From: Gemmobacter aquaticus
Lineage (GTDB): Bacteria; Pseudomonadota; Alphaproteobacteria; Rhodobacterales; Rhodobacteraceae
Assembly (NCBI RefSeq): GCF_007859075.1
Contig: NZ_VOAK01000020.1
Span: forward strand, 186,001 to 250,000
Length of the DNA stretch: 64,000 bases
Reading direction: 5' to 3'
Below are positions 1-64,000 of this stretch, piece after piece; within the stretch, counting starts at the first letter, position 1; each line of letters begins with the position of its first letter. The notes beneath the pieces were generated by a model. That model searched no databases, was not told the origin of the DNA, and saw only the letters and a list, made by a program, of their open reading frames with translations. The translations under genes and the position numbers were made by a program.

Positions 1-202
1 TCGCCGCGATGTTCAGCAGAAACTCGGTCTCGGCCACCGAGTCGGTCGCCTGAACCAGAACGGTCTGCGCGATGCCGTGCCGTTTTAGCAGGCCGCGCAG
101 GTCATCGGGCGCGAAGTCCCGGTTGATTGGCGCAACCGACGGATTTGGCCAGGCATAGTCGCCCCGGCCAAGTCGCCAGAAATGCTGATGGGAATCGATC
201 AT
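1..202 (-). CDS. Amidohydrolase-family sugar lactonase, N-terminal part (probable L-fuconolactonase)
   Basis: The first 67 codons are present and the rest lies beyond the left edge. The protein opens with IDSHQHFW, the metal-binding HxH strand of amidohydrolase-2 (COG3618) lactonases, followed by a DYAWPNP segment and an FAPDDL segment typical of that family. The ATG at 202 is preferred over an in-frame ATG at 217 because GAGG sits seven bases before it and family members begin at this point. In the proposed pathway it opens the lactone made by the dehydrogenase at 4983, giving the sugar acid for the dehydratase at 5759. It is transcribed in the same direction as the GntR gene, 83 bp downstream of it, so the two may form one transcript. 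The family is clear; the L-fucono-lactone specificity is inferred from the neighbourhood. Confidence 0.8.
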   Translation of the reverse strand, partial: MIDSHQHFWRLGRGDYAWPNPSVAPINRDFAPDDLRGLLKRHGIAQTVLVQATDSVAETEFLLNIAA

Positions 203-285
203 CCGGCAGCCTCGCATGGCGTTTGTATCTAATCATTAAAGACCTACGCGCTGGTCAACCTGCCTGTCAACTGATCCCGCCCGGT

Positions 286-1188
286 TCAGACCAGCCGGTT
301 GACGCGCAAGGAGGCGAGCAGCGTCTCTTTCGACGTGGCCAGATGCTCACGCACGGCCCTTTCCGCAGCCATTGGATCGCGGGAGCGCAGCGCGTCGATG
401 ATCGCCCTGTGTTCGCCGATGGCGGCTTCGTTCCGATGGCGCTCAAGCTGCTTGTCCCATTGGTAATGGTAGTGGAAAATCAGCGAGATGACTTTCTGGA
501 AGTCCTCGACAAAGCGGTTCTTGACCACCCCGTTGATCGTCGCATGAAACCGTTCGTCCAGGCTTGAGAAATCGCGGAAGTCGGTCTCGATCCGGCCCAG
601 CAGGTCAAGATGGTCGCGCTCCAGCGCGTCGAGTGCGGCCCAGATCGGATGCCCCTCGGGCAGTCCGACGACGGTGCGCGCGGCGTTCACTTCCAGAAGC
701 AGCCGAAAGTCCGAAAGTTCTACCGCATAGTCGGCGGTAAAGCCCAGCAGGCTCCAGCCTCCGCGCGGGCGGCGCTCGACCAGCCCGAACTGGCCAAGCC
801 CGGCCAGAAACTCTTGCAACATATGAGGTGGGACCGAAAACCGCCGTGCAAGTTGGGTCACGTTCAGCGGCGTGTCCGCGGGCACGTCGAAGCGCAAGAC
901 CCAGTCGAGGAACCGCCCTTCAAGCTCGCGCAGTGAGATGTAGTCGTCGCGTTCCGGCACGCGATCGGCCTCGCGCGGTGTGCGCAGCAGGGTTTTTTGC
1001 CGCCCCTCCAGTTGCACCAACCCTTCTTCTGACAGCCGTTTCAGGATCGCGCGCACCACCGTACGGCTGACTTTCAGCGTCTCGGCCAGTTTCAGTTCCG
1101 ATGGCAGCGCGGCGTCAATCGCAAGGGGGGCCAGCAGGTCAAGCGTCTGGTTATATGCGCTGCGAAATCGGGTGTCGGTGCGTGCCAT
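286..1188 (-). CDS. GntR/FCD-family transcriptional regulator with two winged-helix segments
   Basis: A 300-residue DNA-binding regulator, probably the local repressor of the sugar operon that starts 180 bp away on the other strand. The N-terminal GntR wing-helix is visible around residues 25-65 (LPSELKLAETLKVSRTVVRA, then LKRLSEEGLV). A second helix-turn-helix-like stretch follows at about 100-137 (LNVTQLARRFSVPP, then GLGQFGLVERR). The FCD ligand-binding domain fills about 150-290, with DFRLLLEVNAA, DERFH and EHRAIIDALRSRD carrying the expected acidic and histidine metal-ligand positions. The usual FadR/FCD length is about 230-250, and the extra length is the second helix-turn-helix. The effector is not readable from sequence; an intermediate of the adjoining pathway is the natural guess. 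Three copies of an 11-bp motif just upstream may be its operator. Confidence 0.88.
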   Translation of the reverse strand: MARTDTRFRSAYNQTLDLLAPLAIDAALPSELKLAETLKVSRTVVRAILKRLSEEGLVQLEGRQKTLLRTPREADRVPERDDYISLRELEGRFLDWVLRFDVPADTPLNVTQLARRFSVPPHMLQEFLAGLGQFGLVERRPRGGWSLLGFTADYAVELSDFRLLLEVNAARTVVGLPEGHPIWAALDALERDHLDLLGRIETDFRDFSSLDERFHATINGVVKNRFVEDFQKVISLIFHYHYQWDKQLERHRNEAAIGEHRAIIDALRSRDPMAAERAVREHLATSKETLLASLRVNRLV

Positions 1189-1199
1189 GGTCGCGGACC

Positions 1200-1267
1200 T
1201 GTTCTTTGTGTTGAACGCATAAAAAACAATTTACAGTGCCGCATCCGCATGTCTAGTGTTCTTTATG
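1200..1267. promoter_or_regulatory. Cluster of three 11-bp repeats, candidate operator for the GntR regulator
   Basis: TGTTCTTTGTG lies at 1200-1210, its inverted near-copy CATAAAAAACA at 1218-1228, and a direct near-copy TGTTCTTTATG at 1257-1267. The first and second form an imperfect palindrome with a 7-base spacer; the second and third form one with one mismatch in 11 and a 28-base spacer. They sit between the regulator start (1188) and the divergent transport operon, which is where a repressor controlling both directions would bind. Binding by the GntR protein is inference. Confidence 0.5.
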
Positions 1268-1299
1268 ATAAAAGCCATAACGCGACGGGAGGCGCTGGA

Positions 1300-1374
1300 A
1301 TGGTTGACGCAAAGCCCTGCGGCGCCCTTCGGCGCGGCGGTCCGTTGCTGGCCGTCGAAATGAGGCCCGAATGA
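1300..1374 (+). CDS. Possible 24-codon leader ORF coupled to the ABC ATPase gene
   Basis: A short frame begins at ATG 1300 with GGGAGG eight bases upstream, a stronger ribosome-binding site than that of the gene that follows. It ends with TGA at 1372-1374, overlapping the ATG of the ABC ATPase (1371) as ATGA. This geometry suggests translational coupling. The peptide ([13 protein letters not shown] at its start) matches no family I know and shows no run of regulatory codons. It could be a real leader peptide or a chance frame in an untranslated leader. Confidence 0.35.
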
Positions 1375-2891
1375 CCAATGTCATCGAGATGGAGGCGATC
1401 GAGAAGCGCTTTCCGGGGGTGCATGCCCTGCGGTCGGCGCGCTTTGATTTGTGCGCGGGTGAGGTTCATGCCCTGATGGGCGAAAACGGGGCCGGCAAAT
1501 CGACACTGATGAAGATCCTGTCCGGCATCTATGCGCCCGACAGCGGCAGCATCCGCGTGAACGGCCAAGAGGTCCGCATCGACGGGCCGCGCGCGGCGCA
1601 AGGATTGGGCATAGGGATCATCCATCAGGAACTGGCGCTTATGCCTGACCTGACGGTGGCGCAGAACATCTTTATCGGCCGCGAACCGCGCAGCCGTTGG
1701 GGCGTTCTGAATGAGGCGCAGCTGAACCGCGATGCCGAGGCGATCTTCGCAGTCATGAAAGTGCCGATGGACCCGCGCGCCGAGGTGCGCAGCCTCACCA
1801 TCGCCAAGCAGCAGATGGTCGAGATCGCCAAGGCGCTGTCCTTCCGCTCTCGCATCCTCATCATGGACGAGCCCACCGCCGCGCTGAACGATGCCGAGAC
1901 GAACGAGCTTTTTGCCATCATCCGTCGCCTGAAATCCGAGGGCGTGGCCATCGTCTACATCAGCCACAAGATGGACGAGATCCGCCGCATATCGGACCGC
2001 GTGACCGTGATGCGCGACGGTGCCTATGTCGGAACAGTTGCCGCCGCCGACACGCCGATCGAGACGATCATCGCCATGATGGTGGGCCGCGCCCTTGACC
2101 ATGCCGAGGTTGCAATCCCTGACCTGTCGGCGGCGCCGGTTGCGCTGTCCGTGCGCGGCCTGACGCGCGGGCGGATGGTGCGTGATGTGAGTTTTGATCT
2201 GCGGGCGGGCGAGATCCTTGGATTTGCCGGCCTCATGGGCGCTGGCCGGACCGAAGTGGCGCGCGTGATCTTTGGCGCCGACCCGCGCGAGGCGGGCGAG
2301 ATCGCGGTGCATGGCACCCCGCGTGATATCCGCAGTCCGAAAGATGCGGTGGCCGCTGGCATCGGGTATCTGTCAGAGGACCGCAAGCATTTTGGTCTGG
2401 CCCTTGGCCTCGACGTGCGCTCGAACATCGCGCTCACCTCTCTGCCGCGCTTCACCGACCGGATCGGCCGGGTCGACGATGCCGAACTTGGCCGGGTTGC
2501 ACAGGACTATATCCGCACGCTCGCGATCCGCACGCCATCGGATCGCCAGGAGGTTCGCCTTTTGTCGGGGGGCAATCAGCAAAAGGTGGTCATCGCCAAA
2601 TGGCTGCTGCGCGATTGCGACATCCTGATCTTTGATGAGCCAACCCGTGGCATCGATGTCGGTGCCAAGGCAGAGATCTATCGCCTGCTGCAAAGCCTCG
2701 CCGCCGCAGGCAAGGCGATCATTGTCATCAGCTCGGAACTGCCCGAAGTGCTGCGCCTGTCCCACCGCATCGCCGTGATGTGCGAAGGGCGGCTGACCGG
2801 CATCCTGCCGGGCGGACCGGGTACAAGCCAGCAAGAGATCATGCGCCTCGCCACATACCGCGACGCCGCGCAGGAAGGAGCCATCGCATGA
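1371..2891 (+). CDS. Sugar ABC transporter ATP-binding protein (RbsA/XylG type)
   Basis: A 506-residue duplicated ATPase of the CUT2 class that powers monosaccharide import. The N-terminal half has a perfect Walker A (GENGAGKST, residues 37-45) and Walker B (ILIMDEPTA). The C-terminal half has a degenerate nucleotide site but an intact signature ([10 protein letters not shown]) and a second Walker B ([10 protein letters not shown]). That asymmetric layout is normal for RbsA/MglA proteins, whose usual length is about 500. The next gene overlaps by 4 bp (ATGA). With the permease and binding protein it forms a complete importer; the cargo is inferred to be the deoxy-sugar degraded by the downstream enzymes. 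Confidence 0.93.
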
Positions 2892-3889
2892 CCGCCACCC
2901 CCGCCGCCACCGGAGCGCTGAGCCGACTGAAAGCCTCGGGCGCGCATCAGAAGATTCTGGCCTTTGCCAGCCTGATCGTGCTTCTGGTGTTCTTCTCGCT
3001 GGCCTCGCCCAACTTCCTGCAAACGTCGAACATCCTTGCAATCCTGCAGGCGACAAGCGTGAACGGCGTGCTGGCGATTGCCGCGACGCTGGTGATCATC
3101 ACCGGCGGGATCGATCTGTCGGTCGGCACCTTGATGACCTTCTGCGCCGTCATTGCGGGGGTCGTGCTGACCTTCTGGGGCATGGCGCTGCCTTTCGGCA
3201 TCATCGCGGCCATCGCGGCGGGGACCTTCTGTGGGTTCATCTCGGGCTCGCTGATCGCGCGGATGAAGATCCCGCCCTTTATCGCCACACTGGGCATGAT
3301 GCTGATCCTGAAGGGGCTGTCGCTGGTGATTTCCGGCACCAAGCCCATCTATTTCAACGATACACCCAGCTTTCCGCTGATCTCGACCGGTTCGCTGATT
3401 GGCAGCTTCATCCCGGCGCTGCCGGTGCCGAATGGCGTGCTGATCCTGTTCGTGCTGGCACTTGTGATTTCCTGGGTTCTGTCGCGCACAACGCTGGGCC
3501 GCTACTGCTTTGCGCTTGGATCAAACGAAGAGGCAGTGCGGCTGTCCGGTGTCAACGCCGACGCCTGGAAGGTGGCGATCTACGCGCTGGCCGGGGGGAT
3601 CTGCGGGATCGCGGGCCTTCTGATTGCCTCGCGTCTGAACTCGGCTCAACCCGCGCTTGGCCTTGGCTACGAGCTTGACGCCATCGCCGCGGTGGTGATC
3701 GGCGGCACCTCGCTTGCCGGTGGCCGCGGCTCGATCCTTGGCACGATCATCGGCGCGCTGATCATGAGCGTGCTGCTAAATGGCCTGCGCATCCTGTCGG
3801 TCGCGCAGGAATGGCAGACGGTGGTGACCGGCCTCATCATCATCGCCGCAGTCTATGCAGACATGCTGCGCCGCCGCCGGGCGGGGTAG
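2888..3889 (+). CDS. Sugar ABC transporter permease (RbsC type)
   Basis: A 333-residue polytopic inner-membrane protein. The ATG at 2888 overlaps the stop of the ATPase gene and is preferred over longer in-frame starts that would lie inside that gene. About eight to ten hydrophobic helices are visible. Family hallmarks include GGIDLSVGT near residue 75 and the loop [15 protein letters not shown] near residue 275, both typical of ribose/xylose permeases that dimerise to form the CUT2 channel. The C-terminus is short and basic (MLRRRRAG), as is usual. Neighbouring genes are the ATPase upstream and the binding protein 60 bp downstream. Confidence 0.93.
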
Positions 3890-3949
3890 GCACAGAAGAA
3901 CGGCCAACGTTCCCGAACACCAAGGCATCCGAACATGGAGGAGATCAAG

Positions 3950-5758
<1,809 letters not shown>

Positions 5759-5759
<1 letters not shown>

Positions 5760-7267
5760 TGAAGCCCGATCACATCATTCTGGCCGCAGACGATGATGTC
5801 GCCATTGCGCTGGCCGATCTGCCTGCAGGGCACGTTGCTGCAGGCGTCACGCTGACGACTGCGGTGCCGCGCGGACACAAATTCGCGCGGCATGCCATGG
5901 CCCCCGGCACGCAGGTGCGCCGCTATGGTCAGATCATCGGGCAGGCGACCGCCGCAATAGCTGCGGGCGATCATGTCCATGTGCAGAACCTCGGCATGTC
6001 GGACCACGCGCAGGACTACGCCATTGGCGCCGACCTGCGCCCCATCACGCCTGCGACCGAGGCGCGCACCTTCATGGGCTACCGGCGCGCCGACGGGCGG
6101 GCGGGGACGCGCAACTATCTGGGGGTGCTGACCTCGGTCAATTGCTCGGGCTCTGTGGCGCGGTTCATCGCCGAGGCGGCCGAAAAGACCGACTGGTTCC
6201 GCGCGCTGCGCAATGTCGACGGGATCGTGCCCATCGCCCATTCCTCGGGCTGTGGCATGGCCGGCGACAATGAGGGGTATGAGACCCTGTTCCGCACCCT
6301 GCAGGGCTATGCGCGCAACCCGAATTTTGCGGGCATCCTGCTGGTGGGCCTTGGCTGCGAGGTCATGCAGATCCCGGCGCTGGTCGGGCAGGCGCGGCTG
6401 CGTGCCGACGGTCAGTTCCACCATATGACCATTCAGGAACAGGGCGGCACGCGCCGCACCGTCGAGCGCGGGGTCGAGGCGCTGCGCGATCTGGCGCAAG
6501 TGGCCGAGCGCTGCAGTCGCGAGCCTGTGCCGGTGTCGGAGTTGGTGATCGGCATGCAATGCGGCGGGTCGGATGGCTATTCCGGCATCACCGCCAACCC
6601 CGCGCTTGGTGTGGCCTCTGATCTGCTGGTGGCGCACGGGGGCACCACGATCCTGTCCGAGACATCCGAGATCTACGGCGCGGAACATCTGCTGACCCGC
6701 CGCGCCGTCAACGCCGAGGTGGGCGAAAAGCTTCTGGCGCGCATCCGCTGGTGGGAGGACTACTGTGCCCGCAACAAGGGAGAGATGAACAACAACCCCA
6801 GCCCCGGCAACAAGCGCGGCGGGCTGACGACCATTCTTGAGAAATCGCTGGGGGCGGTCGCGAAGGGCGGATCGGCACCGCTGGAGGGCGTCTATCTTTT
6901 CGCCGAACCGATCGACCGCAAGGGCTTTGTCTTCATGGACAGCCCCGGCTACGATCCATGTTCGGTCACGGGGCAGGTGGCATCGGGGGCGAACCTGATC
7001 GTCTTTACCACGGGGCGTGGGTCCGTGTCGGGCTACAAGCCGGTTCCCTGCATCAAGGTCGCCACCAATTCCGAGATGTATGCCCGGATGGACGAGGACA
7101 TGGACATCAACACAGGCGACATCCTGGAAGGCGTCACGCTTGAGGACAAGGGCCGCGAGATGTTTGAGATGTTCATCCGCGTCGCCTCGGGCGAGGTGAC
7201 GAAATCCGAGGCGCTCGGCTTCGGCGGGGCCGAGTTCGTGCCATGGCAGATCGGGGCGGTGATGTGA
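5759..7267 (+). CDS. UxaA-family sugar-acid dehydratase (altronate/galactarate dehydratase type)
   Basis: A 502-residue protein with the two-part layout of UxaA: an N-terminal SAF domain (about residues 8-85, including AVPRGHKFA and GDHVHVQNLG) and a long metal-dependent dehydratase domain. Conserved blocks include YRRADGRAGTRNYLGVL, HSSGCGM, GLGCE, GMQCGGSDGYSGITANPALG, NNNPSPGNKRGGL and CIKVATNSEMY. Expected reaction: removal of water from the C6-deoxy sugar acid (L-fuconate if the pathway call is right) to the 2-keto-3-deoxy acid. An ATG at 5759 overlapping the previous stop is chosen over GTG 5756. A UxaA protein here replaces the enolase-superfamily fuconate dehydratase found in the best-known version of the pathway. 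Confidence 0.88.
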
Positions 7268-7596
7268 TGCAGCGCATGGGTATGATGATCAGGCTCAAGC
7301 CAGAAAAAATATCTGAATACAAGGCGTTGCACGCGGCTGTCTGGCCCGGTGTCCTTGCGCGCATCAGTGCGTCAAACATCCGCAACTACACGATCTTCTT
7401 GCGCGAGCCTGAGAATATCCTGTTCGGCACATGGGAGTATCATGGCAGCGATTTCGAGGCGGACATGGCGGCGATTGCCGCCGATCCGGTGACACAGGAC
7501 TGGTGGAAGCTGACCGACCCCTGTCAGGTGCCACTGGAAAGCAGGGCCCCCGGCGAATGGTGGGCGATGATGGAAGAGGTGTTTCACCATGACTGA
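7267..7596 (+). CDS. L-rhamnose/L-fucose mutarotase (RhaM family)
   Basis: A 109-residue cytoplasmic epimerase that interconverts the alpha and beta anomers so that the dehydrogenase receives its preferred form. Catalytic positions known from E. coli RhaM line up exactly: His22 in YKALH, Tyr41 in RNYTIF, and the tandem Trp79-Trp80 in DWWKL. The family C-terminus WWAMMEEVFHHD is present. The start at 7267 overlaps the dehydratase stop (TGATG), and the 3' end overlaps the next gene by 8 bp, so translation is probably coupled throughout. This family is used in oxidative L-fucose clusters as well as L-rhamnose operons, so it does not settle the substrate. Confidence 0.9.
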   Translation: MQRMGMMIRLKPEKISEYKALHAAVWPGVLARISASNIRNYTIFLREPENILFGTWEYHGSDFEADMAAIAADPVTQDWWKLTDPCQVPLESRAPGEWWAMMEEVFHHD

Positions 7597-8329
7597 CAGG
7601 CTGAAGGGCAAGCGCGCGCTGGTGACGGCGGCGGGGCAGGGGATCGGGCGGGCCTCGGCACTGGCCATGGCGCGTGAGGGCGCGCATGTTCTGGCAACCG
7701 ATGTGAATGCGGCGGCACTCGAAAGCCTTGGCGCCGAGGGGATCGAGACACGGGTGCTGAATGTGCGCGACCCCGCCAGTATCGCGGCGGCGGTCGAAGG
7801 GGCAGGCGCGGTCGATGTGCTGTTCAACTGCGCGGGCTTTGTTGCCAGCGGCACGATCCTTGACTGTGACGAAGACCAATGGGCCTTCAGCCTCGATCTG
7901 AACATGACGGCCATGTACCGGATGTGCCGTGCCTTCCTGCCAGGCATGCTGGAACGGGGGGGCGGGTCGATCATCAACATGGCCTCGGTCGTCTCATCCC
8001 AGATCGCGGCGCCCAACCGCTTTGTCTATGGCGCGACGAAGGCCGGGGTGATCGGCCTGACCAAGGGCATCGCCGCCGATTTCATCACGCGCGGCATCCG
8101 CTGCAATGCGATCTGCCCGGGCACGGTGGAAAGCCCCTCGCTGGAGGATCGCCTGCGCGCCACTGGCGATTATGAGGCCGCTCGCCGCGCTTTTATCGCC
8201 CGCCAGCCCATCGGCCGCATCGGTCGCGCCGAAGAGATCGCGGCGCTGGTGGTCTATCTTGCCTCGGACGAATCCGCCTATACCACGGGCGTGGCCCATG
8301 TGATCGACGGCGGCTGGTCCAATATCTGA
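7589..8329 (+). CDS. SDR-family dehydrogenase, probable 2-keto-3-deoxy-L-fuconate dehydrogenase
   Basis: A 246-residue classical SDR with AAGQGIGRA near residues 14-22, FNCAGF near 83, the catalytic region NMASVVSS followed by YGATKAG, and the C-terminal VIDGGWSNI. The protein resembles the 2-keto-3-deoxy-fuconate/rhamnonate 4-dehydrogenases of oxidative deoxy-sugar pathways and human BDH2-like enzymes. It would oxidise the dehydratase product to the 2,4-diketo acid that is the substrate of the hydrolase directly downstream. It overlaps the mutarotase gene by 8 bp and is 10 bp from the hydrolase gene. Family is certain; the substrate is inferred from gene order. Confidence 0.86.
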   Translation: MTDRLKGKRALVTAAGQGIGRASALAMAREGAHVLATDVNAAALESLGAEGIETRVLNVRDPASIAAAVEGAGAVDVLFNCAGFVASGTILDCDEDQWAFSLDLNMTAMYRMCRAFLPGMLERGGGSIINMASVVSSQIAAPNRFVYGATKAGVIGLTKGIAADFITRGIRCNAICPGTVESPSLEDRLRATGDYEAARRAFIARQPIGRIGRAEEIAALVVYLASDESAYTTGVAHVIDGGWSNI

Positions 8330-8339
8330 AGGGAATGGA

Positions 8340-9182
8340 ATGAAACTTCTGCGTCATGGCCCGGCAGGGGCCGAAAAACCCGGCATCCGGTTGGATGATG
8401 GCACGATCCGCGATCTTTCCGGCCTCGTGCCGGATATCGCCGGGGCGGTGCTCTCGGACGAAGGCTTGGCCGCGATTCGTGCGGTTGATCTTTCGGCGCT
8501 GCCGGTTGTGCCTGCGGATACGCGGCTTGGGCCCTGCGTGGGCGGCACCGGCAAATTCATCTGCATCGGCCTGAACTACGCTGACCACGCCGCCGAATCC
8601 GGCATGGCCGTTCCACCGGAGCCTGTGATCTTCATGAAGGCCACCAGCGCCATCTGCGGACCTTATGATCCCATCATCATCCCCCGCGGGTCGGAAAAGA
8701 CCGACTGGGAGGTGGAGCTGGCCGTGATCATTGGAACCCGCGCCAAATACGTCAGCGAGGCGGATGCGCTGGCGCATGTCGCAGGTTTTGCCATCACCAA
8801 TGACGTGTCGGAGCGCGCCTTCCAGACCGAACGCGCGGGCCAGTGGACCAAGGGCAAGAGCTGCGACAACTTTGGGCAGATCGGCCCCTGGCTGGTGACG
8901 CGGGACGAGGTGGCCGATCCGCAGAACCTGCCGATGTGGCTCAAGGTGAACGGGCAGACGATGCAGGACGGATCGACCCGCACCATGGTCTATGGCGTGG
9001 CCCATCTGGTCAGCTACCTGAGCCAGTTCATGACACTGCATCCGGGTGATGTGATCTCGACCGGGACGCCTCCGGGCGTGGGGATGGGCCAAAAGCCGCC
9101 GCGCTACCTGAAGGTCGGCGACGTGGTCGAGCTTGGCATCGAGGGGTTGGGGCAGCAGCGCCAGACCGTGATCGCGGACTGA
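8340..9182 (+). CDS. FAH-family 2,4-diketo-3-deoxy-acid hydrolase
   Basis: A 280-residue fumarylacetoacetate-hydrolase-fold enzyme. The catalytic domain begins after about residue 70 with CIGLNYADHAAESG, then EPVIFMKATSAI, the metal-ligand segment KTDWEVELAVIIG, FQTERAGQWTKGKSCDNFGQIGP (shown in parts: KGKSCDNF, GPWLVT) and GDVISTGTPPGVGMG. Expected reaction: hydrolytic C-C cleavage of 2,4-diketo-3-deoxy-L-fuconate to pyruvate and L-lactate, closing the pathway. It is the last gene of the operon and is followed by a large hairpin at 9197-9252. Confidence 0.88.
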   Translation: MKLLRHGPAGAEKPGIRLDDGTIRDLSGLVPDIAGAVLSDEGLAAIRAVDLSALPVVPADTRLGPCVGGTGKFICIGLNYADHAAESGMAVPPEPVIFMKATSAICGPYDPIIIPRGSEKTDWEVELAVIIGTRAKYVSEADALAHVAGFAITNDVSERAFQTERAGQWTKGKSCDNFGQIGPWLVTRDEVADPQNLPMWLKVNGQTMQDGSTRTMVYGVAHLVSYLSQFMTLHPGDVISTGTPPGVGMGQKPPRYLKVGDVVELGIEGLGQQRQTVIAD

Positions 9183-9196
9183 AGCCGATCACCGCG

Positions 9197-9252
9197 GATC
9201 AAGACGGATATAGCCCTCGCGACCTGTTCGCGTGGGCCTTTCCGTCTTGGTC
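9197..9252 (+). terminator. Long hairpin ending the deoxy-sugar operon
   Basis: GATCAAGACGGA at 9197-9208 pairs with TCCGTCTTGGTC at 9241-9252 (12 bp, one G-T). Inside it, GCCC with CGCGA at 9213-9222 pairs with TCGCG and GGGC at 9228-9237. It stands 15 bases after the hydrolase stop. No T-tract follows, so termination efficiency is uncertain. Confidence 0.55.
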
Positions 9253-9320
9253 AGTCGGCAAAACAAAACGTTCCGCAGGCGTAGAGTCCCAGGCAACACG
9301 ATCAATTTTCAGGGAAACCT

Positions 9321-9395
9321 TGGCAGCCCGTAGGGGAGTCGAACCCCTCTTCCCAGGTTGAAAACCTGGTGTCCTAACCGATAGACGAACGGGCC
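9321..9395 (-). tRNA. tRNA-Glu (anticodon TTC)
   Basis: The minus strand folds as a full cloverleaf. The acceptor GGCCCGT pairs with ACGGGCT, discriminator G is followed by an encoded CCA at 9321-9323, and the anticodon stem CCAGG/CCTGG encloses loop TTTTCAA, giving anticodon TTC. The T arm contains GGTTCGACTCC. It lies between the sugar operon and recJ, with no integrase or attachment duplication beside it. Confidence 0.95.
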
Positions 9396-9455
9396 GCGGT
9401 TGGTAGGCGGGTGTCTAACCGGCGGCGTTCAGACGCGCAAGAGGAAAAACGCAGC

Positions 9456-11201
9456 TCATGCTTCGGCCGCATCGTCCAGCCGCAGCTGTACCCGCGTCCG
9501 GCCGCCAAAGCTGTTCAGTTCCAGCCGTCCGGCAAGGTGAAAACGCCGGTGGCCGGGATTTTCAAGCGCGGGGCCAAGCGGTCCGTCGAAGGCGCCAAAG
9601 GCGATTGCCTCAAGCCGCGTGCCCATGCCGTCCCCGAAACTCAGCCTCAGATGCGACTCGCCGACACGGCGTGCCTGCACGGCCATGTCGGCAAAGGCAA
9701 AGCGCGGAGACGGAGATGAGGCGCCGAAGGGGCCGGCCGATTCGAGGCTCTCGATCAACTCGACCGTCGCCGCGGCAGGGGCGAGCATACCATCAAGGCG
9801 CAACTCCTGCGGCCCTTGCCGGTCGGCGCCCTGACGGGCAAGCAGTTCGGCCAGTCGTTCCATCGCTGCATCGAGGTGATCGCGCGCGACGGTCAGTCCG
9901 GCCGCCATCTTGTGCCCGCCTCCTTTCAGCAGCAGCCCCTCGGCCGCCACGCGCTGCACGGCTGCACCCAGATCGACACCATTCACCGACCGGGCCGATC
10001 CCTTGCCGATCTCTCCGTCAAGCCCGATGACCACGGCGGGGCGGTTTGTCGCCTCTTTGAGGCGCGCGGCCACGATGCCCACGACGCCCGGATGCCAGCC
10101 CTCGCCCGCCGCCCAGACGAGCGGGGCGTCGAGGCCGCGCGCCTCGGCCTGTGCGAGTGCAGCCGCACGGACGGCGGTTTCGATCTCGCGCCGTTCGGTG
10201 TTCAGCTGATCCAGGCGCGCGGCCAGAGCCTGCGCCTCGGCCTCGTCTGCCGTGGCAAGCAGCCGCGCGCCGAGATCGGCCTGCCCGATGCGACCGCCCG
10301 CATTGACACGAGGCCCCAGCAGAAAGCCAAGGGCATAGGTGGTGGGGGCCTGATCCATCCGGGCTACATCGGCAAGCGCCCGCAGACCCGCACGCTCGCG
10401 CCGCGCCATGACGCGCAGGCCCTGCCGCACGAAGGCGCGATTCACACCGATCAGCGGCGCTACATCCGCAACGGTTGCCAGCGCGACCAGATCGAGCATG
10501 GCCATCAGGTCAGGGCCCTGCACGCCTTCGGCACGCAATTGCCGGTTGGCCTCGACCAACATCAGAAAGACGACCGAAGCCGCACAGAGATGGGCGAGGC
10601 TTCCGTCTTCGTCCTGCCGGTTGGGGTTCACCACGGCAAGCGCGGGTGGCAAGGTCTCGCCGCCAAGGTGATGGTCGAGCACCACCACATCCGCACCCTT
10701 GGCGGCCTCGATGGGTTCGTGGCTCAGCGTGCCACAGTCGACGCAGATGATCAGGTCATGGGTCGCGGCAAGGCCCTGCATGGCGGGCACGTTGGGTCCG
10801 TACCCCTCGTCGATGCGGTCGGGGATGTAGAGCGTGGCATCCCGGCCCATCGCGCGCAGCCAGCAGATCAGCAAGGCCGCAGATGACCCGCCATCCACGT
10901 CATAATCGGCAAAGATCGCGATCCGCTCGTGCCGGGTTACGGCCTGCACAAAACGCGCGGCGGCCCGGCTCATGTCCCGCAGGCTGGCGGGGTCGGGCAA
11001 AAGGTCACGCAAGGCAGGGGCGAGATAGGTCTGCGCATCCCGCGCGGTCACGCCGCGCGTAGCCAGAATTTGGCACAGGGGCAGCGGCAAGCGGGTTTCC
11101 TGATGGATGGCTTCGGCGTGCCTGCGATCATCATCCGCAGGGCCCACCCAACGGCGTCCGGTCAGCGACGCCTCGACATTCAGAAATGCGCGTTCGATCA
11201 T
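9456..11201 (-). CDS. recJ: Single-stranded-DNA-specific exonuclease RecJ
   Basis: A 581-residue DHH-family 5'-3' exonuclease acting in RecF recombination and mismatch and base-excision repair. Motif I (ADYDVDGGSSAALL), the CVDCG block and the DHH motif (VLDHHLGG) lie in the first 180 residues. They are followed by ALGFLLGPRVNAGGRIG and the DHHA1 segment with KGGGHKMAAGLTV. The C-terminal OB-like domain ends FGGRTRVQLRLDD. Length and order match proteobacterial RecJ. It stands alone on the minus strand, with tRNA-Glu downstream. Confidence 0.96.
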   Translation of the reverse strand: MIERAFLNVEASLTGRRWVGPADDDRRHAEAIHQETRLPLPLCQILATRGVTARDAQTYLAPALRDLLPDPASLRDMSRAAARFVQAVTRHERIAIFADYDVDGGSSAALLICWLRAMGRDATLYIPDRIDEGYGPNVPAMQGLAATHDLIICVDCGTLSHEPIEAAKGADVVVLDHHLGGETLPPALAVVNPNRQDEDGSLAHLCAASVVFLMLVEANRQLRAEGVQGPDLMAMLDLVALATVADVAPLIGVNRAFVRQGLRVMARRERAGLRALADVARMDQAPTTYALGFLLGPRVNAGGRIGQADLGARLLATADEAEAQALAARLDQLNTERREIETAVRAAALAQAEARGLDAPLVWAAGEGWHPGVVGIVAARLKEATNRPAVVIGLDGEIGKGSARSVNGVDLGAAVQRVAAEGLLLKGGGHKMAAGLTVARDHLDAAMERLAELLARQGADRQGPQELRLDGMLAPAAATVELIESLESAGPFGASSPSPRFAFADMAVQARRVGESHLRLSFGDGMGTRLEAIAFGAFDGPLGPALENPGHRRFHLAGRLELNSFGGRTRVQLRLDDAAEA

Positions 11202-11257
11202 GCCGCAGGTCTGACGTGACGGGGGCCGCTCTGCAAGCCCCTCGTCACGCTGGCGCC

Positions 11258-11686
11258 TTACCAGTGGCCGGTATTGGGCATCGAGGCCCAGGGTTCGGCG
11301 GGAGGAAGGGCCGGGCCGCGCTGCAACAATTCGATCGACACGTTGTCGGGCGAGCGAACAAAGGCCATATGCCCGTCGCGCGGCGGGCGATTGATCACCA
11401 CGCCATTGGCCTGCAGATGGGCGCAGGTCGCGTAGATGTCATCCACCTGATAGGCGAGGTGGCCAAAATTCCGGCTGTCCGACGGAAGGCCGGTGTCGCC
11501 ATCCCAGTTGAAGGTCAACTCGACCGGGCATTCGGGCTGGCCGGGCGGTGCCATGAAAACCAGCGTGAAGCGACCATTTTCGTTTTCGATGCGGCGGATC
11601 TCTTCAAGGCCCAGCAGGCGGTAAAAGGCCATCGAGCGGTCCAGATCCAGCACGCGGACCATGGTGTGCAGGTAACGGGTGGGCAT
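11258..11686 (-). CDS. Glyoxalase/VOC-family protein, probable lactoylglutathione lyase
   Basis: A 142-residue protein of the vicinal-oxygen-chelate fold. The start at 11686 has GAAGGAG close upstream; an open frame extends further but lacks a site. It opens YLHTMVRVLDLDRSMAFY, the N-terminal metal-binding His and helix of glyoxalase I, and continues with GLEEIRR, LVFMAPP, PVELTFNWDG, FGHLAYQVDDI and DGHMAFVRSPDNVSIELLQR. These carry the expected His and Glu ligands. Likely role: isomerising the methylglyoxal-glutathione adduct to lactoylglutathione. Other VOC activities cannot be excluded. Confidence 0.82.
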   Translation of the reverse strand: MPTRYLHTMVRVLDLDRSMAFYRLLGLEEIRRIENENGRFTLVFMAPPGQPECPVELTFNWDGDTGLPSDSRNFGHLAYQVDDIYATCAHLQANGVVINRPPRDGHMAFVRSPDNVSIELLQRGPALPPAEPWASMPNTGHW

Positions 11687-11763
11687 TGCGCATCTCCTTC
11701 GTTTCCGCGCCGAAGCATAGGTTTCTTGGCCCAACATGCCAGCCCGAACTGCCGCAGGGGGCG

Positions 11764-13173
11764 TCAGAATTGCGATTCTATGCCCAACGAAACGCCAATC
11801 TGGCGGGTCTCGAACCGGCTGATGTTGGAATCTGTGGCCTGGGCATTCAGGGTCAGGCGGGGAACATAGCCCATCAGGCCGAATTTCACCGGCATGATGT
11901 CAAGGGCCAGGCCCAGCGTCTCATCCTCTCGCCCGTCGGTCACGCCAAAGGGGCCGAGCAGATAGGACGGGTAATCCTTGAGCCCCGCGATGATCGAGCC
12001 GCGCAGCCGCACATCGCCGATGGGGCGGGGCGGTTCATAGCTGATCTCGCCCGAAAGCGCGCTGTATTGCCGGTTCACGTCAGGCGCATCGCCATTGCGA
12101 TAGGCAGCGACCCAGGACAGCGTGCCCTGCGGCAGCGTCCATTGCCCCTCGAGTGCCAGCCCTAGGCTGGTCAGGTTTCCGTCGGGACGCCGGTTCCATT
12201 CGGAAAGCGCGCTTGTCTTGACCCAACTGTTCTCGCGGATGCGCAGGGGGGTCTCGGCCTCAAGCCTGACCGATGGGCCGGCGCTCTCTCCGGCCTCCCA
12301 GACATGACCGAGGCCGAGCGTCACCGATACCGGCCAGTCGCTGCCCGGCCAGCGGGTCTGGCGCATGACCGTTCCTTCGACCAGCGTGACGTTCAGGAAT
12401 TTACCGGACAGGCCGGGGGCCAGCGCCTGCGCCTCGGATGACAGGTCGTGGTAGGCGCCAAATGCGCGCAGTCCAAGAACGGTCTGCCCGTTGGCGTCGG
12501 CGGGTAGAGCATGGTCCAGCCGTGCCTGCATCACCGTTCGCACGCCAGAAAGTGCCAGCGAGGCGCCCGATTGCGGCCCGACATAGAACCAGTCATCGAT
12601 GGTGAGCCAGGCGCTGGACGATCCGCCATTCAGGTTATTGCTGGGCGAGATCGACAGGCTGAACGCCAGCCGCGTCGGATTCTGCCGGCGAACTTCGCGA
12701 AAATCCGCAACGGTGCGCTCATACTCGGCCTCATCGGGTGCTTCGTCCGTTGCGCGCCGCAGCCACATCTGTGCGGCCAGAAGGCGCCCGTCCTGCCATG
12801 CAGCATGGGCCGTATGGCGCGCAATGTCATAGCGCAGGGCCGGAGGCAGCCCCTCGGGTTTGCGACCGGCGGCGATCCAGGCGCGGCTTCCAGCCCTACG
12901 CCCCTCGGCGGTATCGCCCATGGCGGTTGCGCTGGCCGAGAGGATCAGCCAGGCGCGGGCGTCGTTTGGGTCGACCTCGACCAGACGCATGGCGATGGCG
13001 CGGGCCAAGGCCGGCTGCCCGGCCAGAACCGCACCCTGCGCGACGTCACGCGCCTCGTCCAGTGTCAGGGACTGTTCGGCAGCAACCTCTTCGCCACTGG
13101 CGGGCAGGGCGGCAAGTGCCATCCCCGCCACAAGTGCGATGCCGAGCGCCGCTTGCCTCAGCGCGGGTTGCAT
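11764..13173 (-). CDS. Slam/type XI-like outer-membrane protein: TPR domain plus beta-barrel
   Basis: A 469-residue exported protein. A signal peptide (MQPALRQAALGIALVAGMAL, cleaved near ASGEE) precedes an all-helical TPR-like region at about 30-170 (LAGQPALARAIAMRLVEVDP, then GDTAEGRRAG). From about 175 to the end it consists of alternating amphipathic strands, such as RLAFSLSISPSNNLNGG, ASLALSGVRTV, VSVTLGLGHVWEAG and FETRQIGVSLGIESQF, ending in Phe as outer-membrane barrels do. This TPR-then-barrel layout is that of Slam/NilB (DUF560) proteins, which move lipoproteins to the cell surface. The gene overlaps by 16 bp the end of a TbpB-like lipoprotein gene, the typical client arrangement. 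Another TPR-barrel porin is the alternative. Confidence 0.72.
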   Translation of the reverse strand: MQPALRQAALGIALVAGMALAALPASGEEVAAEQSLTLDEARDVAQGAVLAGQPALARAIAMRLVEVDPNDARAWLILSASATAMGDTAEGRRAGSRAWIAAGRKPEGLPPALRYDIARHTAHAAWQDGRLLAAQMWLRRATDEAPDEAEYERTVADFREVRRQNPTRLAFSLSISPSNNLNGGSSSAWLTIDDWFYVGPQSGASLALSGVRTVMQARLDHALPADANGQTVLGLRAFGAYHDLSSEAQALAPGLSGKFLNVTLVEGTVMRQTRWPGSDWPVSVTLGLGHVWEAGESAGPSVRLEAETPLRIRENSWVKTSALSEWNRRPDGNLTSLGLALEGQWTLPQGTLSWVAAYRNGDAPDVNRQYSALSGEISYEPPRPIGDVRLRGSIIAGLKDYPSYLLGPFGVTDGREDETLGLALDIMPVKFGLMGYVPRLTLNAQATDSNISRFETRQIGVSLGIESQF

Positions 13174-14114
13174 AGCGGCGAGGCGCCGGCCGTGTCACAG
13201 CGGGGCAAGGTGAAGGCCCCGTATTCCCAGATGTCGCTTTCGCCGCCAATCGGGTTGATCACCAGCGTGCCGCCGACATCGGTTGCCCCGCGGCCGCCAA
13301 AGAGGCCCGCGACCTTGCCGATCGAGAGGTTGGGATCGCCCGCAAACTCAACATCGCCCACGAAACGTCCGCTCTTGTTCATTTGCGTCGAGGGGAAGGC
13401 GATGGCGGTCAGCTGGTCTTCGGCATTCAGCGTTCCATCGCCATTCAGGTCGATTCGGCGTCCACGCGAATCCAGGAGCCAGCGGTTGTCGACGCCGCCA
13501 TTGACCAGATCGTTGGCGAAGTTCGCGTTGATCAGCGCATCACCGCGCACGCGGAGCGTCTGATTGGGACGCAGCGCATCCGGTAGGGTGTTGTTCGCCG
13601 TATCACCGGGAACAAAGACGCCGGCATAGGTGCCCGCATAGCTGAACTGGCCTTTTTCGGTGCCGTTGCTGAGGTTCGGCCGCGTGTAGGCATCAATCCG
13701 GGCAAAGGTGGTGCCGCCGAAGTGGCGGTTGAACTGCCCACCGTCCGCGACGGCCGCGACGCGCAGGTTGCCGCGCTCGTTCTCGCGCACCAGCGCAAGG
13801 TATTTCCGCTGGAGGCCGGTTTCCTGATAGGTAAAGGCGCGATAGCCCTGAATGTCGAGGCTGCTATCCCGACGGAAGGCCACTGCCTCGGGCGAGGACT
13901 GCAGGCCTTGCAGGTTCACCTGCAAGCTGCCGCCGTTTGCGGGGTTATAGGCGATCGAGCGCAGGTTCACCTTCACCGCATCCGGCACGGCCGTCGAGGT
14001 GTCGCTGCCACCGCCATCGCCGCCGCCATTGCCGGAACCGTCATCCTCGACCCACGGGCTGCCGCCGCAGGCTGCAAGCAGCATCATCGCCGCCAACGTC
14101 AATCTGAAATCCAT
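13158..14114 (-). CDS. TbpB-like surface lipoprotein, predicted client of the adjacent Slam-like protein
   Basis: A 318-residue lipoprotein. The signal peptide ends in the lipobox LLAAC with the lipidated Cys at residue 16, followed by a Gly/Ser/Asp-rich anchor (GSGNGGGDGGGSDTS). The rest is beta-rich. The last third carries the signature of transferrin-binding-protein-B barrels: KSGRFVGDVEF, then GLFGGRGATDVGGTLVINP (compare the GxFyGpxAxEvGG core), and EYGAFTLP. The start at 14114 gives a normal signal peptide; an in-frame ATG at 14126 is possible. It is first in a two-gene transcript with the Slam-like gene. The ligand is unknown: heme, metal, and host or particle surfaces are known targets of relatives. 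Confidence 0.75.
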   Translation of the reverse strand: MDFRLTLAAMMLLAACGGSPWVEDDGSGNGGGDGGGSDTSTAVPDAVKVNLRSIAYNPANGGSLQVNLQGLQSSPEAVAFRRDSSLDIQGYRAFTYQETGLQRKYLALVRENERGNLRVAAVADGGQFNRHFGGTTFARIDAYTRPNLSNGTEKGQFSYAGTYAGVFVPGDTANNTLPDALRPNQTLRVRGDALINANFANDLVNGGVDNRWLLDSRGRRIDLNGDGTLNAEDQLTAIAFPSTQMNKSGRFVGDVEFAGDPNLSIGKVAGLFGGRGATDVGGTLVINPIGGESDIWEYGAFTLPRCDTAGASPLCNPR

Positions 14115-14310
14115 GATACTGCCCATTGCTTGCCGGTTTTTCAGGCGAGTTTCTGCAGTTCGCCCCTGCAAGTCAATGTGATGGCGTGCGAATTCCCGGT
14201 GCGCGTGTCGCGCAGGACGCGATCTGCCTCAGCATCTTTCAGCATATCGCCTAGCCACCTGCACCCGCCGCAAGATATAGTTGCCGCCGACTCATAAAGG
14301 ATGCCCCGCC

Positions 14311-15216
14311 ATGCCGCTGACCCCGGACCAGATCGCCGAAATCGAAGCCCTGCGCGCCACGCCGCGACCCACGCTGCGCGCCGTGTCGGAAGGGATGGAG
14401 GCGCACCTTTACAAGGCGCATGAGGTGCTGGACCACGGCTTCGTCCGCGTCATCGACTATATGGGCAACGACGCCGCAATCGTGCAGGCGGCACGGGTCA
14501 GCTATGGCGCCGGCACGAAAAAGGTCAACGATGACAGCGGCCTGATCCGCTATTTGATGCGGCACTGGCATTCGACCCCGTTCGAGATGTGCGAGCTGAA
14601 GCTGCACGTCAAACTGCCGATCTTCGTCGCGCGCCAGTGGATCCGCCACCGCACCGCCAATGTGAACGAATACAGCGCCCGCTATTCGATCATGGACCGC
14701 GAATTCTATATCCCCGAGCCGCAGCACCTTGCGGCGCAATCGACCGTCAACAACCAGGGCCGTGGCGCCGTGCTTGAGGGGGCCGAGGCCGCGCGCGTGC
14801 TGGAGATCCTGAAATCCGACGCCGCCCGCAGCTATGACCATTACGAGGCGATGCTCAGCCAGGACGGCCAGCAGGGTCTGGCGCGCGAGCTGGCCCGCAT
14901 GAACCTGCCTGCCAATATCTATACGCAATGGTACTGGAAGGTTGACCTGCACAACCTGTTCCACTTCCTGCGCCTGCGCGCCGACGCCCATGCCCAATAC
15001 GAAATCCGCATCTATGCCGAGGCGATTGCCAAGGTCGTGGCCGACTGGGTTCCCGTGGCCTATGGCGCCTTCGAGGACTATCGCATGGGCGGCACCACCC
15101 TTTCCGCCAAAGCCATGGCCGTTCTGAAACGCCGCCTCGCCGGAGAGACCGTGACGCAGGAAGAAAGCGGCATGAGCAAAGGGGAATGGCGGGAGTTCAC
15201 GGAGGTTTGGGGGTGA
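14311..15216 (+). CDS. thyX: FAD-dependent thymidylate synthase ThyX
   Basis: A 301-residue flavoenzyme that methylates dUMP to dTMP using methylene-THF. The ThyX signature begins with RHRT at residues 112-115 and continues [11 protein letters not shown]. Other conserved parts are [28 protein letters not shown], the substrate Ser/Arg region [13 protein letters not shown], and the helix [18 protein letters not shown]. The ATG at 14311 is selected with AAAGG upstream. Its TGA overlaps a GTG start for the AT-rich gene that follows (GTGA). Confidence 0.96.
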
Positions 15217-16106
15217 ACATACTCGTCACAAAGCGCTTGAAGGACGAGAGGTGGCGTATCGGGGGAGCCGTCCCTGCTATGGGAGACAGGAAACTTCGCG
15301 TCCATCACCTGAGTTATGACGATGTTCTGGACGCTCATTTTGCGATTGCTGACTTCTTTTATCGAGACGAGTATGGGATGGCAGGAGTCGGTTATCGAAA
15401 TTTGGACCTATTTATCTCAACGGTTGAACGTCAATTTGTAGAGTTTGGTGGAGTTCAGCTTTCTCGTAATGAGTTTGAAGATATCGCAACCCTGCTCTAC
15501 GGTATAATAAAAAACCATCCTTTCTATGATGCGAACAAACGGACAGCTTTTCTTTGCGCGCTTCTGCAACTGCACAGACTTGGGCGCCGGATAACCGTAA
15601 GTGAGAAGGAATTTGAGAATTTGATGGTGGAGATAGCAGATGACTCAATTCTTCGTAAGTCAGCGCTGAAGGACCTGCAAAAGGATAATGTTCCAAGGCC
15701 AGAAATTACATACCTTGCTCGGTATCTGCAGAAGAACTCTCGCAAGAACGCGAGACTGGAGCGAACTGTAAAGTTTAGGGAGCTTCGTGAGATTGTGGAG
15801 AAGAACGGATTTAAGTTCACAACCCCCTATCGTGGAACAATAGACATTGTGAAAGTTGAGGAGAGGCGTATCCCGAGATTTTTTTGGGGTGACAGAATTG
15901 AAAGAACAAACAAGGTTATAGCGAGCATCGCATATCATGGTGAGGGCGTGGATGTGCCGGACAATACCGTGAGTCTAATTCGGCAGGGGTGTGGACTTAC
16001 GGATCAGGATGGGTTCGATGGTGAAGTCCTCCTTCGTGATGCGACGCCAACTTTTCAAATGATAAAAAGCTACAGGACGGCATTGCAGAACTTGGCTTAT
16101 CGGTAG
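15213..16106 (+). CDS. Doc/Fic-type toxin with a HicA-like C-terminal domain (AT-rich, acquired)
   Basis: A 297-residue protein not typical of its surroundings: one sampled 60-base stretch (15481-15540) has 23 G/C and another (15781-15840) has 27, against well over 60% around it. The first 190 residues carry the Doc catalytic loop [13 protein letters not shown], with His, Asp, Asn, Lys and Arg all in place, after VGYRNLDLF. Fic/Doc enzymes transfer AMP or phosphate to targets such as EF-Tu. Residues about 195-297 look like a HicA/dsRBD fold: [16 protein letters not shown], then [20 protein letters not shown]. The canonical HicA Gly-Ser-His is not seen. Start GTG 15213 has GGAGG seven bases upstream and overlaps thyX; ATG 15279 is the alternative. 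No antitoxin gene is adjacent. Confidence 0.72.
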
Positions 16107-16183
16107 TGGTGATTTTCGTAAATTCCCCGATACTGATTTCGGCACGACGATCGCTGTAGGTGCTGTCGCAATGACGCGAAAAA

Positions 16184-16215
16184 GTTGCCCGCTGTGTTGG
16201 TCTTCGGCGGGCAAC
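16184..16215 (+). terminator. Hairpin downstream of the Doc-like gene
   Basis: GTTGCCCGC at 16184-16192 pairs perfectly with GCGGGCAAC at 16207-16215 around a 14-base loop. There is no T-tract. It lies 78 bp after the toxin stop and just before the next ribosome-binding site, so it may end the inserted transcript or shield the next gene's leader. Confidence 0.45.
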
Positions 16216-16245
16216 GCGCTACCTCCTTCTGCAAAGGAGAATGCC

Positions 16246-16647
16246 ATGCCCCTCGTCACGCTTTATCTTTCGACCTTCATCACCTTCCTCGCCCTTGATG
16301 CGGTGATGCTGCGCTATGTGATGCAGCCCTTGTTTGCGCGTCACATCGGCCCGCTGCTCGCCGATCCGATCCGGCTTGGACCGGCGGCGGTGTTCTATGC
16401 GGCCTATATCGCGGGGCTGATCTGGCTGGTGTCGCTGCCCGCGCTCAGAACCGGCAGCGGGGTCTGGTTGCAGGCGGCGGTACTGGGCTTCATGGCCTAT
16501 GGAACCTATGAATTCACCAGCTACGCCGTGATGCGCGACTGGCATTGGTCGATGGTGGCAACCGATGTGGTCTGGGGCACCATCCTGACCGCGTTCTCCG
16601 CTGCGGTCGGGGTGTGGGTCACCCGTGCCCTTGGCCTTGCCGCTTGA
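16246..16647 (+). CDS. Small inner-membrane protein, DUF2177 family
   Basis: A 133-residue protein of unknown function with four predicted membrane helices: LVTLYLSTFITFLALDAVML, the FYAAYIAGLIWLVSL stretch, AAVLGFMAYGTYEFTSYAV, and VVWGTILTAFSAAVGVWV. The conserved DUF2177 pattern is visible as LDAVMLRYVMQPLF and TYEFTSYAVMRDW followed by DVVWGT. The start at 16246 has AAAGGAG six bases upstream; a longer in-frame start would absorb non-conserved sequence from the preceding hairpin. No operon partner gives a functional hint. Confidence 0.82.
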   Translation: MPLVTLYLSTFITFLALDAVMLRYVMQPLFARHIGPLLADPIRLGPAAVFYAAYIAGLIWLVSLPALRTGSGVWLQAAVLGFMAYGTYEFTSYAVMRDWHWSMVATDVVWGTILTAFSAAVGVWVTRALGLAA

Positions 16648-16704
16648 TCTTTGCCGGGGCGGGGGCCATACCCGCCCTGACCGATCCTGCATCAGGGGCA
16701 CGCG

Positions 16705-17031
16705 ATGATCCTTTACGGCATTCCCACCTGTGACACCTGCAAGAAGGCGCTGAAGGCGCTTGAGGGGGCAGGCCACGCAGTCAGCTTTCGCGACATCCGC
16801 AAGGACCCGCTGTCCGAGGCCGAGATTGCGCGTCTGGTGATCGAGTTCGGCGACCGGCTGATCAACAAGACCTCGACCACCTATCGCGGGTTCAACGATT
16901 TCCTCAAGGCATCCGAGCCAGAGGCCCAGATCGCCGCGCAGCCCACGGTGATGAAGCGCCCGGTGATCGAGGATGACGGGCGGTTCTTCCTTGGCTGGGA
17001 CGATGCGGTGCAATCGGCCCTTCTGAAATGA
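16705..17031 (+). CDS. ArsC/Spx-like thioredoxin-fold protein
   Basis: A 108-residue cytoplasmic protein of the ArsC/YffB family. It starts ILYGIPTCDTCKKALKAL, with the CxxC at the ArsC active-site position. It then has FRDIRKDPLSEAEI and the substrate-side strand QPTVMKRPVIEDDGRFFLGW, where the arginine corresponds to the ArsC anion-binding Arg. Relatives act as glutaredoxin-linked arsenate reductases or as proteins of unknown redox role. There is no arsenic-resistance neighbour, so an arsenic function is not supported by context. Confidence 0.82.
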   Translation: MILYGIPTCDTCKKALKALEGAGHAVSFRDIRKDPLSEAEIARLVIEFGDRLINKTSTTYRGFNDFLKASEPEAQIAAQPTVMKRPVIEDDGRFFLGWDDAVQSALLK

Positions 17032-17035
17032 AGAA

Positions 17036-17053
17036 CGGCCCCGACAGGGGCCG
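17036..17053. terminator. Hairpin between the convergent ArsC-like and cold-shock genes
   Basis: CGGCCCC at 17036-17042 and GGGGCCG at 17047-17053 form a perfect 7-bp GC stem with loop GACA, starting 5 bases after the ArsC-like stop. It is positioned to stop transcription from either side. Confidence 0.65.
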
Positions 17054-17091
17054 CCCATGGCATCTCCCGGAGGTCCGGGCCGGTGCTGCAA

Positions 17092-17298
17092 TCAGAGAAG
17101 CTTGAGATCCGAGGCCGACGCCCGGCCGTCGCGGCCCGACTGCAGTTCGAAGGCGATCTTCTGATTGTCGTTCAGACCTTTCAGCCCGGCGCGCTCGACG
17201 GCCGAGATGTGGACGAATACGTCTTTGCCGCCATCATCGGGCGCGATGAATCCATAACCCTTGGTGGCGTTGAACCATTTCACGGTGCCGGTCGGCAT
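17092..17298 (-). CDS. Cold-shock domain protein (CspA family)
   Basis: A 68-residue single OB-fold RNA chaperone. Both nucleic-acid motifs are intact: RNP1 (KGYGFIAPDD) and RNP2 (DVFVHISAVE), after the standard opening GTVKWFNATKGYG. AAAGGAG lies just upstream of the ATG at 17298. The 220-bp gap upstream (17299-17518) is long enough for the structured leader common for csp genes, but I see no clear secondary structure in it apart from the hairpin at its far end that belongs to thrS. Confidence 0.95.
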   Translation of the reverse strand: MPTGTVKWFNATKGYGFIAPDDGGKDVFVHISAVERAGLKGLNDNQKIAFELQSGRDGRASASDLKLL

Positions 17299-17456
17299 TC
17301 CGCTTCTCCTTTGTCAGACATCCCGGGGCGAGATTGCCGCGGGTCGTGCAGCCAGGTCTTCCACTTCTCCGGCTGCCTGCTGGCAGGAGGCGGTCGAAAG
17401 TCTGTCGTCACGCAAAGGATGATGCCATGGAACAGACAAAAATCAACACTATTTGA

Positions 17457-17479
17457 TCAAGCGGCCAAGGGCCGCCTGA
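17457..17479 (-). terminator. Terminator-like hairpin downstream of thrS
   Basis: On the minus strand TCAGGCGGCC pairs with GGCCGCTTGA around loop CTT (10 bp, one G-T), 40 bp past the thrS stop. Read on the plus strand the same hairpin is followed by an AT-rich stretch with five consecutive T (attatttttc), so it could work both ways. Confidence 0.6.
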
Positions 17480-17518
17480 TTCATTATTTTTCGATGATCT
17501 GCCAGATACTTGGCAGGA

Positions 17519-19471
17519 TCATGGCATCTCGGCGGCGGAAGAAAGTTCGCCAATGATCGCGTCCAGAGCCACCGTTTCCGTCCTGTTTTCACCCAGACGG
17601 CGGACCGAAACAGTGCGCTCCTCGACCTCTTTCATGCCGATGGCAAGGATCACCGGAACCTTGCCGACCGAGTGCTCGCGGACCTTGTAATTGATCTTTT
17701 CGTTCCGCGTATCGGCCTCGGCCCGGATGCCGGCCGACTTCAGGGCGGCGGTCACCTCGCGCACATAATCATCGGCGTCCGAGACGATCGAGGCCACCAC
17801 CACCTGACGCGGCGCCAGCCAGAACGGCAGTTTGCCGGCATAGTTTTCGATCAGGATGCCGATGAAACGCTCAAAGCTGCCCAGAACGGCGCGGTGCAAC
17901 ATGACCGGGCGGTGCTTGCCGCCATCCTCGCCGACATATTCCGCGCCAAGACGCATCGGCAGGTTGAAGTCGCACTGGAAGGTGCCGCATTGCCATTCGC
18001 GGCCGATCGCGTCGGTCAGCTTGAAGTCAAGCTTCGGCCCGTAGAAGGCCCCGTCGCCGGGGTTCACCTCATAGGGCAGGCCAAGGCTCTGGATTGCCTT
18101 CTCAAGGGCGCCTTCGGCCTTGTCCCAGATCTCGTCCGAGCCCACGCGCACGTCGGGCCGCGTCGACAGCTTGATGTCGAATTTCTCGAACCCGAGATCC
18201 TTGTAGACGCTGGAGAGCAATCCGATGAAGCCTGCGCATTCTGCCTCGATCTGGTCCTCGGTGCAGAAGATATGCGCGTCGTCCTGCGTGAAGCCGCGCA
18301 CCCGCATCAGACCGTGCATCGAGCCCGAGGATTCATAGCGGTGGCACGACCCGAACTCGGCCAGCCGCAAGGGCAGGTCGCGGTAGGATTTCAGGCCCTG
18401 ATTATAGACCTGCACATGGCAAGGGCAGTTCATCGGCTTCAGCGCGTTGATGCGCTTTTCCTTGGCGCCTTCCTCATCCACCTCCACGATGAACATGTTC
18501 TCGCGGTAGGCTTCCCAGTGGCCGGATTTCTCCCACAGCACGCGATCAACCACCTGCGGCGTCTTGATTTCCTTGTAGTCTGCAGCGCGCAGGCGCTTGC
18601 GCATATAGTCTTCCAGCGTGCGATAGACGGTCCAGCCGTTGGGGTGCCAGAACACCATCCCCGGCGCCTCTTCCTGTAGGTGGAACAGGTCCATCTCGCG
18701 GCCCAGCTTGCGGTGGTCACGCTTGGCGGCCTCTTCCAGCATGGTGAGGTGCGCTTTCAGATCGTCGCGGTTCTTGAAGGCCACGCCGTAGATGCGCTGC
18801 AACATGGGGCGCGATGCGTCGCCCAGCCAGTAGGCGCCGGCCACATGCGTCAGCTTGAAGGCATCGGCGGGCACTTGCCCGGTGTGCTGCAGATGGGGGC
18901 CGCGGCACAGGTCCTGCCAGTCGCCGTGCCAGTACATGCGGATGTCCTCGCCCTCGGGGATGCGGTCGAGAAGTTCCAGTTTGAAGGGCTCGCCGCGGCC
19001 ACGATAGTACTCGACCGCACGGGCACGTTCCCACAGCTCGGTCTTGACCGGTTCGCGCGCGTTGATGATCTGCTTCATCCGCGCCTCGATCTGGCCAAGG
19101 TCTTCGGGCGTGAAGGGCTCTTCACGGTCAAAGTCGTAGAACCAGCCGTGATCGCGCACCGGGCCGATGGTGACCTTCACATCCGGCCAGATTTCCTGCA
19201 CCGCACGGGCCATGATATGGGCGAGGTCGTGGCGGATCAGCTCCAGCGCCTGCGCGTCATCGGCCATCGTGTGAATGGCGATCGATGCATCCTGCGCGAT
19301 GGGCCATTGCAGGTCCCATTGCTTGCCCTCGACAGTGGCCGAGATCGCCTTCTTGGCAAGGCTCGTTGAAATCGAGGCCGCCACTTCGGCTGGCGTCACG
19401 CCTGCCGCGAATTCGCGCGTGTTCCCATCGGGGAATGTCAACGTGATGTTCTGGGGGGAATTCTGGCTCAT
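17519..19471 (-). CDS. thrS: Threonyl-tRNA synthetase
   Basis: A 650-residue class II synthetase that charges tRNA-Thr. The order is standard. An N-terminal TGS domain ([13 protein letters not shown]) is followed by the editing domain with [11 protein letters not shown] and the zinc ligands of the SAD region ([16 protein letters not shown]). The catalytic core contains motif 2 ([16 protein letters not shown]), [11 protein letters not shown] and motif 3 ([15 protein letters not shown]). The anticodon-binding domain at the C-terminus begins [12 protein letters not shown]. Length is normal. It is a single-gene unit, with tag divergent 160 bp upstream. Confidence 0.97.
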
Positions 19472-19632
19472 GGCCGGCTCCTCGTCGGTTTGGCGCCCAC
19501 GGAACGCCCGGTTGCGGGTATGGTCTGGGGCTTTTGCGCAATCACGCCGCCCGCGTCAAGCCGGTGGGGTGGTGGACTTGCCCGAGGGTGCCGCATCTGC
19601 AACGTTGTTGTGGGGTGATGCAGGGGGGCATG

Positions 19633-20301
19633 ATGCGCTCATTCGAGGAAATTCTGACCATCGCGGCAGAGCGCAAGGGGGGTGCCGACAAGGTGCTGGC
19701 CGGTGTCATGCCCTACAAGACTGCAGGCGAACTGGCCAGCATTCCGGACGACCGCTGGCTGGCCATGATGGCGAGGGGTATCTTTCAGGCGGGGATCAGC
19801 TGGACGGTGGTCGAAGCGAAATGGCCAGGCATTGAAGAGGCTTTCGCCGGGTTTGACGTGGGTCGCCTGTCGATGATGGATGATGGCTGGCTTGATGCGC
19901 TGCTCGTCGACACGCGGGTGATCCGCAGCGGCGCCAAGATCGCCGCCATACGCGACAACGCGGTCTTCATCCGCAGGGTGAACGAGGCGGAAGGCGGCTT
20001 TGCCCGCAAGGTGGCTGACTGGCCCGCCGGGGATTTCGCGGGCCTCCTGGATTGGCTCACCACCACCGGCAGCCGGCTCGGCGGAAACACTGGCGCCTAT
20101 ATGCTGCGGCAGATGGGGAAAGAGGGCTACCTTCTCTCAAAAGACGTTGTCGCAAGGCTGGTGGCCGAAGGGGTGATTGGTGGGCCGCCTACCTCACGCA
20201 AGGCAATGGCGGCGGTGCAGGCGGCGTTTGATCGCTGGCGCACGGAAAGCGGACAGTCCCTGAACACGATCAGCCGGGTTCTGGCGCAGAGCATCGGTTG
20301 A
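19633..20301 (+). CDS. tag: DNA-3-methyladenine glycosylase I
   Basis: A 222-residue base-excision repair enzyme of the Tag (COG2818) family. Visible family segments are MMARGIFQAGISWTVVEAKW, the FDV--RLSMMDDGW helix, RVIRSGAKIAAIRDNA, and PTSRKAMAAVQAAFDRW at the C-terminal end. The Cys/His zinc ligands of E. coli Tag are not apparent, which is common in this alphaproteobacterial branch. The start is uncertain between tandem ATGs at 19630 and 19633, preceded by GGGGGG; 19633 gives the better spacing. Confidence 0.75.
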   Translation: MRSFEEILTIAAERKGGADKVLAGVMPYKTAGELASIPDDRWLAMMARGIFQAGISWTVVEAKWPGIEEAFAGFDVGRLSMMDDGWLDALLVDTRVIRSGAKIAAIRDNAVFIRRVNEAEGGFARKVADWPAGDFAGLLDWLTTTGSRLGGNTGAYMLRQMGKEGYLLSKDVVARLVAEGVIGGPPTSRKAMAAVQAAFDRWRTESGQSLNTISRVLAQSIG

Positions 20302-20349
20302 GGCGGGCGCAGGCTTTCTGCTAGGGGTGCCTCAAGACTGGAGACGCCA

Positions 20350-21099
20350 ATGACCGATTTCTTGACGACAGCGCAGGGCCGCCGCATTGCCTATCACCGC
20401 CATCCGGGGCAGGGGCCGGGAGTGGTGTTCCTAGGGGGCTTCAAATCCGACATGACCGGCACCAAGGCGCAGCACCTGCAGGACTGGGCCGAGGCGAGGG
20501 GGCGCGCCTTTCTGCGCTTCGACTATTCGGGGCATGGTCAGTCGTCTGGAGACTTTCTGGAGGGCTGCATCGGGGACTGGGCGACAGATGCATCTGAGGT
20601 GATCCGCACCCTGACCGACGGGCCGCAGATCCTTGTCGGCTCATCGATGGGGGGCTGGATCGCGCTGCTGGTGGCGCGCGCGCAGCCTGAACGCGTCGCG
20701 GGCCTCGTCGGGATCGCGGCGGCGCCGGATTTTACCGAAGATCTGATGTGGGCGCAGTTCACCGAAGCAGAGCGCGCAGCACTTGCGACGGGGCGGGTCG
20801 AGCAACCCTCGGACTATTCGGAAGAGCCCTACATCATCACCCGCAAGCTGATCGAGGATGGCCGCCGTCATTTGGTCCTGCGCGACCCTCTGCCGCTGCC
20901 TTTCCCGGTGCGCCTGCTGCAAGGGACGGCGGATGTGGATGTGCCGTCAGAGGTGGCGCTGCGCCTGATGGCCCACGCCGAAAGCCCTGACCTTCGGCTG
21001 ACGCTCGTGAAGGGGGCGGATCATCGGTTTTCGACGCCTGCCTGTCTCGACCTCGTCATAGAAGCGGTCGAGGAGACGTCGATGCTTGTCAAATCCTGA
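20350..21099 (+). CDS. Alpha/beta hydrolase
   Basis: A 249-residue cytoplasmic serine hydrolase. The oxyanion region reads GVVFLGGFKSDMTGTKAQ, the nucleophile elbow is VGSSMGGWIAL (Ser near residue 99), the acid is in GTADVDVPSEV, and the His is in KGADHRFST. The closest look is to ABHD10-like thioesterases and small carboxylesterases. The physiological substrate is unknown. It lies 48 bp after tag and could share its transcript. Confidence 0.82.
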   Translation: MTDFLTTAQGRRIAYHRHPGQGPGVVFLGGFKSDMTGTKAQHLQDWAEARGRAFLRFDYSGHGQSSGDFLEGCIGDWATDASEVIRTLTDGPQILVGSSMGGWIALLVARAQPERVAGLVGIAAAPDFTEDLMWAQFTEAERAALATGRVEQPSDYSEEPYIITRKLIEDGRRHLVLRDPLPLPFPVRLLQGTADVDVPSEVALRLMAHAESPDLRLTLVKGADHRFSTPACLDLVIEAVEETSMLVKS

Positions 21100-21199
21100 C
21101 AACCGAAGGTATGCCGAGCATTTTTGGCGTTAGTAAAATCAAGGCCTTGGTTGTGTCCTCCAGACTTGGATCATCTGCCGGGCTTCAATCCTCGAACAT

Positions 21200-21233
21200 T
21201 AAACGAAAACGCCGGGGTATTGGCCCCGGCGTT
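21200..21233 (-). terminator. Intrinsic terminator of phaZ
   Basis: AACGCCGGGG (21208-21217) and CCCCGGCGTT (21224-21233) form a perfect 10-bp stem. On the minus strand it is followed by TTTTCGTTT (21200-21208), a classical Rho-independent terminator 26 bp beyond the phaZ stop. Confidence 0.92.
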
Positions 21234-21258
21234 CCAGCTTTGACCTGATACGAGAGGC

Positions 21259-22530
21259 CTACTTCGTCACCGCCAGCTTTACCGGCGATTTGCGCGGCTG
21301 GCCGGAGTTCGCGTCGATGAAGCTCAGCACCAGTGGGCGGATGTTCAGACGCCAGCTCTTGCCGGCGAAGATACCGTAGTGGCCCGCGCCCGGTTCCAGA
21401 TGGCTGGCCTTCTTGTCGTCGGGAAGGTTGGTCAGCAGCTTCAGCGCGGCGAGGCACTGGCCTGGGGCCGAGATGTCGTCCTTTTCACCCTCGACGATCT
21501 TCACTGCGACGCTGGTGATCGCGCCGAAGTCCACCTTCTTGCCGGCAACGGTAAAGTCGTTGCGCGCAATCTCGCGGTTCTTGAAGATGCGCTCGACGGT
21601 CGAGAGGTAGAACTCGGCCGTCATATCCATGACCGCCAGATACTCGTCGTAAAAACGGTTGTGGGCGTCATGGTCGGATGTTTCGCCCCGTGCGGCGCGC
21701 ATGACCTGATCAGCAAAGGCCTTTCCGTGGCGTTCAGCGTTCATCGACATGAAGCCGGCAAGTTGCAGAAGGCCCGGATAGACCAGTCGCCCCGCGCCCT
21801 TGTACTTGAAGCCCACCCGCTGGATGGCCCATTGCTCCAGCTGGCCCATGGTCACGCGGCGGCCAAAGTCGGTCACTTCGGTCGCTGCGGCATCAGGATC
21901 AACCGGGCCACCCATCAGCGTCAGTGACCGGGGCTGCGCGGCCGGATCCTCACCCGCCAGATAGGCGGTGGCGGCCAGTGTCAGAGGCACGGGTTGGCAA
22001 ACCGCAACCACATGGGTGTCGGGACCCAGATAACGCATGAAATCTACAAGGTAGAGCACATAGTCATCCACGTCGAACTTGCCGGCCGAAACCGGGATGT
22101 CGCGGGCATTGTGCCAATCGGTGACATAGACGTCGGCATCGGGCAGCAGCGAGGCAACAGTTGGGCGCAGAAGGGTTGCATAGTGACCCGACATCGGCGT
22201 CACCACGAGGATCTGGCGAGCCATCTTTTCGCGCCGGCGAACCGAGAAATGGATCAGGTTGCCAAAGTCACGCTCGACCACCGGCGTAATGTCGACCAAG
22301 TGGTCGGTGCCATCGGGGCCGACGATCGACCGGATGCCCCAGTCGGGTTTGGTCACCATGCGTGAGAAGGTGCGCTCGGTCACCTCGCCCCAGGCGGCCG
22401 TCAACTGGAAGATCGGGTTGGCAGACAAGGCGAACACGGGATACGACGCCATGGCGCGCGCAGTGGCGCCAAGCCACTCATTGGTGTTGCGCGCTGTTTC
22501 CATCAGGTCATAAGTGGCCATATACTTCAT
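21259..22530 (-). CDS. phaZ: Intracellular polyhydroxyalkanoate depolymerase
   Basis: A 423-residue granule-bound hydrolase that mobilises stored PHB. The nucleophile is Cys178 in VAVCQPVPL, the Cys variant of the lipase box that marks native-PHB depolymerases of the PhaZ1 type. Upstream is MARQILVVTPMSGHYATLLR with the oxyanion region, then DVYVTDWHNAR; the C-terminal His lies in PGAGHYGIF. The start MKYMATYDLMETA at 22530 has GAGGAGA upstream; the frame stays open further but that part is unlike the family. It is divergent from phaC across 108 bp that holds a TGC/GCA palindrome probably read by PhaR. Confidence 0.95.
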   Translation of the reverse strand: MKYMATYDLMETARNTNEWLGATARAMASYPVFALSANPIFQLTAAWGEVTERTFSRMVTKPDWGIRSIVGPDGTDHLVDITPVVERDFGNLIHFSVRRREKMARQILVVTPMSGHYATLLRPTVASLLPDADVYVTDWHNARDIPVSAGKFDVDDYVLYLVDFMRYLGPDTHVVAVCQPVPLTLAATAYLAGEDPAAQPRSLTLMGGPVDPDAAATEVTDFGRRVTMGQLEQWAIQRVGFKYKGAGRLVYPGLLQLAGFMSMNAERHGKAFADQVMRAARGETSDHDAHNRFYDEYLAVMDMTAEFYLSTVERIFKNREIARNDFTVAGKKVDFGAITSVAVKIVEGEKDDISAPGQCLAALKLLTNLPDDKKASHLEPGAGHYGIFAGKSWRLNIRPLVLSFIDANSGQPRKSPVKLAVTK

Positions 22531-22599
22531 GGGCGTCTCCTCGAGCGCTGGGCCGTGGCACAAAACCGGTCCCACAGGCGCAGGGGAACCGGGCAATAA

Positions 22600-22614
22600 T
22601 TGCTGCATCTGCAA
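22600..22614. promoter_or_regulatory. Candidate PhaR-like site between phaZ and phaC
   Basis: TTGC-N7-GCAA at 22600-22614 is a short palindrome whose core contains CTGC-N4-GCA, close to the CTGC-N3-GCAG operators seen before phaP. It lies 25 bp upstream of phaC and 70 bp upstream of phaZ. Confidence 0.4.
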
Positions 22615-22638
22615 AAAGTGTAGGGGGGAAAGATCAAT

Positions 22639-24432
22639 ATGACAACTGAGACCAAGGACCAAGCGGCGCGGCTTGAACGTCTGAACGCCAATCTTGCCAA
22701 GGTTGATGAGTTGTCAAAGCGGCTGGCAGCGGCACTTGCGCGTCGCAAACAGGCTGATCCGGCCCTTTCCGGGCCCTCGCAAGAGGTCTACATGAAGGCT
22801 GCTGCGGCCTATGTTGCCGAAATGATGCAGAACCCTTCCAAAATCATAGAGCAGCAGGTGGGCTACTGGGGCAAGACGCTGAAGCACTATGTGGAGGCGC
22901 AGCATGCCCTTTCGCAGGGCGAATTGAAGGCCCCCGCCGACCCAGGGCCGAGTGATCGCCGATTCGCGAACCCCCTGTGGGAGACGCATCCGTTCTTCAA
23001 TTACCTCAAGCAGCAGTATCTCATGGGGTCCGAGGCGATTACCGGTGCGCTCTCCGGTCTAGACCGGCTGGATGCGGTCGATCGTCGCCGGGTGGAGTAT
23101 TTCACGCGACAGATCGTCGACATGATGTCTCCCACGAACTTTCTTGGCACGAACCCTGACGCCTTGGAAAAGGCAGTCGCCACCGACGGCGAAAGCCTTG
23201 TGCAGGGGCTCGAGAACCTTGTTCGGGATATCGAGGCGAACAACGGCGATCTGCTGGTGACGCTGGCCGATAAAGAGGCCTTCCGGGTGGGCGAGAACAT
23301 CGCCACGACACCGGGCGCGGTGGTGTTTCGCAACAAGATGTTCGAGCTGATCCAGTACACCCCGACGACCGAGAAGGTGCATCAGACGCCGCTTCTGATC
23401 TTCCCGCCGTGGATCAACAAATTCTACATTCTTGATCTGAAACCGGCGAACAGCCTGATCAAATGGATCGTCGACCAAGGCTTTACCCTGTTCGTGGTCA
23501 GCTGGGTGAACCCTGATGCCAGCTACCGCGACGTGGGCCTCGATGACTACGTCCGTGACGGCTATCTGGCTGCGATCGAAGAGACAAAGCGCATCACGGG
23601 TGAAAAGCAGATCAATGCGGTAGGCTATTGCATCGCGGGAACCACGCTGAGCCTGACGCTGGCGTATCTGCAGCAGATCGGTGACAAGTCGATCAAGTCG
23701 GCCACCTTCTTTACGACACTGACCGATTTCTCTGATCCCGGCGAAGTGGGTGTCTTTCTCGATGATGACTTCGTCGACGGGATCGAGCGCCAGGTCGCCG
23801 TCGACGGGGTGCTCGACAAGTTCTTCATGAGCCGAACCTTCAGCTTCCTGCGCTCGAACGACCTGATCTATCAGCCGGCAATCAAGAGCTACATGATGGG
23901 CGAGGCACCGCCCGCCTTTGACCTTCTGTTCTGGAACGGGGATGGCACCAACCTCCCGGCACGCATGTCGGTCGAATATCTGCGCGGGCTTTGCCAGCGC
24001 GACGAGTTTGCGCAAGGCGGCTTCACCATCCTTGGCCACAAGGTGCACCTGTCCGACGTGAAGGTTCCGCTGGCGGCGATCGCCTGTGAGACTGACCATA
24101 TCGCCGCCTGGAAGGGCAGCTTCAATGGCATTCGGCAGATGGGGTCAAAGGACAAGACCTTCATCATGTCGCAAAGCGGGCATATCGCCGGGATCATCAA
24201 TCCGCCGTCGAAGGGCAAGTACGGCCACTATGTAAACGAGGGCCCCATGACCACGCCCGAGGAATGGCTGGCGGGCGCCACATTCCACAAGTCGAGCTGG
24301 TGGCCGATGTGGGGAGAGTGGCTCGCCAAGCGATCGGGGCGACAAATCGCGGCCCGCATCCCAGGCGATTCGGATCATCCCGTACTGGCACCCGCGCCGG
24401 GCACCTATGTTAAGGCTGTGCCAGCGGCTTGA
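22639..24432 (+). CDS. phaC: Class I poly(3-hydroxyalkanoate) synthase
   Basis: A 597-residue polymerase that links 3-hydroxyacyl-CoA units into granules. The catalytic Cys331 sits in the lipase-like box GYCIAGTT. The partner Asp is in IACETDHIAAW and the His in SQSGHIAGIINPP. The N-terminal PhaC_N region includes NPLWETHPFFNYLKQQYLM, and the conserved TPLLIFPPWINKFYILDL precedes the box. Length matches class I enzymes (about 590). GGGGGGAAAG precedes the ATG. The order phaC-phaP-phaR with divergent phaZ is the Rhodobacter/Paracoccus arrangement. Confidence 0.97.
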   Translation: MTTETKDQAARLERLNANLAKVDELSKRLAAALARRKQADPALSGPSQEVYMKAAAAYVAEMMQNPSKIIEQQVGYWGKTLKHYVEAQHALSQGELKAPADPGPSDRRFANPLWETHPFFNYLKQQYLMGSEAITGALSGLDRLDAVDRRRVEYFTRQIVDMMSPTNFLGTNPDALEKAVATDGESLVQGLENLVRDIEANNGDLLVTLADKEAFRVGENIATTPGAVVFRNKMFELIQYTPTTEKVHQTPLLIFPPWINKFYILDLKPANSLIKWIVDQGFTLFVVSWVNPDASYRDVGLDDYVRDGYLAAIEETKRITGEKQINAVGYCIAGTTLSLTLAYLQQIGDKSIKSATFFTTLTDFSDPGEVGVFLDDDFVDGIERQVAVDGVLDKFFMSRTFSFLRSNDLIYQPAIKSYMMGEAPPAFDLLFWNGDGTNLPARMSVEYLRGLCQRDEFAQGGFTILGHKVHLSDVKVPLAAIACETDHIAAWKGSFNGIRQMGSKDKTFIMSQSGHIAGIINPPSKGKYGHYVNEGPMTTPEEWLAGATFHKSSWWPMWGEWLAKRSGRQIAARIPGDSDHPVLAPAPGTYVKAVPAA

Positions 24433-24480
24433 ATCTCCAGAATATTCAGACAATTGGCTGATGTGTGTCGTAGCGTCACG

Positions 24481-24491
24481 CTGCGTTGCAG
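24481..24491. promoter_or_regulatory. PhaR operator 1 upstream of phaP
   Basis: CTGCGTTGCAG is an exact CTGC-N3-GCAG palindrome, the operator form established for PhaR in Rhodobacter/Paracoccus. It is centred 28 bp from the second copy, almost three helical turns, so two PhaR units could bind on nearly the same face. Confidence 0.82.
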
Positions 24492-24508
24492 AAACTTCAC
24501 TTGATTTT

Positions 24509-24519
24509 CTGCACTGCAG
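24509..24519. promoter_or_regulatory. PhaR operator 2 upstream of phaP
   Basis: CTGCACTGCAG is a second exact CTGC-N3-GCAG palindrome, next to the AT-rich stretch CATATATATGAT (24520-24531) that may include the -10 of the phaP promoter. Repressor bound here would block RNA polymerase. Confidence 0.82.
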
Positions 24520-24583
24520 CATATATATGATGGTGACAGGAAACGGGCATCGCTCCTCCCTGCCCGAGCTATGGAGAATGAAG

Positions 24584-25036
24584 ATGACGAAGACCCCCGA
24601 TATCACCAAAGTCATGCAGGACATGATGGCCTCGTTCCCGGTTGACGCTTCGGCGTTCCAGAACGCCTTCAAGACCCAAGCAGCCATGGGTGAGAAATTC
24701 ACCAAGGTTGCTCTGGAAGCTGCTGACAAGTCCACCGAGATCAGCTCGAAGTGGGCCAAGGACACCATCGCCAAGCTGACGGAAACCGCCAAGGCCAAGG
24801 CTGACCCGTCGGAATACTCGAAAGCCGTGACCGACTTCGCGTCGGCTGCTGCTGAACTGGCCGCTGAAAATCTGGCAGCTTTCGCCGAAGTTGCGAAGAA
24901 AGTTCAGATGGAAACCGTCGAGCTGATGCTGGCTGCTGGCAAGGACGCTTCGGAAGAAGCCCAGGCCGCCGTCAAGAAAGCCACCGCCGATGCGACCTCG
25001 GCCGTGAAGAAGGCTGCTGCTGCAGCTGCGAAGTGA
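24584..25036 (+). CDS. phaP: Phasin (PHA granule-coat protein)
   Basis: A 150-residue amphipathic helical protein that covers granules and controls their number and size. It starts MTKTPDITKVMQDMMASFPV, the rhodobacterial phasin opening, and continues as Ala/Lys/Glu-rich helix ending in VKKAAAAAAK. The start at 24584 has GGAG seven bases upstream; ATG 24578 would add two residues. Two PhaR operators precede it and a strong terminator follows, fitting a highly expressed monocistronic message that is derepressed when PHB granules titrate PhaR. Confidence 0.93.
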   Translation: MTKTPDITKVMQDMMASFPVDASAFQNAFKTQAAMGEKFTKVALEAADKSTEISSKWAKDTIAKLTETAKAKADPSEYSKAVTDFASAAAELAAENLAAFAEVAKKVQMETVELMLAAGKDASEEAQAAVKKATADATSAVKKAAAAAAK

Positions 25037-25085
25037 TCTGACAGGCATCCACGGCCCACTCCTCCCGGGCAAGGGGATGCACAGG

Positions 25086-25139
25086 GGGCGGATCTCGGGG
25101 TAACCCGGGGTCCGCCCTATTCTTTTTCTTTGCTTTTTT
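25086..25139 (+). terminator. Intrinsic terminator of phaP
   Basis: GGGCGGA (25086-25092) pairs with TCCGCCC (25111-25117), with a further GGG/CCC stem inside, followed by a T-rich tail at 25119-25139 (tattctttttctttgc, then six T). Confidence 0.9.
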
Positions 25140-25194
25140 GTCGACCCGTGGCCTAAGGTTCTGCACATGCACAACGACTGCGGAGGGGCCTGCC

Positions 25195-25761
25195 ATGGCA
25201 AACACCGATAAACCGCTTCTGATCAAGCGCTATGCCAGCCGACGCCTCTACAATACCGAAACCAGCGACTACGTGACGCTTGAGGATATTGCAGGTTTCA
25301 TCCGCGCCGGGCGAGAGGTGCAGATCGTAGATCTGAAATCGGGCGATGATCTGACGCGTCAGTATCTGCTGCAGATCGTGGCCGAGCATGAAAGCAAAGG
25401 CGAGAACGTCTTGCCGATCAACGTGCTCACGGATCTTGTTCGATCCTACACCACGGGGATGAATTCGGTTGTGCCGCAGTTCCTCGCCGCCTCGTTCGAG
25501 ATGCTGCGCGATGGGCAGTCGAAGATGCTGGAAAACCTGACGAATTTCCCGAACCCCATGGCCGCGATGCCGGGCTTTGATGCGATGCGCAAGCAGCAGG
25601 AAGCCTTCATGAAGACCATGATGGGTGGCCTTCCCGGCTGGAGCAGCACAGGCCCTGCGCCTGACGATGAGGGGCGGACGCCTGAGGGTGGCACCAGTGA
25701 CGAGCTTGCCGCCATCAAGAAGCAGCTTGCCGAACTTCAGGCCAAGCTTTCCAAGCTCTGA
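25195..25761 (+). CDS. phaR: Polyhydroxyalkanoate synthesis repressor
   Basis: A 188-residue DNA- and PHB-binding repressor. The PHB_acc_N domain opens with IKRYASRRLYNTETSDYVTLE at about residues 10-30 (written in parts: KRYASRRLYNTE, SDYVTLEDI). It is followed by the PHB_acc domain with DLKSGDDLTRQYLLQI and PINVLTDLVRSY. The C-terminal coiled tail (ELAAIKKQLAELQAKLSKL) is usual. CGGAGGGG precedes ATG 25195. It is expected to bind CTGC-N3-GCAG sites before phaP and to be released by nascent PHB, which makes the cluster self-regulating. Confidence 0.95.
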   Translation: MANTDKPLLIKRYASRRLYNTETSDYVTLEDIAGFIRAGREVQIVDLKSGDDLTRQYLLQIVAEHESKGENVLPINVLTDLVRSYTTGMNSVVPQFLAASFEMLRDGQSKMLENLTNFPNPMAAMPGFDAMRKQQEAFMKTMMGGLPGWSSTGPAPDDEGRTPEGGTSDELAAIKKQLAELQAKLSKL

Positions 25762-25764
25762 CCG

Positions 25765-26727
25765 ATGACGCAATCCACAGGGCGCGTCACGCTCTGGGGG
25801 ATCGAGGTCTTTCTTGCCATTGCCGAGGAAGGCTCGATTTCTGCCGCGGCGCGGCGACTGGGGTCCAGCCCATCGGCGGTCAGTCAGCAGCTTTCCGGGC
25901 TTGAGACCACGCTTGGCGCGCAGCTGTTTGACCGTGGCGCGCGGCCGGTTCGACTGACATCTGCGGGAATGGTCCTGAGGCGTCACGCGCAAGTGATGGT
26001 CAGCGCCGCACATGCGGCGCAGACAGAACTCGCAATGTCAGACCTGACGGGCATCGGTTCGTTGCGCCTTGGGGTGATCGAGGATCTGGACGCCGATGTG
26101 ACGCCGCGCCTGCTGGCCGAACTTGCGGCCGAGATGCAGACCTGTCGCTTTCTTCTGGAAACCGGACCCAGCCACCGTTTGCGCGACGAGCTTGAGGCGC
26201 GCGCGCTCGATATCGTGGTGGCCGCCGATCTGGGCGCCGCGCGCGCACCTGAAACGGGGCTCGAGATCCATCCGCTCATTTGTGATCCGTTCGTCGTGGT
26301 GGCTCCGCTGGGATCGGCTGCGGATGCAGAGGCGCTGCGGACGCTTCCCTATATCCGCTATTCGTCGCGCCATCACATGGGGCGACAGATCGGCGCTCAT
26401 CTTGCGGCCCTGAACCTCGATCCGGCTGGCCGTTTTGAGCTCGACAGCTATCACGCCATTCTGGCCATGGTTGCGGCGGGGCAGGGCTGGGCGATCCTCA
26501 CGCCGCTGGCCTGGCATCATGTGGCGCGCTTTCAGGCCGATGTCGGCGTATCACCCCTGCCGTTTGGCCGGTTGGAGCGAACGATTACCCTCTGCGCGCG
26601 GGCAGGCGCGCTGCAGGGCCTGCCCGCCGCCCTTGCGGCCCGCCTGCGCGCGCAGCTTGACGCGCAGGTCGTGTCACCCGCCCTCGCGCGTTGGCCCTGG
26701 ATGCGAGAGAGCTTCAGGCTGCTTTAG
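25765..26727 (+). CDS. LysR-family transcriptional regulator
   Basis: A 320-residue activator or repressor with an N-terminal winged helix (GSISAAARRLGSSPSAVSQQLSGLE, given in parts: SISAAARRLGSSPSAVS, LETTLGAQLFDRGARP). A periplasmic-binding-like effector domain follows from about residue 90 (GSLRLGVIEDLDADVTPRLL). It starts 3 bp after phaR but has no evident PHA role. Its 3' end overlaps the convergent aminotransferase gene by 14 bp. The target may be the minus-strand amine cluster; nothing in the sequence proves that. Confidence 0.9.
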   Translation: MTQSTGRVTLWGIEVFLAIAEEGSISAAARRLGSSPSAVSQQLSGLETTLGAQLFDRGARPVRLTSAGMVLRRHAQVMVSAAHAAQTELAMSDLTGIGSLRLGVIEDLDADVTPRLLAELAAEMQTCRFLLETGPSHRLRDELEARALDIVVAADLGAARAPETGLEIHPLICDPFVVVAPLGSAADAEALRTLPYIRYSSRHHMGRQIGAHLAALNLDPAGRFELDSYHAILAMVAAGQGWAILTPLAWHHVARFQADVGVSPLPFGRLERTITLCARAGALQGLPAALAARLRAQLDAQVVSPALARWPWMRESFRLL

Positions 26728-27910
26728 CCAGCGCCTCTGCCGCCGAGTCGATGAGGGCCGCGGCGATGAAGTGCAGATCGTCTACCGAAAGCCGGGTCGG
26801 CAGACGCACGTCGCAGGCGCGCATCAGCATCGCGCGGGTCATCGGCAGATCCGGCATTTCGGGAAGGAACTGCCAGTTCCAGAAGGCGCGCGCATTGTCC
26901 TGCGACAGGCCGAACACCTGCACCGTCACACCACGCAGCTTGGCCGCTGCCTGGAAGGCCAGCGCCGCCTCGTCGGTGGCAAAGCCTTTCAGATTGAACT
27001 GGATGGAATCCGGGGCGCGCTCTTCGGGGGGCAGCGCATTGGGTACGTCAAAGTAGCCGCTGCCATTCAGAAGCGCGGCTACAAGATCGTGGTTCGCCCG
27101 GCCCTTGGCCACGCGATCGGCCAGATGCGGCAGCTGCGGACGGATCACGGCGGCTGACAGATTCTGCATGCGCATGTTGTAAAGCGGCAGTCGGTTCTGC
27201 CACAGCATGTAGCTATTCTGCAGGCCCGCGTGCTTTTTCCAATTATGCTCATAGGCGCCCGACATGATGACCGCGCGGGCGGCAAGCTCGGGGTCGTCGG
27301 TGACGAGGATGCCGCCTTCGCCTGCGTTGATCATCTTGTAGGACTGAAAGCTGAAGCAGCCGATCTTGCCGATCGTGCCGATCTTGCGGCCATGCCATTC
27401 TGTACCAAGACTATGGGCCGCATCCTCGATCACCGGGATGCCGGCGGCATCGGCCAACGCCATGATCGCATCCATATCCGAGGTGTGGCCGCGCATATGC
27501 GAGATCATCACCGCGCCTGCACCGGGCAGCTTGGCGGCGAAATCCGCCATGTCGATGCGGTAGTTCGGGCCAACTTCGACGAGAACCGGCACGCAATCGG
27601 CATGGACCACAGCCGATGGCACGGCGGCAAAGGTAAAGGCCGGGATCAGCACCCGTGCGCCCCGTGGCAGGTCCAGTGCCTTCAGCGACAGGAACAGCGC
27701 AGCAGAGCAGGATGACACAGCCAAGGCATAGCGGCTGCCCAGAAGCTCGGCGAACTCGGCCTCCAGCAATGCAACGGGTGCACCTTCGGGGGCAGTGTAG
27801 CGGAACAGATCGCCGCTCGCGAGCAGGCGGTCTATCTCGGCTTTTGCGGCTTCGGGGATCGGCTCGGCATCATAGACATCGGGGGCACGAAGGGCGCCGT
27901 CTGCAGCCAT
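26714..27910 (-). CDS. DegT/DnrJ/EryC1-family PLP aminotransferase
   Basis: A 398-residue fold-type I aminotransferase. The PLP lysine is near residue 191 in FSFQSYKMINAGEGG, preceded by the VIEDAAHSLG aspartate and by PAFTFAAVPSAV. This class normally aminates keto-sugars but also includes enzymes for small aldehydes and cyclitols. It is the last gene of the minus-strand run that follows the puuA/puuB-like genes, 157 bp after a terminator-like hairpin, so it may be a separate unit. ATG 27910 gives AGGA at nine bases; ATG 27919 is possible. No sugar-nucleotide genes are nearby. Confidence 0.82.
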   Translation of the reverse strand: MAADGALRAPDVYDAEPIPEAAKAEIDRLLASGDLFRYTAPEGAPVALLEAEFAELLGSRYALAVSSCSAALFLSLKALDLPRGARVLIPAFTFAAVPSAVVHADCVPVLVEVGPNYRIDMADFAAKLPGAGAVMISHMRGHTSDMDAIMALADAAGIPVIEDAAHSLGTEWHGRKIGTIGKIGCFSFQSYKMINAGEGGILVTDDPELAARAVIMSGAYEHNWKKHAGLQNSYMLWQNRLPLYNMRMQNLSAAVIRPQLPHLADRVAKGRANHDLVAALLNGSGYFDVPNALPPEERAPDSIQFNLKGFATDEAALAFQAAAKLRGVTVQVFGLSQDNARAFWNWQFLPEMPDLPMTRAMLMRACDVRLPTRLSVDDLHFIAAALIDSAAEALAKAA

Positions 27911-28040
27911 TTTCAGCATTCCTGAAACTGTTGTTCCGATTTTCTGTATGCCGGGGCCGCCCGATTCTCCAGCGACAAGTTTGTGACGCTTCGGAAAATC
28001 GGGGAAATCCGCCTGCGTTTCCCGCGTGTGGTGGAACGAT

Positions 28041-28061
28041 CTGCCGCCAGATCGGCGGCAG
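28041..28061 (-). terminator. Hairpin at the end of the puuB-like gene
   Basis: CTGCCGCC (28041-28048) and GGCGGCAG (28054-28061) form a perfect 8-bp stem with loop AGATC, just 6 bp beyond the oxidoreductase stop on the minus strand. No T-tract. Confidence 0.5.
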
Positions 28062-28067
28062 GTCGGA

Positions 28068-29369
28068 TCAAACACCCATCCGGTCGCGCATGGAGAACCA
28101 GGTCATCGCCAGCACCAGCAGCGGCCAGCGCATCGCGGCACCGCCCGGGAAGCGGGGCTGCGGCAGGGCGGCCATCAGATCGAAGCCTTCGGATTGCCCG
28201 CGCACCGCATCGGACATCAGCTTGCCTGCAAGCGTCGCCAGAGCCACGCCATGCCCGGAATAGCCCGAGGCCGACAGCACATTGGGCGCGACCCGCGTAA
28301 AGCAGGGCAGGCGGTTCATGGTGATCGCCAGCGTCCCGCCCCAAGCATAGTCTATCCGCACGTCCTTCAGGTGCGGATAGACCTCAAGCATGGGTTTCGA
28401 GACCGTCTTGATGATGTCGGGGAACTTCCAGCCGTAGCTTTCGCCGCCACCAAAGAGCAGTCGGTTGTCCTCGGACAGTCGCCAGTAGTTCACCACGAAC
28501 TTGGTATCCGCCACGGCCACAGGCTTCGACAGCACCTCGACCGCGCGCGCGCCCAGTGGTTCGGTCGCGACGATGAAGTTGTTGATCGGCATGACCTTGG
28601 CCGCGACCTTGCGATCCAGCCCGCCCAGGTAGCCGTTGCAGGCGAGGATGACATGGTCGGCCACCACGCGACCGTGGCCGGTTGCGACAGTTACCTTTGC
28701 GCCGTGGTCGATCCGATGGACAAGGCTGCCCTCATGGATCACCGCACCAGCCCGGCTGGCGGCCTGCGCCATCCCGATCGTGAAGTTGAGCGGATGCACA
28801 TGCCCGGCACCCCAATCGATCTCGCCACCCTTGTAGGCGTCTGATCCGATCAGCGCGCGGATCCCGTCGCGGTCGAGCGGCTCAAGCTGGGTATAGCCAT
28901 AGTCGCGATGCAGCTTTTCGGCATAGGCGTGCGTATCGCGCACCTCGCGTTCATGCCAGCAGGCATGGGCGACGCCGGGGTGAAAGGTCACCGGCATGGC
29001 GTGATCCTTGATCAGACCCTTGACCAGCGCTTTCGCATCCTCGGCCATCTGCCAATAGCGATGGGCGTTCTCGCGCCCGGCGATCTTTTCCATCTGCACC
29101 TGATCGAGCCGCTGACCAGATCCAACCTGACCGCCGTTGCGGCCCGAGGCGCCAAAGCCCACGCGATGCGCCTCAAGCACGACCACGCGGCGCCCGGCCT
29201 GCGCCAGATGCAATGCAGCGGACAAGCCGGTGTAACCTGCCCCGATCACGCAGACATCGGCATTGACCGTTCCCCGAAGCTCGGGAAACGGGGCAAGCTC
29301 TGCGCGCGTGGCCGCGTAATAGCTGGCGGGGTATTGCCCCGCCTTGTCATTGGCAAACAGCAGGTTCAT
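28068..29369 (-). CDS. puuB: FAD-dependent amine oxidoreductase, gamma-glutamylputrescine oxidase-like (PuuB)
   Basis: A 433-residue DAO-family flavoprotein. The dinucleotide-binding fold is ADVCVIGAGYTGLSAALHLA at about residues 30-50, followed by VVLEAHRVGFGASGRNGGQVG, a strong PuuB/OrdL hallmark. The substrate half has LLFGGGESY and YAWGGTLAITMNRLPCF, then SASGYSGHGVALATL at the C-terminal FAD site. Expected reaction: oxidation of a gamma-glutamyl amine to the corresponding aldehyde with release of ammonia. It follows the glutamine-synthetase-like gene by 7 bp. The amine substrate is not fixed; putrescine is the default for this family. Confidence 0.85.
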   Translation of the reverse strand: MNLLFANDKAGQYPASYYAATRAELAPFPELRGTVNADVCVIGAGYTGLSAALHLAQAGRRVVVLEAHRVGFGASGRNGGQVGSGQRLDQVQMEKIAGRENAHRYWQMAEDAKALVKGLIKDHAMPVTFHPGVAHACWHEREVRDTHAYAEKLHRDYGYTQLEPLDRDGIRALIGSDAYKGGEIDWGAGHVHPLNFTIGMAQAASRAGAVIHEGSLVHRIDHGAKVTVATGHGRVVADHVILACNGYLGGLDRKVAAKVMPINNFIVATEPLGARAVEVLSKPVAVADTKFVVNYWRLSEDNRLLFGGGESYGWKFPDIIKTVSKPMLEVYPHLKDVRIDYAWGGTLAITMNRLPCFTRVAPNVLSASGYSGHGVALATLAGKLMSDAVRGQSEGFDLMAALPQPRFPGGAAMRWPLLVLAMTWFSMRDRMGV

Positions 29370-29376
29370 CGTCGCC

Positions 29377-30732
29377 TCAGACGTTCAAGAGCAGGTGCTC
29401 TCGCTCCCACGGGCTGATGACCTGAAGGAACTCTTTGTATTCGTTGCGCTTGACGCTGTCGTAGACCGTGCAGAATTCGACACCCAGTACCTCGCGCAGG
29501 GCGGCATCCTCCTCCAGCAAATCCAGTGCATCGCCAAGGTTTGTCGGGATGTCGTCGCTGTCGATATAAGCCGATCCCGAGAATTCGGGCCGCGGCATCT
29601 GCTTGGCCTTCAGGCCAATGTAGCCGCAGGCAAGACTTGCAGCGATAGCGAGGTAGGGGTTGCAGTCCATGCCTGGCAGGCGGTTCTCCACCCGGCGTCC
29701 CTCAGGAGTAGAGATCGGCACACGCAATCCGGTAGTGCGGTTGTCGCGCCCCCATTCAAGGTTGATCGGTGCCGCAAAGTCCGGGACGTAGCGGCGGTAG
29801 CTGTTCACATAGGGCGCCATCAGGGCGATGGCTGCGCTCATGTGGTTCTGCATCCCCGCGATGAAGTGCAGGAAGGCCAGGCTCTCGCCGCCATCGGGGT
29901 CAGAGAAGATGTTCTTGCCCGTCGCGATATCGACAATCGAATGGTGGATGTGCATTGCCGAGCCCGGCTCACCCGCAATGGGCTTGGCCATGAAGGTGGC
30001 AAAACAGTCGTGGCGCAGCGCCGCCTCGCGGATCATCCGCTTGAAGAAGAAGACATCGTCCGCCAGCCGGACCGGATCGCCATGGGCAAGGTTCAGCTCG
30101 ATCTGGCCTGCGCCGCCTTCCTGCAGGATGCCGTCGATCTCAAGCCCCTGAGCCTCGGCGAAGTCATAGATGTCATCGATGACCTTGCCGTATTCGTCGA
30201 CGGCCGACAGCGAATAGGCCTGCTTCTGTGCCGCGCGCCGACCAGAGCGACCCATCGGGGGCTGAACCGGCTGGTTCGGGTCGATGTTGCGGGCAGTCAG
30301 GAAGAATTCCATCTCGGGCGCAACAACCGGGCGCAGCCCTTCGGCTTCAAACAGCGCGAGAACACGCCGCAGCACGTTGCGCGGGCTGAACGGTACCGGG
30401 TTGCCTTGCTGGTCCTGTGCGTCGTGGATCACCTGCAAGGTGACGTCTGCCGTCCAGGGGGCGGCGGTTGCGGTCGAATAGTCGGGCACGAGGATCATGT
30501 CCGGCTCGGTAAAGGCGTCGAAGGGGTTGTCGGCCCATTCGCCGGTGATGGTCTGCAGGAAAATCGAGTTCGGCAGGAAATAGCTGGTCTGCTTGCCGAA
30601 CTTCGCGGCGGGCATGGCCTTGCCGCGTGCAACACCGGCAATGTCGCCGATGATGCATTCCACTTCATCAATACGACGGTCGGCAATATAGGCACGGGCT
30701 GCCTCGGGCAGCTTGGACGTCCAGTCGGACAT
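29377..30732 (-). CDS. puuA: Glutamine-synthetase-family gamma-glutamyl-amine synthetase (PuuA-like), copy 1
   Basis: A 451-residue GS-fold ligase. Diagnostic parts are VECIIGDIAGVARGKAMP at the N-terminus, PEMEFFLTARN (metal-binding Glu), FMAKPIAGEPGSAMHIHHS (nucleotide and metal site), NSYRRYVPDFAAP and NRLPGMDCNPYLAIAASLA. Expected reaction: ATP-dependent coupling of glutamate to an amine. It lacks the adenylylation Tyr loop of true GlnA and belongs to the PuuA/GlnT side of the family. It lies between the amidotransferase gene upstream and puuB downstream, an arrangement that makes a gamma-glutamylated-amine route very likely. Confidence 0.85.
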   Translation of the reverse strand: MSDWTSKLPEAARAYIADRRIDEVECIIGDIAGVARGKAMPAAKFGKQTSYFLPNSIFLQTITGEWADNPFDAFTEPDMILVPDYSTATAAPWTADVTLQVIHDAQDQQGNPVPFSPRNVLRRVLALFEAEGLRPVVAPEMEFFLTARNIDPNQPVQPPMGRSGRRAAQKQAYSLSAVDEYGKVIDDIYDFAEAQGLEIDGILQEGGAGQIELNLAHGDPVRLADDVFFFKRMIREAALRHDCFATFMAKPIAGEPGSAMHIHHSIVDIATGKNIFSDPDGGESLAFLHFIAGMQNHMSAAIALMAPYVNSYRRYVPDFAAPINLEWGRDNRTTGLRVPISTPEGRRVENRLPGMDCNPYLAIAASLACGYIGLKAKQMPRPEFSGSAYIDSDDIPTNLGDALDLLEEDAALREVLGVEFCTVYDSVKRNEYKEFLQVISPWEREHLLLNV

Positions 30733-30766
30733 GGGTCACACTCTTGGTTTGGGCGAGCGGAAGCCG

Positions 30767-31453
30767 TCAGGCGGCAGTCCGCGACGCCTTGAAGAAATCT
30801 GCAATGCGGCGCGCAAGTGCCTGGTCATCGATCGACTGGTCGAGACGCGCGCCCGCCTCAGCCATCAGCGTATCCGGGACAAGGCCCTTGCCCCGGGTCT
30901 TCATCAATCCGTCAATGAATTCCGAGCGGAATTCGGGGTGGGCCTGCACGGTGAAGATGCGGTCACCGTAAACCAGCGCGGCATTTTCACAAAAGTCGTT
31001 GCAGGCCAGCACCTCGGCCGCATCGGGTTTGCGGGTCACCTGATCCCGGTGCCAGGCATTCAGGCGCAGGGTTTCGCCGTCAAAGTCGTATTCCGTGGGG
31101 CCGACAGACCAGCCGCCAGAATAGCGCTCCACCTTGCCGCCAAGTGCCTGGGCCACGATCTGATGCCCAAAGCAGATGCCGACCATCGGCACGGCCTTGG
31201 CATAGGCCTCGCGGATGAAATCCTCGAGCGGCGGGATGAAGGCGTGGTCTTCATAGGCGCCGAAGCGCGAGCCGGTGATCAGCCAGCCGTCGCAGTCATT
31301 GACCGACTCTGGAAACTCCATATCCAGCACCCGGTAGGTACGGAACGACAGGCCCTGATCCGCCAGCAGGCGCTCGAACATGTCGGGGTAGTCACCCGAG
31401 GTGGGTGCCAGAACATCGGGGGCTTCACCGGTTTGCAGAATGCCGATCAGCAT
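30767..31453 (-). CDS. Class I glutamine amidotransferase-like hydrolase, possible gamma-glutamyl-GABA hydrolase
   Basis: A 228-residue GATase-1 protein. The nucleophile Cys is in VGICFGHQIVAQALGG, and the His-Glu pair is in FTVQAHPEFRSEF. The start MLIGILQTGEAP at 31453 is preferred because family members begin there; the frame is open 12 codons further. In this cluster it could remove glutamate after oxidation, the PuuD job. However, its sequence is nearer the GuaA-like free GATases than classical PuuD, so its exact substrate is open. It is 34 bp upstream of PuuA-like copy 1. Confidence 0.78.
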   Translation of the reverse strand: MLIGILQTGEAPDVLAPTSGDYPDMFERLLADQGLSFRTYRVLDMEFPESVNDCDGWLITGSRFGAYEDHAFIPPLEDFIREAYAKAVPMVGICFGHQIVAQALGGKVERYSGGWSVGPTEYDFDGETLRLNAWHRDQVTRKPDAAEVLACNDFCENAALVYGDRIFTVQAHPEFRSEFIDGLMKTRGKGLVPDTLMAEAGARLDQSIDDQALARRIADFFKASRTAA

Positions 31454-31488
31454 GGGGTATCCAGGATAGATGCAGATGAAATCTAGCA

Positions 31489-31517
31489 ATCGGCCCCTGC
31501 ACAGGGCAAGGGCCGAT
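31489..31517 (-). terminator. Hairpin after PuuA-like copy 2
   Basis: ATCGGCCC (31489-31496) pairs with GGGCCGAT (31510-31517), 38 bp past the stop on the minus strand and followed by a T-containing stretch. It lies just before the amidotransferase start, so it would reduce read-through into that gene. Confidence 0.6.
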
Positions 31518-31555
31518 ACCGTGCGGCGCGGGACGAAGCCCGCCCGCGGTTCAGG

Positions 31556-32896
31556 TCAGACAGTGTCGAGGTAGAGCTCGACAAGCTCTTCGGGGGTCAG
31601 CTCGGCCGTGTAGTGCAACTCTTGGCGCTTGGTCTGCACGAGGTTGCGGATCAGCTCTTTCGAGAAGAAGCGATAGAGAATGTCGCTGTTCTCGAACGCG
31701 TCGATCGCATGTTCCCAATCGGCAGGGATCTGCGGCAGGTCCATGGCGTAGGCATTCCCGGTGATCGGGGCAGGCGGCTCGACCGCGTCCTCGATCCCGG
31801 TCAGCGCCGCACCAAGAATAGCGGTCAGCATGAGATAGGGGTTTACGTCACCCCCCGCGACCCGATGCTCGATCCGGCGTGCAGCCGGGTTGCCCGCGGG
31901 GATGCGGACGGCCGCCGTGCGGTTTTCAAAGCCCCAGGCTATCGAGGTCGGCGCATGCTTGCCCGGCACCAGACGGTTGTAGCTGTTCTGGTGCGGCGCG
32001 AAGATCAGCGTCGAGTCGTGCATCGCGTTCAGACAGCCGGCAACAGCATGGCGCAAGGTCGCCGTACCCTTCGGCCCGCCACTGTCAAAGATGTTGTCGC
32101 CCTTCTGGTCGATGACAGAGAAATGGGTATGCAGGCCAGAGCCCGAGTATTCAGGATAGGGCTTGGCCATGAAGCTTGCGGCGAAGCCGTGGCGACGCGC
32201 CAGCCCCTTGACCAGCATCTTGAAGAGCCAGGCATCGTCGGCGGCGCGCAGGGCGTCATCGCAATGCATCAGGTTCACCTCGAACTGGCCAAGACCGGTT
32301 TCCGAGGTCGAGGTATCGGCCGGGATGTCCATCGCCTCGCAGGCGTCGTAGAGGTCGGTAAAGAAGCTGTCGAAGGCATCGAGGGCCCGGATCGACAGCG
32401 TCTCGGCTGCCTTGCGGCGCTTGCCGGACCGCGGAGAGGCCGGTGCCTGCAGGGTCTTGCCGCTGTCGTCGATCAGGAAGAACTCAAGCTCCATTGCGAC
32501 GACGGGGGTAAGGCCTCGTTCTTTGTAGCGCTGCACCACTGCGTTCAGCGCATGGCGCGGGTCGCCCTCATAGGGTTGTCCGTTTTCGCGGAACATCCAA
32601 ATCGGCAGCAGTGCCGTCGGGGCTTCGAGCCAGGGCATTGGCATGAAGCCGCGCTCGGTAGGTTTCAGCACGCCGTCCTGATCGCCCTGTTCAAAGACCA
32701 GCGGGCTGTCGTCAATGTCTTCACCCCAGATGTCGAGGTTCAGTACCGAAAACGGGAAACGTGTGCCGTTCTTCACCACGCTTTCGGCAAATCGTGCCGG
32801 GACCCGTTTGCCCCGCGCCTGACCGTTCAAATCCGCCGCGGCCACACGGATCGTGCGGACCTCGGGGTGCTTTCTCAGCCAATCCTTCATGCTCAT
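31556..32896 (-). CDS. Glutamine-synthetase-family gamma-glutamyl-amine synthetase (PuuA-like), copy 2
   Basis: A 446-residue paralogue of the protein at 29377, clearly diverged from it. Parts shared with the family are VAAADLNGQARGKRVP, VVAMELEFFLID, SFMAKPYPEYSGSGLHTHFS, NSYNRLVPGKHAPTSIAWG and RRIEHRVAGGDVNPYLMLTA. It carries an extra basic insert (SPRSGKRRKAAETL) near residue 165 where copy 1 has a similar loop. The start is uncertain: ATG 32896, ATG 32890 or GTG 32920, none with a strong ribosome-binding site. Two paralogues in one cluster suggest two amine substrates or two branches. Confidence 0.82.
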   Translation of the reverse strand: MSMKDWLRKHPEVRTIRVAAADLNGQARGKRVPARFAESVVKNGTRFPFSVLNLDIWGEDIDDSPLVFEQGDQDGVLKPTERGFMPMPWLEAPTALLPIWMFRENGQPYEGDPRHALNAVVQRYKERGLTPVVAMELEFFLIDDSGKTLQAPASPRSGKRRKAAETLSIRALDAFDSFFTDLYDACEAMDIPADTSTSETGLGQFEVNLMHCDDALRAADDAWLFKMLVKGLARRHGFAASFMAKPYPEYSGSGLHTHFSVIDQKGDNIFDSGGPKGTATLRHAVAGCLNAMHDSTLIFAPHQNSYNRLVPGKHAPTSIAWGFENRTAAVRIPAGNPAARRIEHRVAGGDVNPYLMLTAILGAALTGIEDAVEPPAPITGNAYAMDLPQIPADWEHAIDAFENSDILYRFFSKELIRNLVQTKRQELHYTAELTPEELVELYLDTV

Positions 32897-33062
32897 CGTG
32901 TCATTCAAGACCCGGGGCACGGGATCACCGCCACATCGACGCCGCGCCTGCGGCCGCCCTGCGGGTGAGGACCATGCCCTTGGCCCTTTCTCCCTTGTCT
33001 GATCCTTGCCATCCGCGCCCGCCCATCTGGACAGGGGACGCCATGCCCCACCCGGAGCACGG

Positions 33063-33080
33063 TTCGGGCGACGGCCCGAA
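33063..33080 (-). terminator. Hairpin after the transporter permease gene
   Basis: TTCGGGC (33063-33069) and GCCCGAA (33074-33080) make a perfect 7-bp stem with loop GACG, 22 bp past the permease stop on the minus strand. No T-tract. Confidence 0.45.
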
Positions 33081-33102
33081 GAATTTGATCAAATACAGGA
33101 TA

Positions 33103-33930
33103 CTACCGGACCAACTGCGGACGCAAGCGAATTCTGCTGCGTATATTGGACGGAAGGTGCCGATTGAGCATGCGATTAACCAGACCGAAGCCGTAGATCA
33201 GGGCAAAGGTCAGCAGGATGAAGTAGAAGGCCACGATCGGATAGGCGACGAAGGGGTTGAAGGTCTTGTCCGCAAAGAAGTTTGCGTAATAGAGCGCGTC
33301 ACCCCTCTGCTGGAACGCCGGGAAGCCGGAAAAGAACACCAGCGTCGTGGCGTGGAACAGAAAGATCGCCTCATTCGTGTAGGCAGGCCATGCCAGCCGC
33401 AGCATCGTCGGCCACTGGATCCGGCGGAACCTGCTCCACCCCGAGATGCCGTAAGCATCGGCAGCCTCAAGATCGCCTTTGGGAATCGACTGCAGCGCGC
33501 CGTAAAAGATCTCGGCAGCATAGGCGGATGTGTTGAGAAACAGCACGAACAGCGCACCTGCCCAGGCCGAGGTCATCCAGCTGGTGGGGATGTGCAAGCC
33601 AAGGATGTCGATCCCGCCACGCGGCAGCATGACCAGCGCCGAATAGGCGAGGAAGAACTGGATGAACAACGGTGAGCCGCGGAAGACAAAGATGAACCAG
33701 TCAGCCGGCTTTTTCAGCCAAGAATTCTTCGAGGCTTTCGCCAGCGCAAGCGCATTGGCGAAGAAGAAGCCGAAGAACAGTGCCAATGCGCCGAAGTAGA
33801 TGTTCCAGATCAGCCCAGACCCGATCAGGGTAAAGTGCTCGCAAAGCGTGAAGTCGGATTTTGGCAGCAGCTTTTCGCCAAAGCCCAGACTGCGGAAGGC
33901 ATAGGCCTGTACCGTATCCCAGCAGCTCAT
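33103..33930 (-). CDS. Polar-amino-acid-type ABC transporter permease, subunit 2
   Basis: A 275-residue inner-membrane protein of the HisM/ArtQ/OccM group. Helices are visible at YFGALALFFGFFFANALALA, FVFRGSPLFIQFFLAYSALV, AWAGALFVLFLNTSAYAAEI and FYFILLTFALIYGFGLV. The EAA loop reads GALQSIPKGDLEAADAYGIS, the coupling site for the ATPase. Its ATG overlaps the end of the other permease gene by 4 bp. With that protein it forms the heterodimeric channel. Confidence 0.92.
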   Translation of the reverse strand: MSCWDTVQAYAFRSLGFGEKLLPKSDFTLCEHFTLIGSGLIWNIYFGALALFFGFFFANALALAKASKNSWLKKPADWFIFVFRGSPLFIQFFLAYSALVMLPRGGIDILGLHIPTSWMTSAWAGALFVLFLNTSAYAAEIFYGALQSIPKGDLEAADAYGISGWSRFRRIQWPTMLRLAWPAYTNEAIFLFHATTLVFFSGFPAFQQRGDALYYANFFADKTFNPFVAYPIVAFYFILLTFALIYGFGLVNRMLNRHLPSNIRSRIRLRPQLVR

Positions 33931-34808
33931 TGGGCAGCCCTCCGCATCGCTTCGCCGGCAGCGGTGGCCTGGCCGTGGTTCAGCCGCTTGGCAATGCGCG
34001 CAAGCACGATTTCAGAAACGCGGGTCATGCAGAGATAGGCCACGAGAAGGAAGAGGAAGTACCAAAGGCGCCAGTCGGGGTGCGGATAGGCATAGGCCTG
34101 CGTCTTGGATCCGCCCAATTCACGCGCCCAATAGACTATGTCCTTGACCCCCAGCAGGAACAGAAGCGGTGTCGCCTTCACAAGGATCAGCCACAGGTTC
34201 GACAGGCCAGGCAGGGCATAGGTCCACATCTGCGGCACCAGAACGCGGCGGAACACCTGACCATGCGTCATGCCATAGGCCTCGGCCGTTTCCAGCTGTG
34301 CACGCGGCACGGCGTTCATCGCGCCGTAAAGCACGTTGGCTGCAAAGGCGCCAAAGACAATGGCAAAGGTGAAGACCGCCAGAGCAAAGCCGTATAGCTG
34401 GTGCCAGAATTGGGGGGCGTCGCCCGGCGGAACCTTTGCCTCGGGGCAGACGCGGAATTCTAGCCCCTGGCGGATCGGTTCGGTCCAGTCAGGGCAGACG
34501 ATCTTGTGGGTCATCCACTCGATCCCCTGATCGAGCGCGATAACGAAGAACAGGAAGAACACGATGTCAGGAACACCCCGCACCATGGCGGTGTAAATCT
34601 TGCCCAGCCACCGCAGGGGCGCCACATGGCTGCGCGCGGCCATGGCCCCGCCAAAGCCGAACAGCAGCGCCGCCGGCGCCGTCACGGCCAGCAGGACGAA
34701 CACCGTCAGGAATGACCAGTAGAAGTCGATGTGCTTGCCCGAGGTCAGATAGCAAAGAAGCCAGCTGATCCCCTCAAGGCTCTTGGGGTCGGCGCAGGAA
34801 CTGAACAT
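33927..34808 (-). CDS. Polar-amino-acid-type ABC transporter permease, subunit 1
   Basis: A 293-residue permease of the HisQ/OccQ group. Hydrophobic helices are FYWSFLTVFVLLAVTAPAAL, MVRGVPDIVFFLFFVIAL and FALAVFTFAIVFGAFAANVL. The EAA loop GAMNAVPRAQLETAEAYGMT is intact. An unusual periplasmic insertion with two Cys (IVCPDWTEP and FRVCPEAKVPP, near residues 100-125) may form a disulfide. It sits after a 13-bp hairpin that separates it from the binding-protein gene. Confidence 0.92.
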   Translation of the reverse strand: MFSSCADPKSLEGISWLLCYLTSGKHIDFYWSFLTVFVLLAVTAPAALLFGFGGAMAARSHVAPLRWLGKIYTAMVRGVPDIVFFLFFVIALDQGIEWMTHKIVCPDWTEPIRQGLEFRVCPEAKVPPGDAPQFWHQLYGFALAVFTFAIVFGAFAANVLYGAMNAVPRAQLETAEAYGMTHGQVFRRVLVPQMWTYALPGLSNLWLILVKATPLLFLLGVKDIVYWARELGGSKTQAYAYPHPDWRLWYFLFLLVAYLCMTRVSEIVLARIAKRLNHGQATAAGEAMRRAAQ

Positions 34809-34835
34809 GGCGATCCGGGGGATAGCGGAATGAAA

Positions 34836-34869
34836 TGCCCCTGCCGATCAGGAAAAATCGGCAGGGGCA
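34836..34869 (-). terminator. Thirteen-bp hairpin between binding-protein and permease genes
   Basis: TGCCCCTGCCGAT (34836-34848) pairs perfectly with ATCGGCAGGGGCA (34857-34869) around an 8-base loop. It is 6 bp after the binding-protein stop on the minus strand, with no T-tract. Likely role: partial terminator or 3' stabiliser that keeps binding-protein mRNA in excess of permease mRNA. Confidence 0.7.
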
Positions 34870-34875
34870 GGGCGA

Positions 34876-35598
34876 TCAGAACAGCTTGGTGTCCGGCCCG
34901 AAGTGCTTTGTGATCAGCGGGTTCAGGGTGCCGTCTTCCTTCATCGACTTGATGGCAGCATTGAACTTCTCGCGCAGTTCATCATCGCTATCGCGGAACG
35001 CCATGCCGACGCCGCCGCCCAGCGGAACGGGCTCACCCACAAAGGTCAGCTCGCCGTTCGATTCTTTGACGAAGGGGGCGAGGTAGTCGAGGTCGGCGAA
35101 GACAGCCGCGGCCTCGCCGTTGCGGACCGCAGCCACGGTTTCATCCGGCGTCGCGAATTCGAGCAAGGTGGCGCCCGATTCGGCTACATAGCCAGCCTGG
35201 ATCGTGCCAACCTGGGCAGAAACAACACCACCCTTGATGTCGGCATCAGCGGTCAGGCCCATGTATGCGCTGTCGGCCGGCGGGATGTAGTTTTCCGAAA
35301 AATCGACGACTTTCTCGCGCTCATCGGTGATCGACATGCCGGCGATGATCACGTCGTAGTTGCCCGACTGCAGGTTCGGGATGATCGAATCCCAGTCGTT
35401 CGTGACCCATTCGCAGGTCAGGCCGGCGCGTTTGCACAGCTCATCGCCCAGTTCACGCTCGAAGCCAGCGACATTGCCCGCGTCGTCAATGAAGTTGTAG
35501 GGAGGGTAGGCGCCTTCGGTGCCAAGACGCACGGTTTGCGCCGCGGCGATCCCGCCCGACAGCGCCAGCAGCGCGGTGGCCAGAAGCAGTTTCTTCAT
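34876..35598 (-). CDS. Periplasmic polar-amino-acid/amine-binding protein of the ABC importer
   Basis: A 240-residue SBP_bac_3 protein. The signal peptide MKKLLLATALLALSGGIAAA is cleaved before QTVRLG. The mature domain shows LGTEGAYPPYNFID, GFERELGDELCKRAGLTCEW, DSIIPNLQSGNYDVIIAGMSI and VAAVRNGEAAAVFADLDYL, the standard lysine/arginine/ornithine-type ligand frame. Such transporters accept basic amino acids, opines or gamma-glutamyl compounds; the last would suit the cluster. Confidence 0.92.
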   Translation of the reverse strand: MKKLLLATALLALSGGIAAAQTVRLGTEGAYPPYNFIDDAGNVAGFERELGDELCKRAGLTCEWVTNDWDSIIPNLQSGNYDVIIAGMSITDEREKVVDFSENYIPPADSAYMGLTADADIKGGVVSAQVGTIQAGYVAESGATLLEFATPDETVAAVRNGEAAAVFADLDYLAPFVKESNGELTFVGEPVPLGGGVGMAFRDSDDELREKFNAAIKSMKEDGTLNPLITKHFGPDTKLF

Positions 35599-35633
35599 GT
35601 GGTAACTCCCGTTGGTGGTTTATTGGTAACTTT

Positions 35634-36434
35634 TCAGGCCATCGTGGCCGAAAGGAAGCCGCGCAGACGTTCGGTCTGCGGGTTGCCGAACAGGGTGTCC
35701 GGCGGCCCTTCTTCCTCGATCTTGCCCTTGTGCAGAAACACGACATGGTCCGACACGTCAGCGGCCAGTTTCATGTCATGCGTCACAATGATCATCGTGC
35801 GCCCCTCTTCGGCCAGCGCCTTGATCACCTTGATCACCTCTTGCTCAAGCTCGGGGTCGAGCGCCGATGTGGGTTCATCGAACAGAAGTGCCCGCGGCTC
35901 CATGCACAGGGCGCGGGCGATTGCGGCGCGCTGCTGCTGGCCACCGGAAAGCTGCGCGGGCCAGACGTCGGCCTTGTCGGCGATGCCCACCTTGGCCAGA
36001 TAGCCGCGCGCCTTCTCTTCAACCTCTGCCGGGTCGCGCTTCAGCACCGTCAGCGGCGCCTCCATCACGTTCTGCAGGATCGACATATGTGCCCAGAGGT
36101 TGAACTGCTGGAACACCATCGACAGGTTGGTGCGGATGCGCAGTACCTGCGCCTTGTCTGCAGGGTGGCGGTTCAGGCCGGTTCCACGCCAGCGCACGGC
36201 CTCGCCCTCGAACAGAATGTCGCCCTGCTGGCTGTCCTCAAGCAGGTTGCAGCACCGCAGCAATGTCGACTTGCCTGAGCCGGAAGACCCGATCAGCGAG
36301 ATGACATGCCCCTTGGGCGCGGTCATGTCCACGCCTTTCAGCACCTCCAACTGGCCATAGCTCTTGTGAAGGTCACGAATTTCGATCACCGGCACGTCGC
36401 GGGCCGGGTTTGTAGCATTCGGTTCGGCTGTCAC
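35634..36434 (-). CDS. Polar-amino-acid-type ABC transporter ATP-binding protein
   Basis: A 266-residue HisP/OccP-like ATPase, first gene of the transport unit. Walker A is GSSGSGKST near residue 51, the Q-loop FQQFNLWAHMS, the signature LSGGQQQRAAIAR, Walker B LLFDEPTSALDPE, and the switch His in IIVTHDMKLA. The longer QFNLWAHM region is typical of amino-acid importers. It is 35 bp upstream of the binding-protein gene. The 190-bp region before it (36435-36626) should hold the promoter, but I see no clear operator there. Confidence 0.93.
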   Translation of the reverse strand: MTAEPNATNPARDVPVIEIRDLHKSYGQLEVLKGVDMTAPKGHVISLIGSSGSGKSTLLRCCNLLEDSQQGDILFEGEAVRWRGTGLNRHPADKAQVLRIRTNLSMVFQQFNLWAHMSILQNVMEAPLTVLKRDPAEVEEKARGYLAKVGIADKADVWPAQLSGGQQQRAAIARALCMEPRALLFDEPTSALDPELEQEVIKVIKALAEEGRTMIIVTHDMKLAADVSDHVVFLHKGKIEEEGPPDTLFGNPQTERLRGFLSATMA

Positions 36435-36626
36435 GTTTACTCGCTTATCGTTGGCCAGATTGGCTCCCTTGGGGCAAGTAGGGCGGAAATTACGGCGCCT
36501 TGCAACGGCAATTGTGCCGAAACAATCCGTTTTGCCATCACTTTGGTCAATCTGCCTTTACGGAATGCGCAGGCCTTGCGCGCATTGAACGCGCCCCAAT
36601 GGCTTTGGCTTTCGCGCCTGACAGGA

Positions 36627-37067
36627 CTAGCTTCGCGCTGCGGCGCTTTGGCGCGCCTCGGCCGATTCCCGGTCGGTCAGACCCAGAAGCGAGGCGGTCA
36701 GGCGGATCACCTGATCCTCTTCATCGCCCCTTGCGCCATCGGCCAAGGCGACGGACCAGAGCGCTTCGATCAGCGCGCGACGTTCGTCAAGCGGCACCGC
36801 ATCCTTCAACGCACGGGTAAAGCGCACGGTGTCGGGGGCCTCGGATTCGAGTGTTTCGGCCTGCTGACGCAGGGCGGCTGCGGCAAAGGGGGAGAGCGCA
36901 TACATACCGGTCAGCACCCGGTCGATGCGGGTGACCTCTCCGGCCGAATAGTGGTTGTCGGCCCGCGCCACGCGCACCATGAGTGCGGCAAGCGCAAGAT
37001 GCGCCTCGTCGGCGTTCAATGGGGCAGGGGTCGGGGCCAGCAGGCGGCGCAGGAACTGATCGAACAT
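36627..37067 (-). CDS. TerB-like domain protein
   Basis: A 146-residue helical cytoplasmic protein of the TerB/DjlA-associated family. Acidic metal-type positions appear in ALMVRVARADNHYSAGEVTRID near residues 28-50 (in parts: VRVARADNHYSAGEV) and in ALWSVALADGARGDEEDQVIR near 105-125 (in parts: VALADGARGDEED). These repeated D-x-x-x-x-x-E patterns are the TerB hallmark. Function is unknown; a tellurite role should not be assumed. It is not in an operon with the TerC-like gene at 38003. Confidence 0.72.
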   Translation of the reverse strand: MFDQFLRRLLAPTPAPLNADEAHLALAALMVRVARADNHYSAGEVTRIDRVLTGMYALSPFAAAALRQQAETLESEAPDTVRFTRALKDAVPLDERRALIEALWSVALADGARGDEEDQVIRLTASLLGLTDRESAEARQSAAARS

Positions 37068-37122
37068 GGCGCCACATTAGGATGTGACGCGGGGGCTGTC
37101 CAATCACGGGAGCGCGGGCGGA

Positions 37123-37902
37123 TCAGCGCAGTTTGCCAAAGATCGTGGAGATTTCTGCCGCTGCATCCGCAAGGCCCCATGGCGGGTTCACGATGAACAT
37201 GCCCGATCCCACCATGCGATGCCCCTCGCGCACGGGGGGGAAGCGCACCTCATGGCGCAAATGGTCAGGGTGGTCACGCTCAAGCGCTGCCAGCATCGGC
37301 AGATGCGCGCCCGAAGTCAGGATCGGATACCACAGCGCGATGATGCCCACGTTCCACTTGCGTGCGACGGCAGAGATGTGGCGCGGGATCTGGGCGTAAT
37401 CCTCTTTCACCTCGTAGGAGGGGTCGATCAGCAAAAGCCCGCGTCGGGGCAGCGGCGGGGTCAGGGCGAGCGCCACCTCGAACCCGTCGCGGCGGTGCAG
37501 ATGTGCCCCCCAAGGGGCCATCGTCTCGGCCAGTGCCGCATATTCTTGCGGGTGCAGCTCGGCCAGATGCATCACGTCGCCATCGCGCAGTGATAGCGCA
37601 GCCAGCAGGGGCGAGCCCGGATACGCCCGCTCGCCGAACCGCGCGCGCACTTCGGCCAGGCGCCGGCGATAGGGATGATCGGCGGGAAAAGCCTGTTCCA
37701 GATGCGCGACGCCACTGTCAGCCTCACCCGTCTTCAACGCTTCGGCGCTGCCCAGGTCATAGAGGCCGCGGCCGGCGTGGCTCTCGATATAGCTGAGCGG
37801 TTTGTCTTTGCGCGTCAGGTAATCCAGCATCACGCAGAGCAAAGCGTGCTTCTGGACATCGGCAAGATTGCCCGCGTGATAGATGTGTTGATAGGACAGC
37901 AT
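37123..37902 (-). CDS. rlmJ: 23S rRNA (adenine-2030-N6)-methyltransferase RlmJ
   Basis: A 259-residue SAM-dependent methyltransferase acting on free 23S rRNA. It opens MLSYQHIYHAGNLADVQKH, unique to RlmJ, then YIESHAGRGLYDL, and the catalytic motif IV LLIDPSYEVKEDY (the DPP[Y/F]-type element, here DPSY). It ends with MFIVNPPWGL. Length and start fit the family. It is divergent from the TerC-like gene. Confidence 0.93.
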   Translation of the reverse strand: MLSYQHIYHAGNLADVQKHALLCVMLDYLTRKDKPLSYIESHAGRGLYDLGSAEALKTGEADSGVAHLEQAFPADHPYRRRLAEVRARFGERAYPGSPLLAALSLRDGDVMHLAELHPQEYAALAETMAPWGAHLHRRDGFEVALALTPPLPRRGLLLIDPSYEVKEDYAQIPRHISAVARKWNVGIIALWYPILTSGAHLPMLAALERDHPDHLRHEVRFPPVREGHRMVGSGMFIVNPPWGLADAAAEISTIFGKLR

Positions 37903-38002
37903 GCGACCGCGTATCGCGGGCCTGGGGCCGAAATCAAGGGGGCGCGCACTTGCGGCGCACCGACAAGGTGATAATCAACGAGAAAAGCGTTTCGAGGGTG
38001 CG

Positions 38003-38665
38003 ATGCTAGAGGTTTTCACGCCGGCCGGGTTCACGGCGCTGTTGCAGGTTGTTGGCATCGACCTCGCGCTTGCAGGCGACAATGCCATCGTCATCGGCCT
38101 TGCAGCGGCGGGTCTGCCGAAAGAGCAGCGCGCCCGCGCGATCTTTCTGGGGATCATCGCCGCGACGATCATGCGCATTGCCTTTGCCGCCGTCACGACG
38201 CAGTTGCTGGAGATCGTGGGGCTTCTCCTTGCAGGCGGCATCCTTCTCCTCTGGGTTTGCTGGAAGATGTGGCGCGAGTTGCGGACCGCCCATTCCGATG
38301 AACTCGCCGCGCAAGAGGCGCTGAGCGGCGAGGATCTGGACGCAGATGGCCAGATCGCTGCCGGGGCGCCGCGCAAGACCTTTGTGCAGGCCGCAACCCA
38401 GATCGTGATTGCCGACGTTTCGATGAGCCTTGATAACGTATTGGCCGTGGCGGGTGCGGCGCGCGAACATACTTCGGTGCTGGTGATCGGGCTGATCCTG
38501 TCGATCGGCCTGATGGGGCTGGCGGCGAGCTTCATCGCACGCCTTTTGAACCGCTATCGCTGGATCGCCTATGTGGGGCTTGCCATCATCTTCTATGTCG
38601 CGCTGAAGATGATCTGGGAAGGGGCGCATGAGGTGCGCCCCCTGCTGGTGGCGTGGCTGGGCTAG
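38003..38665 (+). CDS. TerC/YjbE-family integral membrane protein
   Basis: A 220-residue protein with about seven helices. The twin metal-site motifs of the family are both present: LALAGDNAIVIGLA near residue 20 and ADVSMSLDNVLAVAG near 140, each with the helix-breaking Asp-Asn. Relatives take part in metal export (manganese) and in metalation of exoenzymes. ATG 38003 has GAGGG upstream; upstream in-frame codons are not family-like. The Asp/Glu-rich loop ALSGEDLDADGQ sits in the centre. It ends 5 bp from the convergent CBS gene. Confidence 0.88.
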   Translation: MLEVFTPAGFTALLQVVGIDLALAGDNAIVIGLAAAGLPKEQRARAIFLGIIAATIMRIAFAAVTTQLLEIVGLLLAGGILLLWVCWKMWRELRTAHSDELAAQEALSGEDLDADGQIAAGAPRKTFVQAATQIVIADVSMSLDNVLAVAGAAREHTSVLVIGLILSIGLMGLAASFIARLLNRYRWIAYVGLAIIFYVALKMIWEGAHEVRPLLVAWLG

Positions 38666-38669
38666 GGCG

Positions 38670-39098
38670 TCACGCCCCCGCTGGCCGTGCGCGCATTTCC
38701 TGAAAGCGTTCGTACATCATCCGGTATTCGGCAGGCACATCGCGCACGGACAGAATGCCGATGCAGTGCCCGCCCTGCATGACCGGCAAGTGGCGATAGC
38801 CGCCCTCGGCGAACTTTCCGATAGCATCGGAAAGGCCTGCGTCGGCACCGACCGTCACGGGGTCTGCCGTCATCGCCTCGTCCACTCGGGTGGTGGCGGG
38901 ATCGGCATCATGGGCGATGCAGCGCTGGATCACATCACGCTCGGAAAGGATACCGACGAGCTGCTCGCCAGCGAGCACGGCAAGCGCGCCCACATTGAAC
39001 TGTTCCAGCACATGGGCAGCCTCACGGATCGTGGTTCCAGACTGAACTGATGCCAGTGGTCGATCCCCGATGGCTTCACGCACCGATCGTATGAACAT
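38670..39098 (-). CDS. Two-CBS-domain protein
   Basis: A 142-residue cytoplasmic protein made of a CBS pair (Bateman module) and nothing else. First CBS: TIREAAHVLEQFNVGALAVL, then GILSERDVIQR. Second CBS: VTVGADAGLSDAIGKFAEGG, then YRHLPVMQGGHCIGILSVRDV. Such modules bind adenosyl nucleotides and regulate partner proteins. No partner gene is obvious. AGGAGG precedes ATG 39098. Confidence 0.88.
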   Translation of the reverse strand: MFIRSVREAIGDRPLASVQSGTTIREAAHVLEQFNVGALAVLAGEQLVGILSERDVIQRCIAHDADPATTRVDEAMTADPVTVGADAGLSDAIGKFAEGGYRHLPVMQGGHCIGILSVRDVPAEYRMMYERFQEMRARPAGA

Positions 39099-39141
39099 GG
39101 CTTGCCTCCTGTCTTTGCATGGGTGAGTGCGGACGTTGGCG

Positions 39142-40968
39142 TTACGCCTCCATCGCCTCAAGCTCGTCAATGAAGCCTGCGATCATCGACAGGCCCTTGT
39201 CCCAGAAACCGGGGTCGCTGGCATCGAGGCCAAAGGGGGCCAGAAGCTCTTTGTGGTGCTTCGATCCGCCCGCCTTCAGCAGGTCGAAATACTTCTCCTC
39301 GAATCCCGGCAAGCCGCTGGCGTAGACCGCATAAAGCGCATTCACCAATCCGTCGCCAAAGGCATATGCATAGACGTAGAAAGGCGAATGGACGAAATGC
39401 GGGATATAGGCCCAGAAGGTCTCGTACCCGTCCATGAACTCGAACGCATCGCCAAGGCTTTGGGCCTGAACGCTCATCCAAAGGGCGTTGATGTCGTCAG
39501 GCGTCAACTCGCCTTCGGCGCGCGCGGCGTGCAGTTTGCATTCGAAATCGTAGAAGGCGATCTGGCGCACGACCGTGTTGATCATGTCCTCGACCTTGCC
39601 GGCAAGCAGGGTCTTGCGCTCGGCCGGGCTCTTGGCGCCGTCGAGCAGTTTGCGGAAGGTCAGCATCTCCCCGAAGACGCTAGCGGTTTCTGCCAGCGTC
39701 AGCGGGGTGGAGGACAAAAGCTCCCCCTGTGCGGCGGCAAGACGCTGGTGCACACCATGGCCAAGCTCATGGGCAAGGGTCATCACGTCGCGCGGCTTGC
39801 CGAGGTAGTTCAGCATCACATAGGGATGCACCGTCGTCACGGTCGGGTGCGCAAAGGCACCTGGCGCCTTGCCGGGCTTCACGCCTGCGTCGATCCAGCC
39901 CTTGGTGAAGAACGGCTCGGCCAATTGCGCAAGCTGGGGCGAAAAGGCGGCATAGGCTTCCGAGACCGTCTTGCGGGCGTCCTCCCACCCGACGGTTTTC
40001 GGCTGCTCGATTGGCAGTGGGGCGTTGCGGTCCCAGACCTGCAGCTTGTCGAGGCCCATCCATTTGGCCTTCAGCCGGTAATACCGGTGCGAGAGCTTGG
40101 GATAGGCTGCAACCACGGCATCCCGCAGCGCCTGCACGACCTCGGGCTCCACATGGTTCGACAGGTGGCGCCCATGCTGCGGCGTGGGCATCTTGCGCCA
40201 GCGGTCGTGGATTTCCTTTTCCTTGGCGAGCGTGTTGTGTACGCGGGCAAAGAGCTTGATGTTGCGGTCGAACACCTCGGCCAGGGCCCGCGCTGCCGCC
40301 TCACGCTTGGTGCGGTCGGAATCGGTCAGCAGGTTCAGGGTGGATTCGAGGTTCAACTCCTCTTCCTCACCCGCGACCTTGAACATCAGCCCGGCCATCG
40401 TCTCGTCAAAAAGCTTGTTCCACGCGCTGGCGCCCACGACGCTCTCGTCATGCAGGAAACGCTCCAGCTCATCCGAAAGCTGGTGCGGACGCATGGCGCG
40501 CATGCGGTCAAATACCGGCTTGTAGCGGGCAAGATCGGCATTCGCGGCCAAGAGCGCCTCCAGATGCGCGTCCTCGATCCGGTTGAATTCAAGGCTGAAG
40601 AACACCAGCGGCGTGGTGAAGGTGGTCACCTGATCCTGCGCATCGGCCATGAACTTGGCGCGCTCGCTGTCCATCGTGTTCTGATAGTAGCGCAAGCCCG
40701 CGTAGGACATGATGCGCCCGGCGGTCACGTCAATCGCCTCATACTCTTGCACGCATTTCAGAAGTGCTGCGGCATCAAGCGACGCGAGCTTGCCTTCATA
40801 GGCGGCGGCGAAATCGGCGCAGGCTTTCTCCAGCCACGCCATGTCGCGGTCGTATTCCGGCGCGTCCGGCGCGGGGTAGAGATCGGTCAGGTCCCACTCT
40901 GGCAGACCGCCGAGGCTGGCACCCGTGGCATTGGCATCAAAGACGGGGGCGGGCAGGGGAAGGGGCAT
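39142..40968 (-). CDS. pepF: Oligoendopeptidase F (M3 metallopeptidase)
   Basis: A 608-residue zinc peptidase that trims short peptides in the cytoplasm. The zinc motif HELGHGVH is near residue 395, and the third ligand Glu lies in LAETASVFGEM. The N-terminal half carries the family opening EWDLTDLYPAPDAPEYDRD and LRYYQNTMDSERAKF. Length is normal for PepF (about 600). It is divergent from the ATP-grasp/Anbu operon across 325 bp, so shared regulation is possible but not shown. Confidence 0.94.
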   Translation of the reverse strand: MPLPLPAPVFDANATGASLGGLPEWDLTDLYPAPDAPEYDRDMAWLEKACADFAAAYEGKLASLDAAALLKCVQEYEAIDVTAGRIMSYAGLRYYQNTMDSERAKFMADAQDQVTTFTTPLVFFSLEFNRIEDAHLEALLAANADLARYKPVFDRMRAMRPHQLSDELERFLHDESVVGASAWNKLFDETMAGLMFKVAGEEEELNLESTLNLLTDSDRTKREAAARALAEVFDRNIKLFARVHNTLAKEKEIHDRWRKMPTPQHGRHLSNHVEPEVVQALRDAVVAAYPKLSHRYYRLKAKWMGLDKLQVWDRNAPLPIEQPKTVGWEDARKTVSEAYAAFSPQLAQLAEPFFTKGWIDAGVKPGKAPGAFAHPTVTTVHPYVMLNYLGKPRDVMTLAHELGHGVHQRLAAAQGELLSSTPLTLAETASVFGEMLTFRKLLDGAKSPAERKTLLAGKVEDMINTVVRQIAFYDFECKLHAARAEGELTPDDINALWMSVQAQSLGDAFEFMDGYETFWAYIPHFVHSPFYVYAYAFGDGLVNALYAVYASGLPGFEEKYFDLLKAGGSKHHKELLAPFGLDASDPGFWDKGLSMIAGFIDELEAMEA

Positions 40969-41293
40969 GGCGGACCTCGGCAGTTGTTTCGCATCATCTA
41001 GGTTTGCGCCCCGCCCAAGCGCAACCCTCCGCAGCCGGTGGTTCCGGTATTATTCGCGGGCACCGAGGGCGTTGGAGGGGGGTAAGCGCCGGCATCGGAT
41101 GCGCGGCCCGATCCCTCAGGGGGCTGGGCCAGATCAAGTCGATGCATGTGATTAAAAATTAATCTGAAGATTAGATTTTGGGCGCATGATTTTGCGCAGT
41201 TGCACAATCTGCAGCATCTCGCTTCCCCTTGCTGAAACGGGCTGATTAACTCGGCTTATTCGAGGTCCGAACTTAGGCCGAGGGGTGGTTCAG
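40969..41293. promoter_or_regulatory. 325-bp divergent intergenic region with palindromes
   Basis: No gene is seen here. The left two thirds is GC-rich. From 41150 it becomes AT-rich and holds a perfect palindrome TAATCT-GA-AGATTA (41160-41173) and, just after it, an inverted pair GCGCA/TGCGC (41182-41186 and 41193-41197). These could be operator or promoter elements for the plus-strand operon that begins at 41294. Confidence 0.45.
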
Positions 41294-42706
41294 GTGGCTG
41301 ACTATTTCAACGAGATGTACCATTCCGGCGCGGTGCGCACGCCTTACGCCCGACTTGAAGACTGGATGAAGACAATGCCGGCCGAGTTCCGGCAGATGAA
41401 GCAGGCCGAGGCGGAGGCGCTGTTTCGTCGGATCGGCATCACCTTCGCCGTCTATGGCGAAGGCGGCGACCCAGACCGGCTTATCCCGTTCGATATGTTC
41501 CCCCGCGTCTTTACCGGGGCGGAATGGGCGCGGCTTGAACGCGGCATCAAGCAGCGCGCACGGGCGCTGAACGCGTTTCTGGTCGATGTCTATGGCCGGG
41601 GAGAGATCGTGAAGGCCGGGCGAATCCCCGCCAATCTGGTCTATCAGAACGAGGCCTATGAAAAGGCTGTGGTGGGCTTTGTGCCGCCCAAAGGGGTTTA
41701 TTCGCATATCGTGGGAATTGACCTGGTCCGCACGGGGCCTGACGACTTTTTCGTGCTGGAGGACAACTGCCGCACGCCCTCGGGCGTCAGTTATATGCTG
41801 GAAAACCGCGAAATCATGATGCGGATGTTTCCAGAACTGTTCCGGGCGAACCGGATCCAGCCGGTAGACAGCTATTCCGACCGCCTTCGGCGGACGCTGG
41901 CCAGCGTGGCGCCCGCGAAATGCAAGGGCGATCCCTGCATCGTCATCCTGACGCCCGGCCATTTCAACAGCGCCTACTATGAGCACAGCTTCCTTGCGGA
42001 CCTCATGGGCGTAGAACTGGTCGAGGGGCAGGACCTGTTTGTCGAAGGCGAATACGTCTGGATGCGCACGACCGAGGGCCCGAAGCGTGTCGATGTGATC
42101 TATCGGCGCATCGACGATGCCTTCATCGATCCGCTCTGCTTCCGCCCGGACAGCATGCTGGGGGTTCCGGGGCTTATGGATGTCTACCGCTCCGGGGGCG
42201 TGTCGATCTGTTCGGCGCCCGGCGCAGGCGTTGCCGACGACAAGGCCGTCTATACCTATGTGCCCGAGATGGTGCGCTTTTATCTGGGCGAAGAGCCAAT
42301 CCTGCAAAACGTGCCGACCTGGCAATGCGCCAAGGCGGACGATCTGAAGTATGTGCTGGAGCGCCTGCCCGAACTGGTGGTGAAAGAGGTGCATGGCTCG
42401 GGTGGCTACGGCATGCTCGTCGGTCCCAAATCCACGCGCGAGCAGATCGAGGCCTTCCGCGCCAAGATCGAGAAAGACCCCGACAACTACATCGCCCAGC
42501 CGACACTGGCGCTTTCGACCACGCCGACCTTCGTGGCCGAAGGCATCGCGCCACGCCATGTTGACCTGCGCCCCTATTGCCTTGTCGGCGAACAGATCGA
42601 CCTTGTACCCGGTGGGCTGACCCGCGTGGCGCTGACCGAGGGCAGCCTTGTGGTGAACTCGTCGCAGGGCGGGGGCGTCAAGGATACCTGGGTGCTGGCG
42701 GAGTAA
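41294..42706 (+). CDS. Circularly permuted ATP-grasp type 2 protein (COG2308), first gene of the Anbu operon
   Basis: A 470-residue ATP-grasp ligase predicted to form peptide or amide bonds. Recognisable blocks are YGEGGDPDRLIPFDMFPRVF, NAFLVDVYGRGEIVKAG, DFFVLEDNCRTPSGVSYML, GHFNSAYYEHSFLA, YRRIDDAFIDPL and HGSGGYGMLVGP, the last being the flexible ATP-binding loop. GTG 41294 is chosen, with GAGGGG nine bases upstream; GTG 41285 is possible. Four bases separate it from the alpha-E gene. Comparative work on peptide-ligase systems has linked this family to alpha-E, transglutaminase-like and Anbu proteins; the product is not known. Confidence 0.88.
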   Translation: MADYFNEMYHSGAVRTPYARLEDWMKTMPAEFRQMKQAEAEALFRRIGITFAVYGEGGDPDRLIPFDMFPRVFTGAEWARLERGIKQRARALNAFLVDVYGRGEIVKAGRIPANLVYQNEAYEKAVVGFVPPKGVYSHIVGIDLVRTGPDDFFVLEDNCRTPSGVSYMLENREIMMRMFPELFRANRIQPVDSYSDRLRRTLASVAPAKCKGDPCIVILTPGHFNSAYYEHSFLADLMGVELVEGQDLFVEGEYVWMRTTEGPKRVDVIYRRIDDAFIDPLCFRPDSMLGVPGLMDVYRSGGVSICSAPGAGVADDKAVYTYVPEMVRFYLGEEPILQNVPTWQCAKADDLKYVLERLPELVVKEVHGSGGYGMLVGPKSTREQIEAFRAKIEKDPDNYIAQPTLALSTTPTFVAEGIAPRHVDLRPYCLVGEQIDLVPGGLTRVALTEGSLVVNSSQGGGVKDTWVLAE

Positions 42707-42710
42707 GAGC

Positions 42711-43661
42711 ATGCTGAGCAGAACCGCAGACAACCTCTACTGGATCGCCCGCTACATGGAGCGGGCCGACATCGCCGCCCGCTTGCTTGAAGTGGGCTCG
42801 CGCATCACGCTGTTGCCCTCGGCCCACGGCTATCGCAGTGAATGGGACAGCCTTCTGCAGTCTTCGGGCACGGCCGATGGCTTCGCGCGCAAGTATGGCA
42901 ACCCGGTGCAGCGCAATCTGGAAAGCTGGCTCTTCTTTGATCGCGACAACCCCTCCAGCGTGGCGAGCTGCATCACCGCCGCGCGCGAGAACGGGCGCAT
43001 CGTCCGCACGGCGCTGACAAGCCAGGTCTGGGATGCGCTGAACACCGCGTTTCAGGAATTGCGCCAGCTGGAGCGGACGCCGAGATCCGAACTGGAGCTG
43101 TCGCGCCTGACGGATTGGGTCATGCGTCACACGGCGATGGTGCGGGGTGCGATCGATGCCACGCTTCTGCGCAACGACGGCTACAATTTCCTGAACATCG
43201 GCTACTATCTTGAGCGTGGCGACAACACCGCACGTCTGCTGGACGTGAAGTACTATGTGCTGCTGCCAAGCCTCGAATTCGTGGGCTCTGGTCTCGACAA
43301 TTATCAGTGGACGACGCTTTTGCGGGCCATGGGGGCGCAGCGGGCCTTCCATTGGGCCTATGGGGGCGATGTGACCGCGGCCAAGATCGCGCACTTCCTG
43401 ATCCTCAATCCGCAGAACCCTCGCGCGCTGATCACCTGTGTGGCGGGGATGACGAACCATCTGGGGCGTCTGGCAAAGGCCTATGGGCGCACCACCACCG
43501 CGCAGTCCAAGGCGGCGATCATGCTGTCCGAGCTTGAAACGACCAGCACCGATGCGATCTTTGACGAGGGTTTGCACGAATTCCTGACGCGGTTCATTGG
43601 CGAATCGATCGAACTCGGTACCCTGATGCATGAATGCTACCTGAGCGGGGATGTTCGCTGA
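42711..43661 (+). CDS. Alpha-E domain protein (COG2307)
   Basis: A 316-residue all-helical protein. It begins with the family opening MLSRTADNLYWIARYMERAD and contains YNFLNIGYYLERGDNTARLLDVKYY, the duplicated Arg/Glu-rich helix (in parts: GYYLERGDNTARLL). It also has FLILNPQNPRALITCV. It is a constant partner of the permuted ATP-grasp protein, and no catalytic role is established. Its stop overlaps the next start (TGATG). Confidence 0.9.
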   Translation: MLSRTADNLYWIARYMERADIAARLLEVGSRITLLPSAHGYRSEWDSLLQSSGTADGFARKYGNPVQRNLESWLFFDRDNPSSVASCITAARENGRIVRTALTSQVWDALNTAFQELRQLERTPRSELELSRLTDWVMRHTAMVRGAIDATLLRNDGYNFLNIGYYLERGDNTARLLDVKYYVLLPSLEFVGSGLDNYQWTTLLRAMGAQRAFHWAYGGDVTAAKIAHFLILNPQNPRALITCVAGMTNHLGRLAKAYGRTTTAQSKAAIMLSELETTSTDAIFDEGLHEFLTRFIGESIELGTLMHECYLSGDVR

Positions 43662-44488
43662 TGCGCCTGATCGTCGATCACGTGACCCGATACAGCTATG
43701 ACCAGCCCGTGCGGGGCGTTGTGCAGAGCCATCGGTTGACCCCCACGGTGTTTGAGGGGCAGACCGTCGTCGACTGGCAGGTGACCGTCACCGATGGCTG
43801 TCCCGGCGGTGTATTCCGCGACGGGGCGGGGGATCGCGTTCAGGCCTGGTCTGTTGCAGGCCCGGTCAGCGAGATCGTGGTCCACGTCAAGGGCGTGGTC
43901 GAGACGCGCGATCTGACCGGCGTTCTGCGTGGCCACCGAGAGATTGTGCGCCCCGAGGTCTATCTGAGGGAGACCACCCCCACCTGGGCAGATGCTGCCC
44001 TGATCGAGTTGTCGTCTGCTGCCGACGACGCCTCGGGTCCGCTCGACGCCGCGCATCGTCTGTCTGGCGCGGTGGCTGATGCCATCGCCTATGCTCCCGG
44101 CACGACAGAGGCCCACACCACCGCGGCCGAGGCGCTGGCACAGGGGAAAGGGGTCTGTCAGGACCATGCCCATGCTCTGATCGCGATGGCGCGGCATCGC
44201 GGAATTCCGGCGCGCTATGTCTCGGGCTATCTCTTTGCTGATGCAGAGGGCCAGCCGCATGAGGCGGCCCATGCCTGGGCTGAGCTGTGGATCGTTGGTC
44301 TGGGCTGGGTGGGATTTGATCCCGCGAATCGCTGCTGCCCGGATGAACGCTACATCCGGCTGGGTTCGGGTCTCGATGCGCTGGACGCGGCACCGATCCG
44401 GGGGATTGCCCGCGGACCTGGTAGCGAGACGATGAATGTCCGGGTCGTGGTGGCGCCAGAGGCCACGCAGGGACAGACACAGCAATAA
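43661..44488 (+). CDS. Transglutaminase-like cysteine peptidase (COG1305)
   Basis: A 275-residue cytoplasmic protein with an N-terminal bacterial transglutaminase-associated domain (VDHVTRYSYDQPVRGVVQS, residues 4-22) and a papain-like transglutaminase core. The triad is visible: Cys in GKGVCQDHAHALIAMAR, His in EAAHAWAELWI, and Asp in GWVGFDPANRC. It would cleave or rearrange amide bonds, perhaps in the product of the ATP-grasp enzyme. Start ATG 43661 overlaps the preceding stop. Confidence 0.9.
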   Translation: MRLIVDHVTRYSYDQPVRGVVQSHRLTPTVFEGQTVVDWQVTVTDGCPGGVFRDGAGDRVQAWSVAGPVSEIVVHVKGVVETRDLTGVLRGHREIVRPEVYLRETTPTWADAALIELSSAADDASGPLDAAHRLSGAVADAIAYAPGTTEAHTTAAEALAQGKGVCQDHAHALIAMARHRGIPARYVSGYLFADAEGQPHEAAHAWAELWIVGLGWVGFDPANRCCPDERYIRLGSGLDALDAAPIRGIARGPGSETMNVRVVVAPEATQGQTQQ

Positions 44489-44564
44489 ACCTTGTGGCAG
44501 TGCTGTTGCGGATGTCGCAGTGCAGCAATACTGTTTGATCCGCATCATCGCTACGGAAACGAAC

Positions 44565-45290
44565 ATGACCTATTGCGTGGGCCTTCTGTTGAACGAAGGC
44601 ATGGTTCTCTTGTCTGACACCCGCACCAACGCGGGGCTCGACAACATTTCGACCTATCGCAAGATGTTCTGCTTCGAAGATCCGGGCGAGCGGGTGGTGG
44701 CAATCCTTACCGCCGGAAGCCTGAGCGTGACCCAAACCACGATAGCGCGCCTGCGCGAGGCGATCGAGGACGAGGAGTCGGACGGCGAGACCTCGATCAT
44801 GAAGGCGCCCACCATGCTGAAGGTGGCCGAGATCGTCGGCAACATGCTGGCCGAAGTTCGTGTCGAGATCGGTGAAAAGCTGAGCGTGATGAAGCAAAGC
44901 GCCTCGGCCAGCATGATCGTGGCCGGGCAGCGCCGGGGCGGGGCGATGCGGGTTTTCCTGATCTACCCCGAGGGCAACTTCATCGAGGCGACCGAAGACA
45001 CCCCGTTCCTGCAAATCGGCGAGCACAAATACGGCAAGCCCATACTTGACCGCGTGGTGCGGCCCGAGACCTCTTTGGCAGATGCGCAGAAGGCGGTGCT
45101 ACTGAGCATGGATTCGACCCTGCGTTCGAACCTCTCGGTCGGTATGCCGCTCGATCTGGTGGTAATCGAAAAGGACGCCTGCAAGGTCACGCTGCGCCGG
45201 CGGATCGAGGCGGGCGACCCGCAGTTCCGCGCGATGAGCGAGGCATGGTCGGCGGCACTTCGTGACGGCTTTGGCCAGATCGTGATCTGA
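44565..45290 (+). CDS. Anbu-type proteasome-like peptidase (COG3484)
   Basis: A 241-residue NTN hydrolase. It begins MTYCVGLLLNEGMVLLSDTR, so removal of Met exposes Thr1. Asp17 (SDTR) and Lys32 (YRKMF) fall where proteasome beta subunits have their catalytic Asp and Lys. Later blocks are AILTAGSLSVTQ, SMIVAGQRRGG, GKPILDRVV and SMDSTLRSNLSVGMPLDL. Anbu proteins assemble into open lock-washer or dodecameric rings. Clear protease activity has been hard to show, and an amidase role is considered. It follows the transglutaminase-like gene by 76 bp, in the usual position for the operon. Confidence 0.9.
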   Translation: MTYCVGLLLNEGMVLLSDTRTNAGLDNISTYRKMFCFEDPGERVVAILTAGSLSVTQTTIARLREAIEDEESDGETSIMKAPTMLKVAEIVGNMLAEVRVEIGEKLSVMKQSASASMIVAGQRRGGAMRVFLIYPEGNFIEATEDTPFLQIGEHKYGKPILDRVVRPETSLADAQKAVLLSMDSTLRSNLSVGMPLDLVVIEKDACKVTLRRRIEAGDPQFRAMSEAWSAALRDGFGQIVI

Positions 45291-45296
45291 CGGCGT

Positions 45297-46253
45297 TCAG
45301 GCAGCGCGCATCTCTGCCGTCTGGCGGAAGTGCTCGATCACGGCGCTGTGGAACCGCTCGCGATGCAGCGGCACCTCCATCATCACCTCATGCTCGCAGC
45401 GCGGGTAGATATCGAGCTGCCCGCCGGTCCACTGCGCCATCCGTTTGCGCACGGCACGCGGGCAGATAATGCGTTCGGATGATCCGATCACGGTCAACGC
45501 CGCCAGCGTCGGGCTGGGCATCCGGGCTAGGGCATGCATCTCGTTGAACGCGGCATGCAGCCAGGTGAGCGACGGACCGCCAAGCGCCAGATCGGGGTGT
45601 TGCGTCAGGTGCTGGCGCATCCAGTGCCACATCTCGGGGTCGCGCGTCAGCATGTTCCAGCGAAAGCCCGCATGCAGGACATAGCTTGCGCGCGAGGTGG
45701 TCGGCGTCAGCCGGAACCCTTGTCCGGACCGATGCATCAGGCTTGCAAGGTTGACGGCAACAGGTTCCACAGTGGGAAAAAGCTTGATGCCCCACATCGG
45801 CGCGGAAAACACTGCCGATCGCACGGCAAGCCCGCCCATCAGCGATCTGAGCGCGATGCACCCGCCCATCGAATGGCTGAGAATCTGGAAGGGCTCGGGC
45901 AGGCCAAGGGCTGCCACAAACTGCATCAGAGCCGCGACATCGGCCTGATATTCCTGAAAATCATCGACATGGCCCAGCATCGGGTCTGGATGGCGGCGCG
46001 ACGCCAACCCCTGACCACGCCAGTCGATCGTGACCACATGCCACCCCGCCGAGGTCAGCGCGGCGGCGGCGGGGCCGTATTTCTCGGCATATTCCGACCG
46101 GCCGGGAAACAGCAGAACCGTACCCAACACCCGGTCAGCGACCGTCGGCCAATGCGCCAGCCGAAGCCGCGTGCCGTCAGGCGTTGTCCACCAGACGGCA
46201 TGACCCCCGTCGGGGCCACGCGCGGCATCGGTATAGAAGGGCGCAGCCTGCAT
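45297..46253 (-). CDS. Alpha/beta hydrolase, lysophospholipase-like
   Basis: A 318-residue serine hydrolase resembling PldB and monoacylglycerol lipase. The oxyanion turn is TVLLFPGRSEYAEKYGP, the nucleophile elbow ILSHSMGGCIALR (Ser near residue 145), with Asp and His inferred near ERIICPR and YPRCEHEVMME. GQGLASRRHPDPMLGHVDDF is the classic loop of this subgroup. Its ATG overlaps the stop of the SCP2 gene (ATGA on the minus strand), so the two are translated together, suggesting a lipid-handling pair. Confidence 0.85.
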   Translation of the reverse strand: MQAAPFYTDAARGPDGGHAVWWTTPDGTRLRLAHWPTVADRVLGTVLLFPGRSEYAEKYGPAAAALTSAGWHVVTIDWRGQGLASRRHPDPMLGHVDDFQEYQADVAALMQFVAALGLPEPFQILSHSMGGCIALRSLMGGLAVRSAVFSAPMWGIKLFPTVEPVAVNLASLMHRSGQGFRLTPTTSRASYVLHAGFRWNMLTRDPEMWHWMRQHLTQHPDLALGGPSLTWLHAAFNEMHALARMPSPTLAALTVIGSSERIICPRAVRKRMAQWTGGQLDIYPRCEHEVMMEVPLHRERFHSAVIEHFRQTAEMRAA

Positions 46254-46537
46254 CAGCCGAGGGCAGCCCCCAGTTGCATTGCCAGACCCATATTGCCGTC
46301 AACCGACAGCTTGCCGGTCATGAAGGCCATCGTCGGGTTCATCTCGCCCTGCAGGATCGCCTGAAACACTTCGGCCGAGGCCGTCAGCGTCACATCGGCC
46401 TCTTCATCGGCGGCGCGCACGCCCGATTGGTCGACAATGATCGTGCCTTCGCCCGGAATGACGAACTTGGCCGGGGCGTCAAAGGTCGGAAGCTTGGCCG
46501 ACAGCGCCTCGACCGCTGCATTGATGACGTCGCTCAT
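46253..46537 (-). CDS. SCP2 sterol-carrier-like lipid-binding protein
   Basis: A 94-residue single-domain protein. The SCP2 core is visible as FVIPGEGTIIVDQSGV, ADVTLTASAEVFQAILQGEM, and TAFM-type end NPTMAFMTGKLSVDGNMGLA. It has a hydrophobic pocket for fatty-acyl or similar ligands. GGAGAAT precedes ATG 46537. Translationally coupled to the lysophospholipase-like gene. Confidence 0.9.
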   Translation of the reverse strand: MSDVINAAVEALSAKLPTFDAPAKFVIPGEGTIIVDQSGVRAADEEADVTLTASAEVFQAILQGEMNPTMAFMTGKLSVDGNMGLAMQLGAALG

Positions 46538-46621
46538 GATATTCTCCTGCTTGTCGTTTGCTGTCCGGATTGTGACCAGAGGGTTATGGCAATTTTGCGA
46601 CTCTGGGATACACTTCGATAC

Positions 46622-47194
46622 ATGAAGCCCGCACAGTTGATACGCAAGTTTGTCGTCGCGGCATTTCTGGCCGCAGCCCTCCCGGCACCAGGTGTCTGGG
46701 CGGGACCCGCCGAGGATTCGGCCGAGCTTGACCGGCTGTTTGGCGCGTTGAAGGGCGCGGACGAGGCGGCATCTGGCCGCATCGAATCCGAGATCTGGCG
46801 GCTGTGGTCCCGGTCCGGCTCGGCCGCCATGGACCTGTTGCTGGAGCGTGGCCGCAAGGCGATGGGGCAGGGCGACTATGAGGCGGCGATCGAACACTTC
46901 ACCGCGCTGACCGACCACGCCCCGGACTTTGCCGAAGGCTGGAATGCAAGGGCTATCGCCTTTTACCATATGGGGCGCTACGGGCAGTCGGTGGCGGACA
47001 TCCAGCACACGCTTGCACTCAACCCCCGGCACTTTGGCGCGCTTGCCGGGTTCGGGGCGATTCTCGAGGCGATTGACCAGCCTGAGCCCGCGCTCGAGGT
47101 CTATCGGGCGGCCCTTGCTATACATCCCCATCTGAAGGGGATAGACGAGGCTGTGAAACGCCTGGAAACCAAGATCGCCGGGCAGGATATCTGA
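46622..47194 (+). CDS. Exported TPR-repeat protein
   Basis: A 190-residue periplasmic protein. Start 46622 gives a clean signal peptide (KPAQLIRKFVVAAFLAAAL, cleaved near VWAGP); ATG 46586 has a closer GAGGG but would place twelve extra residues before it. Three TPR-like units follow: RKAMGQGDYEAAIEHFTALTDHAP, AFYHMGRYGQSVADIQHTLALNP, and FGAILEAIDQPEPALEVYRAALAI (seen in part: DQPEPALEVYRAAL). It is a protein-interaction scaffold of unknown partner, 12 bp upstream of the helicase gene. Confidence 0.82.
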   Translation: MKPAQLIRKFVVAAFLAAALPAPGVWAGPAEDSAELDRLFGALKGADEAASGRIESEIWRLWSRSGSAAMDLLLERGRKAMGQGDYEAAIEHFTALTDHAPDFAEGWNARAIAFYHMGRYGQSVADIQHTLALNPRHFGALAGFGAILEAIDQPEPALEVYRAALAIHPHLKGIDEAVKRLETKIAGQDI

Positions 47195-47206
47195 ATCGGC
47201 AGACCC

Positions 47207-50110
47207 ATGGCTTTCAACTCACGCGTGACGGCGGTGCTCGGTCCGACGAACACCGGCAAGACGCATTATGCCATCGAACGGATGCTCGGCCATCGGACCG
47301 GGGTGATCGGCCTGCCGCTGCGTCTTCTGGCGCGCGAGGTCTATGACCGCATCGTCAAGGCGCGTGGTCCTTCGGTTGTAGCGCTTGTCACGGGTGAAGA
47401 GCGTATCGTGCCCGAACGCACCCAGTACTGGGTCTGCACGGTCGAGGCGATGCCCACCGATATCGGCGCTGATTTCCTCGCGATCGATGAGATCCAGCTT
47501 TGTGGCGATCCGGACCGGGGGCATGTTTTCACCGACCGCCTGCTGCATGCGCGGGGTCTGGTCGAGACGATGTTTCTCGGGTCCGATTCGATGCGCCCGG
47601 CCATCGCCGCACTGGTGCCTGGCACGCAGTTTGTGCGCCGCGACCGATTCTCGACCCTGTCCTATACGGGGTCGAAAAAGATCAGTCGGATGCCCGCACG
47701 CTCGGCAATCGTCGGGTTCTCGGTCGATGACGTCTATGCCATCGCCGAGTTGATCCGCCGCCAGAAGGGGGGCTGCGCGGTGGTCATGGGGGCGCTGTCG
47801 CCACGAACCCGCAATGCGCAGGTCGCCCTCTATCAGAATGGCGAGGTGGATTATCTGGTGGCCACCGATGCTATCGGGATGGGGTTGAACCTCGACATCA
47901 AGCACGTTGCCTTCTCCAGCACCCACAAGTTTGACGGACGCCGGATGCGACCCCTGTTCCCGCATGAGATGGGCCAGATCGCCGGGCGCGCGGGCCGACA
48001 CCTTGAGCCGGGCTCGTTTGGTGTGACGGGCGAGGCGCGCCCGCTGGACGAGGATCTGGTCGAGGCGATCGAGGAGCACCGCTTTGCCCCGGTGCGAAAG
48101 CTCATGTGGCGTAACGACGCACTCGACTTCGGCAGCGTCGAGCGGCTGATCGCCTCGCTTGAGGCGCCGACGACGAATGAATGGCTGATGCGCACGCGCG
48201 AGGCTGACGATCTTCTGTCGCTGAAAGCACTATGGCAGCTTCCCGACATGGCAAACCGCCTGCGCGGTCCCCAAGCGGTGCGGCTTTTGTGGGATGTCTG
48301 CCGGATTCCCGATTTCCGTTCCTCGATTGGCGCGGAACATGTGCATCTTCTGCACCGCTTGTTCGATTTCCTGCAAAGCGGCCATATTCCTGCCGACTGG
48401 ATGGCGAAAGCTGTTGCGCGGATTGATCGCTCTGACGGAGATATTGACGCGATATCGAAACGTCTGGCCTATATCCGCACTTGGACTTACGTTGCGCAGC
48501 GCAAAGGCTGGGTCGAGGATGAATCCCATTGGCGCGAGGAAACGCGCGCTGTAGAAGACCGCCTGTCGGATGCGCTGCACGCGCGGCTGACGCAGAGATT
48601 TGTCGATCGGCGCACGTCTGTGCTGATGCGCCGGTTGAAACAGAAGGAGAGCCTTGTGGCTGAGGTGAACGACAAGGGTGAGGTGATGGTCGAAGGCGAA
48701 TTCGTCGGCCGTCTCGAAGGGTTCCGGTTCCGTCAGGATGCCTCGGCAACGGGCGAGGAGGCGCGTGTCGTGCGGCAGGCGGCCGTTCAGGCGCTGCGCC
48801 CCGAGTTCCACCTGCGGGCGGACAAGTTCTACAACTCGCCCGATACCGAAATGGACTTCACCGAACAGGGCGGCCTGATGTGGGGCGGCTCGGCGGTGGG
48901 CAAGCTGGTGGCGGGGGCTGAACCTCTGAAGCCGCAGGTCGAGGCCTTCGTCGACGAAGAAGCAGGGACCGAGGTCGCCGACAAGGTGCGCCGTCGTCTG
49001 CAGCACTTCATTGACCGCAAGATCGCCGCGCATTTCGAACCGCTTTTGGCCCTTGGCCGCGACGAGGCGCTGCAGGGTCTGGCCCGCGGCTTTGCATTCC
49101 GTCTGGTCGAAGGGCTGGGCATCGTCACCCGCGAAAGCGTGGCCGAGGATGTGAAGGCGCTGGATCAGGAGGCGCGTTCGTCCCTGCGCAAGCATGGGGT
49201 GCGTTTCGGCCAGTACACGATCTTCATGCCGATCCTGCTGAAGCCCGCGCCCACCCGGCTGCGGCTGGTGCTTTGGTCGCTGGCCAACGGTCTGCAAGAG
49301 TTCCCCGAAAGCCCGCCGCCCGGCCTCGTGACGATCCCGAACATCGTCGAAGTGCCGAAAGAGCATTACACGCTGGCGGGCTACCGCCCCGCCGGTACGC
49401 GGGCGATCCGCATCGACATGCTGGAGCGTCTGGCAGATCTTTTGCGCGCCAAGGACAGCCGTGCAGGCTTTGAGGCGACGCCGGATATGCTCTCGATCAC
49501 CGGCATGACGCTGGAGCAGTTCGCCGATCTGATGGGCGGTTTGGGCTACAAGGGCGAAAAGGCTGAGCGCGCGAAGGTGCGCCGGGCCGAGGCGCCGGTG
49601 GCCGACACGACAAGCACTGCCCCGATCCCCGAAGAAGTTTCGGTTCTGGCCCCGGTCGAAGAACCCGTGGCCGAGGCGTCGACTGCGGAAGGCGCCGATG
49701 CGACCGAGGCGGCCGCGCCCGAAATGGAGGTGTTCTATACCTTCACCTGGGCGCCGCGCCCGCGCCATGATGCCAACCGTGGCCCCCGCCGTGAGGGTGG
49801 CAACCGCGAGGGCGGTCGTGGCCCGCGCCGCGAAGGTGCCGAGGGTGAGGCAAAGGCCGAGCGCCCGAATCGCGGTCCGCGCGAGGGTGGCAAGCCGCGT
49901 GAGGATCGTCCCCGCACTGATGGCAAGCCGGGCGGCAAGCCCGAGGGGCGCCGCGACGATCAGCGCAAGGGCGGCAAGTTCGACCGTCGGGATGACCGCA
50001 AGGACGGCCACAAGCCCAAGAACTTTGAGGCGCGCCCGCCCAAGGCCGAAAAGCCCATCGACCCTGACAACCCGTTTGCGGCGTTGCTGGCACTGAAGGG
50101 CAAGGTCTGA
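47207..50110 (+). CDS. SUV3-like superfamily 2 RNA helicase
   Basis: A 967-residue ATP-dependent helicase related to mitochondrial SUPV3L1. Motif I is VLGPTNTGKTHYA at residues 10-22, motif II LAIDEIQLCGDPDRG, motif III-V region SYTGSKKISRMP and VALYQNGEVDYLVATDAIGMGLNL (in parts: YLVATDAIGMGLN), and motif VI GQIAGRAGRHLEPG. A long central region binds RNA. From about residue 845 the tail is low-complexity Arg/Lys/Gly/Glu-rich with RGPRREG-type repeats, likely RNA-binding and disordered. It is followed directly by the S4-domain gene, a pairing usual in Rhodobacterales and suggesting RNA turnover or ribosome maintenance. Confidence 0.9.
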   Translation: MAFNSRVTAVLGPTNTGKTHYAIERMLGHRTGVIGLPLRLLAREVYDRIVKARGPSVVALVTGEERIVPERTQYWVCTVEAMPTDIGADFLAIDEIQLCGDPDRGHVFTDRLLHARGLVETMFLGSDSMRPAIAALVPGTQFVRRDRFSTLSYTGSKKISRMPARSAIVGFSVDDVYAIAELIRRQKGGCAVVMGALSPRTRNAQVALYQNGEVDYLVATDAIGMGLNLDIKHVAFSSTHKFDGRRMRPLFPHEMGQIAGRAGRHLEPGSFGVTGEARPLDEDLVEAIEEHRFAPVRKLMWRNDALDFGSVERLIASLEAPTTNEWLMRTREADDLLSLKALWQLPDMANRLRGPQAVRLLWDVCRIPDFRSSIGAEHVHLLHRLFDFLQSGHIPADWMAKAVARIDRSDGDIDAISKRLAYIRTWTYVAQRKGWVEDESHWREETRAVEDRLSDALHARLTQRFVDRRTSVLMRRLKQKESLVAEVNDKGEVMVEGEFVGRLEGFRFRQDASATGEEARVVRQAAVQALRPEFHLRADKFYNSPDTEMDFTEQGGLMWGGSAVGKLVAGAEPLKPQVEAFVDEEAGTEVADKVRRRLQHFIDRKIAAHFEPLLALGRDEALQGLARGFAFRLVEGLGIVTRESVAEDVKALDQEARSSLRKHGVRFGQYTIFMPILLKPAPTRLRLVLWSLANGLQEFPESPPPGLVTIPNIVEVPKEHYTLAGYRPAGTRAIRIDMLERLADLLRAKDSRAGFEATPDMLSITGMTLEQFADLMGGLGYKGEKAERAKVRRAEAPVADTTSTAPIPEEVSVLAPVEEPVAEASTAEGADATEAAAPEMEVFYTFTWAPRPRHDANRGPRREGGNREGGRGPRREGAEGEAKAERPNRGPREGGKPREDRPRTDGKPGGKPEGRRDDQRKGGKFDRRDDRKDGHKPKNFEARPPKAEKPIDPDNPFAALLALKGKV

Positions 50111-50530
50111 TTGGCGAAGTATCGTTCTGATGGTCAGGCCCGGCAGGCACCTGTTGCCCGCGCCACCATCCGGCTGGACAAATGGTTGTGGCAGGCGCGA
50201 TTCTTCCGGTCGCGCCCGCAGGCCTGCGAGATGATCGCCGAGGGGCATCTGCGCCTGAATGGCAATCGCTGCCTGAAGCCCGGCCATCAGGTGGGCGAGG
50301 GGGATACGCTGACATTTCCGCAGGGTGGCCGAATCCGGTTGATCCGCGTCTTGGCCCCAGGTCAGCGCCGTGGCCCGGCCTACGAAGCCTCCGGGCTTTA
50401 TTTCGATCTCGACCCACAATCGAATCCGGCAGATGCAGAAAACGAAGAAAACCGGCCCACATCGGACCAAGATGGCTGGAACGATGTTTCTGAATCGACT
50501 GCCGATGGAAGATACGGCAATTTGCGTTAG
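50111..50530 (+). CDS. hslR: S4-domain RNA-binding heat-shock protein 15
   Basis: A 139-residue protein whose S4 domain spans about residues 18-75: ATIRLDKWLWQARFFRSR, ACEMIAEGHLRLNGNR and PGHQVGEGDTL. In E. coli Hsp15 recycles stalled 50S subunits that carry nascent chain. The only sensible start is TTG 50111, immediately after the helicase TGA, with AAGG just upstream; no ATG exists before the domain. The C-terminus is acidic and Asn-rich. The TTG start implies low or coupled translation. Confidence 0.85.
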   Translation: MAKYRSDGQARQAPVARATIRLDKWLWQARFFRSRPQACEMIAEGHLRLNGNRCLKPGHQVGEGDTLTFPQGGRIRLIRVLAPGQRRGPAYEASGLYFDLDPQSNPADAENEENRPTSDQDGWNDVSESTADGRYGNLR

Positions 50531-50603
50531 GTTTTCTGTGCTTGAATGCGCCGGAACCATGCACTAGCTAAGCGCCAGATCAAGAAAGACCGGGACCCTT
50601 CCC

Positions 50604-50942
50604 ATGACCTATGTGGTGACCGACAACTGCATCGCCTGCAAATACACCGACTGCGTCGAGGTATGTCCGGTGGATTGCTTCTATGAGGGTGAGAACACTC
50701 TGGTCATCCATCCGGATGAATGCATCGACTGCGGCGTGTGCGAACCGGAATGCCCGGCTGATGCGATCCGCCCCGATACTGAGCCCGATATGGACAAGTG
50801 GGTCGAGTTCAATCGGAAGTATGCCGAACTGTGGCCGGTGATTACCCAGAAGCAGGATCCACTTCCGGGCTATCAGGAACGCGACGGCGAGAAAGACAAG
50901 CTTGAGAAATACTTCTCGCCCAATCCTGGGCAGGGAAGCTGA
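50604..50942 (+). CDS. fdxA: Seven-iron ferredoxin FdxA
   Basis: A 112-residue [3Fe-4S][4Fe-4S] ferredoxin. The first cluster region reads [20 protein letters not shown] and the second [18 protein letters not shown]. The C-terminal extension with [17 protein letters not shown] is typical of the alphaproteobacterial type. It supplies low-potential electrons in the cytoplasm. It is followed after 73 bp by three consecutive inverted repeats that end in a terminator. Confidence 0.95.
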
Positions 50943-51015
50943 TCGGGCCCGCCTTGCGCGTGCCCATGCACAGGGTGCAACCCGGTCATGGTGCGGGTCT
51001 GCGTTGCTGTGGTTG

Positions 51016-51106
51016 GAATCAGGGTGATTCTGTGTTATGAAGGCGTCATAAACACAGCATGAATGCCTGAATGCCGCCTCAGGACTGCTCGCCTGAGACG
51101 GTTTTT
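51016..51106 (+). ncRNA. Candidate structured RNA: three consecutive hairpins ending in an intrinsic terminator
   Basis: Three inverted repeats follow one another on the plus strand: GAATCA-GGG-TGATTC (51016-51030); CTGTGTTATGA (51030-51040) with TCATAAACACAG (51046-51057, one bulged A); and the terminator stem CCGCCTCAGG (51074-51083) with CCTGAGACGG (51092-51101) followed by five T. No convincing reading frame covers them. It may be a small RNA, a processed fdxA 3' UTR, or a carD leader attenuator. No known RNA family is recognised. Confidence 0.5.
51074..51106 (+). terminator. Intrinsic terminator between fdxA and carD
   Basis: A 10-bp stem with one mismatch (C/A) and an 8-base loop, followed directly by TTTTT. 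It would stop transcription from fdxA or from a local RNA promoter and leaves carD with its own promoter in the 100 bp that follow. Confidence 0.82.
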
Positions 51107-51206
51107 AATGTGAGTCTCGGCCCCTTGAACCCGGTGCAAACGTGCCGGACTGGGGCTTTGTCGTCGCAATAGCACAGGCCGTCTTGCGCATGAGGAAGCC
51201 GCTGGA

Positions 51207-51716
51207 ATGACCAAGACCAAGAAGCCCGAGTTCCGCCCTGACGAATTCGTCGTTTATCCGGCCCATGGCGTGGGCAAGATCGTCTCGATCGAAGAACAGG
51301 AAATCGCCGGATTCAAGCTGGAACTGTTCGTCATCCATTTCGAGAAAGACAAGATGACGCTGCGTGTGCCGACGCACAAGGCGACCGAAGTCGGCATGCG
51401 TCAGCTGTCGACACCCGATATCGTGAACAAGGCGCTGGACACCCTGAAGGGTAAGGCCCGGGTCAAGCGCGCCATGTGGTCGCGCCGCGCGCAAGAATAT
51501 GAGCAGAAGATCAACTCGGGCGACCTTCTGTCGATCGCCGAAGTGGTGCGCGACTTGCACCGCACGGATGATCAGCGTGAACAGTCCTACTCCGAGCGTC
51601 AGCTGTATGAAGCGGCACTTGAGCGGCTGACCCGTGAGGTTGCTGCCGTGTCGGGTGCAGATGAGGCACAGGCGCAAAAGACCGTAGATTCGGTGCTGAC
51701 CTCGCGCGCGGCCTGA
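51207..51716 (+). CDS. carD: CarD/CdnL-family RNA polymerase-binding regulator
   Basis: A 169-residue protein that binds the RNAP beta subunit and stabilises open complexes, important for rRNA and growth promoters in alphaproteobacteria. The RNAP-interaction domain spans about residues 8-70: FVVYPAHGVGKIVSIEEQEI and RVPTHKATEVGMRQL. The helical DNA-binding domain follows with RRAQEYEQKINSGDLLSIAE and RDLHRTDDQREQSYSERQLYE (in parts: VVRDLHR, SYSERQLYE). It is ended by a textbook terminator. Confidence 0.94.
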   Translation: MTKTKKPEFRPDEFVVYPAHGVGKIVSIEEQEIAGFKLELFVIHFEKDKMTLRVPTHKATEVGMRQLSTPDIVNKALDTLKGKARVKRAMWSRRAQEYEQKINSGDLLSIAEVVRDLHRTDDQREQSYSERQLYEAALERLTREVAAVSGADEAQAQKTVDSVLTSRAA

Positions 51717-51736
51717 TCTGCCATCCGATCATGAAC

Positions 51737-51763
51737 AAAAGCCGCCCATTTGGGCGGCTTTTT
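51737..51763. terminator. Bidirectional intrinsic terminator between carD and cobS
   Basis: AAGCCGCCCA (51739-51748) pairs with TGGGCGGCTT (51751-51760), flanked by A and T runs on both sides, so it works for carD on the plus strand and cobS on the minus strand. Confidence 0.92.
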
Positions 51764-51780
51764 CCATTACACGCGCCCCG

Positions 51781-52572
51781 TCAGAGGATTGCCGCAGCCG
51801 CCCCAAGCGCGGCAAGCTCGGAAAGCTGCTGACTGGCGCCCAGAATGTCACCGGTTTGCCCGCCGATCTTGACCATGGCTACGCGCCAAAGCGCCAGCGC
51901 GGCGAGGCCGGCCGAGGCAGTCATGGCGATCGCATCAAATCCCGAACAGAGCAGCGCCAACAGCAGCGCGACCAGCACCGCCTGACCCGCCGCCGGGGGC
52001 GCGGGTTGTCCAACGCTCTGGCTTAGCCCCGCGCCCCGTGCGTTGGGCATCAGCGACAACATCGCGGCCATCGGCGCCCGGCTGATCGTGGCCGCCGCAA
52101 CAAGCGCCATCCAGTGCCCGCCCGCGATCAATGCAGTGACGGCACTCCACCTGCCGAGCGTGACGAGGATCAGCGCCATGACGCCGTAGCTGCCGATATG
52201 GCTGTCCTTCATGATCTCCAGCCGTCGCGCCTTGTCCCATCCGCCCCAAAGCCCGTCAGCGGTGTCGGCAAGCCCATCCTCGTGCATCGCGCCGGTGACA
52301 AGAGCATGCGCCGCCAGCAGCGCCGCCGCGGCAAAACCCGCGGGCGTACCAAGGGCAAAGGCCAGCCATCCCGCAAGAGCCGATAGCGCACCCAGAATCA
52401 GGCCCACCAACGGCCAGGCCCAGACGGCGGGGGGCGTGGGAAAGTCCTTGGGCGCAGGCAGCGGAAGACGCGAGAGCAGCGCAAGCCCCGCGCGCAGGTC
52501 GCGCAAGGCCGTCCCGCCTTGCACCGCCCGGCAAAGGCGCGACAGGCTGTCGCTCAGGTCGGTCTTGTGCAT
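51781..52572 (-). CDS. cobS: Cobalamin-5'-phosphate synthase
   Basis: A 263-residue inner-membrane enzyme that joins adenosyl-GDP-cobinamide to alpha-ribazole (phosphate). Family blocks are [26 protein letters not shown] with the metal-binding Asp/Glu set, [14 protein letters not shown] and the C-terminal [17 protein letters not shown]. Five to six helices lie between these. ATG 52572 is used; the frame opens further only with a TTG. It is divergent from cobT (80 bp), and the pair performs the last steps of nucleotide-loop assembly. Confidence 0.95.
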
Positions 52573-52652
52573 CTGAATGCCCTTTCCGGGATGGTCTTCA
52601 CGCCGCAACCTCGGTAGCGAAGACGAGACAGCCGTTCAATCAAGGACCGCCC

Positions 52653-53663
52653 ATGCCCGCGCCGTTTGCGACCCTTTCCGATTTCCGTGCCCTGCTGCAA
52701 GCCCTGCCGTCGGCCGATCCCGCCGCGACCGCGGCTGCCGAAGAGCGCAACAGCCAGCTGACCAAGCCGCCGGGTGCGTTGGGCCGTCTGGAAGATATGG
52801 CAATCTGGTACGCAGGATGGCGTGGTGTCGCGCGCCCGGCATTGGAACGCCCGCAGGTTATCGTCTTTGCAGGCAATCACGGCGTTGCCGCGCGCGGCGT
52901 CTCGGCCTTTCCGGCCGAGGTGACTGTGCAGATGGTGGCGAACTTCCGGGCGGGCGGGGCTGCGATCAACCAGCTGGCGCGCGCGGCTGGTGCGACGCTT
53001 TCGGTGCATGAGCTGGACCTTGACCGCCCGACCGCCGATTTCACCCAAGGCCCCGCCATGACCGAGGCCGAGGTGGTTGCGGCACTGTCCGTCGGGTGGC
53101 ACGCCGTCGATCCATCATCCGACTTGCTGGTCGTGGGCGAGATGGGGATCGGCAATACCACGCCCGCCGCGGCGATTGCCTGCGCGCTGTTCGGCGGGCA
53201 ACCCGGCGAATGGACGGGCAGGGGCACCGGTGTCGATGACAGGGGCCTGTCGATCAAGACGCAGGTTGTGGCCGAAGGACTGGCCGCCAACCCCGATCGC
53301 GACCCGCTGGAGGTGCTGCGCTGTCTGGGCGGGCGCGAAATTGCCGCGATGGCGGGCGCGATCGCCGCCGCCCATGCCGCGCGGATCCCGGTCATCCTCG
53401 ACGGGTTCATCTGCACGGCGGCGGCAGCGACATTGGCCATGGCGGCCGAAGGGGCGCTCGATCACTGTATCGCAGGCCATGCCAGCGCCGAGGCCTCGCA
53501 CCGCGCGCTTCTGTCGAAGCTTGGCAAGCAGCCGATGCTGGAGCTGGGCCTGCGGCTTGGCGAAGGCTCAGGCGCGGCATTGGCGATCAATGTGCTGAAG
53601 GCGGCGATTGCTTGCCATTCGGGCATGGCCACCTTCGCCGAAGCTGGGGTTTCCGGGGCCTGA
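52653..53663 (+). CDS. cobT: Nicotinate-nucleotide-dimethylbenzimidazole phosphoribosyltransferase
   Basis: A 336-residue enzyme that makes alpha-ribazole phosphate, the lower-ligand donor consumed by the CobS route. Hallmarks are [91 protein letters not shown], and the C-terminal catalytic Glu in [11 protein letters not shown]. Full length. Confidence 0.96.
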
Positions 53664-53664
53664 C

Positions 53665-55521
53665 CTACTGGGCGGCCTTTGATGCTGCCCCTTCGTCGGG
53701 GTCATCCAGCATGGCGGTGCGCAGGTCATCGTCCAACTGGCGCGCGCGTGCCACATAGGCATCATTCAGGTGGACAGGCTTGCCGGGCTCCCAAAGTTCG
53801 GCAAGCTCACGCATGGCGGCGCGGTCCACGCGGAAGTAGGTCTGGCTCAGCTTGGCGGCTTCGTAATCCGTAAGCCCCATGTTCTCCAGCACATAGCGCC
53901 CTGCGCGAACCGAGCTGTCGAAGGTTTCGCGCACGATGTCATCGGCCCCGGCGCGGTACAGCTCGAACACATGCACGCGGTCATAGGCACGGGCAACGAT
54001 GTGAATATCAGGGCGCACCTTGCGAGCGAATTGAACGATCTTGGTGATGTTGTCTGGTGAGTCTACCGCTACGACCAGCACTTGCGCCTCCATCAACCCT
54101 GCGCCCAGCAAAAGGTCGTGGCGTGAGGGATCGCCAAAGAAGCTGCGGATGCCAAAGCGCGCCATGCGGGCAATTGCGGTGGGGTCAGAATCCAGCACGA
54201 CGGTCTGCATCCCCGCCGATCGCACCATGCGGTTCACCACCTGACCGAAACGCCCGATGCCTGCGATGATGACGGCGCCACGCTCGTCGATCTCGTCCGG
54301 TGGCGCCTCGGTCTGGCGTTTCGCCTGCCAGCGGGCAAGACGCTCTTGCGCCACGAACAGCAGTGGCGTCAGCAGCATGGACATGCTGATGACCAGCAGC
54401 GCGCGCTGTGCCTGATCCTGCGGCAGGATCGCCTGTGTCACCGAGAAGCTGACAATCAGGAAGCCGAACTCGCCCCCCTGGGCCAGTGAAAAGGCAAAAA
54501 GCGACCGGTCACGCCCCCGCAAGCCAAAGACAGTGGCCAACCCCACAAGGATTGCAGCCTTGGCCATCATCAAGGTGATCGTCAGGGCAAAGAGACGAAG
54601 CGGTTGCTCGGCGAATTCCAGCAGGTTGATGCTGGCGCCAACCGTCATGAAAAAGAGGCCCATGAGGATGCCCTTGAAGGGCTTCAATTCGACCTCGATC
54701 TGATGGCGGAATTCCGAGTTTGCCAGAACCACCCCGCCAATAAAGGTGCCAAGTGCGGGCGACAGGCCCACGAGCATCATCAGGAAAGCGATGCCGATTA
54801 CGATCAGAAGCGAGATGAATGTGCTCATCTCGGGCAGGCGGGCGGCGTGGACAAAGCGGAACACCGGGCCGGACAGAAAGTGCCCGGCAAGGATGATCGC
54901 CGCCACGATTCCCAGGGTAATCCCGGTCACTGCCCAGCCGGGCAGGGATTCAACCAGCGTGAGCAACGGCTCGGCCGCACCGACATCGGTATGGGCATCC
55001 GCGACCTTGCGCGTCGCCAGCAGCGGGATCAGCGCCAGCATCGGAACGACGGCGATATCTTGCGCCAGAAGAACCGCAAAGCTCGACCGTCCGCCGGGAG
55101 TGCGCAGCAGGTTCTTTTCCGACAGGGTTTGCAGGACGATGGCCGTAGACGACAGCGCCAGTGCGCCTCCGAGTGTGACGGCAACCCGCCAATCTTCGCC
55201 GATCAGCAGCAGGATCGCGGCGATTGCCGAGGCTGTCAGCAGGACCTGCAGCCCGCCAAGCCCCAACAGCCGGCTCCGCATTTCCCACAATGTGCGCGGG
55301 TTCAGCTCAAGCCCGATCAGGAACAGCATGACCACCACGCCGAATTCGGCAAAGTGGCGCAGGTCGTCTGTTTCGGCGCCCGTCAGGCCCAGGGCGGGGC
55401 CGAGCAGAAGGCCCGCCATCAGATAGCCCAGCACCGACCCAAGCCCCGCCCGTACCGTCAGCGGAACGATGACGATGGCCGCGCCCAGATACCATGTGGC
55501 CTGAAGGAGAAGGCTTTCCAT
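53665..55521 (-). CDS. Kef-type monovalent cation:proton antiporter with TrkA-N domain
   Basis: A 618-residue CPA2 transporter. Residues 1-390 form about 12-13 helices, including VLGYLMAGLLLGPALGL, the ion-site helix GGALALSSTAIVLQTL and GTFIGGVVLANSEFRHQIE. Residues about 410-540 are a Rossmann RCK/TrkA-N domain (AVIIAGIGRFGQVVNRMV and VVLDSDPTAIARM). The C-terminal tail is polar. It resembles KefB/KefC potassium efflux systems gated by nucleotide or glutathione. No KefF/KefG-like ancillary gene is adjacent. Start 55521 has AAGGAGAAGG upstream. Confidence 0.92.
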   Translation of the reverse strand: MESLLLQATWYLGAAIVIVPLTVRAGLGSVLGYLMAGLLLGPALGLTGAETDDLRHFAEFGVVVMLFLIGLELNPRTLWEMRSRLLGLGGLQVLLTASAIAAILLLIGEDWRVAVTLGGALALSSTAIVLQTLSEKNLLRTPGGRSSFAVLLAQDIAVVPMLALIPLLATRKVADAHTDVGAAEPLLTLVESLPGWAVTGITLGIVAAIILAGHFLSGPVFRFVHAARLPEMSTFISLLIVIGIAFLMMLVGLSPALGTFIGGVVLANSEFRHQIEVELKPFKGILMGLFFMTVGASINLLEFAEQPLRLFALTITLMMAKAAILVGLATVFGLRGRDRSLFAFSLAQGGEFGFLIVSFSVTQAILPQDQAQRALLVISMSMLLTPLLFVAQERLARWQAKRQTEAPPDEIDERGAVIIAGIGRFGQVVNRMVRSAGMQTVVLDSDPTAIARMARFGIRSFFGDPSRHDLLLGAGLMEAQVLVVAVDSPDNITKIVQFARKVRPDIHIVARAYDRVHVFELYRAGADDIVRETFDSSVRAGRYVLENMGLTDYEAAKLSQTYFRVDRAAMRELAELWEPGKPVHLNDAYVARARQLDDDLRTAMLDDPDEGAASKAAQ

Positions 55522-55614
55522 GCAACGACAATTCCAGACTGCGGCAGCCGGCGCAACCGGGCGCTGGTCACACTGCAATTCGGTCTGAAACGTTTCGTGT
55601 AAGTCGCCGGGGCT

Positions 55615-58599
55615 TTAGCCCTTGGGCATGGAAAGGGCGACCATACGGCCACCTTTCTGATAGCGGACCTCGCTATCGGTGATCGCGGCCACCTTGCCGC
55701 CATCGAGCGAGTCGCCCACGCGAACTTTCTTGTAGCTGCCCGATCCGGTCCGGATCAGCGCATAGCGGCGCGATGGCGTGCCATAGACGCCGATCAGATT
55801 GGTGCGGCCCAGATTGATCGCATTGGCAAAGGTCGCGTTCTTGGCAACTGAAGACGAATTCGATGACCGAAGTGAAACTGTGCCCTGATCAGGTTCATCG
55901 TCGGCACCGGGTTCAGCGGTCGTCGGTTGGGCAACGGCCTTTTTCGGCTCGGGCGCCGGCTGCGCTGCGGCAACTTGCGTGGGCTTGGTTGCCGTAACCA
56001 AAGCAGCAGCCAGCGCGGTTTGAACCCGGCGATCAAAGTTGCGCGGCTTGTCGGGCGGCATGCGCGAGATGCCGAGACCGCCCGGCACCGGACCAGTCGC
56101 CTGAAGCGCTGCCTGCGCGGGCGGGGTCGGAGTGGCAGTTGCCAGGGCCTCGGCAGCGGCGGTTGCCGACAGGGATGCAGCCTCGGCGACCTTGCGCGCC
56201 TCTTCGTCGAGCCGCATCTGTTCGGCCATCTTCACGATGCTGGCAGGCCGTGATCTAGGGACGAGGCTGACGACGCGTGTGCCCTCAGTTTCGGCAGGCA
56301 CGGCAGCATCTTCGGCGGCGGGCGCGAGTCCTTCGGGCCGCGGGCGCGGGCGCAGACCTTGCGTCGCCGGATCGGTGTAGGGCTCGACGCGCACGGCGCC
56401 TTCGGCGGCTGCAGCACCGGCTGCGTCTGGCGTCGGGGCCGGGGTCACAGGTGCCGCACGCGCGGCAATGCTTTCCGGGCGGGGCGGGGGCACAAGGGCA
56501 GGGCGTCCTGCAACAAGACGAACACCCTCGGGCGTGACAATCCCATCGGGCGTGGGCTTGATCAGCCCGTCAGCATCGAATTCGTACAGTGTGCCAAAGG
56601 GGGGCGGCGGCATCGGTGCACCAGGCAGCGCATCGGCGGCGACCTCGGTCGTCTCAAGCGACAACGCGTCGGTCGGCTGCGGCGGGGCATCCTGGGTCGA
56701 GACGATGATCTCGTCCTGCGCCTCGGGCGTGGCCAAGGGCGTGCTGGCGGCCGTATCGGCAGCTTCGGGCTGCACGGTGTTGTCCGCAACGTCCAGGGCA
56801 GGGGCGGCCTCTGGCGCGGGCAGCTGGCCATCGGCAAGCGCTTCATCCTCCGCCGGGGGGATATCTTCCGCCGAGGCGACTGGTTCGCTGGAATCGAGCG
56901 TGGCATCGGCCACTGCGGTGGTGTCGGTCGTGCCGCGTCGCGAGAGCGCGATTGACGACCATGCGGCAACCCCTGCGAGCGCCAGCAGCAAGAGACCCAT
57001 CAGGATCAGGCCCAGATAGCGCGGGCGGCCACGGCCAGCGGGGCGGGCATGGCGGAACGAGTCCGGCTCGGGCGGCGGCGCGACGAGGGTCTGGGCCACT
57101 TCCTGCACGTCAACGCGTGTCGATGTCTTGCTGCTGCGCGACGAGCGACCTGCGCGGGCACCGGGGCCGGTGATGCCGGGGGCCGTGACAGGTCCGGCGG
57201 ATTTGGCCGTGCGGGGCGGGCGGGCAACCGGGGCCTCTGGCGCCGGGGCGCCTTCGAGCTTGGCGCGACTTGCAGCAAGCGCCTGACGGAATGCGGGGGC
57301 GACCGGCGGCGGCACCTCGTCGTCGCTCGCGGCGCCCGGGTCATAGCTTCGCGCCAGCGCGGCCGAGGCAGCAAGGGCGGGAGGCGTCAGCGGCGCGGCG
57401 GGCAGGCGCCGTGCGGGGCCGGACCGTTCTGCCGGTCGTTCATCGGCAGTCCGCCGACTGGCGAATGCAGGGCCGGGGGGCGGGGGCGGCACATCCTCGG
57501 CAATCGTCGGAGAGATGACGGAGACCGGCTGCGTTTCCGCGACCAGTGGCCGAGGCGTGAGTTCCACCTCCTCATCCGGGATCGGATCGAGTGGCAGAAG
57601 GGTCGCCCCTTCCCAAGGTTCTTCCCAAGGCTCGATCTCGGGCTGCGGCACGGGCGCGGGCACAAACTCGGGCTCTGCGGGGATCTCGGGTTCGGGCAGA
57701 TCGGGTTCAATCTCGGGCAGCGGTTCGGCGGGCGGTTCAACCAGCGGCAGCGGGATCTCTGGCACGACCGGTTCAGGCGCCTCAGGCTCGGGCGCCTCAG
57801 GCTCGGGCGTTTCAGGTTCAGGCAATTCGGCGACCGCCGCGTCTGCGGCAACCGGCGCAGCCTCTTCCAGAACAGGGGCCGCCACTGCCTCCACCCGTTC
57901 TGCCAGGATATCGTCAAGCGTGGCCGGCTCATCTGCCAGTGCGGTCTCTGGATCGGGTGCAGGGGCTTCGGCAACCGTCAGCACCTCGGGCAAGGGTTCG
58001 GGTGCTGCTTCGACCGGCGGGGCCACGTGGCGCGGTTCGCGATGCTGCGGATCACGGCTGACGATATTGATCGCCTCGGCATCCCGTTCGACGATCTCGC
58101 CTTCCTGCAGCAGGTTAGCGGCATGATCAGTGGGGCCGAACCACGGCTCTCCGTCAAATCGGGCGGGGTCGGGAAGCGCCACGAAGGACGCGGGGTTCAG
58201 CCGATATTCCAGCGCAAAAGCCTCGGCCTCGCGCAGCGTCTCACGGGCGACCACGGCGACCTGGACCATGGGACCATCCCCGGACCAGTCGAACACCAGA
58301 TCGTCGATCTCATAGGGGGTTCGGCCTTCCAGCGCCGCGCGGATCTGCATATCGCGATGGCTGTCGGTCGGGCCGGGCGCGCTGAGCTGAAGATAGAGGA
58401 TCTGATCCTCAGGTATGACCAGCTTTGTGGCCACCCCATGCGGCGCCAGACCAAGCGCCGAACGGCGCAGATAGCCAAGGGCGTCCGCCAGATCAGGCGC
58501 GTCAATCGGGGTTGAACCGATCTCTAGCCAGCCACGGGCCGTCCGATGCAGCAGGCTGATGCTGTCATTCAGGAATTGGAGCGCGAAATTCGGTTTCAT
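55615..58599 (-). CDS. Large membrane protein with GspL/PilM-like N-terminus and GspC/PilP-like C-terminus
   Basis: A 994-residue protein of unknown function. Residues 1-165 look like the actin-like cytoplasmic part of GspL/PilM: FLNDSISLLHRTARGWLEIG, KLVIPEDQILYLQLSAPGP, LEGRTPYEIDDLVFDW, and ARETLREAEAFALEYRLNP. Residues about 200-350 are Pro/Glu repeats. One transmembrane helix (LGLILMGLLLLALAGVAAW) lies near 525-547. A long low-complexity Ala/Pro region follows. The last 65 residues (NLIGVYGTPSRRYALIRTG, VRVGDSLDGGKVAAITDSEV) match the GspC homology region or PilP. That suggests one chain spanning cytoplasm, membrane and periplasm. No pilus or type II secretion genes are nearby. Automatic labels such as IF-2-like would come from composition only. 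Confidence 0.62.
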   Translation of the reverse strand: MKPNFALQFLNDSISLLHRTARGWLEIGSTPIDAPDLADALGYLRRSALGLAPHGVATKLVIPEDQILYLQLSAPGPTDSHRDMQIRAALEGRTPYEIDDLVFDWSGDGPMVQVAVVARETLREAEAFALEYRLNPASFVALPDPARFDGEPWFGPTDHAANLLQEGEIVERDAEAINIVSRDPQHREPRHVAPPVEAAPEPLPEVLTVAEAPAPDPETALADEPATLDDILAERVEAVAAPVLEEAAPVAADAAVAELPEPETPEPEAPEPEAPEPVVPEIPLPLVEPPAEPLPEIEPDLPEPEIPAEPEFVPAPVPQPEIEPWEEPWEGATLLPLDPIPDEEVELTPRPLVAETQPVSVISPTIAEDVPPPPPGPAFASRRTADERPAERSGPARRLPAAPLTPPALAASAALARSYDPGAASDDEVPPPVAPAFRQALAASRAKLEGAPAPEAPVARPPRTAKSAGPVTAPGITGPGARAGRSSRSSKTSTRVDVQEVAQTLVAPPPEPDSFRHARPAGRGRPRYLGLILMGLLLLALAGVAAWSSIALSRRGTTDTTAVADATLDSSEPVASAEDIPPAEDEALADGQLPAPEAAPALDVADNTVQPEAADTAASTPLATPEAQDEIIVSTQDAPPQPTDALSLETTEVAADALPGAPMPPPPFGTLYEFDADGLIKPTPDGIVTPEGVRLVAGRPALVPPPRPESIAARAAPVTPAPTPDAAGAAAAEGAVRVEPYTDPATQGLRPRPRPEGLAPAAEDAAVPAETEGTRVVSLVPRSRPASIVKMAEQMRLDEEARKVAEAASLSATAAAEALATATPTPPAQAALQATGPVPGGLGISRMPPDKPRNFDRRVQTALAAALVTATKPTQVAAAQPAPEPKKAVAQPTTAEPGADDEPDQGTVSLRSSNSSSVAKNATFANAINLGRTNLIGVYGTPSRRYALIRTGSGSYKKVRVGDSLDGGKVAAITDSEVRYQKGGRMVALSMPKG
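57770..57828 (-). repeat. In-frame 15-bp tandem repeat encoding Pro-Glu-rich pentapeptides
   Basis: Nearly four copies of a 15-base unit (plus-strand form GGYTCRGGCGCCTCA) lie inside the 994-residue protein gene and encode PEPEA-type units on the minus strand. Slippage would change length without breaking frame. Confidence 0.85.
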
Positions 58600-58775
58600 T
58601 GCACAGGTCTAGCACGTCTGAAGGTGGGGCGGGGAGTCTATCGGCCCCTGTGCCCGTCGCAGTATAGCAGCTTTCCGCCGAAAGAAAGAAAAACACCCGT
58701 GATGCCGCCAAGGAACCGCTTCCATGACACGTCATAAGGGTAGAAGTTCGCAGCAGTTCACGAAAGGAAGTTCAA

Positions 58776-59519
58776 ATGCAGGCACTTGGAAAATCGACAG
58801 TGGCAGGAATGCTGAAGGGCGCGGCGGTGGCCTTGGCGCTGTCGATGCCGCTGTCGGCTGCGGTCGCGCAAGAGGGGGCCGTCATGGCAGAGGCGATGGT
58901 GATCACTGTCACCGGTGAGGGCCGCGTAGATCAGGCCCCCGACATGGCAACCGTCAGCCTTGGCGTGACCACCGAGGGCGCAACTGCCGCCGAGGCGCTT
59001 GGTGCCAATTCGGCCGAGATCGCCAAGGTGCTGGAGCGTCTCGGCTCTGCCGGGATCGAGCAACGCGATGTGCAGACCACGGGCCTGTCGGTCAACCCGA
59101 ACTGGCAGCACAACAGCTCGGGCGAGGCGCCGAAGATCTCGGGCTTTATCGCCAACAACGGGGTCACCGTGCGGGTGCGTGCCCTGGATGGCCTTGGGTC
59201 CGTGCTCGATGCCGCTGTCCAGGATGGCGCCAACCAATTGAACGGGGTGGAATTCGGCCTGCAAGAACCGCGCCCGGCGCAGGATGAGGCCCGTCGTCGT
59301 GCGGTTGCCGATGCCCGCGCCCGCGCCGAGCTTCTGGCCGAGGCCGCAGGCGTCAAACTGGGCGCGATCCGCTCGATCAGTGAAACGATGGGCGCTCCGA
59401 TGCCGATGCCTGCCTTCCGCATGGCGGCCGAGGCCGTAGCCGGGGCCCCCGTGCCGGTTGCAGCGGGTGAAGTCGCGACCACCGCGAATGTGACGATCGT
59501 CTGGGAAATCGCGCAGTAA
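58776..59519 (+). CDS. Exported SIMPL-domain (DUF541) protein
   Basis: A 247-residue periplasmic or outer-membrane-associated protein. The signal peptide (LKGAAVALALSMPLSAAVA, cleaved before QEGAVM) precedes the SIMPL domain: VITVTGEGRVDQAPDMATVSLGV, QTTGLSVNPNW, GFIANNGVTVRVRAL and EARRRAVADARARAELLAEAAGV (in parts: AVADARARAELLAE). E. coli YggE is the model and is linked to oxidative-stress tolerance; the mechanism is unknown. GAAAGGAAG precedes ATG 58776, and a terminator follows. Divergent from the 994-residue gene. Confidence 0.88.
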   Translation: MQALGKSTVAGMLKGAAVALALSMPLSAAVAQEGAVMAEAMVITVTGEGRVDQAPDMATVSLGVTTEGATAAEALGANSAEIAKVLERLGSAGIEQRDVQTTGLSVNPNWQHNSSGEAPKISGFIANNGVTVRVRALDGLGSVLDAAVQDGANQLNGVEFGLQEPRPAQDEARRRAVADARARAELLAEAAGVKLGAIRSISETMGAPMPMPAFRMAAEAVAGAPVPVAAGEVATTANVTIVWEIAQ

Positions 59520-59528
59520 GCGCGAACA

Positions 59529-59557
59529 GGGGGCGCGATCCGCGCCCCCCATTTTTT
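59529..59557 (+). terminator. Intrinsic terminator of the SIMPL gene
   Basis: GGGGGCGCG (59529-59537) pairs perfectly with CGCGCCCCC (59541-59549), loop ATC, followed by CATTTTTT. It lies only 9 bp from the SIMPL stop and 5 bp from the end of convergent metY. Confidence 0.92.
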
Positions 59558-59561
59558 GCAT

Positions 59562-60851
59562 TCAGGCGGTGGCCTTGCCCAACGCCTGATCCAGATCGGC
59601 GATGATGTCCGCGACGTCCTCGATCCCGATCGACAGGCGCACCACATTCGGCGCCGCCCCCGCGCGGATCTGCGCCGCCTCGTCAAGCTGGCGATGGGTG
59701 GTCGAAGCCGGGTGGATGATCAGCGACCGCGTGTCGCCAAGGTTGGCCACATGGCTGAACAGCTTCACATTATCGACCAGCTTGACGCAGGCGTCATAGC
59801 CGCCCTTTACCGCAAAGGTGAACAGCGCCCCCGCTCCCTTGGGCGTGATCTGCTTGACGCGCCCATGCCAAGGCGAGGACTTGAGCCCTGCGAAGCTCAC
59901 GAACTCGACCCGTGGATCGGCCTCAAGCCATTCGGCAACCTTCTGGGCGTTTTCGACATGGCGCTGCATCCGCAGGCCCAACGTCTCGATCCCCATCAAG
60001 GTGTAATGCGCGCCCTGCGGGTTCATGGTCATGCCCAGATCGCGAAGACCGACGGCGATCGAGTGGAAGGTGAAGGCCATCCCGCCCAGTGCCGCATGGA
60101 AGTTCAAACCGTGGTAGGCCGGCTCGGGGGCGGCGAGCGAGGGGAACTTGCCGCTGGCCGACCAATCAAATTTGCCTGAATCCACCACGACGCCACCCGT
60201 GACGGTGCCGTTGCCCGTCAGATATTTGGTGGCGGAATGCACCACCAGCGTCGCGCCATGTTCGATCGGCTTGCACAGCCAAGGCGTCGCGGTCGTGTTG
60301 TCCACGATCAGGGGCAGGCCTGCGGCGTCCGCAACCTTGGCGACAGCATCCAGATCGGTGATGACCCCACCCGGATTGGCGATGGTCTCGCAGAACAGCG
60401 CGCGGGTGTTTTCGTCGATGGCCGCCTTGATCGCCGTCGGGTCGTCGAAGTCGACGAAGGTGGCCGACCAACCGAACTTGCGGATCGTGTTGGAGAATTG
60501 CTGGATCGTGCCGCCATAAAGCCGGGTCGAGGCCACGACATTGCAGCCCGGCTGCATCAGCGGGAACAGCGCCATGATCTGCGCGGCGTGTCCGGACGAG
60601 CAGCAGATGGCACCCGCGCCGCCTTCGAGCGCCGCGACGCGGTTGGCAAGCGCCGCGACCGTGGGGTTGGTCAGGCGCGAATAGATGTAACCCACCTCTT
60701 GCAGGTTGAAGAGCCGCGCCGCGTGGTCGGCATCCTTGAAGACATAGGCGGTGGTCTGGTAGATCGGCACCTGCCGCGCGCCCGTGGCCGGGTCGGGTGC
60801 AGTGCCTGCGTGAATGGCAAGCGTATCAAAGCCCAAGGGTTTGTCGGTCAT
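59562..60851 (-). CDS. metY: O-acetylhomoserine sulfhydrylase (MetY-like)
   Basis: A 429-residue gamma-family PLP enzyme for homocysteine synthesis from O-acetylhomoserine and sulfide. The PLP Lys is residue 209 in VHSATKYLTGNG. PIYQTTAYVFKDADHAARLF, YSRLTNPTVAALANRVAALE and SSGHAAQIMAL mark the OAH-sulfhydrylase branch, whose length of about 430 is longer than the 380-400 of MetB/MetZ. GGGAGGACAGG precedes ATG 60851. The 84-bp upstream gap shows no SAM riboswitch that I can recognise. Confidence 0.92.
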   Translation of the reverse strand: MTDKPLGFDTLAIHAGTAPDPATGARQVPIYQTTAYVFKDADHAARLFNLQEVGYIYSRLTNPTVAALANRVAALEGGAGAICCSSGHAAQIMALFPLMQPGCNVVASTRLYGGTIQQFSNTIRKFGWSATFVDFDDPTAIKAAIDENTRALFCETIANPGGVITDLDAVAKVADAAGLPLIVDNTTATPWLCKPIEHGATLVVHSATKYLTGNGTVTGGVVVDSGKFDWSASGKFPSLAAPEPAYHGLNFHAALGGMAFTFHSIAVGLRDLGMTMNPQGAHYTLMGIETLGLRMQRHVENAQKVAEWLEADPRVEFVSFAGLKSSPWHGRVKQITPKGAGALFTFAVKGGYDACVKLVDNVKLFSHVANLGDTRSLIIHPASTTHRQLDEAAQIRAGAAPNVVRLSIGIEDVADIIADLDQALGKATA

Positions 60852-60935
60852 CCTGTCCTCCCGTAACATGGGCGCAGCTTAGGCTGGCTGTGGCGTCGGG
60901 TGAAGCCCCCGATTTCCCCTGCGACCTTTGCGCCC

Positions 60936-61940
60936 CTATCGATACCAGAATCCGTTTTTCTTCAGTGTTTTCCGGAAGAAACGGTCCTGTCTGGGCAGGT
61001 CGGATCGATCAAAGAGCGCGCGCGCCTTTTGCCCCTGCGGCTGATAGATCAGGCGCCGCGCGGGCTCCCATGCCTTGAGGACCTGCTTGATCTCGCGCGG
61101 GGCACAGCTTGCTTCCAGTGCGGCGACCGCCTGATCGCTTTCGCGGGCATAGATCATCGACAGGTAGTGATAGTGGCACGTCACGTCGCCATCGAGCCCG
61201 TCCAGTTCGGGGCCAGGGCGCCCACCACCAAACGAGCGGATGACAAGGGGCAACGCGATCTGGTCAAGCCACGGGTAAAGCTGCTGGCACTCCAGCTCCC
61301 ACGGTGGGTCATCGCGGATGGTGCGGGCGTAATCCAGAAAGCGCATGCCAAACGCATGTGCGCTTTCATGGTAGAACCAGCCCGCATTCAGATAGAGATA
61401 CCGCCTGAAGTACTCATCAGGCTGCGAAAGATCGAGCGAGCTTTCGAAATCCAGCCCGAAGCGATCATAAAGCGACTTCCACGTCGCGCTATAACCCGGA
61501 CCGTAAAGCTCGATGATCGGCCATGTCGCCTCGCGCCGCATCGAGGCCGAGGGGCGGGCGAAATCAAAGGGCACCGCGCCGATATCGCCCGTGATCAACG
61601 TATCGGTATCCAGAAACAGGAATGGCGCATCGGGCAGCGCGGTCAGCGCCTCGATCTTGTTGCCGTGGGGGTAGCTTTCCCCGAAGACCCGGTTTTCAAA
61701 GGGCAGGATCTCGGCGCCAAGATCGGCCAGAAGTCCGCGCACCGCAGGGTCGCTGATCCGCGGGTCCGACGACCATCGCGGACCGGGCTGGGGTTCGGCC
61801 AGATAAAGCTTGCCTGCAAAGTTCGGCGCGCTGTGGCGCAGGGACGCCGCGAGGATCACGGCCTCGTATTCCAGACGTCCCGCCTGCACGACGGCCATGA
61901 TGTTGAAGGGTCGTCCTGCGGTGGTCATCTTGTCGTGCAT
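60936..61940 (-). CDS. GT-A-like glycosyltransferase-fold protein, function unknown
   Basis: A 334-residue soluble protein. It starts FNIMAVVQAGRLEYEAVILAASLR and contains APFLFLDTDTLITGDIGAVPF, a DxD-like metal and nucleotide-sugar motif (DTDT) in the setting expected for GT-A enzymes. Further on are LNAGWFYHESAHAFG, DQIALPLVIRSFGGG, CHYHYLSMIYA, and a basic C-terminus (FFRKTLKKNGFWYR). The family is seen in marine alphaproteobacteria and usually left as hypothetical. No polysaccharide genes are adjacent, so acceptor and donor are unknown. Confidence 0.6.
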   Translation of the reverse strand: MHDKMTTAGRPFNIMAVVQAGRLEYEAVILAASLRHSAPNFAGKLYLAEPQPGPRWSSDPRISDPAVRGLLADLGAEILPFENRVFGESYPHGNKIEALTALPDAPFLFLDTDTLITGDIGAVPFDFARPSASMRREATWPIIELYGPGYSATWKSLYDRFGLDFESSLDLSQPDEYFRRYLYLNAGWFYHESAHAFGMRFLDYARTIRDDPPWELECQQLYPWLDQIALPLVIRSFGGGRPGPELDGLDGDVTCHYHYLSMIYARESDQAVAALEASCAPREIKQVLKAWEPARRLIYQPQGQKARALFDRSDLPRQDRFFRKTLKKNGFWYR

Positions 61941-62012
61941 TTCCGTTCCTGCGGAGCGGACTATAGGTGGCGCATCGGGAATGGCAATTGGCCGCGCGCG
62001 GAAATGCGGGGC

Positions 62013-64000
62013 CTAGACCTCTTCAACCATCAGAACACCCTGCATGGCCTTGATCGCCCCTTTGATCTGCGGCGTCACTGGGTAAAGATCGGGCAAGGTC
62101 AGGTCGATCTCGCGCCCCGTGTCATCGGGCACTGTCAGGATGATCTGGGCCTTGTTGCGCCCCGTAGCCTTTCCGCCCAGAAGCGTCGCAACCGAGCCTA
62201 CGGCCTCGGGCCGGTCAAGGTGGATGCGCAGGTTCATGCCGCCTGCCTCGGCCGCGACGCTGTCGATGGGCTGCGCGGCGCGGGCCAAAAGCTTCAGCGT
62301 ATCGCCCTCCAGATTGGCCTCGACGGTCAGGACGACATTCATGCCCGGCTCAAGGAAATCGCGCGCCTGCTCCAGCGTGTCGGAAAAGACCGTCACCTCG
62401 TAAAGCCCTGTCGGATCAGAGAGTTGCACAAAGGCAAAGCGGTTGCCCTTTGCGGATTTCCGCTCTTGCCGGCTGCTGACCGATCCTGCGATCTTACCCA
62501 CCACCGGTCCACGCTCGCAGGCGGCGGCAAGCTCGGTCAGCGCCATCACCTTCTTGCGCTTCAAGGGCCCCATGTAGTCGTCCAGCGGATGGCCGGAAAG
62601 GTAAAAGCCGATCGCCTGATGTTCCTGTCCCAGCCGTTCGACCGGCAACCAGTCGTTGCGGTTGGGCAGGCGTGGCTCGGGGATATCGGACCCCGCCGCA
62701 CCAAAGAGGCTGACCTGACTTGAGCCCTGCGCTTCATGCACAGCCGCCGAATAGGCCACCAGCGCATCCAGCGCATCGAACACCCGCGCGCGGTTGGGGT
62801 CGAGAGTGTCGAAACATCCCGCCCGCGCCAGCATCTCCAGCGGGCGCTTGCCGACGCGCTTCAGATCAACCCGGCGGGCAAAGTCGAACAGGGTGGCGAA
62901 GGGCCGCTCGCCCCCCTCGGCCCGTCGCGCCTCGACGATCAGGCGCATGGCGTCGACGCCCACGTTCTTCAGCGCCCCAAGGGCATAGACGACACGGCCG
63001 TCCTTCACGCTGAAGGTGGCAAGGCTGCGGTTCACGCACGGGGGCACGGTCGCGATGCCCAGCTTGTCGACCTCGCGTTTATAGATCGCCAGTTTGTCGG
63101 TCAGGTGGATATCGCAGTTCATGACGGCAGCCATGAATTCGACCGGGTGGTTGGCCTTCAGCCAGCCGGTCTGATAGCTGACCACCGCATAGGCCGCCGC
63201 GTGCGACTTGTTGAAGCCGTAGTTCGCGAATTTCTCGAGCAGGTCAAAGACTTCGCCTGCCTTCTTCTCGTCGATGCCGTGCGTGGCCTTGGCGCCCTGG
63301 ATGAACTTGGGACGCTCTTTCGCCATTTCTTCGGCGATCTTCTTGCCCATGGCGCGGCGCAGAAGGTCGGCGCCGCCAAGGCTGTAGCCTGCCATGACCT
63401 GCGCGATCTGCATCACCTGTTCCTGATAGACGATGATGCCCTGGGTTTCGGCCAGGATCGGGTCGATGGTGGGGTGGAGCGATTCCAGCGGCCGCAGCCC
63501 GTGCTTGACCTCGCAATAGACGGGGATGTTCTCCATCGGCCCCGGACGATAAAGCGCCACCAGAGCCACGATATCTTCGATGCAGGTGGGCTTCATGCGC
63601 CGCAGCGCATCCATCATGCCAGAGCTTTCAACCTGGAACACCGCGACCGTCTTGGCCTGCGCATAAAGCTCATAGGTGGCCTTGTCATCGAGCGGGATGT
63701 GTCCGATGTCATTCTCTGCCCCCGGCTTGGGATCGTAAAGCCGCGTGCCATCCGCCGCCTCGTGCAACTGTCGCCCACCGCTGCGGATCAGGTCGATGGC
63801 GTTCTGGATCACGGTCAGCGTCTTCAGGCCCAGAAAGTCGAACTTCACAAGGCCCGCAGCCTCAACCCATTTCATGTTGAACTGGGTGGCGGGCATGTCC
63901 GACCGCGGGTCCTGATAGAGCGGCACCAACTGGTCCAGCGGCCGGTCCCCGATCACCACGCCCGCAGCATGGGTCGAGGCGTTCCGAAGCAGGCCCTCAA
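62013..64000 (-). CDS. dnaE: DNA polymerase III alpha subunit, C-terminal two thirds
   Basis: The gene enters from the right edge (its start lies outside the window); at least 662 codons are present. Reading through the edge gives LLRNASTHAAGVVIGDRPL, so it is clearly not a complete gene starting at the internal ATG 63959. Recognisable parts are MKWVEAAGLVKFDFLGLKTL, DIVALVALYRPGPMENIP, IIVYQEQVMQIAQVMAGYSL, GADLLRRAMGKK, YGFNKSHAAAYAVVSYQT, the helix-hairpin-helix region (GVDAMRLIVEARR) and the OB fold (VGKIAGSVSSRQERKSAKG). It is the replicative polymerase. The PHP domain lies beyond the window. Confidence 0.96.
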   Translation of the reverse strand, partial: EGLLRNASTHAAGVVIGDRPLDQLVPLYQDPRSDMPATQFNMKWVEAAGLVKFDFLGLKTLTVIQNAIDLIRSGGRQLHEAADGTRLYDPKPGAENDIGHIPLDDKATYELYAQAKTVAVFQVESSGMMDALRRMKPTCIEDIVALVALYRPGPMENIPVYCEVKHGLRPLESLHPTIDPILAETQGIIVYQEQVMQIAQVMAGYSLGGADLLRRAMGKKIAEEMAKERPKFIQGAKATHGIDEKKAGEVFDLLEKFANYGFNKSHAAAYAVVSYQTGWLKANHPVEFMAAVMNCDIHLTDKLAIYKREVDKLGIATVPPCVNRSLATFSVKDGRVVYALGALKNVGVDAMRLIVEARRAEGGERPFATLFDFARRVDLKRVGKRPLEMLARAGCFDTLDPNRARVFDALDALVAYSAAVHEAQGSSQVSLFGAAGSDIPEPRLPNRNDWLPVERLGQEHQAIGFYLSGHPLDDYMGPLKRKKVMALTELAAACERGPVVGKIAGSVSSRQERKSAKGNRFAFVQLSDPTGLYEVTVFSDTLEQARDFLEPGMNVVLTVEANLEGDTLKLLARAAQPIDSVAAEAGGMNLRIHLDRPEAVGSVATLLGGKATGRNKAQIILTVPDDTGREIDLTLPDLYPVTPQIKGAIKAMQGVLMVEEV

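What the first reader, a model, noticed from the sequence alone, without database searches (positions are those of the whole stretch)
15213..16106. AT-rich Doc-type toxin fused to a HicA-like domain, inserted at the 3' end of thyX
The gene is clearly of foreign composition, carries an intact Doc catalytic loop (HPFYDANKR), and has a C-terminal 100 residues that read like a HicA/dsRBD fold. Joining two toxin-type domains in one chain, with no antitoxin gene beside it, is unusual. The start codon overlaps the thyX stop (GTGA), so expression would be coupled to thymidylate synthesis.
Basis: partly seen in the sequence, partly recalled or inferred. Interest (0 to 1): 0.72.

Follow-up and report, generated by a model that had tools for sequence, protein, structure and literature searches.

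The report
Doc–pseudoHicA gene at thyX hotspot
A foreign toxin-like gene, built from a Doc enzyme joined to a HicA-shaped domain that has lost its cutting motif, sits directly behind the thymidylate synthase gene thyX, at a site where related bacteria carry other (often defence-type) genes and where the end of the essential gene has been rewritten without changing its protein sequence.

Summary
The ORF is real: 297 aa, 15213-16106 +, GTG start overlapping the thyX TGA, GC 46% between flanks near 63%. Residues 30-177 are a Doc/Fic domain with an intact HPFYDANKR loop. Residues 182-274 have the HicA fold and a significant profile match to HicA, but the catalytic GSH motif is absent from all 36 relatives aligned (1 of 36 has a lone histidine at that column). 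So it is one enzyme plus a pseudo-HicA domain, not two toxins. No conserved antitoxin was found. The gene is not vertical: 0 of 8 congeners carry it behind thyX; one has the site empty, another a different AT-rich gene between the same neighbours. Relatives sit behind thyX, ribonucleotide reductase, parE, ettA, uvrB and alaS. Beyond the finding: thyX, parE and nrdJb 3' ends are hotspots for AT-rich inserts (5 of 10 thyX-site cargos tested are defence or TA type), and the host gene's last ~10 codons are synonymously depleted of C where an insert is present (Spearman 0.77, 0.70, 0.60). The window's thyX tail is the most C-poor of 1,367 gene ends examined in its genome. Best reading: a one-gene translation-arrest defence effector at a recoded hotspot. 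Function is inferred.

The parts
14311..15216 (+). thyX, FAD-dependent thymidylate synthase, intact (host gene)
   Evidence: NCBIfam TIGR02170 E 1e-60; ends like its homologues
15178..15213 (+). recoded thyX tail (last 12 codons): 3 C and 19 G in 36 nt, encoding [12 protein letters not shown] as in three congeners
   Evidence: fewest C of 1,367 gene ends examined in this genome, mean 11.4; 7 congeners without an AT-rich insert keep ordinary C use
15201..15205 (+). GGAGG, Shine-Dalgarno-like, 7 nt before the GTG start, inside thyX codons
   Evidence: direct reading; L141-L143 read CGAGG there, but L145, which has no insert, also reads GGAGG
15213..16106 (+). Doc-pseudoHicA gene, 297 aa, GTG start overlapping thyX TGA
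15300..15743 (+). Doc/Fic domain, residues 30-177
   Evidence: 3dd7 (P1 Doc) Z 13.5, rmsd 2.1, 121 residues
15516..15542 (+). catalytic loop HPFYDANKR, residues 102-110
   Evidence: H102, F104, N108, K109, R110 invariant in 36 sequences
15756..16034 (+). HicA-fold domain without the GSH motif, residues 182-274 (residues 267-276 modelled with pLDDT under 50)
16047..16103 (+). C-terminal helices, residues 279-297, ending in conserved L-x-x-L-A-x-R
   Evidence: L291 and L294 invariant, A295 in at least 90% of 36
16184..16215 (+). stem-loop GTTGCCCGC / GCGGGCAAC, candidate terminator, now behind the insert
   Evidence: direct reading; not scored by a tool
16246..16647 (+). DUF2177 membrane protein, right neighbour also at the empty site
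   Evidence: Pfam PF09945 E 9e-33; same neighbour, 107 nt behind thyX, in congener G590 (L143) without insert

Best explanation
The gene is a horizontally acquired one-gene cargo parked at a 3'-end hotspot behind an essential gene. It most likely works as a self-contained abortive-infection effector. Shown: Doc domain with all loop residues; HicA-fold domain lacking the GSH motif; no conserved partner gene; patchy distribution; relatives and unrelated AT-rich cargo at the same kind of site; C-poor, synonymously recoded host-gene tail. Inferred: (1) it is transcribed with thyX and translated from an SD inside the thyX tail; (2) the Doc domain, which has the Doc-type K in NKR, phosphorylates EF-Tu and stops translation as P1 Doc does (recalled); (3) with no antitoxin gene, the pseudo-HicA domain and/or the conserved C-terminal helix hold the enzyme off until a trigger, probably phage infection, frees it. 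The HicA-like domain would then be an RNA- or protein-binding sensor. The cause of the tail recoding is open: either the insertion process leaves a rewritten tail, or selection makes one (C-poor sense means C-rich, G-poor antisense RNA, that is, a possible Rho-loading site against antisense transcription leaving the AT-rich insert).
For: Doc domain and loop. HicA fold without GSH. No partner: (within 900 nt no downstream gene shared across clades, only host synteny), and in 16 of 36 members the stop of a housekeeping gene lies within 50 nt of the start, leaving little room for an upstream antitoxin. Mobile: AT-richer than its flank in all 39 loci listed; the parE-site pair nests with two thyX-site members (82/92, not a fully supported fork) inside a well supported clade (99/99), and L062 at thyX falls elsewhere; in one genus the site is empty (G590), holds this gene (window) or other cargo (G474) between thyX and DUF2177. 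Defence context: of 10 other thyX-site insert loci tested, 5 carry TA- or defence-type cargo: HicAB, an Mrr-type nuclease, PDC-S14 (E 3e-108), ThsB-like TIR (E 2e-85), PDC-M63A/B. Tail: Spearman of downstream GC with C in the last 36 nt is 0.77 (thyX, n=39), 0.70 (parE, n=31), 0.60 (nrdJb, n=30), and not significant for the gene body. Cargo in the opposite orientation at parE has the same tail in L222, L226, L229, L232, L247.
Against: No activity, toxicity or defence is shown. PADLOC gives only partial Fic-loop matches. Of 10 thyX-site loci tested, 5 have no defence assignment: DUF4062 in one, nothing firm in four. One member, L064, has an HTH_3 protein 32 nt upstream that could be an antitoxin. 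The standard Fic inhibitory motif is not evident in the C-terminal helix (by eye). Recoding is not universal: L038, L249 and L238 have AT-richer DNA behind ordinary tails, L043 and L047 carry the gene without C-depletion, and L176, L177 and L195 have C-poor tails before GC-rich DNA. In the window's genome 4 other gene ends facing GC 0.48-0.52 are not C-poor, which speaks against a general insulator. Z 6-7 for HicA is middling taken alone (note).
Confidence: 0.55

Rival explanations
1. A bifunctional toxin: Doc kinase plus active HicA RNase in one chain.
For: HicA fold and profile match. One of 36 members (L059) has a histidine at the aligned column, and one of the 11 HicA reference sequences itself lacks it (GSR, L259).
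Against: No GSH motif in any of 36; the aligned residue is T, S, Y, F, R, K or L in 35.
Confidence: 0.07
2. An orphan addiction remnant: a Doc toxin that lost its antitoxin and persists as a selfish or decaying gene.
For: No antitoxin; patchy distribution. Some relatives are broken or cut (L065, L067, L068).
Against: 33 full-length members of the genome contigs set keep the loop and the C-terminus to its last residues across several phyla; both domains are conserved.
Confidence: 0.2
3. A regulator tied to dNTP supply: placement behind thyX and ribonucleotide reductase genes couples its expression to nucleotide synthesis.
For: 12 of 36 members lie behind thyX (7) or ribonucleotide reductase genes (nrdJ 4, nrdB 1).
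Against: Others sit behind parE, ettA, uvrB, alaS and an M3 peptidase; unrelated cargo uses the same sites, at parE also in reverse orientation.
Confidence: 0.1
4. The recoded host tail is only a ribosome-binding region tuned for the downstream gene.
For: In the window it holds GGAGG 7 nt before the GTG start.
Against: Five of six parE loci with reverse-oriented cargo (all but L238) and one thyX locus (L193/L212) have the C-poor tail; close same-strand gene pairs in the host show none (0 of 65 at rank 0.05 or less).
Confidence: 0.08

Closest known systems
Doc of phage P1 (Phd-Doc), NCBIfam DOC_P1 / Fic-Doc superfamily
   Same: Fold (Z 13.5), H-x-F-x-D-A-N-K-R loop, size of catalytic core
   Different: 30-residue N-terminal and 120-residue C-terminal extensions, no Phd, placed behind housekeeping genes
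HicA toxins (PF07927)
   Same: dsRBD-like fold and profile similarity
   Different: No GSH motif, below Pfam detection, fused to Doc, no HicB. Gerdes 2024 (PMC10865869, passages seen) lists 14 HicA classes; its main text has no whole-word 'Doc' or 'Fic'
Fused TA-type defence proteins such as CapRel-SJ46
   Same: Toxin domain with a built-in C-terminal domain and no separate antitoxin (description read in passages of PMC10865869)
   Different: Different enzyme and sensor; no phage trigger known here
Defence hotspots of P. aeruginosa and E. coli (PMC10250203, PMC10121019; search listings and abstract starts only)
   Same: Variable defence cargo at fixed chromosomal sites
   Different: Here about 1 kb, mostly one gene, hard against a host stop codon, with a recoded host tail and no recombinase gene seen in the inserts examined

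Membership tests
Doc (death-on-curing) toxins | HxFx(D/N)(A/G)NKR catalytic loop | tested here: met
   [14 protein letters not shown] invariant in 36; motif definition recalled
Doc (death-on-curing) toxins | Family score and fold | tested here: met
   54.4 bits over cut-off 38.65; Z 13.5 to P1 Doc
Doc (death-on-curing) toxins | Cognate Phd-type antitoxin beside it | tested here: not met
   No conserved neighbour; sole PF02604 match in the genome is on another contig
Doc (death-on-curing) toxins | Phosphorylation of EF-Tu | not testable with these tools
   recalled activity of P1 Doc only
HicA toxins | HicA fold | tested here: met
   1whz Z 7.3, 6g26 Z 6.1; profile match E 1.7e-5 against shuffles
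HicA toxins | Catalytic histidine in the GSH motif | tested here: not met
   T209 in the window; no GSH in 36 members, one lone H at the column (L059); 10 of 11 HicA references have it
HicA toxins | Pfam PF07927 score over cut-off | tested here: not met
   No match (own genome)
PADLOC PDC-S23 / PDC-S05 defence candidates | Match along most of the model | tested here: not met
   E 2e-9, but only positions 201-264 of 312, the Fic loop region
Self-inhibited Fic proteins | Inhibitory helix motif (S/T)xxxE(G/N) | tested here: inconclusive

The most novel reading that the evidence does not exclude
An undescribed kind of insertion delivers single, often defence-type genes in either orientation to the exact 3' ends of essential genes (thyX, parE, nrdJ and others) in at least two bacterial classes and leaves or requires a synonymously rewritten, C-poor host-gene tail. 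This would be a natural 'insert plus recoded rescue' architecture, with the Doc-pseudoHicA family as one of its travellers.
Probability: 0.35. Interest if true: 0.9.

Novelty: new variant of a known kind. Interest (0 to 1): 0.68.

Why it matters
The family is a one-gene Doc without an antitoxin and with a dead RNase fold in its place, so it can test whether Doc enzymes can be held and triggered from within. The hotspots give an easy place to look for unknown defence genes: read what lies between the stop codon of thyX, parE or nrdJ and the next host gene. The C-poor tail is a measurable mark of such inserts in three genes and two bacterial classes; explaining it would reveal either an unknown insertion mechanism or an unrecognised need of hosts to shield essential genes from neighbouring foreign DNA.

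Tried and rejected
Vertical inheritance next to thyX: rejected. Site-specific recombination with a displaced host tail: no remnant of the thyX, parE, nrdJ or ettA tail found downstream by a translated motif scan of the loci held, and no direct repeat over 10 nt between the flanks in 17 loci (the thyX scan used [11 protein letters not shown] with up to 4 mismatches, so a shorter remnant could be missed). RBS explanation of the tail: rejected because reverse-orientation cargo shows it. General effect of AT-rich neighbours: not seen in 1,359 genes of the window's genome (Spearman 0.04, p 0.11), but only 5 ends face GC under 0.52, thyX among them, and the 29 ends at 0.52-0.56 are slightly C-poorer (10.4 against 11.3-11.6). 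Viral carrier: a viral-contig scan found no relative, with one pattern only. Phage and plasmid tblastn gave partial matches only: 3 phage and 22 plasmid records, none covering 80%. A first HicA set contained wrong frames and was replaced. Convergent right-hand neighbours: mixed, C3 rank at most 0.10 in 4 of 11. Csp test: one informative locus. Phylogenetic pairs are few: 5 supported pairs at thyX (mean 4.7 the same way, 0.0 opposite) and 4 at parE (3.2 and 0.1), not significant alone. Literature: no account of the Doc-HicA fusion, the thyX/parE/nrdJ hotspots or the recoded tail was seen in the listings (no result); most subscription journals are not held, so this is weak.

Rows dropped: of 79 loci I used 33 in the alignment. 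L057 is a near-duplicate of L055; L065, L067 and L068 are broken or cut; L069-L110 match the Doc part only. In one search, 34 of 44 thyX loci were read and 32 classed, and this set was not random: 7 were chosen for carrying the gene and 8 are congeners. In the family sample alone (29 loci with the highest-scoring thyX of 120 genomes), 25 could be read: 15 AT-rich, 9 GC-rich, 1 between. The 20 regions were chosen partly because they were AT-rich; 18 were readable, 10 insert loci were tested against Pfam and/or PADLOC, L203 was not. Cargo orientation is by longest ORF.

Full report
OBSERVATION. The ORF exists as described: 15213-16106 on +, 297 codons, GTG start sharing two bases with the thyX TGA. 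GC falls to 0.46 between flanks of 0.62-0.64. The early start is right: relatives at 63, 63 and 55% identity begin within one residue of it. It is the only PF02661 (Fic) match in its genome.

THE PROTEIN. Pfam Fic (E 3e-10) and NCBIfam DOC_P1 (54.4 bits, cut-off 38.65) cover the N-terminal half. An AlphaFold2 model on 36 sequences has mean pLDDT 87, with 267-276 under 50. Residues 30-177 superpose on P1 Doc (Z 13.5, rmsd 2.1, 121 residues); residues 182-274 on 1whz (Z 7.3) and 185-262 on the B. pseudomallei HicA of 6g26 (Z 6.1, all 60 residues). Those Z values alone are middling, so I compared profiles: the C-terminal domain of 35 members against 11 HicA sequences taken from PF07927 hits gives score 31.0, E 1.7e-5; 60 column-shuffled versions reach at most 16.8 and the Doc half gives 11.7. 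In that alignment the histidine of the HicA GSH motif, present in 10 of the 11 references, falls on T209. No member of the 36 has GSH; the column holds Y 10, F 8, T 7, R 5, S 2, K 2, L 1 and H 1 (L059). The fold is therefore HicA, and the nuclease motif is gone. The C-terminus ends in a conserved L-x-x-L-A-x-R helix; several Fic structures with C-terminal inhibitory helices (class III, recalled) align with the model through residues 293-297, which hints that this helix may lie where those proteins keep their inhibitory helix. I had no coordinates to check this.

DISTRIBUTION. In 295 genomes drawn from the family, five carry a match over most of the length: own, G228, G066, G252 and, at 35% identity, G073. 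A scan of one genome per species kept 79 loci; 33 were used as full-length members, from Pseudomonadota, Acidobacteriota, Myxococcota, Fibrobacterota, Lentisphaerota, Thermodesulfobacteriota and a WOR-3 MAG. In all 39 loci listed the gene or matched part is AT-richer than its flank.

WHERE THEY SIT. ORFs were picked by my own heuristic. In 16 of 36 members the stop codon of a same-strand housekeeping gene lies within 50 nt of the start; six more have an identified gene at 70-109 nt (L006, L045, L047, L048, L053, L062), and L064 has an HTH_3 protein at 32 nt, which could be an antitoxin. The rest have only doubtful ORFs or none. Host genes: thyX (7), ribonucleotide reductase (nrdJ 4, nrdB 1), parE (2), ettA (2), uvrB, alaS, an M3 peptidase, an aldehyde dehydrogenase, DUF3124 and a PEP-mutase. 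One example of each was checked against NCBIfam or Pfam; further thyX, parE and nrdJb copies match these by blastp; L006 ettA is by eye. The nrdJb match of L039 is a C-terminal fragment, below the model's cut-off. L042, L046 and L047 end within 5 nt of the stop of a convergent gene. No partner gene is shared between clades. The tree puts the parE-site pair beside two thyX-site members (82/92) inside a clade of eight (99/99), and the thyX-site gene of Rhodobacter maris (L062) outside that clade: the gene has changed site, and thyX has been hit more than once.

SAME SITE, DIFFERENT STATES. Of 11 genomes of the genus, 9, own included, have the thyX match; none of the 8 congeners has the gene behind thyX. 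G590 keeps thyX, DUF2177, the Spx/ArsC-like gene and csp in the same order with 107 nt between thyX and DUF2177. G474 has a different AT-rich ORF (166 aa) between thyX and DUF2177.

THE HOTSPOT. I then read thyX 3' ends across the family. In the family sample 15 of 25 readable loci have AT-rich DNA (GC under 0.54) right behind thyX, 9 GC-rich DNA. In 10 of 18 longer regions, chosen partly for AT-richness, the block is 0.87-1.46 kb with a clear boundary; the seven thyX-site Doc-pseudoHicA inserts measure 0.90-1.02 kb. Cargo of 10 other insert loci was tested: HicAB (L201), an Mrr-type nuclease (L202), the PDC-M63A/B pair (L212), PDC-S14 (L213), a ThsB-like TIR protein (L214) and DUF4062 (L217); L200, L208, L210 and L219 gave nothing firm. 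parE behaves alike: 15 of 30 loci are AT-rich behind the gene, 12 GC-rich.

THE RECODED TAIL. In loci with an AT-rich insert the last codons of the host gene have lost C while G is kept or rises. At codons that could carry C, the share is 0.08 against 0.54 (codons -1 to -4) and 0.14 against 0.65 (-5 to -8) for thyX; 0.02 against 0.44 and 0.18 against 0.67 for parE; 20 of 99 against 50 of 81 over ten codons for nrdJb in the family of Pseudoxanthomonas (11 and 9 loci). Downstream GC correlates with C in the last 36 nt: rho 0.77 (p 7e-9, n=39), 0.70 (p 1e-5, n=31), 0.60 (p 5e-4, n=30), and not significantly with C in the gene body. The window's thyX tail (3 C in 36 nt) is the lowest of 1,367 gene ends in about 1.8 Mb of its own genome, mean 11.4, s.d. 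2.6. Close same-strand pairs in the same genome show nothing of the kind (0 of 65 at rank 0.05 or less). Cargo in the opposite orientation has the same tail in five of six parE loci and one thyX locus, so a ribosome-binding explanation fails. Exceptions: L038, L249 and L238 (AT-richer DNA behind, ordinary tail), L043 and L047 (the gene itself, no depletion), L176, L177 and L195 (C-poor tail, GC-rich DNA). Independent phylogenetic pairs agree but are too few to be significant alone. In the window's genome four other gene ends facing DNA of GC 0.48-0.52 are not C-poor, which favours a link to this kind of insertion over a general response to AT-rich neighbours, on small numbers.

INTERPRETATION. 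A solitary Doc with a built-in pseudo-HicA domain, moving as single-gene cargo among hotspots that also hold TIR, HicAB, restriction and other candidate defence genes, is best read as an abortive-infection effector. EF-Tu as target rests on the recalled activity of P1 Doc and the NKR lysine. Internal inhibition is inferred from the absence of an antitoxin and from the conserved C-terminus. The tail is an unexplained, measured regularity; I offer two mechanisms and cannot choose between them.

LITERATURE. Passages of PMC10865869 and PMC2701414 were read: those shown report no Doc-HicA fusion, and the former has no whole-word 'Doc' or 'Fic' in its main text. Other papers were seen as listings with abstract starts only. 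Doc biochemistry and the Rho-site rule are recalled (the abstract start of PMC6797219, also states that Rho anchors to cytidine-rich sites).

Noticed in passing
L040:5356-6105: In Pseudoxanthomonas sacheonensis a second, diverged Doc protein (DOC_P1 E 8e-13, ending LMRRLADL) follows directly behind the nrdJb-site member: two paralogues in tandem.
   Followed up: partly
L148 / L218 (G474), behind thyX: A congener carries an unrelated AT-rich 166-aa ORF with a hydrophobic start at the same site, with a recoded thyX tail.
   Followed up: partly
L144 (G587) thyX: thyX of one congener has a 7-residue longer C-terminus (ends AESGAAKP), as if its 3' end had been remade.
   Followed up: no
L061:5917-7982: In Paracoccus sediminis a family member lies between tuf and a gene that reads like rpsJ (by eye), convergent with tuf, the gene of the presumed Doc target EF-Tu; the tuf tail is not recoded (rank 0.64).
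   Followed up: partly
L037:6882-7139: At the right edge of the Limimaricola insert a convergent csp gene overlaps the Doc gene stop by 4 nt and has no C at 6 of 6 usable codons among its last eight.
   Followed up: partly
L201 / L259 HicA: The HicA of the hicAB cargo at one thyX site reads GSGSRK where others have GSH: another HicA without the histidine.
   Followed up: no
PQ189380.1, PQ189365.1, PQ189374.1 (Vibrio cyclitrophicus 'phage' records of 8-10 kb): Small records encode a 29%-identical Doc protein matching residues 65-214, reaching into the HicA-like part.
   Followed up: no
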